Shown here: positions 1 through 39,033 of the stretch, one piece after another
Layout of the letters: each line of letters begins with the position of its first letter
How positions within the stretch are numbered: the first letter of the stretch is position 1
Source of the DNA: Candidatus Dadabacteria bacterium
GTDB lineage: Bacteria; Bdellovibrionota_C; UBA2361; J046
Direction of reading: 5' to 3'
Assembly: GCA_003696425.1 (NCBI GenBank)
Contig: RFHI01000029.1
Span: 1-39,033 of the forward strand
Length of the DNA: 39,033 bases
Program-made: the position numbers and the translations under genes
The notes under the pieces: generated by a model
Told to the model about the DNA's origin: nothing
Database searches by the model: none
Seen by the model: the letters and a program-made list of their open reading frames with translations, nothing else

Positions 1-735
1 AAACTTTATATTGAAAATCCTCCGCGGCTGGTAATTGATCTCTTTGGAATCAGCGAGAAAGCACCAAAGCCTCTCTCAATAGGCCGCGGCATTATTAATA
101 AGATCCGTTTTGGCCGCCATCGCGATAAACTCCGGATTGTTTTGGATCTTAACAGAGCACTTAATCCGGAAGATATAACCCTGAATGGAAGCGGCAGAAA
201 CTTTAGTATTGCCATTAATCAGTCGGCACAAATCATAACCGCAGCAGGCTCTCTGCCAACTAAGCCGACAAAACAAAACCGGAAGCCTGAAAAGCATAGC
301 AGGCCGGAGATAAAAAATTCATCGTCAGTAACTGCCGGCACATCTGTTCACGTTTTAGCAAAAGAAACTGGTGCTAATACTTCATCCTCAGTTAACTGGC
401 CCGTAATACTAGTAACACTGCTTGCTGCCTGTGTGCTTATTATACTTCCCGTGGTTTTTGCCCGTAGAAATTTATCTCCGGAACATTTGGAAAACGAAAC
501 TACGATTCATCTTATCGACGATGAACTCGACCTTTATTACAGCATCCTTAATCTCCCCCGCAGAGCAAGTAAAGCTAAAATTAAAAAACGCTACCGCATG
601 CTGGCTAAAAAATTTCACAGCGACTCACCGGCCACTCAAAACCTCTCCGAAGACGGCCAGCGCCACGCCACTCAGCAGTTCCGTCTGGTGCAGGAGGCCT
701 ACCGCAAAATCATGCAGGAAATAGCAGATAAATAG
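1..735 (+). CDS. N-terminally truncated (by window edge) AMIN-like domain protein with a TM segment and C-terminal J-domain-like module
   Basis: Frame 1 is open from base 1 (KLYIENPPRLVIDLFG...IRFGRHRDKLRIVLDL, AMIN-like), then a TM helix (VILVTLLAACVLIILPVVFA) and YYSILNLPRRASKAKIKKRYRMLAKKFHSD...QEAYRKIM (J-domain-like). The ORF track start at 142 is internal. Confidence 0.7.
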   Translation, partial: KLYIENPPRLVIDLFGISEKAPKPLSIGRGIINKIRFGRHRDKLRIVLDLNRALNPEDITLNGSGRNFSIAINQSAQIITAAGSLPTKPTKQNRKPEKHSRPEIKNSSSVTAGTSVHVLAKETGANTSSSVNWPVILVTLLAACVLIILPVVFARRNLSPEHLENETTIHLIDDELDLYYSILNLPRRASKAKIKKRYRMLAKKFHSDSPATQNLSEDGQRHATQQFRLVQEAYRKIMQEIADK

Positions 736-806
736 GGCTAAACTTTTTGCGAAAGCTGCCCGACCTGTACCGTGAGTGTGACGTAAGCAGTCAGGGAGGA
801 GTATGC

Positions 807-1037
807 ATGTACAGCCGTAAAAGAGACCTGGAAGTATCATTTTATATCGACCGTAACCGCGAATGTGCCATTCGCTTTATTCAGGCCATAATGAGCGATC
901 CGCGCCTTAAGGATCACCAGAAATTAAACTACGTACTTGAGCTTTCAGCCTTTCATAAAAGCGTGGCCGAATACCTGGAAAAACGCGTGCGGGACGGCTT
1001 TAAAAAAGCCGAAGAGCCTGCTAACAGCGCACTATAA
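807..1037 (+). CDS. Small hypothetical protein (76 aa)
   Basis: ORF with SD-like AGGGAGGAG just upstream of ATG at 807; the track start at 747 is probably too early. Confidence 0.55.
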   Translation: MYSRKRDLEVSFYIDRNRECAIRFIQAIMSDPRLKDHQKLNYVLELSAFHKSVAEYLEKRVRDGFKKAEEPANSAL

Positions 1038-1092
1038 AAGGATAGAAGCTAAATACTTGACAAACTGAAGCATCCGGCACTAAACCCGGATT

Positions 1093-2037
1093 ATGCTTAA
1101 ATTTAGAATCTGCCTGCTGTGGCTTTTTGCGTTTTTTACTTTTGGCTGTCACACCGTTCTGCGACCTGCTGATAACGGACTTAATTCGGGCTGGATATCC
1201 GCACACTACCGGTCACATCAGCTCTCAGGCAGAATCTGGTCAGTACAGGAGAGAAGCTTTATTTCAGAGAGGGCTTTATTAAAAAGAATCCAAAGATACA
1301 ACCTGCTGCTTCTGGGCGAAAAGCACGATAACCCCGACCATCACAGATTAAGATCCGAGCTTTTGCGTAAGCTCTGCAAGGAGAGGCCAATAGGGACAGT
1401 TTTATTTGAACAGCTTGCTCCAGGCGAGGGAGAGAAACTTGGTAAAATAAGAGATCCGGACCGGATAGCCTCAATACTTGACTGGAAAAAACGCGGCTGG
1501 CCGGACTTTAAGTTCTACAAACCGTTATTTGAAGCAGCTGTTGGTTGCAGGGCAAAGATTGACGGGGCTAAAACCAGGCGGGTTGACGCAAAACAGCAAA
1601 AACAGCTTCAATCTTCATACCTGAGTAAAGTCCGTGAAGATACAAACCTTCGCAATCTAAGACTGAAAGAGCTTAAAGAATCCCACTGTAATATGGTTCC
1701 TGAAAAAATTCTTCCGAAAATATTAAAACGTCAGAAACTCTGGGACGCTGAAATGGCAGATGCATTAATTAAAAAATCCCGTAGCGGCGGGCAGGTTATA
1801 CTGCTGGCCGGAAACGGCCATATACGAAAGGATTACGGAGTCCCCCGTTATCTTGAAGCGGCTGGAATAAAAAATTCTTTCTTAAGCCTTGCCTTTCTTG
1901 AAGTGCGGCCGGAACTGAAATCGCCGCCGGCATATTCCTTAACGCTTTATGCCCAAAAACTTCCCTACGATTATGTCTGGTTTACACCGGTCTACGATCC
2001 TGTGGATCCCTGCAGGAAATATTTTGGCAGGAAATAA
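1093..2037 (+). CDS. ChaN family (haem-binding lipoprotein-like, Cofac_haem_bdg/DUF399) protein
   Basis: Lipobox-like FTFGC; motifs LLLLGEKHDNPDHH, VLFEQL, GWPDFKFYKPLFEAA and VILLAGNGHIRKDYGVPRYL typical of ChaN-like proteins. Confidence 0.75.
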   Translation: MLKFRICLLWLFAFFTFGCHTVLRPADNGLNSGWISAHYRSHQLSGRIWSVQERSFISERALLKRIQRYNLLLLGEKHDNPDHHRLRSELLRKLCKERPIGTVLFEQLAPGEGEKLGKIRDPDRIASILDWKKRGWPDFKFYKPLFEAAVGCRAKIDGAKTRRVDAKQQKQLQSSYLSKVREDTNLRNLRLKELKESHCNMVPEKILPKILKRQKLWDAEMADALIKKSRSGGQVILLAGNGHIRKDYGVPRYLEAAGIKNSFLSLAFLEVRPELKSPPAYSLTLYAQKLPYDYVWFTPVYDPVDPCRKYFGRK

Positions 2038-2120
2038 AAAAGTTTCACCAGAAAAGACGGACTCAAAGCGCAGCTGAAAGTAACTTTTTAAACAGTTTGT
2101 AATTTTTTGGGCCGCATAAG

Positions 2121-2197
2121 TCTACGTAAACGCTTTTACGTCTACGGCAACGTAGGCGTCGACGTATACGAGGTGCGCGTAGCCGTGGCCGTATACG
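2121..2197. repeat. CGTCTACG hairpin repeat, copy 1
   Basis: TCTACGTAAACGCTTTTACGTCTACGGCAACGTAGGCGTCGACGTATACG, then CGTATACG again at 2190-2197; shares 26-nt ACGCTTTTACGTCTACGGCAACGTAG (2130-2155) exactly with copy 2. Confidence 0.9.
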
Positions 2198-2543
2198 CAC
2201 TATTCAGAGGTAAGTTCTGACAGCATTTCAGCGATTTTCATCCGCAGCATTGTTGTTTATGTGCGTTTTTGTGAGTCGATTATTGCGCTGCCTTTTAGGG
2301 TTGCGCCTCTTGATATGTTGAATCTGCTGACTTTATCTTTTAGAGAATTTTTCCGGCAGGTCCAGCGATGTTGTAAGCAATCGACAAGGATGTACGCTGA
2401 AACCAATCAGAAATATATCCATTTCCCGTGGGAATTTTATGTAAGAACCGGTATTGACCCAATCATGAAGCGGGCTAGATCATTTCACAAACAGCTGGCC
2501 TCAGCCTGCCCGTCGATTTTGAAGGCGAGGTGAAATAACAACC

Positions 2544-3047
2544 TTAACCAAAGCGGGAGCAGACGCCTCCCTTCTGCGCGTCAGGCACAGTAAAGACCCA
2601 CTCATTTCCGCCACGAAGGCATGAAACTCTTACCTGTGAGACCTGAGAGCATGGAAAAGTTGCCCGCCAGGTCTGGCGGTTTCCGTTACTGAAACAGCTG
2701 AAAGGTACCTGGGTCCAGGGTTGATCATTAATACAGAGAAGATCCGCCAGTGTTCCATCAGTTTTTTTTACCCGGCAGCGCTCAAACTGCTTTGAGTGAT
2801 GCGAGCCGAACAGCACTACCAGGTTTCCTGCACCTGAAGAGTGCCCGTCTGCCGCGGGCTTCCAGAGGTTGCCCTTCTGGCCGAAAAACTCTCGGGTAAC
2901 ATTGCGCTCTTCAACTACTGGCTCGGCTACCGGGGCGCTGCCGTCATCAGACATCATGGCTACGCCATCGGAGGAATCGGTCGAGCTGCCACAGGCAGCA
3001 ATAAATGCTGTAAATAAAATCAGAATAAAAATTTTTCTCATAAACAT
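2544..3047 (-). CDS. Putative secreted lipoprotein, unknown function
   Basis: MFMRKIFILILFTAFIAACGSS signal peptide/lipobox. Start shifted from 3098 to the Met before the signal peptide. Confidence 0.55.
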   Translation of the reverse strand: MFMRKIFILILFTAFIAACGSSTDSSDGVAMMSDDGSAPVAEPVVEERNVTREFFGQKGNLWKPAADGHSSGAGNLVVLFGSHHSKQFERCRVKKTDGTLADLLCINDQPWTQVPFSCFSNGNRQTWRATFPCSQVSQVRVSCLRGGNEWVFTVPDAQKGGVCSRFG

Positions 3048-3182
3048 AAAAATGATCCCTTTAAAATTATGTTCCCACCAATAAAACTTTAAAATCAAAA
3101 AAGCACAAGCAGGGAAATTGCACTTTACGTCGCTTAAAAGTTATCCACAGAAGAGAACAAACAGTGAAAGCTGAGTTATCCG

Positions 3183-3431
3183 CTACTTAAGCAGATCGTA
3201 AGGAATAAGAACTGTATCACTTATAAAGGAGAGCGGCACATCAGCCAGCATGAGTGTGCGGCCAAGAAAATGGATGTCATCATCGGTGATCCAGTCCAGG
3301 TCCTGCTGCGTGGCTGGATAAAGGCTATCATCGTAATCAGTACTGGCTGTGCGCGTCTGCATCGTTGCACAGGAGCTTAAAAGCAGCAGGAATAACAAGA
3401 GCAGCAACCTGATTGTGGCCCGGATAGTCAT
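3183..3431 (-). CDS. Small lipoprotein, YceK/YidQ (DUF1375)-like
   Basis: Lipobox LLLSSC and C-terminal DVPLSFISDTVLIPYDLL. Confidence 0.55.
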   Translation of the reverse strand: MTIRATIRLLLLLFLLLLSSCATMQTRTASTDYDDSLYPATQQDLDWITDDDIHFLGRTLMLADVPLSFISDTVLIPYDLLK

Positions 3432-3650
3432 ATCACCTTCATAAGTAACACAGGGGCAGAATTTGGACGAGTGGCTTTCTTTGTTGACTGCCCTCCTAAT
3501 ATTTAAAGCGGTTTGATTTCATATAGTTATAAATCTTTTCTAAATTCCCTACCCTGCCTCGCCGACCATATATTACGAGCCTCCCCGTTATTAAAAGGTT
3601 ACGTCTGCCCCCGAAATTTCCCGGCAGCAGAGACATCAGGAAATTGTCAC

Positions 3651-5270
3651 ATGAACAGTCAAAATGATCACAAGCTTCTTATTGCCTATTGCGCAACAGT
3701 TTTAATAATTCTGATACTCGCTGTCGGAATGCCACAACAGCTAAACCTCCCTGCCAAAAGTCATGGTGGCGGGGGGGGAACGCGTGGCGCATCAGCGCCT
3801 ACCTATCAGTTTCCCTCACTCTGCGGCCCGCAGTTTGAAGGTGCTGTAATAAACTTTGCAGTAGAATGTTTTAACGACTCGATCTTTATTAACTGGCAGG
3901 TTTCAAAAGCCGATCAGTTCGGCTGGCAGTATGTTTCAGAGTCAGCCGGAGATGCTGCCGGCGGATTTGATTATGATATTCTCGGGCTGGCCTTCAGGGA
4001 AACTGCTACTGAAATCTGGGTAGTAATTAATGCCAACATGCCTTACCCGGGCGGAAACGATATCGCCAATCCGCTGCCCGGTCGTGATAATAATATAAAT
4101 TACGGTGATCTCTTCATTAACCTTACAGGACTCTCATTTGAAGAAGCTAACGATAAAAGTGCGCTGTACGCCGTTCGTTTTGCGCCAAATAATGATTCAC
4201 AGGTAAGCGACCTGGGGGTCTATAAAAACGTAAAAGCAATGTCAGTGTCTATTTTTAACATGGGGCCAGTTGACCGCGCAGGTTATGAGCGTTTTATCCG
4301 CAACAACTACGGAGCTGAACCTGATTACGGGGAGTACCCCAAAACGATGAGCTATTTTGCACCTACCAGCAGCTTTAACGTGATTGAAAGCGGTACATAC
4401 GCCGGGCCCATTCAGATGATTACTTCAAGCACTCTGGCAGCGGAAAATTTTGATCTTACAAAATTTAAAGGACTCTATACCTTTGCCTTTAAGTTCGATA
4501 AGAAGCTGATAATTGATCAGTGCGGAGTAGTCGGCGGGGACGGCACAAGCTGCCTGGACTGCGCCGGTGTAGCCTGCGGCAGGTCGGTTAAGGATCAATG
4601 CGGCGTTTGTAACGGCGACGACTCAACCTGCCAGGATTGCCTTGGTATTCCTAACGGAGATGCCTTAATAGACCAGTGCGGCGTATGCGCAGGTGACGGC
4701 ACAAGCTGTCTTGACTGCGCCGGCGTGCCATTTGGAAAGAGTAAAGTTGACCGCTGCGGCGTTTGCGGCGGAAATGGCGAATCCTGCCTGGGCTGCGAAA
4801 GCTTTGATAAAACCTCCGAGCTGGTTGTGCTAGACGGCACAGCAGCCCAGCAATATACGCAGCTAAAAAAAGCGCTTAAGGCGCTTAGTAAGGCCATAAA
4901 AAAGAGTAGCGACTCCAAGAAGCTCAAGCGCTGGGTTAAGCAGGCTGAAGTCCGTGGAGAACAGCTTCATATGGATAACTGGGCACGCGCCTGGCAGCTT
5001 CCGCAGTATGTAAAAAGCTGCTCCAACCAGGCCTTTTGCAGCGAGAGCAGCAACTCGCGCATAATCAATGAGTATATTGATGCTGCCGGGGAGCTTTACA
5101 CGCTTACCAGACAGGCGCTTAAAAAACTTAAGAAACTGGGTGCAAGCAATAAACGAAACAAAAAAATCGGCAAAACAGCAAAGAAACTGCTGAACCAGGC
5201 CACCCGCCTGGCGGGTAGCTTCCCGCAATCGACCAGTATCTGCTCGGATGTTCAGGCCAGCAGGCGTTAG
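3651..5270 (+). CDS. Secreted protein with Cys-rich 'DQCGVCGGDGTSCLDC' repeats
   Basis: At least four repeats (DQCGVVGGDGTSCLDC, DQCGVCNGDDSTCQDC, DQCGVCAGDGTSCLDC, DRCGVCGGNGESCLGC); N-terminal hydrophobic segment after Met at 3651. Confidence 0.65.
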   Translation: MNSQNDHKLLIAYCATVLIILILAVGMPQQLNLPAKSHGGGGGTRGASAPTYQFPSLCGPQFEGAVINFAVECFNDSIFINWQVSKADQFGWQYVSESAGDAAGGFDYDILGLAFRETATEIWVVINANMPYPGGNDIANPLPGRDNNINYGDLFINLTGLSFEEANDKSALYAVRFAPNNDSQVSDLGVYKNVKAMSVSIFNMGPVDRAGYERFIRNNYGAEPDYGEYPKTMSYFAPTSSFNVIESGTYAGPIQMITSSTLAAENFDLTKFKGLYTFAFKFDKKLIIDQCGVVGGDGTSCLDCAGVACGRSVKDQCGVCNGDDSTCQDCLGIPNGDALIDQCGVCAGDGTSCLDCAGVPFGKSKVDRCGVCGGNGESCLGCESFDKTSELVVLDGTAAQQYTQLKKALKALSKAIKKSSDSKKLKRWVKQAEVRGEQLHMDNWARAWQLPQYVKSCSNQAFCSESSNSRIINEYIDAAGELYTLTRQALKKLKKLGASNKRNKKIGKTAKKLLNQATRLAGSFPQSTSICSDVQASRR

Positions 5271-5385
5271 TAGTACCTGATTTGGGCGCCGGCTTTATAA
5301 GCTATAGCGGCTTAATAAAACTTGTATAAGCAACTGACCTCAAGGGACTGTAGAACAAACTCAAGAGCTGCAGAGAGTACAATTT

Positions 5386-5439
5386 CGTCTACGTCGACGC
5401 TTTTACGTCTACGGCAACGTAGTCGTCGACGTAATACGC
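5386..5439. repeat. CGTCTACG hairpin repeat, copy 2
   Basis: CGTCTACGTCGACGCTTTTACGTCTACGGCAACGTAGTCGTCGACGTAATACGC; 26-nt core at 5397-5422. Confidence 0.9.
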
Positions 5440-5662
5440 CCAGCGAGTTTAGCTTACTGCTGCAGCCACAGCTCCGGAAAAACTGAAACTCGGCAAACCG
5501 TAATGCCGAAAAGCAGAGGCTGATTTGCTGACAGCAGATAGCCGGATACTGGGGGCTGATTTTTGATTTTCTGTTTACTGATTGCCGATTTACTGATTTC
5601 TGATTACTGTTTTCCCGCTCTCGGCCCCCCGCACTCAGCAACAGCTATAACGAATAAAAACT

Positions 5663-5720
5663 CGTAGACGTATCCGTCTACGTCAACGCTTTTACGTCTA
5701 CGGTAACGTTCAATGTATCC
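5663..5720. repeat. CGTCTACG hairpin repeat, copy 3
   Basis: CGTAGACG-TATC-CGTCTACG (5663-5682), then ACGCTTTTACGTCTACGGTAACGT. Confidence 0.9.
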
Positions 5721-5767
5721 GCAACATCCCTCAACCTGGTGCGAAGCTACCTGGAAAGATTAAAATT

Positions 5768-5820
5768 CGTAGACGTTGCCGTCTACGTGGGACGTTTTAC
5801 GGTTACCGTTACGTAATACA
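5768..5820. repeat. CGTCTACG hairpin repeat, copy 4
   Basis: CGTAGACG-TTGC-CGTCTACG (5768-5787), then diverged GGGACGTTTTACGGTTACCGTTACGTAATACACC. Confidence 0.88.
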
Positions 5821-5841
5821 CCCCGAGAGCCTCTCTATACA

Positions 5842-6729
5842 CTAACTGCCGGCAGTCTCTGACATATACCGCTCAAGCAAGAGCTTAACGCCGGCAAATA
5901 CCTCCGGGCGGGCTTCGCGCGGGTCAGAGACAACTGCTGAATCAAGCGCTTTTAAGACAAAATCAGGAGAGCTGCACTCTGAAACTTTGGCAGCCAGTGC
6001 TTTTACTATCTCTTTAGCCTGCCCGTTCATGCCCTTTAAAAGCTCTATTACACTTCCGGCATCAACATCTTCTGCATCCTCTTTCCAGCAGTCATAGTCA
6101 GATACCATCGCAAGCGTGGCATACGGCAGCTCCGCTTCACGCGCCAGCCTGGCCTCTGTTAAGCAGGTCATGCCGATAATGCTGGCTCCCCACTGGCGGT
6201 ACATATTTGATTCAGCGCGGGTTGAAAACTGAGGACCCTCCATGCAGAGATAAGTCCCGCCACGATGCACATTAAAGCCCTTCTCTTCAGCACACACCGA
6301 AGCTACAGAGTAAAGCATCTCACTTAAAGCCGGACAAAAGGGATCGGCAAAACCCACGTGAACAACTATCTCTTTATCAAAAAAAGTTGCCGGCCGTTGC
6401 CTGGTGCGATCAATAAACTGATCCGGCACAACAAAATCTCCCGGATGAAGCTCTTCTTTAAGGCTGCCGACAGCACTAATACCCAGGCACCAGCGCGCCC
6501 CCAGGGCTTTAAGCGCATAAATATTTGCGCGGTAATTTATTGCAGTCGGATTAATCGTGTGAGCGCGCCCGTGGCGTGCCAGAAAGAGCATCTTCTGCCC
6601 GTTAAGCTCGGCCCGGTAAATCGAGTCCGACGGTTCACCAAAGGGCGTTGATACCCGCTCTTCTTTTAGCCCGCTTAAGCCTTCAATATTATAGAATCCG
6701 GTTCCACCAATAACTGCCAGACTGGTCAT
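5842..6729 (-). CDS. mtnP: S-methyl-5'-thioadenosine phosphorylase (PNP/MTAP family 2)
   Basis: VIGGTGFYNIEGL, LARHGRAHTINPTAINYRANIYALKALG, GGTYLCMEGPQFSTRAES, IIGMTCLTEARLAREAELPYATLAMVSDYDCW. Confidence 0.9.
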   Translation of the reverse strand: MTSLAVIGGTGFYNIEGLSGLKEERVSTPFGEPSDSIYRAELNGQKMLFLARHGRAHTINPTAINYRANIYALKALGARWCLGISAVGSLKEELHPGDFVVPDQFIDRTRQRPATFFDKEIVVHVGFADPFCPALSEMLYSVASVCAEEKGFNVHRGGTYLCMEGPQFSTRAESNMYRQWGASIIGMTCLTEARLAREAELPYATLAMVSDYDCWKEDAEDVDAGSVIELLKGMNGQAKEIVKALAAKVSECSSPDFVLKALDSAVVSDPREARPEVFAGVKLLLERYMSETAGS

Positions 6730-6836
6730 AGAGAAAACTCCTGCTTAAGTAAAATGCTGTATTCGTCTGAGCTGATACTACTCCAGAGTCAGGAAAATTC
6801 AAAGCACTGTGGTTTGTTCCGGCTGTACTTACCAGC

Positions 6837-7157
6837 CTAACCGGCTTTGCGCGAAGGATATGATTTACTCACAGAAATGCCGTAAGAAACCACAGACTGT
6901 CGAATAATCGCACTGGCCAGACCGCCGGAAACAATCCGGCTGGTCTGAAATTCAATCTGCATGCTGCGGCTGCTGTGATAATCCTTTCTGTTTGTCAGGG
7001 TGGCACGTGAATTAGAGATTAAATCGGACAGCTTAACTGACTGCCGAACTATGCTGTAATTAAAGGAGTAGGTTTTATAAAGCCCGGGGCCGGAAAAAAG
7101 AACCATTATCAGGAAAACAAAGATAATTCGAAATCTTGAATTGTGGTCGTGCTGCAT
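6837..7157 (-). CDS. Hypothetical membrane-anchored protein
   Basis: ORF with an N-terminal TM segment; no recognised family. Confidence 0.35.
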   Translation of the reverse strand: MQHDHNSRFRIIFVFLIMVLFSGPGLYKTYSFNYSIVRQSVKLSDLISNSRATLTNRKDYHSSRSMQIEFQTSRIVSGGLASAIIRQSVVSYGISVSKSYPSRKAG

Positions 7158-7451
7158 AACTTCTAACCGGCTTAAAATACTGTCTAAACATACCCGGAGA
7201 ACCCCGACAGTATGCTATCACAACCACCAGTGAACACTATTGCAACTGTCGTACCAGCCAGACTCCCTTCCTGTTCAAATGTAGTGACTGATTCCTCCTT
7301 AGCCAGAGCTCCTTGAATAGAAAGTTTATTATTACGGATAGCTGCTGCCAGCTTGCAGCTGCAGGCTTATCGTGTTATTTCAGGGCATTAAGTTGAACAT
7401 CAGCGGCCTTTTAAGCCGGCAGTTACTCTAATTTTTTTGGGAGACTGAACT

Positions 7452-8498
7452 ATCAGCCAGGATTTTCAGGAAATAGAAAAAGAGGCGCGTGAAGCTATCG
7501 CTGCCTGCAGCGATACTAATAAACTTCAGCAGATTGAAACAGCTTACCTGGGGCGCAAGGGCTCGGTTACGGCACTTTTAAAAGAGATACGTAATATTGA
7601 GCCTGAAAAGAGAAAGGAATACGGGCAGGCGGTAAACAGGCTGAAAGAAACTGTCTCAAACCTGATTGAGACCCGGCGCGAAGAGCTTTTGGCAGCTTCA
7701 GGTGAAAAGCCGCTTGATTTTGATCCTACACTTCCCGGCACAGCCCCCCGGGCAGGCACACTTCACCCGATTACACAGCTTATGTATGAACTGAATAATG
7801 CCTTTCTTTCTCTTGGCTTTGAAGTATACGAAGGCCCTGAGATTTCAAGCGAGGCGTATGCCTTTGACAGCCTGAACTTCCCTGCTGATCATCCGGCCCG
7901 TGACAGCATGGATACCTACTGGCTGGAAGGCGCTCAGGACAAACGCGGTGCCGAGAGGCTCTGTCTCAGGCCGCATCTTACCGGCGCCAGCGTGCGCTAC
8001 ATGCAGGAGCACAAACCTCCTTTCCGCTTCGTTTATCCGGGCCGGGTTTACCGCAGTGAATCCACTGATGCCAGCCACGAGCGCGCTTTCTTCCAGTACG
8101 AGGCGCTTATAGTTGATCAAGCTGTACCGTTTAGCTCCGGGCGGGTTTTAATTGACGCAATTTTAGAGCGCACCTTCGGGCGCAAAGTAAAAACCCGCAT
8201 GCGTGCCGGCTTTTTTCCCTTTGTTGAGCCGGGCTTTGAAATTGATATGCAGTGCCTGGTGTGTGAAGGCAAAGGCTGCAGCATCTGTAAACAGGTCGGC
8301 TGGCTTGAAATGATGCCGGGCGGGCCGCCGCATCCGAATGTGTTCCGGGCCGGCGGCATTGACCCTGAAAAATGGCAGGGATTTTACATTAACATCGGGC
8401 TGGACCGGATTGTAATGATGCGTCATGCAATTGATGATATCCGGCTCTTTCATTCCTGTGACCTTCGCTTCTTAAAACAGTTTCCGGGAGTGGTGTAA
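7452..8498 (+). CDS. pheS: Phenylalanyl-tRNA synthetase alpha subunit, apparent non-canonical ATC start
   Basis: The track start at 7689 is internal (TTG). The same frame upstream reads (I/M)SQDFQEIEKEAREAIAACSDTNKLQQIETAYLGRKGSVTALLKEIRNIEPEKRKEYGQAVNRLKETVSNLIETRREELLAAS, a typical PheS N-terminal coiled coil. In-frame TGA at 7446-7448; SD-like GGGAG at 7439-7443. Confidence 0.88.
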   Translation: MSQDFQEIEKEAREAIAACSDTNKLQQIETAYLGRKGSVTALLKEIRNIEPEKRKEYGQAVNRLKETVSNLIETRREELLAASGEKPLDFDPTLPGTAPRAGTLHPITQLMYELNNAFLSLGFEVYEGPEISSEAYAFDSLNFPADHPARDSMDTYWLEGAQDKRGAERLCLRPHLTGASVRYMQEHKPPFRFVYPGRVYRSESTDASHERAFFQYEALIVDQAVPFSSGRVLIDAILERTFGRKVKTRMRAGFFPFVEPGFEIDMQCLVCEGKGCSICKQVGWLEMMPGGPPHPNVFRAGGIDPEKWQGFYINIGLDRIVMMRHAIDDIRLFHSCDLRFLKQFPGVV

Positions 8499-8501
8499 GC
8501 A

Positions 8502-10961
8502 ATGAAAATTTCATTTAACTGGCTAAAAGACTACGTTTCCATTCCTGGTACGGTTTCCCCGCAGAAGCTGGCCGAGGATATTACCATGAGTACTGTTGAG
8601 GTTGAGGATGTTGAAGATATCGGTGCACGCTTTGATAAGATGCTGGTAGGTTACGTTGAAAGCGTATCAAAACACCCTAACGCTGACCGCCTGAAGATAG
8701 CATCTGTTGATACCGGAGCTTCTGAGAAAGCTGAAATTGTTTGTGGCGGTATTAATCTGCGGGAAGGCATGTGGGTAGCAGTTGCTGAAGTTGGTGCCAT
8801 GCTTAAGGTACACGGCCAGGGTGAGCTGGTAGCGCTAAAGCCGGCTAAGATCCGCGGCGTAGTAAGTAACGGTATGATCTGCGCCTCGGAAGAGATCGGC
8901 CTGGAGGATCTCTTTCCCGCCAGCCAGGAAGCAGAGATTATTGATCTTGAGAGCGCCATCACTGCTGACAGCTTAAGGCCTGGCATGCCGCTGGCCACAG
9001 CACTCGGCCTTGATGATTACCTGCTTGTAATTGATAACAAGTCGCTTACCAACCGTCCTGATCTCTGGGGCCACTACGGTATGGCCAGAGAAGTTTCAGC
9101 GCTATACGCCACAGAGTTAAGGCCTGCGCTTGAAAAGAGTTTTAATATAGAAAGTGCTGCAGATTTTCCAGTCACAATTGAAAATACCGCCCGCTCATTC
9201 CGCTATATCGGAGCATTAATAGAAGGAAGTAACCCGGCTGAGAGCTCTCCTTTCTGGATGCAGGCACGGCTCTGGCTACTTGAGCAGCGGCCGATAAGTC
9301 TTCTGGTCGATTTAACCAATTATGTGCTTTTCAGTATCGGCCAGCCGATGCATGTCTTTGACTGCGACAAGCTTAAAGGCGAGTGTATTAAAGTAAGAAG
9401 CGCCTCGGCTGGAGAAAAGATCAAACTTCTGGATGACCAGGTCTATGAACTCGGAAGCGATGATCTTGTAATAGCCGACAGCAGCAATCCTGTTGCGCTG
9501 GCCGGTATTATGGGTGGCGCCGAGACGGCTGTAACAGGCAGTACCAGGCGCGTGCTGCTTGAATCGGCGTCATTTGAGCCGATTGGCATAAGGCGCTCTG
9601 CTGCACGCTTAGGTCTTAGAAGTGAGTCTTCGGTGCGATTTGAAAAGGGAATTGATTCTGCGCGCGCAGAGCTTGCCACGCATTTATTTCTTTCGCTTTT
9701 AAAAGAGATTCAGCCGGAGATAAAAGTTACAGCTTTTAATGACTGTTATCCTGTTAAAGCTGAGGAAGTAAGAGTCAGTGTCACAAGAGACTTTATAGTA
9801 AGCCGTAGCGGACACGATTTTACTACTGATGAGATTAAAGAAAAGCTATCCCTTCTGGGATTCTCTGTTAATGCAGAAAATGATCACTTTGATATTGTCG
9901 TTCCCTCCTGGCGGGCAACCGGTGATATTTCAATACCGGAAGATATAGTTGAGGAAGTAGCCCGTCTTTATGGCTACGAGAATCTTGAGTTTGTGCCGCC
10001 GCCTGTGCGCCTTACGGAGGCCGTATATCAACCGTGGCAGCTTATCCAGCTAAAGGCGCGCCGCTACCTGGCTTATTCAGCCGGGCTTCATGAAGTTAAC
10101 AACTATCCGTGGGTAGAAGAGAGCGATCTAAAGGCAGCTGGAATTGATCCTGAAAGCTGTCTTAAGCTGCACGCGCCGCCCTCAAAAACAAGTGCCTCTC
10201 TTAGGCCCTCGCTTGTCCCGGCTTTAATATCAGCCGCACAGAGAAACTTAAGATACTTTAAGGAATTTGGCCTCTTTGAACTGGGAGAAGTGTTTTTAAA
10301 TGCATTGGAAGAAAGTAAAACTCCGGCAGGTGAAAAACTCCCCCTGCAGCACAGGCATCTCGCCTGCGTCTGTGTAGCTCAGGATAGTCGCACTGCCTAT
10401 CTTCGCGCGCGTGGTGCACTTGAGGGTCTGCTTGAAATATTACCGTATAAAGATCTTAAGATAGGCTCTACCTGTGAAAGACCTACGTGGGGTGTGAGTG
10501 ATACTTCTTTTTCGGTGGATTTTAAGGGCAAACAAATTGGAGTTATTGCACTTGCAAGCGATCTTAGTCTGCGGCGGGCAGGAATTGAAGGGGCTTCAGT
10601 AGCGCTCTTTGAACTTAAGCTTGAAGCCCTAAAAGATGCCGGAGTAGTTGATATTGTAACGTACAGCCCTCTTCCACGCTTTCCGGTAGTTGAGTTTGAT
10701 TTTGCAATGCTCTTTGACATTAAAACCCGCTGGGAAGACATAAAAAACGTGGCCGCCAGAAACCAGAAACTCGTTCAGGATGTACAATTTGTTGATGAAT
10801 ATCGCGGCAAACAGGTGCCTGAAGGGAAAAAATCAATCGCCGTAAGGCTTATTCTGGCCAATCCAAATAAAACGCTTACGTCTTCCGAGATACAGAAAAC
10901 AAGTGAGCGGGTAATTAAAACACTTGAAAAAGAGCTCTCTGGCCAGATGCGCAGCGTGTAG
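8502..10961 (+). CDS. pheT: Phenylalanyl-tRNA synthetase beta subunit
   Basis: MKISFNWLKDYV, tRNA-binding domain (HPNADRLKIASVD), B3/B4 and C-terminal anticodon-binding domain (YSPLPRFPVVEFDFAML). Confidence 0.95.
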   Translation: MKISFNWLKDYVSIPGTVSPQKLAEDITMSTVEVEDVEDIGARFDKMLVGYVESVSKHPNADRLKIASVDTGASEKAEIVCGGINLREGMWVAVAEVGAMLKVHGQGELVALKPAKIRGVVSNGMICASEEIGLEDLFPASQEAEIIDLESAITADSLRPGMPLATALGLDDYLLVIDNKSLTNRPDLWGHYGMAREVSALYATELRPALEKSFNIESAADFPVTIENTARSFRYIGALIEGSNPAESSPFWMQARLWLLEQRPISLLVDLTNYVLFSIGQPMHVFDCDKLKGECIKVRSASAGEKIKLLDDQVYELGSDDLVIADSSNPVALAGIMGGAETAVTGSTRRVLLESASFEPIGIRRSAARLGLRSESSVRFEKGIDSARAELATHLFLSLLKEIQPEIKVTAFNDCYPVKAEEVRVSVTRDFIVSRSGHDFTTDEIKEKLSLLGFSVNAENDHFDIVVPSWRATGDISIPEDIVEEVARLYGYENLEFVPPPVRLTEAVYQPWQLIQLKARRYLAYSAGLHEVNNYPWVEESDLKAAGIDPESCLKLHAPPSKTSASLRPSLVPALISAAQRNLRYFKEFGLFELGEVFLNALEESKTPAGEKLPLQHRHLACVCVAQDSRTAYLRARGALEGLLEILPYKDLKIGSTCERPTWGVSDTSFSVDFKGKQIGVIALASDLSLRRAGIEGASVALFELKLEALKDAGVVDIVTYSPLPRFPVVEFDFAMLFDIKTRWEDIKNVAARNQKLVQDVQFVDEYRGKQVPEGKKSIAVRLILANPNKTLTSSEIQKTSERVIKTLEKELSGQMRSV

Positions 10962-10968
10962 TTAACAT

Positions 10969-11190
10969 TTATGCGGCTTCAGTCTCGTAATAGGCTGATT
11001 TACTCTTAGGAGGAGGTATTTCTATACCCTCTGCTTTCATCCCTTCCAGATGAAATTCAATTGCCTCTTTCATGGATGCTTCAACTTCTTCCTGAGAGTC
11101 TCCAGTAGCAACGCATCCTGGCAGATCCGGACAGTAAGCAGAATATCCGCTCTTAGTCTCTTCGATTACAATTAAGTATTTTTTCTTCAT
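10969..11190 (-). CDS. hicB: HicB-family antitoxin
   Basis: MKKKYLIVIEETKSGYSAYCPDLPGCVATGDSQEEVEASMKEAIEFHLEGMKAEGIEIP, classic HicB fold signature. Confidence 0.85.
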   Translation of the reverse strand: MKKKYLIVIEETKSGYSAYCPDLPGCVATGDSQEEVEASMKEAIEFHLEGMKAEGIEIPPPKSKSAYYETEAA

Positions 11191-11442
11191 CTCTTCAAAC
11201 CTGCCTGCTTTAATATACTGTTAAGGGTACCGCCGGCCAGTTCACTATTTAATTTGCCGGCAACGGTAACAAGTCCTTTCTTGGTTTTATGCTTATACTG
11301 ACGATGGCTTCCCCTGGTTCTCACCATTGGTAGTACGTCTGCATTCGGGGCGGGAATGCTTATACTGACGATGGCTTCCCCTGGTTCTCACCAGAAACCA
11401 GCCATCATTTTCAATTAATTCTATTACCGCTTTAACTTTCAT
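11187..11442 (-). pseudogene. hicA: HicA toxin gene interrupted by a 67-bp insertion (frameshift)
   Basis: Minus-strand reading from 11442: MKVKAVIELIENDGWFLVRTRGSHRQYKH then SRPECRRTTNGENQGKPSSV*. Skipping 67 nt restores ...RTRGSHRQYKHKTKKGLVTVAGKLNSELAGGTLNSILKQAGLKR*, ending at a TGA that overlaps the hicB ATG. 256 nt minus 67 is 189 nt = 62 codons + stop. Confidence 0.9.
11289..11393. repeat. Pair of perfect 38-bp direct repeats (11289-11326 and 11356-11393) separated by 29 bp
   Basis: ATGCTTATACTGACGATGGCTTCCCCTGGTTCTCACCA occurs twice, identically. Confidence 0.97.
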
Positions 11443-11658
11443 TAATAATTATACTATAGCCCACGCTCCAGGAAAACTAGAACCATGTTATCTGGTTGAA
11501 TTTATAACATAAATTTAACTAAGGAAATTCTTTTAGAGTGTCGATTATATTTCTGGTGGCAGCGGTTACTGACAGGCTGTAGTTTTGTCTGATCTCCGTT
11601 TTTGCCCGTCATTATTAGATAATTACCTGGATACATTTTTTGAGGGTGGGAGCAAGGA

Positions 11659-12798
11659 ATGACTCTTCAGACAAGTGGTGGCACAGATAATAGCGGCGCA
11701 GCCATGTGGGAAAAGGCAAAAAATTACGCCAAGGAGATCGGCTATGTCCCTGGCTCGTTTTCAATTGCAGCCCGAACTCTTATGGCCGATGAATTCAAGT
11801 TTGGCGGAAATATCCGGCCAGTTACGAAGTTTCAGGTAGCCAGGCTTTTTCGCACGCCAAGCTTTAAATCAATGCTCTATTACTCGGTTAAATCCATTTT
11901 TCCCGACCGTCTTGAGGGTAAAGAGCGGGTATCGGTTGGTGATATGATGGATGCCTACAGCCCATTTGATCTGGCAGTTTTAATTTTAAGCTTTGTGCTT
12001 TACAGAAAAGCCCGCCGCATGATGGCCGATGAGTGGCCGCGCTTTCAGGAGGGCCTTGATGATGATTCACAAATAGGCTGCCAGATAGGTACTTTTATTC
12101 CGGCTATCGGCACAGGTACGGCCCTTCTGGCCTGCTCAATGAGGCACTACGCCCTGGCTGCCATGAGCAAGGAGAATCTTAAGCAATATAAGGTCTATCG
12201 CAGGAAACTTAAGGAGACTGGAGAGCACTATAACTTCCAGCTTGAGCATGAGCTGTGGGGCTGCAGCAGTATGCATGTAGGCGTAATTATTCTTACCAAC
12301 TTCGGCTTTGGTGCTGAGGTGGCCCAGGCCTATTCAAGCGGTGTCGATCCCAATTCAAGTTTTCATCATATTAAGGATCCACTGTCGCGCCGCATGAAAA
12401 TAGCGAATCTCTGGATTGAGGGTATAAATAAAGGTCTCGATCAGCCGATCTCAAATATACCGGGTGAATTTTATCCGGATAAGGCCATCCGTGATGCACT
12501 CTATGCCCGCATAGAGAAAATTCACGAGGGTGAGAAAAACTGGCTTGATTACACCAAGGACGATATCAGCCCCGAGAAAACTCCGCAGCTCTTTGCCAAA
12601 GTTCAGCAGGAAGGCGAATATGAAGTACCAGAAGAACTTGAAGATGTATTTTCGCTTGAAGACATTACTTCAATGGAAGAAGAGGACTTTGACCAGCTGA
12701 TTGATCAGATTGATGCTGAAGCCGAAGGCACTGCTCCTAAAGGCTCAACCATACTAAGCTCAAGTGATATCGATGAGCTAGAGGATATCGTGGAATAG
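11659..12798 (+). CDS. Uncharacterised protein (possibly HDOD-like) with acidic C-terminal tail
   Basis: Long ORF with SD-like GGGTGGGAG upstream; the family is not confidently recognised. Confidence 0.6.
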   Translation: MTLQTSGGTDNSGAAMWEKAKNYAKEIGYVPGSFSIAARTLMADEFKFGGNIRPVTKFQVARLFRTPSFKSMLYYSVKSIFPDRLEGKERVSVGDMMDAYSPFDLAVLILSFVLYRKARRMMADEWPRFQEGLDDDSQIGCQIGTFIPAIGTGTALLACSMRHYALAAMSKENLKQYKVYRRKLKETGEHYNFQLEHELWGCSSMHVGVIILTNFGFGAEVAQAYSSGVDPNSSFHHIKDPLSRRMKIANLWIEGINKGLDQPISNIPGEFYPDKAIRDALYARIEKIHEGEKNWLDYTKDDISPEKTPQLFAKVQQEGEYEVPEELEDVFSLEDITSMEEEDFDQLIDQIDAEAEGTAPKGSTILSSSDIDELEDIVE

Positions 12799-12802
12799 CT
12801 GC

Positions 12803-14338
12803 TTAGTACCATTCGTACTCAAATGTCCAGCGCAGCACGCCATCTGGAGCTTCATCAGATACGCCAAAAAGATAAGCCAGTTCATACCAGAAGAAACCAT
12901 AGCGGCCGTAAACTGCCGGGCCAATAAAGTGTTCCTGCTCGTCAAAGCTGCCCCACTTTTTAAGATCTTCTATCTCACTAAACCACTCAAAGCCAGGTTC
13001 GAAGTGCTGACCCAGCCGGCTTCTAAGCGAGAAAGCAAATTCACCTTCTGTTTCATCAGAAGCGCCGCCGCCAACTTTTCGCTCTACAATAATGTTAGCG
13101 CGGCTCAAGTAATCAGTTCCGCCCTTTTCAAGCAAAAGTTTGCCTTCAAGCTTGTGGCTGTCATTCCCGGTTAGATCTGCTCCGATTTCAAAATACAAAC
13201 CGGCATCCAGCCAGTACTTACCCTGCTCAAAGAGCTGGTAAACATTCTCAAGCGCAAGCTCTGTAGCTTTAAACTCTTCCCCTTCCTGTTTATTAACTTC
13301 AAGAATAAGGCTGTTTGAGAAGCGGTCCGTCCAGGCTTTCCCCACTTCTAATTTGTTTTTCATATCACCGCTGGGATCGGCCTGGTATTTTCCGCGCCAC
13401 TCCACCTCGGTCTCACCCTCATGCACAACCGGCGAGTAAATCTTATCAATTGCATAAGCACGATTTACAAAAACAGCTAAAATGCCTGCTGCCAGAACCA
13501 CTGCCAGAGCAGCGCGAATTGCCTGTGCTTTTGCATTAAGTTTTAAAATTATAAGTGTATAATAGATGCAGGCCAGCGTAAGCCCGTATGCCAGAAGCTG
13601 AAGAAGGGATGGCCTGGAAGTATAGCCTACGAGAATATGCAGGATCTCACCGAACCAGCCGTTTTCAGAGACAATATGAGAGGTATCCCAGAGCGGCGTA
13701 TTAAATACAGTTACAATGTCAGCTGCAGCCAGGTAACCGACTGCCTGTGCCATCATTCCGGCCGCAACAAGGCTTAAAAGCACTCCCAGCACCGAGAACA
13801 TGACTCTTGGTGAAATGACTACAATACCGAGATACATCAGGTAACCAAGCGCAGCTCCCGCAAATAGGCCCGCAAGGCCTCCAGCTAACAGCTGCACGGT
13901 ATTTGTGCCAAGTGCAAAAAACCCCTGGCTAAGAAGCACCACCTCGGCACCGTCACGTAAAACTGTAAGTGCTATAACTGCTGCCAGCATAACGGCGGGT
14001 TTTCTTCCTTCTAGTACAGCCTTTCCGGTTTCTTTAATCTGGCGGGCCATCCTGGCGCCGTGCGTTTTCATCCATACTACTGTGCTGGCTATTAAAACAC
14101 CTGATACAGCCAGGACTGTCGCATTAAAAAGCTCCTGCCCCATTCCGGCCATAGCCGATGAGATTGCTTCTGTGGACCTTGCAACCACTACTGATCCAAA
14201 AAGCCCTGCTCCAATTCCGAGCCAGAGCCACTTGTTTCTGCCCGCCAGTCCCTTGGTGGCCGCTATTACCAGGACAAGTGTAAGTGAAACCTCCAGCGCT
14301 TCTCTAAAAACAATTAAGAATGTTGCCATCCAGGTCAT
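12803..14338 (-). CDS. FTR1-family iron permease fused to a C-terminal beta-strand-rich domain
   Basis: FREALEVSLTLVLV and LRDGAEVVLLSQG (REXXE-type motifs) in a multi-TM N-terminal half; ~200-aa beta-rich C-terminus ending in RWTFEYEWY. Confidence 0.85.
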   Translation of the reverse strand: MTWMATFLIVFREALEVSLTLVLVIAATKGLAGRNKWLWLGIGAGLFGSVVVARSTEAISSAMAGMGQELFNATVLAVSGVLIASTVVWMKTHGARMARQIKETGKAVLEGRKPAVMLAAVIALTVLRDGAEVVLLSQGFFALGTNTVQLLAGGLAGLFAGAALGYLMYLGIVVISPRVMFSVLGVLLSLVAAGMMAQAVGYLAAADIVTVFNTPLWDTSHIVSENGWFGEILHILVGYTSRPSLLQLLAYGLTLACIYYTLIILKLNAKAQAIRAALAVVLAAGILAVFVNRAYAIDKIYSPVVHEGETEVEWRGKYQADPSGDMKNKLEVGKAWTDRFSNSLILEVNKQEGEEFKATELALENVYQLFEQGKYWLDAGLYFEIGADLTGNDSHKLEGKLLLEKGGTDYLSRANIIVERKVGGGASDETEGEFAFSLRSRLGQHFEPGFEWFSEIEDLKKWGSFDEQEHFIGPAVYGRYGFFWYELAYLFGVSDEAPDGVLRWTFEYEWY

Positions 14339-14358
14339 CTGCTACTCCAGCAAAAACC

Positions 14359-14703
14359 TTACTCCACAATTAAAACACCCTGAGCAGTGCCAGGATTAAA
14401 TTCACCAAAAAATTTGTACTCTCCCTCTGGAAGCGGACCGACCAGAATTTTTGCTTCTTTTCCACCAAGAATTATTTTCTCGCGGTTAAAATCGTAGCTT
14501 TCAAACTCCTCGGGAGTTTTGTCACAGTTAATTACCCGAAGGCGTACTTTAGTACCGGCAGGAATCTTAAGCTGCTCAGGGATAAAGCGGTTATTTTTAA
14601 TCTCAATCTGGAATTCGGGAAAATCGGCCTGGGCCGATGAAGCCCCGTAGATAAGCAGAGAGCCCAGAATGTATACAACCAGTTTCAATCTATTAATTTC
14701 CAT
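14359..14703 (-). CDS. Periplasmic cupredoxin-like protein (iron-transport associated)
   Basis: Signal peptide, then FQIEIKNNRFIPEQLKIPAGTKVRLRVINCDKTPEEFESYDF...GEYKFFGEFNPGTAQGVLIVE; directly upstream of the FTR1 gene on the same strand. Confidence 0.75.
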   Translation of the reverse strand: MEINRLKLVVYILGSLLIYGASSAQADFPEFQIEIKNNRFIPEQLKIPAGTKVRLRVINCDKTPEEFESYDFNREKIILGGKEAKILVGPLPEGEYKFFGEFNPGTAQGVLIVE

Positions 14704-14776
14704 CTTCAATCTCAATAATATTCATATGTTATACTTGGCTCATATATCAATAGTTGAGTATATTATTAAAGTATAT

Positions 14777-14792
14777 GTTTGGTATGCCAAAC
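14777..14792. promoter_or_regulatory. Inverted repeat GTTTGG-TATG-CCAAAC upstream of the cupredoxin/FTR1 genes; candidate operator
   Basis: Perfect 6-bp arms, 4-nt spacer, in an AT-rich region upstream of iron-transport genes; resembles DtxR/MntR-type palindromes only in general form. Confidence 0.4.
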
Positions 14793-14889
14793 ATTGCTTT
14801 GTATATTGCATTATCGACTGTATATGTCAAGGGCTGTAGCAGATTTTTTTGTAATTTTTTTCTCCCGGGCGCCCGGGCATAAAGAGCCG

Positions 14890-15145
14890 GGTTGTTCACA
14901 GAAACACTGAAATACAGTAAACCGTAAAGCCGAAAAGCCGAAGCTGACCTGCTGAAAGCGGGCTGCAGAGTGTGCCGGAGGCTGGTTCTGATTTTCTGGT
15001 TACCGATTACCGATTTACTGATTTTCTGATTGCTGTTTCCCTGCTATCTGCTATCAGCCCTCAGCAGTCAGCTTTGAAGAAGAAAATTCGTAGACGTGGC
15101 CGTCTACGGCAACGTAGGCGTCGACATAATACCCCCAACGAGTTC
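14890..15145. repeat. Composite intergenic element, copy II (copy I at about 5386-5710)
   Basis: Both share AAACCGTAA.GCCGAAAAGC.GA.GCTGA..TGCTGA-type sequence, a CTGATT/CCGATT/ACTGATT simple-repeat tract, a T/C-rich segment with CAGCA, then the CGTAGACG hairpin. Confidence 0.7.
15089..15132. repeat. CGTCTACG hairpin repeat, copy 5
   Basis: CGTAGACG-TGGC-CGTCTACG-GCAA-CGTAGGCG-TCGAC; downstream flank matches that of copy 2 (AATAC.CCCA.CGAGTT.AGCTT). Confidence 0.9.
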
Positions 15146-17282
15146 AGCTTTTCACTCCAACTTCCTTTAACTCCCCACCCCCAAAAAGCTTCGACAAAAT
15201 CTCCGGCAGTTTTTCATTGGTAGTAAGAAGCTCTATTAAATCTCCTTCCTGAATGCGGGTATCACCGTGCGGGATAACTAACCTGCCGCTACGGCGAAGA
15301 GAGGTAAAAATACTCTGCTCAGGCAACCCTGTTGCCAGATCGCGAATAAGCCGTCCCTTTAATACAGAATTTTTGGCCACCCTGAACTCAACAAAAACGC
15401 TCTCCTCTGAAATATCATCCTCAATTGTCACACTCAGTTTTTCCTGCTGTTCGGTTACTTCCTGCCAGGCCTTGTGCTGTGAGGCTATGCTGTACACTCT
15501 TCTGATATCATTCTGATGCAGCATGCCCAGCAGAGCATGGCGATCGTCGCGGCGTACAACCGGAAGCGCGTGAATTGAACGGACTGATATTATTCTCCAG
15601 GCCTCTGCCAGGGTGGCGTCAGGATAAGTTACCAGCGGATCTTTTATAACAATTTTCTTAATAGTCTCCTTTTCAAGATCCAGCCCGGAAAGATTCAACT
15701 GGTTAAAATCATAAGCTGTAACAAGTCCAAAAAGTTTCCCCTCAGAATCTATTACAGGGAAAGCACGGTGCTGATGCCTTTTAAGTTCCTCTTTAAAGTC
15801 AAGTAGCGAAAGATTTTCAGGAAGACAGTGAATTCTGTGGCGCATAGCCTGATGCACCTTAATTCTTTCAAGCACACTTAAGATCCTGCCGTGCGCAAGT
15901 GAAATTCCACGCCTTGCAAGTTTAAGTGTGTAAATTGTCTCTCCGTTCAATAGATATCTGCTCGCCAGGTTTGATACCACGACCGAAAGCATAAGCGGCA
16001 GAATAATCTGGTAATCACCGGTCAGCTCAAAGAGCATCATAATAGCAGTAATTACAGCACCGCTACTTCCGGCAAAAACTGCTGCCATTCCTACCAGGGC
16101 ATAGGCACCGGCCGGGGCAGTAATCTCAGGAAATAATGAATTTACCAGCAGACCATAAGCACAACCCGTCATGGCACCTATAAAAAGCCCCGGGGCAAAC
16201 ACCCCGCCTGAACCGCCTGAACCGAGCGTGATCGATGTTGCAGCAAGCTTTAGAACCAGGAGCAGCACAGCAGCCAGGGCAAAGTAGCGGTTATGAAGTG
16301 TTGCCTCAATTACATCGTAGCCCACACCAAAAACCTGCGGCATTCCGTGATACTCAAGCCCCGGTATATAACTGTAACTAAGCGCAAGCGCCCCCAGAAG
16401 AAGCCCGCCAATTGCAGGTATCAACCATTCCGGTATTTTTCTTATACTTTCAAAAAGATCTTCGCTTAAATAAACAGCCTTGGTATAAAAGACTGCAACA
16501 AATGCCGATAGAATTCCGAGTACAACATAAAGAGGGTACTCCCAGTGGCTGGCAACCTGATACGGTGGAACACTAAAGGCTGGAAAATCACCGTAAACCA
16601 CCCGGCTTACAACGCTGCCGGTGACTGCAGCAAAAATAACAGATCCAAAACTAAAAAATGCAAATTCACCCAGTATAATCTCCTGCGCAAAAAAAACGGC
16701 TGCTATCGGTGCGTTAAAGGTCGCTGCAATTCCGGCCGCTACACCGCAAGCAACAAAATTCCGCATGCGCTCTTCAGCCACGCCCAGGAACTGCCCAAGC
16801 GCTGAGCCGATAGTTGCCCCAATCTGTACTATCGGCCCCTCGCGGCCGACCGAACCACCGCTACCTATACAAAAAGAAGAGGCCAGAATTTTAGCAAGCG
16901 CTACCCGCGGCCTGATACGCGAACCTTGCATTGCCACAGCCTGCATAACCTCAGGCACACCGTGGCCTTTGGCTTCACGCGCAAAGTAATAGGTTATTAT
17001 CCCAACCAGGATTCCTCCCAGCGCAGGAGCAAGCAGGATCCGTACGGCAGGCACCACTCCTGCCTCTCCGTCAAGCATAACCTGCTCAACCGAGTAGATA
17101 AGAAAACGAAAGATTACAGCACCAACCCCGGTAGCCAGTCCTATAGCCAGAGCTGTTAAGAGCAGTATTACTGATAACGGTGGCGCGTGGCTGCTGAGCC
17201 AGCGTAAAAATCTGTGGCGGTAGACCAATAAAATTCTGGTCAACCTATTGTGCCCATTGCCGTTACCGTTATTATTGCCCAC
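15144..17282 (-). CDS. ClC-family chloride channel/transporter with CBS pair and RCK_C-like domain
   Basis: GSGGSVGREGPIVQIG, GSGGSGGVFAPGLFIGA, two CBS units, C-terminal TrkA-C-like (IRDLATGLPEQSIFTSLRRSGRLVIPHGDTRIQEGDLIELL). Confidence 0.93.
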   Translation of the reverse strand: MGNNNGNGNGHNRLTRILLVYRHRFLRWLSSHAPPLSVILLLTALAIGLATGVGAVIFRFLIYSVEQVMLDGEAGVVPAVRILLAPALGGILVGIITYYFAREAKGHGVPEVMQAVAMQGSRIRPRVALAKILASSFCIGSGGSVGREGPIVQIGATIGSALGQFLGVAEERMRNFVACGVAAGIAATFNAPIAAVFFAQEIILGEFAFFSFGSVIFAAVTGSVVSRVVYGDFPAFSVPPYQVASHWEYPLYVVLGILSAFVAVFYTKAVYLSEDLFESIRKIPEWLIPAIGGLLLGALALSYSYIPGLEYHGMPQVFGVGYDVIEATLHNRYFALAAVLLLVLKLAATSITLGSGGSGGVFAPGLFIGAMTGCAYGLLVNSLFPEITAPAGAYALVGMAAVFAGSSGAVITAIMMLFELTGDYQIILPLMLSVVVSNLASRYLLNGETIYTLKLARRGISLAHGRILSVLERIKVHQAMRHRIHCLPENLSLLDFKEELKRHQHRAFPVIDSEGKLFGLVTAYDFNQLNLSGLDLEKETIKKIVIKDPLVTYPDATLAEAWRIISVRSIHALPVVRRDDRHALLGMLHQNDIRRVYSIASQHKAWQEVTEQQEKLSVTIEDDISEESVFVEFRVAKNSVLKGRLIRDLATGLPEQSIFTSLRRSGRLVIPHGDTRIQEGDLIELLTTNEKLPEILSKLFGGGELKEVGVKS

Positions 17283-17449
17283 TACTGTTAAAGCCCCTTT
17301 CTCTTAAACCTTTACAGGGAGAGACTAACGCCCAAAGTGACAGGCTGCAAGGTGGTTAATATACCACAAGAGTAGACTTCTGGTTAACTAGCAGCAACTA
17401 CCGGCAGAGATCTTACAACTCCGGCACTACTTTCAAAACATGGAGTTAA

Positions 17450-19465
17450 CTAAAACGTATAATCCACCCTTACATAAAAGGAGCGCTCAACCTCAGCCGG
17501 TAATACATTTATAAAGTCCGCTATATACTCAGCATGCTGATCGTGCAGAAGGTTCTGGCCAACAAGCGAAATCTCAAGCTCGTCACTGTAGTTCCAGCCA
17601 AGCCTGGCATCGAGGTCGATATAGGACTCAATACCGTACCCCGGAATACTGTCAACATAGCGAAACATAGAATCAAGCTCAAAGTCATGCGGAAGATTTA
17701 TAAGCGACCTGAGGGTGGCCTTATGCTCCGGATTACGTGTCTCCTGGAGGGCTGCAACCGTATCCGTACTTCCCGGATCAAGAGTTACATCATTACGCAC
17801 ATACGAATAACTGCCCTGAAGCGTCCACCATTCGGTGGGACTAAAGCCTATAACCAGTTCGCCGCCATAGGTCTTAGCCTCAGCCATATTAGCGTTAATT
17901 AAAGGTAATACAAGATGCGGCACTGGAAGCGCTGCCGGAAAAGGCGCACCGCGCTCCAGGGTAAGAATACTATCATAATCATTATAAAAAAGGCTTAAAT
18001 CAAAACTAAGCGTTTCAGCCGGTTTATAACGGAGGCCCGCTTCGTAGGCTAAAAGCTTCTCTGAGTCAAAGTCATTACTTCCGGTAAAGGTTGCAGCAAT
18101 TGGCATCCCACCCGGCCCCGGTGATACTGAAATAATGAAGCTCCCGTCAGCATTAACCCTTGATGGAGTACGCACAGCGCGCGCTACCGAGGCCCAAAGT
18201 GAGAGATTGTCATTTACAAGATAACTGACCCTGGCACTCGGTTGAAACTCTGCTCCACTATAATCAGAATGCTCGTACTTAAAGCCTGCCTGAAATTGAA
18301 GCCGGCCATCCAGAAGTGAACTTTCATCCTGAATAAAAGCGCTCGGCTGATTCAAAGTGCGCTTTACAGGATCAAGCATAACGCCTGAACCAACACCTTC
18401 ATTTGTAATCTGCCTGAAACCCACACCCCAGATAATCTGATTCCAGTCCGTTAGGCTAAAGCGGTGATCGAAATCAAGATCGTAAGTTTCAGTAAGATGG
18501 GAAATAATAATCTCATCACGGTCAACTCTGTCATAAAAGAGTTGCAGGCTGCTCTCTGAACCGGACTTGAATTTATGCTCCCAGCGGGCTAATACGTTGC
18601 CGCCTTTAAAATTCCGTTCGCCGGAAAACGTAGTAGTAAAAGGCGGAGTGAATGATGGACTGGTAGCAGCAAAATCTGTCTGGCCGTTGAATATATCACC
18701 CTGAAAGGTCAGGTGATCATTTGCTGAATACCTGTGATCAACTCTGAAACCACCTCTTGTAGCATGCCAGTCATCAAAGACATCACCCCCGTCGGGACTG
18801 GCAGAGTCGTCCATATTATCATAATCAGCATAAATCCTTGCGCTGGTGTTCTCCCCGAGCTTTCTGCCGTAACGGATAGTCCCTTCGCCAGGATGTTCGC
18901 TTCCGGCAAGACCGCTTATAAGAGTACCTTCGGTCTCATCTGCGCTTTTTGTAATAATATTAATCACACCGGCTACTGCATTAGAGCCCCACATACTGGC
19001 CCCCGGCCCGCGTATAACTTCAATGCGCTTTATGTCCTGAAGCGGATAATCAGGCTGCTCCCAGAAAACACCTGAAAAAAGCGGAGTATAAACCGAGCGC
19101 CCGTCAATTAAGACCAGGAGCTGGTTGGCAAAGAGACTGTTATCGCCGCGCGATGCAATTGCCCATTTATTGGCATCAATCTGGGCCACGTGCAGCCCGG
19201 GCACCATCCGCAAAAGCTCCGGTATGCTGGTGGCTCCTGAGCGCCTTATATCCTGTTCAGTAATAACAAAAATAGCACTCGGCGCTGTAAAAAGCTTCTC
19301 GGCCTTCTTTGAGACCGAGGTAATTTCCACCTGCATAAGCTCTTCTAAGTCAAGATTAAGCAGGTCTTCCGCCTCAACATCTCCAGGCGCTGCCTGTGTC
19401 GGGCCTGCCGCAATATACACCAGAATAATTAACAGCCAGGGCGCCTTTCTTATTGCATCCAGCAT
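17450..19465 (-). CDS. TonB-dependent receptor
   Basis: Plug domain (VITEQDIRRSGATSIPELLRMVPGL, LVLIDGRSVYTPLFSGVFWE, IKRIEVIRGPGASMWGSNAVAGVINIITK) and C-terminal barrel ending YVRVDYTF. Confidence 0.93.
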   Translation of the reverse strand: MLDAIRKAPWLLIILVYIAAGPTQAAPGDVEAEDLLNLDLEELMQVEITSVSKKAEKLFTAPSAIFVITEQDIRRSGATSIPELLRMVPGLHVAQIDANKWAIASRGDNSLFANQLLVLIDGRSVYTPLFSGVFWEQPDYPLQDIKRIEVIRGPGASMWGSNAVAGVINIITKSADETEGTLISGLAGSEHPGEGTIRYGRKLGENTSARIYADYDNMDDSASPDGGDVFDDWHATRGGFRVDHRYSANDHLTFQGDIFNGQTDFAATSPSFTPPFTTTFSGERNFKGGNVLARWEHKFKSGSESSLQLFYDRVDRDEIIISHLTETYDLDFDHRFSLTDWNQIIWGVGFRQITNEGVGSGVMLDPVKRTLNQPSAFIQDESSLLDGRLQFQAGFKYEHSDYSGAEFQPSARVSYLVNDNLSLWASVARAVRTPSRVNADGSFIISVSPGPGGMPIAATFTGSNDFDSEKLLAYEAGLRYKPAETLSFDLSLFYNDYDSILTLERGAPFPAALPVPHLVLPLINANMAEAKTYGGELVIGFSPTEWWTLQGSYSYVRNDVTLDPGSTDTVAALQETRNPEHKATLRSLINLPHDFELDSMFRYVDSIPGYGIESYIDLDARLGWNYSDELEISLVGQNLLHDQHAEYIADFINVLPAEVERSFYVRVDYTF

Positions 19466-19501
19466 CGTATCTCTCCAGCAAAAAAGAACATAAAACAAAA
19501 A

Positions 19502-20077
19502 CTAAATATTCTTAATCCGCGCCAGCCTTAAGACCCGCGAGCTCATAAAGAGTCCGGCCCGGTCAAGCGCGGCCTTATTTACCTCAAAGCGAAGATGATT
19601 ATCTTCTACAAAAAACCGTATGATACCACCCTTATCTAAAAAATCGTCACTCTCGCCGATAGTTAACGTCTGATTGCCTGCAGATTTAAGAAGCCCTTCA
19701 GAATTTCCGGTATCAAGCGCAACAAAGAGTACTTCACACCCTGAAACGCCTGTGGAATCATTTACTGCTTTTACTGAAACTTTTTTACCTGCTGCTGATT
19801 TGCCGTTAAGTGCAGAGAAAGCCGCAAGCGGCGACTCGCCTGCCACGCATACAGTTATATCATCGCCATTCTTTTTAAAGTCGGTAAACTTAATAAAGTT
19901 AAAAACAAAACCGGCTTTAAGACGGTATTCAAGCCCGTCAGCCAGAGCATTTCCGGGGAAAATAAACAGGCACAAAAATACTAAAAAAGTTATTAGGGCC
20001 GACCAGGCGGCAACCGATCTGGCTGTAGCTTTGAGAGTAAAATATTTTAGTTTCCTATTAACAAACACAGTACTCAA
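19502..20077 (-). CDS. YfiR family (DUF4154) protein
   Basis: LEYRLKAGFVFNFIKFTDF, CVAGESP, GCEVLFVA, LTIGESDDFLDKGGIIRFFVEDNHLRFEVNKAALDRAGLFMSSRVLRLARI. Confidence 0.88.
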   Translation of the reverse strand: MSTVFVNRKLKYFTLKATARSVAAWSALITFLVFLCLFIFPGNALADGLEYRLKAGFVFNFIKFTDFKKNGDDITVCVAGESPLAAFSALNGKSAAGKKVSVKAVNDSTGVSGCEVLFVALDTGNSEGLLKSAGNQTLTIGESDDFLDKGGIIRFFVEDNHLRFEVNKAALDRAGLFMSSRVLRLARIKNI

Positions 20078-20131
20078 AATTAAAACTTTGGCCTCCTAGC
20101 CAGGGCCAGCGGAGCCAGTTATGATCGTCCA

Positions 20132-20185
20132 GGTCTACGTAGACGTGACCGTGCACGTATACGGTCACGTTGACGTCTACGATCC
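20132..20185. repeat. CGTCTACG-related long imperfect palindrome, copy 6
   Basis: CGTAGACGTGACCGT (20138-20152) against ACGGTCACGT...CGTCTACG (20161-20181), with a 6-nt insertion in the right arm. Confidence 0.8.
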
Positions 20186-20555
20186 CTAAATCATACTCTT
20201 TTACAGTCCCAACCCCTAAGCAATATGGCACAAAATTAGGCTTACACATCGTAACTGGGGATCCACTACACGTTACCATATAAGCAGCCGTTCTTTCCCC
20301 TTTCAATTACTGGCAATTAGATGCCTGCTAACCGGAAGACAGTTAACAGTTTTAACCGATTAGAGTGTCGTAAATTCCCGTATTTTTAAGCAGAAACGTG
20401 CTAAGAAACAGCTAACTTCATAATATAGGGTACTAATTCTTGCTCTTCTCTTAAGGCTGTGTGCCGGCAGGCTGGCTCCAACCACCCTAATTTCAGCTTA
20501 TGAAAAAGCACCAAAATGCCGAAAACAGCATTATAGATTTAAAAATCAGGCGGTT

Positions 20556-22586
20556 ATGAATTCAGAGCTGATTACAGACGGGCTTAAGCACGAACGCAGT
20601 TCCCTTGCTTTGCGCTTTCGAAAGGCCTCTCTTGCAAACAAGCTGAGAATACTGCTTCTCCTGTCAACGCTTTTAATAACCCTGCTTGTACTTGTTACTA
20701 CCGTCGCCAAGGATCTCTATCTCATACAGTCACGGCTGAGAGCCGAAGCAGCCACACGCGCCCGCATTATGGCAGAAAATATAGCGCCGGCTCTCCTCTT
20801 TCTGGATAAAGAGGCTGCCCGCGCAACTTTAAAAACACTCTCCAAAGATCCGGCCTTTGTATCAGCGCAGGTACTTAATAAAAACGGCGAGCTTTTTAGT
20901 GCCTACCCGAAAAGCAGCCGCGTGTTGATGCCGGCATCCGGGGAATATCAGAGCTGGGAAAACTATACTCCCTACCTCTATATCGGAACTCCCATTACAA
21001 GTCAGGGCGAACATATCGGGGCACTTTACATCAAGACCTCCTTAAAAGACATTTACCGCGCCCTGCTGATAGATGTTATTTTTGCAGTCGGCCTGTTTTT
21101 ACTTGCTTTGCTTATCTTTAACCGTTTCAATGCCAGCGCTAAAAAATATATAGCCGAGCCTCTCAGTGCCCTGGTTAAAACTCTTGACAGCGTGACCACT
21201 ACTAAAGACTATTCCAGGCGCTCCCCCAAGCTCTTTCAGGACGAGATCGGTCACCTGGTTGACTGTGTAAACCGCATGCTGGCAACTGTCGAAATTCAGA
21301 CCCGCGAGCTTGAAGAATCCCAGCAGGTTCTCGAAAAGCGGGTAGAAGAGCGCACCCGCGAGCTAACAGAACAGGCGCGTGAGCTTATTGCCGCGCGCGA
21401 TGCTGCCCAGGCAGCCGTTAAGGCAAAAAGCGAATTCCTGGCCAATATGAGCCATGAGATCCGCACCCCCATGAACGGTATAATCGGTATGACAGATCTT
21501 CTGCTCGACAGCGGGCTTAAGGACTCCCAGCGCGAGCTTGCCGAAACAGTTAAAAGCTCAGCTGATGCTCTGCTTACCATAATTAATGACATCCTCGATT
21601 TTTCAAAAATTGAGGCCGGAAAGCTCTTACTTTCTCCGCGCGAATTCCGGCTGGACACCGTAACAACCGACATTGAAAAGTTGCTTAAGACCAAGTTTGA
21701 TGAAAAATCACTTGAGTACGTAACTTCAATAGCTCCTGATGTGCCGCTTGGGCTTTACGGCGACGATCTGCGACTCAGGCAGGTGTTAATTAATATGCTT
21801 GGAAACGCTATCAAGTTCACTCCCGCAGGCGGCGGCATAGTGCTGCTGGTGGAAAAGGTTTCCGCAACCGGTACCAATACAACCATCCGCTTTTCAGTTG
21901 CTGATTCCGGCATAGGCATTGAGCCTGAAAAGCAGCCCGGAATTTTTGAGGCCTTTACCCAGGCTGATTCGTCAACAACCCGCCTCTATGGTGGTACAGG
22001 GCTTGGGCTGAGTATCTCGTCACAACTGGTTAAAATGATGGGCGGTGAAATCACTCTTGAGAGCCGCCCGGGTGTTGGAAGCGTATTTTCATTTACTGTT
22101 ACCATGCCGACCCTTGACGTACGCCAAGAAGAAGAAGAAGAAGTAACTGTTACCCGTGATTGTAGTGACCCGGCCTGTGTAAAAATCCTTCTGGCAGAAG
22201 ATAACAAGGTAAATCAGAAACTCTTTTTAAAAATCCTCGATAAAGAAGGCTACCAGGTTAAGCTTGCAAATAACGGCCAGGAGGCAATTGAGCTATATGA
22301 GTCTGAAGACTTTGATCTTATTCTGATGGATATTCAGATGCCGATAGTAAGCGGCCTTGAGGCTACCGGTGCTATCCGTGAAAAAGAAAAGCAAAGCGGC
22401 CGCCATATTCCAATTGTAGCGCTTACCGCCAATGCCATGGCCGGGGACCGCGAGCGCTTCCTTTCGGCCGGTATGGATGCTTACCTGGCTAAACCGATTA
22501 AAAGGCAGGAGTTTCTGGAAGTAATAAAGAGCATTACAGCCGTGGGCGCTGCCCCGGGCGAACCCACGCAATCTGCCGCACGGTAA
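20556..22586 (+). CDS. Hybrid sensor histidine kinase with receiver domain (CHASE8-like sensor, HAMP)
   Basis: SHEIRTPMNGIIGMTDLLLDS H-box, N/G boxes, C-terminal REC (ILLAEDNKVNQKL...LILMDIQMPIVSGLEA...AYLAKPI). Confidence 0.93.
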   Translation: MNSELITDGLKHERSSLALRFRKASLANKLRILLLLSTLLITLLVLVTTVAKDLYLIQSRLRAEAATRARIMAENIAPALLFLDKEAARATLKTLSKDPAFVSAQVLNKNGELFSAYPKSSRVLMPASGEYQSWENYTPYLYIGTPITSQGEHIGALYIKTSLKDIYRALLIDVIFAVGLFLLALLIFNRFNASAKKYIAEPLSALVKTLDSVTTTKDYSRRSPKLFQDEIGHLVDCVNRMLATVEIQTRELEESQQVLEKRVEERTRELTEQARELIAARDAAQAAVKAKSEFLANMSHEIRTPMNGIIGMTDLLLDSGLKDSQRELAETVKSSADALLTIINDILDFSKIEAGKLLLSPREFRLDTVTTDIEKLLKTKFDEKSLEYVTSIAPDVPLGLYGDDLRLRQVLINMLGNAIKFTPAGGGIVLLVEKVSATGTNTTIRFSVADSGIGIEPEKQPGIFEAFTQADSSTTRLYGGTGLGLSISSQLVKMMGGEITLESRPGVGSVFSFTVTMPTLDVRQEEEEEVTVTRDCSDPACVKILLAEDNKVNQKLFLKILDKEGYQVKLANNGQEAIELYESEDFDLILMDIQMPIVSGLEATGAIREKEKQSGRHIPIVALTANAMAGDRERFLSAGMDAYLAKPIKRQEFLEVIKSITAVGAAPGEPTQSAAR

Positions 22587-22849
22587 GCGCTCTTCAATCA
22601 GCCGCAGCAGGCCTAAAATCAAGCTGAACAGTCATACGGAAAATCCGGAATTTATTAATAATTACTGGACTTGGAAGTACTTTATTGTCTAGTATTACGC
22701 CAAGATTTTTACGTAAGCTTGGCTATTATTATCCGGAGCAATTGCGAATTTTTTTGTGGCTCGTCCGCGTAAGATTAAATGGCTGTATAACTCCGTCTTC
22801 TCCGTTCGTTATTTTGCTCCACGAAGATTTGGTGACTACTAATAATCTA

Positions 22850-25800
22850 ATGAGCAGAACAGTTCGTGCCTTTAGTATAATTCTGATTACCCTGTTGGCC
22901 TTCCCGTTATTAGCGAGTTCGGCTTATGCTGAAAGCCGGCGTCTTGAGCCGGTAACCCTTCAGCTAAAATGGTACCACCAGTTTCAGTTTGCCGGATTCT
23001 ATGCCGCAAAGCTTAAAGGTTATTATCGTGATGAGGGCCTTGATGTAACAATTCGCGAGAGAATTGGCGATGAGGATCACCTTCAGGATGTTATTCAGGG
23101 AGTTGCCGAGTACGGTGTAAGCGGCCCTGAGCTTCTCTACGGTCGTCTTAAGGGGCTTCCGCTGGTAGCGCTGGCTGTAATCTTTCAGCACTCGCCCTAC
23201 GTTCTGATTACCCGCGCAAAAGATAATATCCGTACTCCGGCCGATCTAAGCGGCAAAAAGGTAATGATCTCAGACGCGCTTGAGCGCAACATGTTTATTG
23301 CCATGTTTAAAAAGGCGGGTGTGCCCTGGGATAGCATAAATATTGTAAAGCATACGCGCTCGGTTAACGAGCTGGCGGAAGGAAAAGTCGCGGCCATGTC
23401 AGGTTACATGACCACCCAGGGTATAAGCCTGAAACTGCGTGGAATCGAGCCTTATTACATTAAACCAATTGATTACGGCATTGACTGTTACGGCGATACG
23501 CTTTTTACCACTGAAGAGGAGCTTAAAAACCACCCCGACCGCGTAGATGCGATGATTAGAGCCTCTATTAGGGGCTGGGAATATGCACTCTCTCATGAAA
23601 ACGAGGTTATCGACCATATTCTGACGCTTCCGGGTGTTAAAGAGCGCGGCATAACCCGCACCAGGCTCGAACTTGAAGCCCAGGCAACCCGCCCCGCTAT
23701 TATGCCCCAGCTCATTGAGATCGGCCATATGAACCCTGCCCGCTGGAATAATATGGCTCGGCTACTGGCTGAAACCGGCCTGGTTAGTCCTGACTTTTCG
23801 CTTGAGGGGTTTATGTACAGCCCCAAAGTTAAATTGGACTATACACCTTATTACATATTGGCTGCTGCCGTTCTGCTGCTTCTCGGTATTGTCTTTATAG
23901 TAACCCGCTGGAATAAACAGCTGAAAAAATCTGTAGAGGCTCGCACCCGGCAGCTTGAGTGCAGCACCAAGCAGATCAAAGCCTTCTTTCAGGCCTCGCC
24001 TGATATTATGTTTTTCCTAAAACCTGATGGAACAATCTTTGGCTATAACTGTGGTGATCCAACCCAGCTTTATCTTAAGCCGGAAGATTTTATGGGGCGA
24101 AGAATGCAGGATCTTTTACCTGCCGATTCTGCCCGAAGGTTTAAAGAAGCTATTGAATTAATCAACACCAGCGGGGAGATGCAAACCTTTGAATACCAGC
24201 TAAGGGTTCCAGCCGGCCTGCACTGGTTTGAGGCCAGGCTGGTAAAGGCAAAAGATGGCGACCTGGCTACGATTGTACGAAACATTACAGATAGAAAAAT
24301 TACTGACAGTTCGCTTCGCGAACAGGCTGCGCGCCTTAAGCGGGCACAGGAGATCTCGCAGCTTGGCTTTATCGAATGGAATGTTGATACGAACGAGATA
24401 TTCTGGTCAGAGCAAACCTACAGGATATTTGGCGTCAGTGAAGACATACCTCCAACTTTTGAAAGTACCATAGAGCGGGTACATCCCGATGACCGCGATC
24501 TGGTAGTCTCAAGGCTTAAGCTCGCCTCGGAAGGAAAGCAGGAATACGATATAGATCACCGTATTGTAACTCCCGCCGGTGAGGTGCGTTATGTACACGG
24601 CGTTGCTGATCTTCGGACAAACATAAATGGTGAGCGGCTGCTGGTAGGAACAATGCACGATATAAGCGACCGGGTAAAAGCAGAAGAGCAGAATGCTCTT
24701 CTTGAGTCCCAGCTTCAGCAGGCCCAAAAGCTGGAAACGCTTGGCACGCTGGCCGGCGGGATAGCACATGACTTTAATAATATTCTCTCTCCCCTGATCG
24801 GATACCTTGAGCTTGCACTGGGAGATGATGCGGTTAAAGGTGATCTTAAGGAGTACCTGGATAGAGCCTACCAGTCTGCCAAAAGAGGGGCACGCCTGGC
24901 TAAGCAAATTCTGCTCTTTAGCGGGAAAAGCACACAGCGCCTGGCCCCCTGTTACCTGCAGGAGACAGTTGAAGATGCCCTTGAGCTTTTGCGGGCTACA
25001 ATACCTGCAAATATTGAGCTTAAAAAAGAGATATCAAACGATTGCCCGCCTGTGATGACTGATCCTATTCAGATTCACCAGATTATAATGAACCTGGGCA
25101 CCAACGCCGCACACGCCATGCGTCCCACTGGAGGCAGGCTGACCGTGTCGCTCTCAGAGGCTACAGTTGATCGGAGTGTTTCCGCCCAGCGCCCCAATCT
25201 CAAACCCGGGCGTTATGTCAGGATTACCGTAAAAGATACCGGCTGTGGCATGGATGAAAAAACGCTGTCGTCAATTTTTGATCCGTTCTTTACCACCAAA
25301 CCTGCAGGCGAAGGTACCGGTCTGGGGCTTGCCGTGGTTCATGGAATTGTTCAAAAGCATGGCGGCGATATTATCGTTGAAAGCGCTCCAGACCGCGGCA
25401 CAACTTTCAGTGTCTATCTTCCGCCCACAGACAAATTACCGGAGAAGAAAGAGTCTTCACCGACTACAAACCTGCACGGCAGAGAGAGGATTCTACTGGT
25501 GGATGATGAGGAACTGATTGCTGAAGTCAGTAAAGAGATGCTTGAGCAGCTTGGATATCAGGTAACAATTTGCACCGCCGGAAGGGCTGCGCTTGAAAAG
25601 CTCCGCAACAACCCGGCCGGCTTTGACCTTGTGGTAACCGATCTCTCAATGCATGATATTACCGGTAGCGAGCTGGCCAGGGAGATTGAGAGTATCTGCC
25701 CGGGCATGCCGGTTATTCTTACAAGCGGCTATTCTGTTCAGGGTGATAGCGGCGACCTTAACGGAACTATCCGCGCCTTTCTAGCCAAGCCCTTTGGCAT

Positions 25801-25864
25801 TCGTGAGCTGGCAGCAACGATACGGAAGGTGCTGGACAGTTCTGTAATTAAAGCACGTACATAA
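22850..25864 (+). CDS. Hybrid histidine kinase with NMT1/THI5-like periplasmic binding domain, PAS domains and receiver
   Basis: VTLQLKWYHQFQFAGFYAAKLKGYYRDEGLDVTI (NMT1-like), TM, PAS/PAC, LAGGIAHDFNNILSPLIGYLELA H-box, REC (ILLVDDEELIAEV...LVVTDLSMHDITG). Start moved to Met before the signal peptide. Confidence 0.92.
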   Translation: MSRTVRAFSIILITLLAFPLLASSAYAESRRLEPVTLQLKWYHQFQFAGFYAAKLKGYYRDEGLDVTIRERIGDEDHLQDVIQGVAEYGVSGPELLYGRLKGLPLVALAVIFQHSPYVLITRAKDNIRTPADLSGKKVMISDALERNMFIAMFKKAGVPWDSINIVKHTRSVNELAEGKVAAMSGYMTTQGISLKLRGIEPYYIKPIDYGIDCYGDTLFTTEEELKNHPDRVDAMIRASIRGWEYALSHENEVIDHILTLPGVKERGITRTRLELEAQATRPAIMPQLIEIGHMNPARWNNMARLLAETGLVSPDFSLEGFMYSPKVKLDYTPYYILAAAVLLLLGIVFIVTRWNKQLKKSVEARTRQLECSTKQIKAFFQASPDIMFFLKPDGTIFGYNCGDPTQLYLKPEDFMGRRMQDLLPADSARRFKEAIELINTSGEMQTFEYQLRVPAGLHWFEARLVKAKDGDLATIVRNITDRKITDSSLREQAARLKRAQEISQLGFIEWNVDTNEIFWSEQTYRIFGVSEDIPPTFESTIERVHPDDRDLVVSRLKLASEGKQEYDIDHRIVTPAGEVRYVHGVADLRTNINGERLLVGTMHDISDRVKAEEQNALLESQLQQAQKLETLGTLAGGIAHDFNNILSPLIGYLELALGDDAVKGDLKEYLDRAYQSAKRGARLAKQILLFSGKSTQRLAPCYLQETVEDALELLRATIPANIELKKEISNDCPPVMTDPIQIHQIIMNLGTNAAHAMRPTGGRLTVSLSEATVDRSVSAQRPNLKPGRYVRITVKDTGCGMDEKTLSSIFDPFFTTKPAGEGTGLGLAVVHGIVQKHGGDIIVESAPDRGTTFSVYLPPTDKLPEKKESSPTTNLHGRERILLVDDEELIAEVSKEMLEQLGYQVTICTAGRAALEKLRNNPAGFDLVVTDLSMHDITGSELAREIESICPGMPVILTSGYSVQGDSGDLNGTIRAFLAKPFGIRELAATIRKVLDSSVIKART

Positions 25865-26019
25865 ATACCTCTGGCTGCTTCATTGCCAGCAGTGACCTCT
25901 GCCGCCTGCAACTGCCGGATTGCCTCAAGTCCTGAATTACACAATAATATTCTGGTTTTTAAGAATATACTAAGTATATAGCCGGAGTTATCCGGGAGTT
26001 AACGCAGGGTATTCTTTCG

Positions 26020-27795
26020 TTGAGCCAAGCTGTCAATAAACAACATACGCGTCTCGGTGAATGGCACTCCACCGCTATCTGCGGAAACGATATTACCAGC
26101 AGCTGCCTGTATGTATCAGCACTGGCGCTTCTTTGGGCCGGGCCATTGGCGCCAGTTGCCTTAATTATCGTAGCTGCAGTACTCTGGCTCTTTCGCGGCA
26201 TTTACGCCGAAGTAGTCGGAGCGCTGCCGCTAAATGGTGGTGCCTATAATGCGCTCTTAAATACTACCAGTAAATTTAAGGCCAGTATTGCTGCCTGTCT
26301 TACTATACTCTCTTATCTGGCCACCTCTGTTATCTCTGCCTCAGAGGCAGTAGAATATGGCGCAAGTGTTGTAAGGCAACTCGCTGGAACAGATCTTCCT
26401 CATTTTCAGATTATGCTGGGCACTGTGCTGCTGCTTAGTGCTTTTGCTTATCTTACAATCCGCGGTATTGGCGAAAGTGCTCAGGTGGCACTGGCCATTT
26501 TTATTTTTCATATGACTACGCTCTCGCTTCTGGTAATTTTTGGGCTTTACTGGATATTTCAAAACGGCACGGGGGTTTTTGCTTCAAACCTGGCGCAGCC
26601 CGCTCCACGCCCCAGCTCACATCCGCTTCTGTTTGGGTTTGCTGTGGCAATGCTTGGAATATCGGGTTTCGAAAGCTCAGCTAACTTTGTAGAAGAGCAA
26701 AAACCGGGGGTTTTTCCTAAAACACTGAGGAACATGTGGGCTGCAGTTAGCTTCTTTAATCCTACTATCTGCTGCCTGGCACTGGCAGTTATTCCGCTTA
26801 CTGCTGTTGAACCGCACAAGGAAGCACTGCTGGCGCACCTTGGGGAACTGACAGGTGGAAGCTGGCTCGGGCTTATGGTCTCACTTGATGCCGCGCTGGT
26901 TTTATCAGGTGCTGTGCTTACAAGTTTCGTGGGCGTTACTGGTCTTGTACACCGCATGACCCTTGACCGCTGTCTGCCCCAGCTTCTGCTAAGGACTGGC
27001 CGCTACGGCACGTTCTACAGGATCATTGTTACGTTTCTTATTCTATCAGCAGCACTTGTATTTGTAGCAGGCGATCTGAACAACCTTGCCGGTGTTTATA
27101 CCATTTCATTTTTATCGGTAATGGCGCTTTTTGTATATGGTAACGTACTTCTTAAAATCAAAAGAGCGCGTTTGCCGCGGCCTACGCGGGTTTCATGGCT
27201 TACGCTGCTGATTGCCTTTACGGCAGTTGCAACCGGAGTTATTTGCAACGTCATTCTGGAAATTAAATTTGTCCAGATATTTCTTATTTATTTTGTACCA
27301 GCACTACTGATTGTAACAGTGATGCTGCTTAGAATTGAAATTCTTAAGTTTGCCATTTTTGTTCTTAAAGCAATTACAAGAAAGCTGGGTATTATGACCC
27401 GCAGGCTGACCCTGGCAATGACCAGAAAAATTGAGGAGATTAACTCACAGACAGTTGTATTTTTTACACGTGGAAGCGACATATCCAATTTAAATGAAGC
27501 CATGTTGTATGTCCGTAAAAACGAACACACTAACCGGATAAAAATTGTTACTGTAGTAGACAAAGGCAGCAAACCACCCGAACGTCTGGCTGAAGACCTT
27601 AAGTTTCTGGACCGGGTTTATCCTGAAATTGATATTGAATACGTGGAAGAGCATGGCAAATTCAGTCCTGAACTTGTAAAAGAGCTTTCCAAAAAATGGA
27701 AAATTCCGCTGAACTTTATGTTTATCGGCGCACCCAGCGATCATTTTCCGCACAACCTGGCCGAGTTCGGCGGGGTAAGGTTAATTATCTCTTAG
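26020..27795 (+). CDS. APC-superfamily amino acid permease with C-terminal cytosolic domain
   Basis: Multi-TM protein with ICGNDITSSCLYVSALALLWAGPLAPVALIIVAAVLWLFRGIYAEVVGALPLNGGAYN; TTG start as in the ORF track. Confidence 0.85.
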   Translation: MSQAVNKQHTRLGEWHSTAICGNDITSSCLYVSALALLWAGPLAPVALIIVAAVLWLFRGIYAEVVGALPLNGGAYNALLNTTSKFKASIAACLTILSYLATSVISASEAVEYGASVVRQLAGTDLPHFQIMLGTVLLLSAFAYLTIRGIGESAQVALAIFIFHMTTLSLLVIFGLYWIFQNGTGVFASNLAQPAPRPSSHPLLFGFAVAMLGISGFESSANFVEEQKPGVFPKTLRNMWAAVSFFNPTICCLALAVIPLTAVEPHKEALLAHLGELTGGSWLGLMVSLDAALVLSGAVLTSFVGVTGLVHRMTLDRCLPQLLLRTGRYGTFYRIIVTFLILSAALVFVAGDLNNLAGVYTISFLSVMALFVYGNVLLKIKRARLPRPTRVSWLTLLIAFTAVATGVICNVILEIKFVQIFLIYFVPALLIVTVMLLRIEILKFAIFVLKAITRKLGIMTRRLTLAMTRKIEEINSQTVVFFTRGSDISNLNEAMLYVRKNEHTNRIKIVTVVDKGSKPPERLAEDLKFLDRVYPEIDIEYVEEHGKFSPELVKELSKKWKIPLNFMFIGAPSDHFPHNLAEFGGVRLIIS

Positions 27796-27834
27796 TGCAC
27801 ACTTTCATACCAAAACAACCGTAAAATTTTCTCT

Positions 27835-27855
27835 TAAGCCTTCGGGCTTTTATTG
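27835..27855 (+). terminator. Rho-independent-like terminator after the APC permease
   Basis: AAGCC-TTCG-GGCTT stem with UUCG loop followed by T-rich TTATT, 40 nt after the stop codon. Confidence 0.6.
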
Positions 27856-28221
27856 TAAACAATCAGATTAAGTGTTGTGCCACATTGTGTGCACATACTT
27901 CATCATAAAGATCTCCGCTCCCTTTATAATCGTCCTGCATAAGCCGATGACTGCCGGGTCAGATGAATTACAGACTTTATCAATACTGTAGATGGCCTGA
28001 TAACCTGATAAGCGGCCTTCCCTACGGTTATCATAATTTGATTATTAATTTCAGGGTGCTATGTACTGTTTAATACAACATATATGTGGCTATATAATTA
28101 ATTGAACTGATTGATCAAGATTGCACATGTTTCTAATAGCTTAACTGGACTTTATCTTTAAAGTATTTAAATATTAATACCAATTACGGACAAACAGGTC
28201 ACTTATTGGAGGATTAAAGTG

Positions 28222-29430
28222 ATGTTACAAAGAGCATTACTAATTTCAGGATTGATTTTTATCTCGTTTCAGTCTGCTTTTGCAAAGCCGCGCCCCCAAA
28301 TTTCCGGAGTCGGTAATGTACTCTTTGTAGTTGAGCGGGAGGATCAGTCACTGGCACTGGTTGATATGGATAAGATGTCTGTCACCGGACGAATTAAGCT
28401 CTCCGGTAATATGCACCATGCTACAATGGTATTTGACCCTGCACTTAAATACGGATATGTGGCTACCAGAAACGGGATCTTGACCCGCGTTAACCTTGAA
28501 ACCTTAAGCGAAGACGGTGAGCTAAAAACATCTGACAATTCTATCGGGCTGGCAATTTCGCAGGATGGGAAAACCATAGCAGTATCAGAATACCAGCCCG
28601 GCGGGATAACTTTTGTTGATACAGCCTCGTTTAAAGTGCGTCAGGTCATTCCTGCTGAGGTTAAAAAAGACGGCAAAACGTTCCGCTCACGTGTTACCGG
28701 GCTGGTTGACGGACCTGATAATACATTTGTAGCTGCACTGATGGATTCCGATCAGATCTGGATTCTGGGTAAAAAAGACCCGGCAGATCCTGCCTCAAAC
28801 TACGAGATTAAAAAGCGCATTAAAACTGCTGCCCCCTCCCCCTTTGATGCGCTGATTACTCCGGAGGGACGCTACTATATAACCGGACACCTTAACGCTG
28901 ATGTGGCCTCACTGGTTGATCTCTGGAATCCGGCTGATAAGGCCCGCCGGCTTGAGCTTGATCCACATAAGAAACCCGGGGAACTGCCGGTTAAAATGCC
29001 GCACATGGAGGCCTGGGCAGTTGCAGGCGATAAAATATACGTACCGCTTACCGGCAAGAAAAAACTTGCGCTGCTTAACAGCCGTGACTTTTCACACATT
29101 GGAAGTGTTAAGCTGATTGGAAATCCGGTTTACGCGGTAGTTCATCCTAATCACCGCGAGATCTGGGTAACGTTCTCCGGAGAAGGTGTTGACGGCAAGA
29201 TTCAGGTTATAAATACCACTGACAATTCTACCGATAAAATCATTAACGTAGGAAAACGTGTTTATCATCTCTCTTTTACTCCGCGCGGCAACCTTGCGTT
29301 TGCCTCTTCAAATCTTACCAACGAACTTGTTGTAATTAACTGCTTGAATCACAGTATTATAAAAAAGGTTGCACTGCATTCTCCATCCGGCATATTTGGA
29401 GTCTGGCGGGCCTTTGAAATTGGATTATAG
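28222..29430 (+). CDS. nirF: NirF-like cytochrome d1-domain protein (heme d1 biosynthesis)
   Basis: Signal peptide; d1-type beta-propeller sequence (VVEREDQSLALVDMDKMSVTGRIKLSGNMHHATMVFDPALKYGYVATRNGILTRVNLETL); no CXXCH, so not NirS/NirN. SD GGAGG upstream. Start may be GTG 28219 or ATG 28222. Confidence 0.85.
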   Translation: MLQRALLISGLIFISFQSAFAKPRPQISGVGNVLFVVEREDQSLALVDMDKMSVTGRIKLSGNMHHATMVFDPALKYGYVATRNGILTRVNLETLSEDGELKTSDNSIGLAISQDGKTIAVSEYQPGGITFVDTASFKVRQVIPAEVKKDGKTFRSRVTGLVDGPDNTFVAALMDSDQIWILGKKDPADPASNYEIKKRIKTAAPSPFDALITPEGRYYITGHLNADVASLVDLWNPADKARRLELDPHKKPGELPVKMPHMEAWAVAGDKIYVPLTGKKKLALLNSRDFSHIGSVKLIGNPVYAVVHPNHREIWVTFSGEGVDGKIQVINTTDNSTDKIINVGKRVYHLSFTPRGNLAFASSNLTNELVVINCLNHSIIKKVALHSPSGIFGVWRAFEIGL

Positions 29431-29436
29431 AAGGGC

Positions 29437-30012
29437 ATGACTGATAAACATCTGCTCCCGGTAGCACTGGATTTATCAAAAATCCGGGTCTTAATTATCG
29501 GCGGCGGAAGAGCTGCCACTGATAAACTTAAACGCCTGCTCAGGGAAACTACTGATATCGTAATTGTATCACCGGAACTTACCGATGAACTGCTTGGACT
29601 GTCAGGCAGGTATAAACTTCAGGTAAAAAAGCGTGCCTTTGAACTGGGCGACCTTAAAGGGGCTGGCCTAGTGGTTTTAACTGTAAGTGAGAGCGGGCTT
29701 AACCAAAGGATATCAGAGCTGGTGTTAAAAAAGGGACTGCTCTTAAACAACGCTGCTTTTCCTGAGCGCGGCAATATTAACTTCTGTGCCTACACTAAAA
29801 AAGACGGTATCACGCTTGCTGTTTCAACTTCCGGCCAGGCTCCTGCTGTGGCAGCCCGGATACGCGACTACTTTGCAGAGCTGCTACCGGATAATACCGA
29901 AGAATTAATCCATAAGATAAAAGAGCTGCGCACTACGATTCCGGCTGGAAAAGATCGTGAAAAGCTTTTGCGGGAACTAAGTGAAGAAATTACTACAAAC
30001 TTAAGGGACTAA
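29437..30012 (+). CDS. Precorrin-2 dehydrogenase / sirohydrochlorin ferrochelatase-like (Met8/CysG-N)
   Basis: LPVALDLSKIRVLIIGGGRAATDKLKRLL, LLNNAAFPERGNINFCAYTKKDGITLAVSTSGQAPAVAARIRD. Confidence 0.88.
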   Translation: MTDKHLLPVALDLSKIRVLIIGGGRAATDKLKRLLRETTDIVIVSPELTDELLGLSGRYKLQVKKRAFELGDLKGAGLVVLTVSESGLNQRISELVLKKGLLLNNAAFPERGNINFCAYTKKDGITLAVSTSGQAPAVAARIRDYFAELLPDNTEELIHKIKELRTTIPAGKDREKLLRELSEEITTNLRD

Positions 30013-30018
30013 AATTTA

Positions 30019-31245
30019 ATGCTTCAGGTAAGTGACCTTCTTAAGACAGCCATAGACATCAGCACCGGTGAGAACAGTGAAGCATTGGAGGAGACAGTTA
30101 GTAACGCTGCTGCCACCCGCTTTCGAAACGATCTTCCACCGGTAGTTGTCTGGAACGTCAACCACACCTGCAACATGACCTGTCCGCACTGCTATGCGTC
30201 AGCAAAGCTAAAGCCGGCTTATGACGGGGTAAGTACAGAAGAGGCGCTCAAGATCATCGACAAGCTGAACCGCGCCGGCATTCAGATAATAATCTTTTCC
30301 GGCGGCGAGCCGCTTATGCGCGAGGATCTCTTTGAATTAATAACAGCTGCCCGCGGCTACGGCATATCCTGCCATCTCTCAAGTAATGGAACATTAATAA
30401 CTGACGATACTGCCGGTAAGTTAAAAGAGCTTGGGATAACTTATGTAGGAGTAAGTATCGACGGACTTCCTGAATTTAACGATACTTACCGTGGTCTTAA
30501 AGACGGCTACAAGCTCGCCTGGCGCGGAATAAGGGCGGCTAAAGAAGCGGGCCTGCAGACCGGAGTCAGAATTACAGTTACTTCCAAAAATGCCGATCAG
30601 GTTCTTCCGCTGCTTGACATTGTTAGCTCTGAAGGCGTACCGCGCTTTTATGTCTCTCATCTGGTCTATGGCGGGCGCGGGCGCTCTTATGCCAAAAACG
30701 ATCTGGATCACCGGGCCGCCCGCCAGTCTATGACGGCTCTCTTTAATAAGGCGCTTGAACTGATAGAAGCTGGAAACGGCCCATCAATTGTAACTGGAGG
30801 GAATGATGCCGACGGGGTGTTTCTCTATCTCTTTACCAAAAAGCGGCTGGGAGACAAGGCGGCTTCAGCAATATTTGAACTGCTAAAAAAACGGGGCGGC
30901 AATTCAGCCGGTGAGAAGATAATAAATATAGATCATAAAGCCAACGTACATCCTGACCAGTTCTGGCAGGTTTCAAACTGCGGAAATATTCTTGAAGAAG
31001 AGCTTGAAGAGATCAGATCAAAGGGGCTTATGCTTGAACTCCGGCAGCGCGAGAAGCTGCTTAAAGGAAAATGCGGAAGCTGCATCTATAAAGCCCTATG
31101 CCGCGGTTCGCACCGCGAAAGAGCGCTGGCAGCCTATGGCGATGTCTGGCGCGAAGACCCGGCCTGTTATCTAAATAGTGAAGAAACCCTGGGCCTGGCA
31201 GATGAAGAATCACAAGTATCTGCTTTAAGTGGTGCAGCGCGTTAA
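30019..31245 (+). CDS. nirJ: Radical SAM heme d1 biosynthesis protein NirJ
   Basis: CNMTCPHCYA, FSGGEPL, SHLVYGGRG, GGNDADGVF, C-terminal CGSCIYKALCRGSHRERALAAYGD SPASM-like cluster. Confidence 0.9.
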   Translation: MLQVSDLLKTAIDISTGENSEALEETVSNAAATRFRNDLPPVVVWNVNHTCNMTCPHCYASAKLKPAYDGVSTEEALKIIDKLNRAGIQIIIFSGGEPLMREDLFELITAARGYGISCHLSSNGTLITDDTAGKLKELGITYVGVSIDGLPEFNDTYRGLKDGYKLAWRGIRAAKEAGLQTGVRITVTSKNADQVLPLLDIVSSEGVPRFYVSHLVYGGRGRSYAKNDLDHRAARQSMTALFNKALELIEAGNGPSIVTGGNDADGVFLYLFTKKRLGDKAASAIFELLKKRGGNSAGEKIINIDHKANVHPDQFWQVSNCGNILEEELEEIRSKGLMLELRQREKLLKGKCGSCIYKALCRGSHRERALAAYGDVWREDPACYLNSEETLGLADEESQVSALSGAAR

Positions 31246-32504
31246 TGGTAATGCTGGCGGAAACAAAATCTGGTTCTGAGGATGCTCTTGAGATAATAAG
31301 AGAAGCGCTGAATATAAGCGCGAGCGGAATTAAAAGCAGCCGAGACTTAAGTGAAAAGCTGGTTTCGCAGGTTATTGAAGCGCTTTCTGGCGGTAAAATT
31401 CCCGAATTTGAGTCTGCTGCACTGCTTACGGCACTTTATCTGAAAAAGCCTTCTAGGGGTGAGCGCACGATCTTCGAATTTTTTTCTTTAAATCCCGATG
31501 ATCCGGTAGCACTGGCTGAATTTTTGCTTGAAAACGAGCCACTTCAGTTTAAAGATTCTCTGATTAAACTGTTAGGAGCAGGACATATTACTGCAGATGA
31601 AGCGTATCAGGCTGGCTCTTACCTCTTATCGGGCTCTTGCGGCCTGCGCGCGGCCGCAGCTTTTCCGATTGCTCTTCGAATGCGCCATGAAAACCGGGAT
31701 GAGCTAGTCGGCCTTTACCGCGCCATGCATGAAACTCTGCTAAGGGTTAATATTAAGGAGTGCCCTACTCCACTTATCCAGCTGGCTGAACCCTTTGACG
31801 GCACAAACCACTCCCCTTTTATTACTCCCTATCTTGCGAACAAATTCATAGAGCAGGGATTTAACACCATCATGGTAAGCAGCCCCTCTCCCGGCCCAAA
31901 AGAGGCAATAAATCTTAACAGGCTGCTTACAGAGCTTGGCGCGAGCTTTTCTGATATTAACTCTCCCACGCCAGATCAGAGCTTCGGCTATCTCTTCAAA
32001 CTTGAGACACTCTCGCCCAGACTGGCCGACTGGGTGTTGCTTAGAAAAAGGCTGGTTAAGCGGACATTTTTTGCTGCAGTTGAAAAGTTTCTCTCACCGG
32101 CGAAAAATCGCATTCTTATTACTTCTGTATTTCATGTTCCTTACGGTGAAAAACTGGTTGAGCTGGCTGAAGCAATCGCGCTACCTGCAATAATTGTGTC
32201 AGTCGGCGGTCTGGAAGGGTCTCTTACTCTTGCTGGCAATAAAAATTCGAGGCTTTTAGCCGGCGTAAGAACTCAAGTCGGATCCTACAAACGCTTTGAA
32301 CTGAGCGTTTCTGCTGCTGCAGATAAACCTTTGGAACCATTAAAACTACAGGGCAGAAACATTTTACAGCAGAATAGAGATATTATAGGCTCACTTTTAT
32401 CGGAAGGCGGCAGCGCTCCGTTATGGATAGAAAAGGCCTGTGCTTACAGTCTTAAAGCATATGAAGAGGGAATTAACAGAGTTATGGAAGTAATTGGAAA
32501 GTAG
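31245..32504 (+). CDS. TrpD2/YbiB-like (anthranilate phosphoribosyltransferase family-like) protein within the d1 operon
   Basis: Helical TrpD N-domain-like GGKIPEFESAALLTALYLKKPSRGERTIFEFF, a second related segment PIALRMRHENRDELVGLYRAM, and core LAEPFDGTNHSPFITPYLANKFIEQGFNTIMVS...KRLVKRTFFAAVEKFLSP...VGGLEGSLTL. ATG overlaps the nirJ TAA. Confidence 0.7.
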   Translation: MVMLAETKSGSEDALEIIREALNISASGIKSSRDLSEKLVSQVIEALSGGKIPEFESAALLTALYLKKPSRGERTIFEFFSLNPDDPVALAEFLLENEPLQFKDSLIKLLGAGHITADEAYQAGSYLLSGSCGLRAAAAFPIALRMRHENRDELVGLYRAMHETLLRVNIKECPTPLIQLAEPFDGTNHSPFITPYLANKFIEQGFNTIMVSSPSPGPKEAINLNRLLTELGASFSDINSPTPDQSFGYLFKLETLSPRLADWVLLRKRLVKRTFFAAVEKFLSPAKNRILITSVFHVPYGEKLVELAEAIALPAIIVSVGGLEGSLTLAGNKNSRLLAGVRTQVGSYKRFELSVSAAADKPLEPLKLQGRNILQQNRDIIGSLLSEGGSAPLWIEKACAYSLKAYEEGINRVMEVIGK

Positions 32505-32505
32505 C

Positions 32506-33549
32506 ATGAATCCAGAGAAAGAAAACGAACTTGCAAAACTGATTCAAAAGGGCGTGCCGCTTGTTGAGAGGCCCTATCGGGCTATCGCTGCCAAAATGGA
32601 TCTTAGCGAACTGGAAGTTATTGAGCAGATAAAAGTGTGGCGGAAGGCCGGCTATCTGCGCGAGATATCCGCTGTAATGGAGGGCAGTGTTCTGGGATAT
32701 GATTCTGCGCTGGTATGCGGCAGCGTTCCTGCGGAGCGTCTGAATGAGGTTGCCAGGATAATTTCAGCACACCCGACTGTAACGCATAATTACGAAAGGG
32801 TTCACCATTATAACTTATGGTTTACTATCGCTGTGCCGAAAAGTGTTGGTCTTGAGAAGCATGTGCGTGCGCTTGAAGTTGTAACTGGCATAAGCCCTTT
32901 TCATATATTGCGGAGGACTCATACTTTTAAGATTGGTGTTGTTTTTGACATTAAAAATAAAACTAATGAAACAGAGCGGGTAAAACTTAAATCTCCAGGG
33001 AGTGGCAGAATATTCAACCCTGGCGAGATTCGAATTATCCGCGCGCTGCAGCGCGATCTTCCTGCGGTAAGTGAACCCTTTAAGGTGCTGGCTGACGAGC
33101 TTGGAATAGCCTCTGAAAAGCTTCTTGAGTTTGCCAATAGAGAGCGTGGCAAAGCGCTCAGGCGCTACGTAGGCACTTTCCGGCACAGAAAGTTGGGGGT
33201 TACTGCAAATGGTATGACCGTATGGAATGTGCCGGAGAACCAGCTTGAAGAAAAAGGGTTTATGCTGGCCGGCTTTTCAGGAGTAAGTCACTGTTATGCC
33301 AGAAACACTGCCCCGGGCTTTCCTTATAGTCTTTATGCAATGCTGCACGGGCCGGACAGTCAGTATCTTCGTAGAACTGCTGATGAAATCTCACAAAAGC
33401 TTGGCTGCAGTGATTATCTTATTCTGGAATCACCGACTGAATTTAAAAAATGCAGATTAAGATACTTTCTACCGGAGCTTGACGACTGGTGGAGAGCGCA
33501 CAGTGGGTTTGTTGAGGAGTCGGCTGGCGGTGTAGCGCCTGGAATTTAA
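32506..33549 (+). CDS. nirDL: Fused siroheme decarboxylase (NirDL / AhbAB-type, Lrp/AsnC-like)
   Basis: Two AsnC-like halves: HNYERVHHYNLWFTIAVP (first) and SHCYARNTAPGFPYSLYAMLHG (second), typical of NirD/L/G/H. Start 2 nt after the upstream stop. Confidence 0.88.
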   Translation: MNPEKENELAKLIQKGVPLVERPYRAIAAKMDLSELEVIEQIKVWRKAGYLREISAVMEGSVLGYDSALVCGSVPAERLNEVARIISAHPTVTHNYERVHHYNLWFTIAVPKSVGLEKHVRALEVVTGISPFHILRRTHTFKIGVVFDIKNKTNETERVKLKSPGSGRIFNPGEIRIIRALQRDLPAVSEPFKVLADELGIASEKLLEFANRERGKALRRYVGTFRHRKLGVTANGMTVWNVPENQLEEKGFMLAGFSGVSHCYARNTAPGFPYSLYAMLHGPDSQYLRRTADEISQKLGCSDYLILESPTEFKKCRLRYFLPELDDWWRAHSGFVEESAGGVAPGI

Positions 33550-33559
33550 CAGGATTTTT

Positions 33560-34699
33560 ATGAACAACCAACCAGGCAAAGTATATCTTATTGGCGCTGG
33601 TCCCGGAGCAGACGATCTTATTACTCTGCGCGGCAAAAGGGCCCTGCAGGAGAGTGACGTTGTACTTTATGATCGTCTGAGCAGCAGGGGTCTTTTAAAG
33701 TACTGCAAACCATCGTGTGAATTTATAAACGTCGGGAAAGAAGATGGCCGCCACCCGGTGCCGCAGGAAGAGATAAACCGCCTGATAATCACAAATGCTG
33801 CTGCCGGTAAAGTTGTAAGCAGGCTTAAGGGAGGCGATGCGCTTGTTTTTGCAAGAGGCGGCGAAGAATTTGAAACGGTGATAAGAGAAGGTCTTGACTG
33901 TGAAATTGTCCCTGGTGTTACAGCAGCATTTGGCGCTGCGGCTTCTCTTGCGATTCCGCTTACTCACCGCGACTATGCGTCCGGGGTATTGTTTCTTACC
34001 GGCCACAAGAAAAAGGATGGTGACTACAGCGAGTACCGCAATCTCGATTTGGCGCGCTTTACGCATGTAATTTACATGGGAATACTGAATATTAATGCGC
34101 TTGTATCTGAAATAGTTTCATCAAATCCGGAGCATGGCGGAGTTCCGGCGGCAGTAATTGAGCGTGCCTCTACAGAGGCCGAGCGCGTTGTAACAGCGGA
34201 ACTTTCAAAGCTTCCGGCGGTGGTAGAGCGCGATGGGATTAAGCCGCCTGCCCTGATTATAATTGGGCGGGTAGTTGAGTTTTATGACCGTTTAAAAGGT
34301 ATTCGTAAAAGAAGTTCTGCCGGCTCTTCTGGTGCCGGGTCTTCAGAATTAATTATAGTAGCACACGGAAGCCGTCGGGTTCAGTCGAACCAGGAGGTAG
34401 AGAACTTAACCGTTGAAATTGCCGGGGAGATTGGTTCGACCTATGCGCATGTCTCCTGTGCTTTTCTTGAGATGGCCAGCCCTTCGATTCCGGAAGCCAT
34501 TGACAGGGCTGCAGGTCGCAGAGCAGAGAGGATTGTAATTCTGCCTCATTTTCTGGCAGCCGGAACGCATGTGACTAAAGATATTCCGGCGATTATAGAA
34601 GAGAAGAAGAAGCAGTATCCTGATATTCACTTTGAGATTCGCCCGCACAGCGGCCAGTCGCCGCTTCTTAAGCGGGCAATTATTGAGCTCTCGGAGTAG
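33560..34699 (+). CDS. Uroporphyrinogen-III C-methyltransferase (CobA/NirE) fused to CbiX/SirB-like chelatase domain
   Basis: SUMT: VYLIGAGPGADDLITLRGKRALQESDVVLYDRL, RLKGGDALVFARGGEE, EIVPGVTAAFGAAA. C-terminal CbiX: LIIVAHGSRRVQSNQEV...VILPHFLAAGTHVTKDIP. Confidence 0.9.
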   Translation: MNNQPGKVYLIGAGPGADDLITLRGKRALQESDVVLYDRLSSRGLLKYCKPSCEFINVGKEDGRHPVPQEEINRLIITNAAAGKVVSRLKGGDALVFARGGEEFETVIREGLDCEIVPGVTAAFGAAASLAIPLTHRDYASGVLFLTGHKKKDGDYSEYRNLDLARFTHVIYMGILNINALVSEIVSSNPEHGGVPAAVIERASTEAERVVTAELSKLPAVVERDGIKPPALIIIGRVVEFYDRLKGIRKRSSAGSSGAGSSELIIVAHGSRRVQSNQEVENLTVEIAGEIGSTYAHVSCAFLEMASPSIPEAIDRAAGRRAERIVILPHFLAAGTHVTKDIPAIIEEKKKQYPDIHFEIRPHSGQSPLLKRAIIELSE

Positions 34700-34737
34700 C
34701 AGCATAAAGCTGCTACTCATAAGATTATAAGCTTAAC

Positions 34738-35604
34738 TTACTTTGTCCCTGCCACGATTATAAGCTCACACGGACCGCGAAAGGCACCGTCACTTTCAAA
34801 CTGCTTTAAGTCTGTTTCAATCTCGTCCCAGACCTCCTGCTGTTCTCTTTCGGAGAGTCCCGAAAGCATCTGGTGCAGTGCCCCAAACGATTCTTTTTCA
34901 AAGCGCAGGCATTCTTTGGCGGACGAAAGCATTACCGGAGCGTCAACAGTTTCAGAAATTACATCCTTAAAGCCGGCCTGCTTAAAAGCATCAACAAGCA
35001 CTCCTTCTGCTCCCAGACTGAAAGGCCCGGGCTGCCCGGGAAGCGGAGCTGGCAGATTAGCTTTGCGGCGTATAATTGATACCGGATTTGAAAAGAACTG
35101 GTTGCGGTCGGCTGTGGAATATACCATTGCCGCTGCCCTACCACCCTCTTTAAGTACATGGCGCATGCCTTTTAAGGCTTTCTGCTGATCGGGAAAATAA
35201 ATCATCCCCACTCTAGATATGACGGCGTCAAATGAGTTTTGCGGCAGTGTATCCAGATTTTCACCATCAAGTACTTTCGTCTCAACATTTTTAAGGCCAG
35301 CCTCGGCAGCAGCCATGGCAGCAAATTCTAATATCCCCTGGGATAAATCCGTGGCCAGCACGTAGCCAGTTTCTCCAACACGCCTTGCTGCTGTGATAGT
35401 CTGTTCACCGGCACCACAGGCTACGTCCAGAACTCTGCAGCCCGGCTTAATTGCTGCCATATCAAACATAAGTTCGGTTGCCGGTCCGAGCCATTCAGCC
35501 AGAAGCGGCCCCCAGCGGTGCCATGCTTCAGCAGCAACGTCCCACTGTGCTTCGGTGGTTTTTTTATACTTTTCCGGATCAAAAACAGGTTGAGTGGAAC
35601 TCAT
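34738..35604 (-). CDS. Class I SAM-dependent methyltransferase
   Basis: VLDVACGAGEQTITAARRVG motif I, YVLATDLSQGIL, ISRVGMIYFPDQQKALKGMRHVLKEGG. Confidence 0.85.
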   Translation of the reverse strand: MSSTQPVFDPEKYKKTTEAQWDVAAEAWHRWGPLLAEWLGPATELMFDMAAIKPGCRVLDVACGAGEQTITAARRVGETGYVLATDLSQGILEFAAMAAAEAGLKNVETKVLDGENLDTLPQNSFDAVISRVGMIYFPDQQKALKGMRHVLKEGGRAAAMVYSTADRNQFFSNPVSIIRRKANLPAPLPGQPGPFSLGAEGVLVDAFKQAGFKDVISETVDAPVMLSSAKECLRFEKESFGALHQMLSGLSEREQQEVWDEIETDLKQFESDGAFRGPCELIIVAGTK

Positions 35605-35912
35605 GATAATATCTCCGTTAAACAGGAATTAAATGCCTGAGTTGGCGTAGCAGACAGCAGGCATCTGACTATCACGTATTAGCAGGCAAAGTTCAACAAT
35701 TTTTTATTCAAGCGTTGATTTTATGTGTTTTTTTATTAAATTATAAACTGGGCAGTTGCTATAGCGTTGTTAATTACTTGTGTTTGTTCGCTTTAACTTT
35801 TACGTCTTTTGTGCATTCTTTTTTACATGTTGTCAGCAGAAAGCTGCATCTACGGTGTTTATGCGTGCCGGCATACAAGGGTTAGTTACGGAAAAATTGA
35901 TCAGGTAAATAT

Positions 35913-36197
35913 ATGGCGAATTCAAAACCGTGTGTCCTTATAAAATACTGTACCCGCTGCCGCTGGCTTTTAAGAGCCGGGTGGCTTGCGCAGGAGTTAC
36001 TTGCCACGTTTGAGACCGAGCTTGGCGAAGTTGCCCTCTCTCCCGGTGACTCCGGGCAGTTTGATGTATTTGTCGGTGACAAGCTGATCTGGTCCCGCAA
36101 AGAAGCCGGCCGCTTTCCTGAGGCCAAGGAAGTAAAGCAACTTGTCCGTGATATTATCGCCCCCAATCGCAATCTCGGCCACTCTGATCGGCCCTGA
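35913..36197 (+). CDS. SelT/SelW/SelH (Rdx) family protein, Cys form
   Basis: IKYCTRCRWLLRAGWLAQELLATF...GQFDVFVGDKLIWSRKEAGRFPEAKEVKQLVRD. Confidence 0.85.
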   Translation: MANSKPCVLIKYCTRCRWLLRAGWLAQELLATFETELGEVALSPGDSGQFDVFVGDKLIWSRKEAGRFPEAKEVKQLVRDIIAPNRNLGHSDRP

Positions 36198-36224
36198 AGT
36201 ATACTCCCTTTAGAGTGTCCTCGT

Positions 36225-36266
36225 CTTCCTTTGAAGTATCCTTCCTTTGAAGTATCAGACACCCCG
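36225..36266. repeat. Left end: two tandem copies of CTTCCTTTGAAGTATC (36225-36240, 36241-36256) leading into 18-bp inverted repeat GAAGTATCAGACACCCCG (36249-36266)
   Basis: Read directly; reverse complement of the 18-mer found at 37540-37557. Confidence 0.9.
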
Positions 36267-36475
36267 AGTGGTTAGTGACACTCGCTCTCCCCGAATTCTC
36301 AGTGACCCCGGGTAGGTTTACATCGATTTGGGCTTTAGGGGCACAGGTTTTGTAAAAATGGCGTGGGGGAGCTGGCGTGAATTGAACAATTTAATAGTAA
36401 TTTTGGTCTTCAGTTAGATTTCTCCAGCGCGGCCAAAATTTCTGCTTAAAATATTCCAATTTTTGCACTCAATAA

Positions 36476-37429
36476 TTAAAACGGCGGTGCCGGCGGACTC
36501 CCTGAAGGTGGCTTAAGATGCGGTTTATATGTGCCCGGTGGAAACTCAACATCATGCTCTCCGGCTCTGTAACGCTCAGAAGCCTCCTTGTACCAGAAAT
36601 AAATGGAAAAATACCACTCATAGCCCCGTCTGCGCCTATCAGGACAAAAACACAAAAACCTCGGACGCTTACTGTTTCTTTTGCTCCTGACGGGATTCTT
36701 AGCCGGTGTTCCAGGGACAGTCTCTCTTAAAAGCTCCTTACCAAGCGCTCTGGTCTTACCCTGTTGCTTCCGCTCCTCTATAAAGATTAGCCTGTACTCT
36801 TCAAGCTTCCGGTACATCATCCTGGCATAGTCTTCCTGGCTCATGTCTTCATAGCCGGGAAGACGCGTATATTCTAACTCAACAGTATCAGTATAGTCTC
36901 TTATATGAACTTTTTTATTCCAGCGCCTGGCTTCATTAAAAGCTTCCCAGCGAACAACCTTGAATTTTCTCTTAATTCCCCAGACTGCATCATGAAAACA
37001 GTTATACCCAGGATAATCTGAGATCTTATCCACAAGCCCGTGGCGCACAGGTTGAAGCACTACATAGAAAAAATACCATTCAAGCGTCTTTTCTTCATCG
37101 ACAAACTCATTCGAGTAACGCCTAGCCCAGAGACTCCCACCGGGGTAAGTCGGCACATGCCGCTTAACCAGCTTGGTAATATAACCATTTAAATCACGCA
37201 TAAAATCCGCACGGTTACACCCGGGAAAATCTGCCAGACTATGCTTATGGGAGCTCTGCAGGCCAAAAGCATAAATCTTCGCCTTATAACGCTCAACACA
37301 CTGCGCAAGGCGACCCAAAATGGCTTCTTCAAGCTTTTTGTTATTAATAAACCATAATTCCGAATTACGGGTGCGGGACGTAATGTGATTGATATAATCC
37401 GGACACTCGATTCTAGGATGGTAACCCAT
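36476..37429 (-). CDS. REP-associated tyrosine transposase (RAYT)/IS200-like Y1 transposase
   Basis: MGYHPRIECPDYINHITSRTRNSELWF, FGLQSSHKHSLADF (HUH-position HKH), FMRDLNGYITKLVKRHVPTYPGGSLWARRYSNEFV. Confidence 0.8.
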   Translation of the reverse strand: MGYHPRIECPDYINHITSRTRNSELWFINNKKLEEAILGRLAQCVERYKAKIYAFGLQSSHKHSLADFPGCNRADFMRDLNGYITKLVKRHVPTYPGGSLWARRYSNEFVDEEKTLEWYFFYVVLQPVRHGLVDKISDYPGYNCFHDAVWGIKRKFKVVRWEAFNEARRWNKKVHIRDYTDTVELEYTRLPGYEDMSQEDYARMMYRKLEEYRLIFIEERKQQGKTRALGKELLRETVPGTPAKNPVRSKRNSKRPRFLCFCPDRRRRGYEWYFSIYFWYKEASERYRAGEHDVEFPPGTYKPHLKPPSGSPPAPPF

Positions 37430-37539
37430 AATTTCCGCCTTTATGGAAACTTATTCTTTTTAAGGTTTCGCCATCTGAGCTTCAGAGTTTCCTAAAAGAG
37501 AAGAATTTACTCGCCTACTTTAACTGAGTTAAAACTACA

Positions 37540-37557
37540 CGGGGTGTCTGATACTTC
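37540..37557. repeat. Right 18-bp inverted repeat CGGGGTGTCTGATACTTC
   Basis: Exact reverse complement of 36249-36266. Confidence 0.92.
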
Positions 37558-37692
37558 GAGAGGAGATACTTGTTTTTATTTACCCAACACTTCTGACTAC
37601 AGATAATACTTTCCTTTTGTAGACTAACCGCTATACAATCGCCGCGAAGTATAAAGAAAGCTGTTAACTGTAATTCCTGGAGGAACGGAACA

Positions 37693-38064
37693 ATGAAAAA
37701 TCTAATTACAATTCTGTTTACTTCACTTTTGTGTTTAAGTGCAAACGCCTATGCCAGTGGCACTGATAAAGTTGCTGCCGATGAAGCCTGGAATAAAATT
37801 CAGCACGGTGCACTGCTGGTTGACGTACGTACACCGAAAGAGTTCCAGAGCGGACATATTGAGGGAGCTGTAAACATCCCCCATACTGAAATAACGAAAA
37901 AGATAGCTGAGCTTGAAAAGAATAAAGAGCGCGAAATAGTACTTTACTGCCGCTCCGGAAAACGTGCCGGCAAAGCACTTGAAGCGCTTAAACAGCTCGG
38001 CTATCAGCATGTGGTCAACGCCGGAGGCTACAGAGATCTGCTGGAACACGCGCCTAAGGGATAG
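37693..38064 (+). CDS. Secreted rhodanese-like domain protein
   Basis: Signal peptide; LVDVRTPKEFQSGHIEGAVNIPH, IVLYCRSGKRAGKALEALKQLGYQHVVNAGGY. SD GGAGG upstream. Confidence 0.92.
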   Translation: MKNLITILFTSLLCLSANAYASGTDKVAADEAWNKIQHGALLVDVRTPKEFQSGHIEGAVNIPHTEITKKIAELEKNKEREIVLYCRSGKRAGKALEALKQLGYQHVVNAGGYRDLLEHAPKG

Positions 38065-38118
38065 AAATATTGACGTGGCCTGCTTAATAGTTTCAGAATA
38101 GAGTCTGAAACACGACAG

Positions 38119-38194
38119 GCCACCCTAGCTCAGCTGGTAGAGCAATCGATTCGTAATCGATAGGTCGGGAGTTCGACTCTCCTGGGTGGCTCCA
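38119..38194 (+). tRNA. tRNA-Thr (anticodon CGU), CCA encoded
   Basis: Cloverleaf by eye: GCCACCC/GGGTGGC acceptor, GCTC/GAGC D stem, ATCGA-TTCGTAA-TCGAT anticodon arm, GGGAG-TTCGACT-CTCCT T arm, TCCA end. Confidence 0.93.
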
Positions 38195-38437
38195 TTTGAT
38201 CTAATTGGCTGCGCTTAAATTAAAAGTGTAGCGCGCCTATAGCTCTGACACTCTCAGTATCCAGTTGAGTTTCCGCTCACTGAGTACTGTTTTTCTGATT
38301 TCAGAAGGATCTGCAGCCAGCATCCAGCCCACAGCAGAACAGCTGCCACTGCCGCCTCGGAAAATCAGAAAGCTGTAACACTGACAGCGGGTAGCAGAGA
38401 GCCGGCAGCTGATTCCCATATTTCCGTAAAGATGTTT

Positions 38438-38908
38438 TTAGCCCGCCCTTTTTACCGCCCTTCCTCTGAGTACTGAATCACAGCGATCGCCATCATTACA
38501 CGCTATTTTTACCGTATAAACCACATCAGCCTCGCTGCCATCGCTGTTATTATAAGCGAGCTCTTCATCCAGCCTGCAGAATCTTCCGTCTCCGGTTAAA
38601 TTGCCTTCCAGGGAGGCAGAGGCTGAAAAACTTCCGGGGCTTTGCACGCTGCCATTATATTTATTCAGTGCAAGATTTTCTGCTGCCACACTTACAGCAT
38701 CACCACTCTGATTTATGGTTTCAACATCACTTAAGACCAGCCCTTCTCCACCGCCTTTTATCAACTCACAGCGGTCAAGCGGAAAATTAAAGCTTACGTC
38801 CCACACCCCGTTAAATACACTGCTTAAAACCCGGCCTGTGGCCGAGGGACCACTGCAACCCAAAAGAGTTACCACCAGCACTAAGAGAACTGTATATATC
38901 TTCTTCAT
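38438..38908 (-). CDS. Putative lipoprotein, unknown function
   Basis: MKKIYTVLLVLVVTLLGCSGPS lipobox. Confidence 0.6.
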   Translation of the reverse strand: MKKIYTVLLVLVVTLLGCSGPSATGRVLSSVFNGVWDVSFNFPLDRCELIKGGGEGLVLSDVETINQSGDAVSVAAENLALNKYNGSVQSPGSFSASASLEGNLTGDGRFCRLDEELAYNNSDGSEADVVYTVKIACNDGDRCDSVLRGRAVKRAG

Positions 38909-39033
38909 CTAAAGAGCCTTCCTCTGAAAAACGGGAAAACACTGCACAAGTGCTAGTATATCGTATCGGCCGGATGGATAAATATACTCAAATATAACCT
39001 GGTGAAGCGTGGTCAGAAGATACTGGTAAATGC

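Follow-up and report, generated by a model that had tools for sequence, protein, structure and literature searches.

What does a TrpD2-like protein do in the middle of a heme d1 operon? The question is raised by a stretch of 39,033 nucleotides from a Candidatus Dadabacteria genome (contig RFHI01000029.1 of assembly GCA_003696425.1), which we refer to as the window. The open reading frame in question (31245-32504, forward strand) is intact and encodes 419 amino acids, and the coordinates given for it in a preliminary description of this DNA were exact. As described there, its ATG (31245-31247) overlaps the TAA stop codon of the nirJ-like gene (31243-31245) by 1 nt in the sequence TAATG. Its own TAG (32502-32504) is separated from the ATG of nirDL (32506-32508) by a gap of 1 nt and not by the 2 nt reported earlier. 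The gene is the fourth of six same-strand operon genes in the order nirF-like, precorrin-2 dehydrogenase, nirJ-like, TrpD2-like, nirDL and cobA-cbiX, with gaps of 6, 6, -1, 1 and 10 nt (Table 1). Pfam and NCBIfam models verified the neighbours, and hence the setting between nirJ and a fused nirDL, while the tight spacing on both sides (-1 nt and 1 nt) supports the proposed translational coupling. In GC and GC3 the gene differs little from the operon. A scan of the window for FNR-type sites returned 4 matches, compared with 4.35 expected.

Table 1. Genes of the heme d1 operon and sequence features of the TrpD2-type protein encoded in it
Feature	Position in the window	Strand	Support
nirF-like Cytochrom_D1 beta-propeller protein with signal peptide, operon gene 1	28219..29430	+	PF02239, 190 bits
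Precorrin-2 dehydrogenase / siroheme synthase N-domain (CysG-N type)	29437..30012	+	TIGR01470, 73.9 bits (above cut-off 62.3)
nirJ-like radical SAM protein	30019..31245	+	Best model NirJ, TIGR04051, 370.8 bits (below equivalog cut-off 515)
Predicted TrpD2-type protein, duplicated Glycos_trans_3N	31245..32504	+	PF02885, 58.5 bits; AlphaFold2 pLDDT 90; Foldseek TrpD/YbiB
Extra (first) Glycos_trans_3N copy, residues 32-75	31338..31469	+	26.7 bits alone; same position in L075/L095
Second Glycos_trans_3N copy, residues 104-163	31554..31733	+	Aligns with N-domain of TrpD/YbiB
QLAEPFDG...TP motif, residues 179-195, replacing TrpD GTGGD	31779..31829	+	Alignment
nirDL, fused siroheme decarboxylase	32506..33549	+	NF040707/NF040708 (AhbA, AhbB models), 217 + 209 bits, both above cut-off
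cobA-cbiX fusion (SUMT + CbiX chelatase-type domain)	33560..34699	+	TIGR01469, 264.8 bits; PF01903

In the host genome (2.98 Mb in 280 contigs, 96% complete), contig C202 carries a gene for a NirS-like protein, with cytochrome domains at its N-terminus, next to a cbb3-type oxidase cluster, and contig C183 encodes a NirN-like protein. A NIR_SIR siroheme reductase was not found in this genome. Thus, siroheme should here serve heme d1. A canonical TrpD is encoded elsewhere in the genome within a trp operon and hence the open reading frame in the window is not trpD. The NirS-like protein itself (L157:5877-7991, G000 contig C202) has 704 amino acids, with CcoP-like matches at residues 42-130 and c-type matches at residues 194-271.

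The preliminary description had considered the protein as a candidate for a missing step of d1 synthesis. Its position in the operon speaks for such an enzyme, and nothing else does. The last open chemical step of the pathway, the introduction of the heme d1 keto groups, is carried out by NirF and NirC (PMC13168839). Furthermore, the genome G030, which belongs to the same class, has a d1 cluster of different gene order (L010:1815-8750) with precorrin-2 dehydrogenase, nirJ, nirF, nirDL, a small c-type cytochrome, cobA, cbiX and nirN, and a TrpD2 gene was found neither in this cluster nor elsewhere in G030. The association of homologues with d1 genes that the preliminary description had proposed to look for did not appear either: nirJ, nirF and nirDL were found in 0 of the 80 homologue loci that were fetched. 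A missing-step enzyme is strongly disfavoured by these data and we regard it as extremely improbable. On plasmids, the nirJ and TrpD2 lists had no record in common among the matches listed, with 19 TrpD2 records lying outside them. The host genome is the only one in which we found a d1 operon with a TrpD2-like gene, and the heme d1 operon is a new context for a TrpD2-type protein.

Pfam recognizes two Glycos_trans_3N stretches in the protein. Residues 1-101 alone match this model with 26.7 bits (cut-off 26) and the homologues L075 and L095 have a match at the same N-terminal place, in line with the earlier view of an extended N-terminus with two TrpD-N-like segments. In a direct local alignment the similarity of the two copies was not above that of shuffled sequence, and therefore it is the Pfam profile that supports a duplicated N-domain. 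No Pfam model matched the C-terminal 264 residues. NCBIfam matches were to PRK07394, YbiB, PRK09071 and trpD, with scores well short of the respective cut-offs, and a sequence search of the PDB matched TrpD and YbiB. The fold comparison suggested earlier gave the same two families: an AlphaFold2 model (pLDDT 90, pTM 0.89, alignment of 52 sequences) was matched by Foldseek to TrpD (1kgz, E 2.8e-12) and YbiB (4muo, E 1.5e-11). The family assignment of the preliminary description therefore holds. Judged from sequence and predicted structure, the window protein is of the TrpD2 type in the broad sense, a member of the YbiB-like superfamily with a predicted TrpD fold that lacks the PRTase motifs.

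The overall fold is common to TrpD and the window protein, but the window gene sits outside any trp operon. TrpD identity was rejected because the protein reaches 42 bits with TIGR01245, against a cut-off of 199, and the PRPP and Mg motifs are missing. Compared with the host genome's own TrpD, AEPFD replaces GTGGD with the Asp kept, while KHGN and the Mg-binding Asp-Glu pair are lost. The sequence Q-x-A-E-P-F-D-G is unchanged in all 51 aligned homologues, in which Q179, A181-G186, T194 and P195 are invariant, and the motifs of the former active site are strictly kept in the same set (QxAEPFDG, GPK, W..R....KR, EK...P, FH..Y.EK, G.EG). Such conservation would fit a real enzyme, which would have the phosphoribosyltransferase fold with a changed substrate and would act on a ligand that is made or used with siroheme or d1. 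However, all three TrpD motifs are replaced, and YbiB-type TrpD2 proteins are without TrpD catalytic function (PMC10123104); an enzyme of this kind appears quite improbable to us.

YbiB, the E. coli TrpD2 that binds DNA and interacts with ObgE, resembles the window protein in its fold and in the loss of the PRTase motifs. The two differ in that YbiB is located in a LexA/dinG context, while the extra N-domain is a feature of the window protein. Arg92 of YbiB, which is needed for DNA and ObgE binding (PMC10123104), aligns at or near His189, and Arg123 maps to the GPK219 region. Both arginines belong to the DNA/ObgE-binding groove of YbiB, and as neither is matched, identity with YbiB proper was rejected. 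His is the commonest residue at the position equivalent to Arg92 (37 of 51 subfamily sequences).

Within the phylum a match was obtained in 1 of 46 genomes, namely the host genome, and a search of contigs from close-relative genomes with the single protein gave no match. A scan of 85,462 species genomes, seeded with a profile, detected homologues of full length that include the extra N-domain; they come from Omnitrophota, one Planctomycetota MAG and many Cytophagales. These double-N homologues are 29-36% identical to the window protein and align mostly over the full length, with E values down to 2e-52. In G082 and G360 the two-N-domain layout may be present as well, as judged from the alignment. 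Weaker matches in G053, G214, G352, G254, G143 and G157 proved to be ordinary TrpD, and that in G256 a TrpG-TrpD fusion. With two Glycos_trans_3N copies and the QxAEPFDG core, the window protein is assigned by sequence to the double-N TrpD2 subfamily. In the tree it is the sister of all double-N homologues and groups with them against the Nitrospinota type with 100/100 support. Its branch is very long (2.18 changes per column) and it departs from the family in 34 of the 87 columns with strong conservation, so its function may have drifted.

The relatives have a recurrent neighbourhood of their own. At 13 Cytophagales loci putative nitrate/nitrite-assimilation genes (nas/nirBD/cobA) lie within ~9 kb of the double-N gene; the genome and plasmid samples are non-random and the functions of linked genes are taken from homology alone. 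In 9 of the 11 Cytophagales loci examined gene by gene, the double-N gene adjoins the nas operon and is divergent from it, with a gap of ~250-650 nt. At L131 and L132 it follows cobA after 10 nt, and the cobA-TrpD2 pair is divergent from nirBD. Co-occurrence was determined in a sample of 243 genomes from a single bacterial order, identified as Cytophagales by its named loci; of these, 25 encode the double-N protein and 80 the assimilatory NirB. The nirB gene was present in 22 of the 25 double-N genomes and in 58 of the 218 others (Fisher P 2.6e-9, odds ratio 20), a statistic that ignores phylogeny and genome size. Pairs of double-N gene and nirB within 15 kb were seen 6 times, compared with 0.09 expected. 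The bearers of the double-N protein have large genomes, three of them are without NirB, and 58 NirB genomes are without the double-N protein. The nas label needs 8 changes on the tree and hence the linkage is patchy.

The Omnitrophota homologues and many of those in Spirosoma are located away from nitrite genes, and NirB was found in 3 of 9 Omnitrophota genomes searched. The Omnitrophota double-N genes lie near dusB, encoding a tRNA dihydrouridine synthase, and mostly also near an mtaB-like methylthiotransferase gene (dusB context at L075, L078, L079, L081, L092, L105, L107, L135, L142 and L147). These neighbours suggest an RNA-related context in Omnitrophota. Together with the YbiB fold match and the many homologues unlinked to nitrite genes, they would fit a general YbiB-like nucleic-acid binder whose placement in the d1 operon is incidental. 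Such an incidental placement is at odds with the translational coupling on both sides and with a nas linkage that recurs well beyond chance, and the subfamily residue at the Arg92 equivalent is not Arg. We consider this explanation, one of the two leading rivals, rather unlikely.

By profile, the closest known proteins are those of the CnaT type. PRK07394 is the best NCBIfam model for the window protein and its homologues; membership by score was rejected, as the window protein scores 56 bits and the cut-off is 287. The double-N profile matched a PRK07394-type protein with E 2.9e-13, better than YbiB with 2.3e-10. CnaT is reportedly a TrpD-like protein. This is supported by a gene annotated as 'anthranilate phosphoribosyltransferase' that flanks nrtABCD in picocyanobacteria (PMC10161378). 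The cyanobacterial cnaT gene is reported to act as a positive element in the regulation of nirA-operon expression (PMC9430850). The CnaT/PRK07394 type and the window protein share the TrpD-type fold family and a link to nitrite reductase genes, and a KRPxxATxE motif is common to the PRK07394 and double-N types. In contrast, CnaT-type proteins have ~350 amino acids, one N-domain and a matched Pfam a/b domain, whereas the window protein has two N-domains and no Pfam a/b match, and it resides in a d1 operon and not with the nirA operon. In a presumed cyanobacterium, the PRK07394-type gene adjoins a gene for a LysR-type regulator.

Short TrpD2 genes are also embedded in siroheme/nitrite operons of alphaproteobacteria. 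In Ponticoccus and Sulfitobacter they are part of nirB-nirD-nas-TrpD2-cysG operons with 4-nt overlaps, and in Skermanella a short TrpD2 gene stands beside nir/nas genes. The PRK09071 TrpD2 proteins of the nirB-nirD-nas-TrpD2-cysG operons resemble the window protein in their setting, but they have ~320 amino acids and a single N-domain, are ~25% identical and belong to nitrate assimilation rather than denitrification. Catenovulum has a TrpD2 gene in a nas-TrpD2...cobA-nirB cluster. TrpD2 genes directly 5' of cysG or after cobA, and the placement of the window gene between nirJ and nirDL, would also suit a protein that handles siroheme or d1 intermediates. It would bind a tetrapyrrole or an enzyme and act as a chaperone between CobA/CbiX, NirDL and NirJ, or towards periplasmic export. 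However, we know of no tetrapyrrole-binding precedent in the TrpD fold, no transmembrane segment was seen in the sequence or the AlphaFold2 model, and Omnitrophota homologues occur in genomes without NirB and without tetrapyrrole genes nearby. This second leading rival is unlikely in our view, even if the route by which the NirJ product crosses the membrane is unknown (PMC13168839). A further alphaproteobacterial TrpD2 set is found at siderophore-uptake loci, and the three members examined are LysR-type HTH-TrpD2 fusions, in which the TrpD2 domain is thus used as part of a regulator.

With a probability of about 0.42, we tentatively propose that the window protein is a non-catalytic double-N TrpD2 protein that would regulate or assist nitrite reduction in the host, from siroheme to d1. 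It would be co-expressed with the heme d1 enzymes, bind a ligand in the strictly conserved cleft of the former active site, make contact with nucleic acid or a partner protein, and influence how the nitrite-reducing system is expressed or assembled. Its role would parallel that of CnaT-type TrpD-like proteins serving siroheme-dependent nitrite assimilation. We find a role of this kind the most likely one, given the fold, the motif loss, the N-domain duplication seen by profile, the tight operon and the linkage of the relatives. The regulatory reading draws on the tight operon, on NirS-like and NirN-like proteins in a genome without NIR_SIR, on the CnaT type as closest by profile, on the Cytophagales nas/nirBD/cobA linkage, on the short TrpD2 genes in nir/nas operons and on the LysR HTH-TrpD2 fusions. 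It is weakened by the lack of any other d1 operon found with the gene, the long branch, the unlinked homologues, His189 at the position of YbiB Arg92, the lack of a regulator-type HTH in the window protein, and a co-occurrence statistic that takes no account of phylogeny or genome size. The preliminary description had also considered an accessory or regulatory protein of the d1 pathway. The expected linkage of homologues to d1 genes did not stand, whereas a broader form of the idea survives, since homologues recur with siroheme and nitrite genes.

In a still wider reading, TrpD2-type proteins would form a broad and largely unrecognised class of regulators or accessory proteins for siroheme-type tetrapyrroles and nitrite reduction, and the window gene would be its first member from heme d1 synthesis and denitrification. 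Examples would be CnaT with nirA, PRK09071 with nirBD-cysG and the double-N type with nas/cobA in Bacteroidota. We hold this to be possible, with considerable doubt. If true, TrpD2 proteins, for which there are structures and no agreed role, would be tied to nitrite reduction and siroheme-derived cofactors in several phyla, and the role of CnaT/TrpD2 would become testable in cultured Cytophagales and roseobacters. The d1 pathway would also lose a candidate enzyme that was tempting but is probably wrong.

Some additional observations concern the fusions and the remainder of the window. In the three LysR-type HTH-TrpD2 fusions (L073:4557-5969, L066:4530-5990 and L068:4551-6044) TrpD2 replaces the LysR effector domain, and the neighbouring genes encode siderophore ABC transporters and TonB receptors. 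The arrangement resembles that of a regulator of iron uptake in which TrpD2 would be the sensor. Genes of similar length in the same siderophore context are present at L064, L067, L069, L070, L072 and L074. In the window, the product of positions 3513-5270 is predicted to be secreted and has several Cys-rich repeats of the type DxCGVCxGDxxxCxDC in tandem, and positions 22685-25864 encode a putative large hybrid sensor, which starts with an NMT1/THI5-like region for substrate binding and continues with PAS, histidine-kinase and receiver regions.
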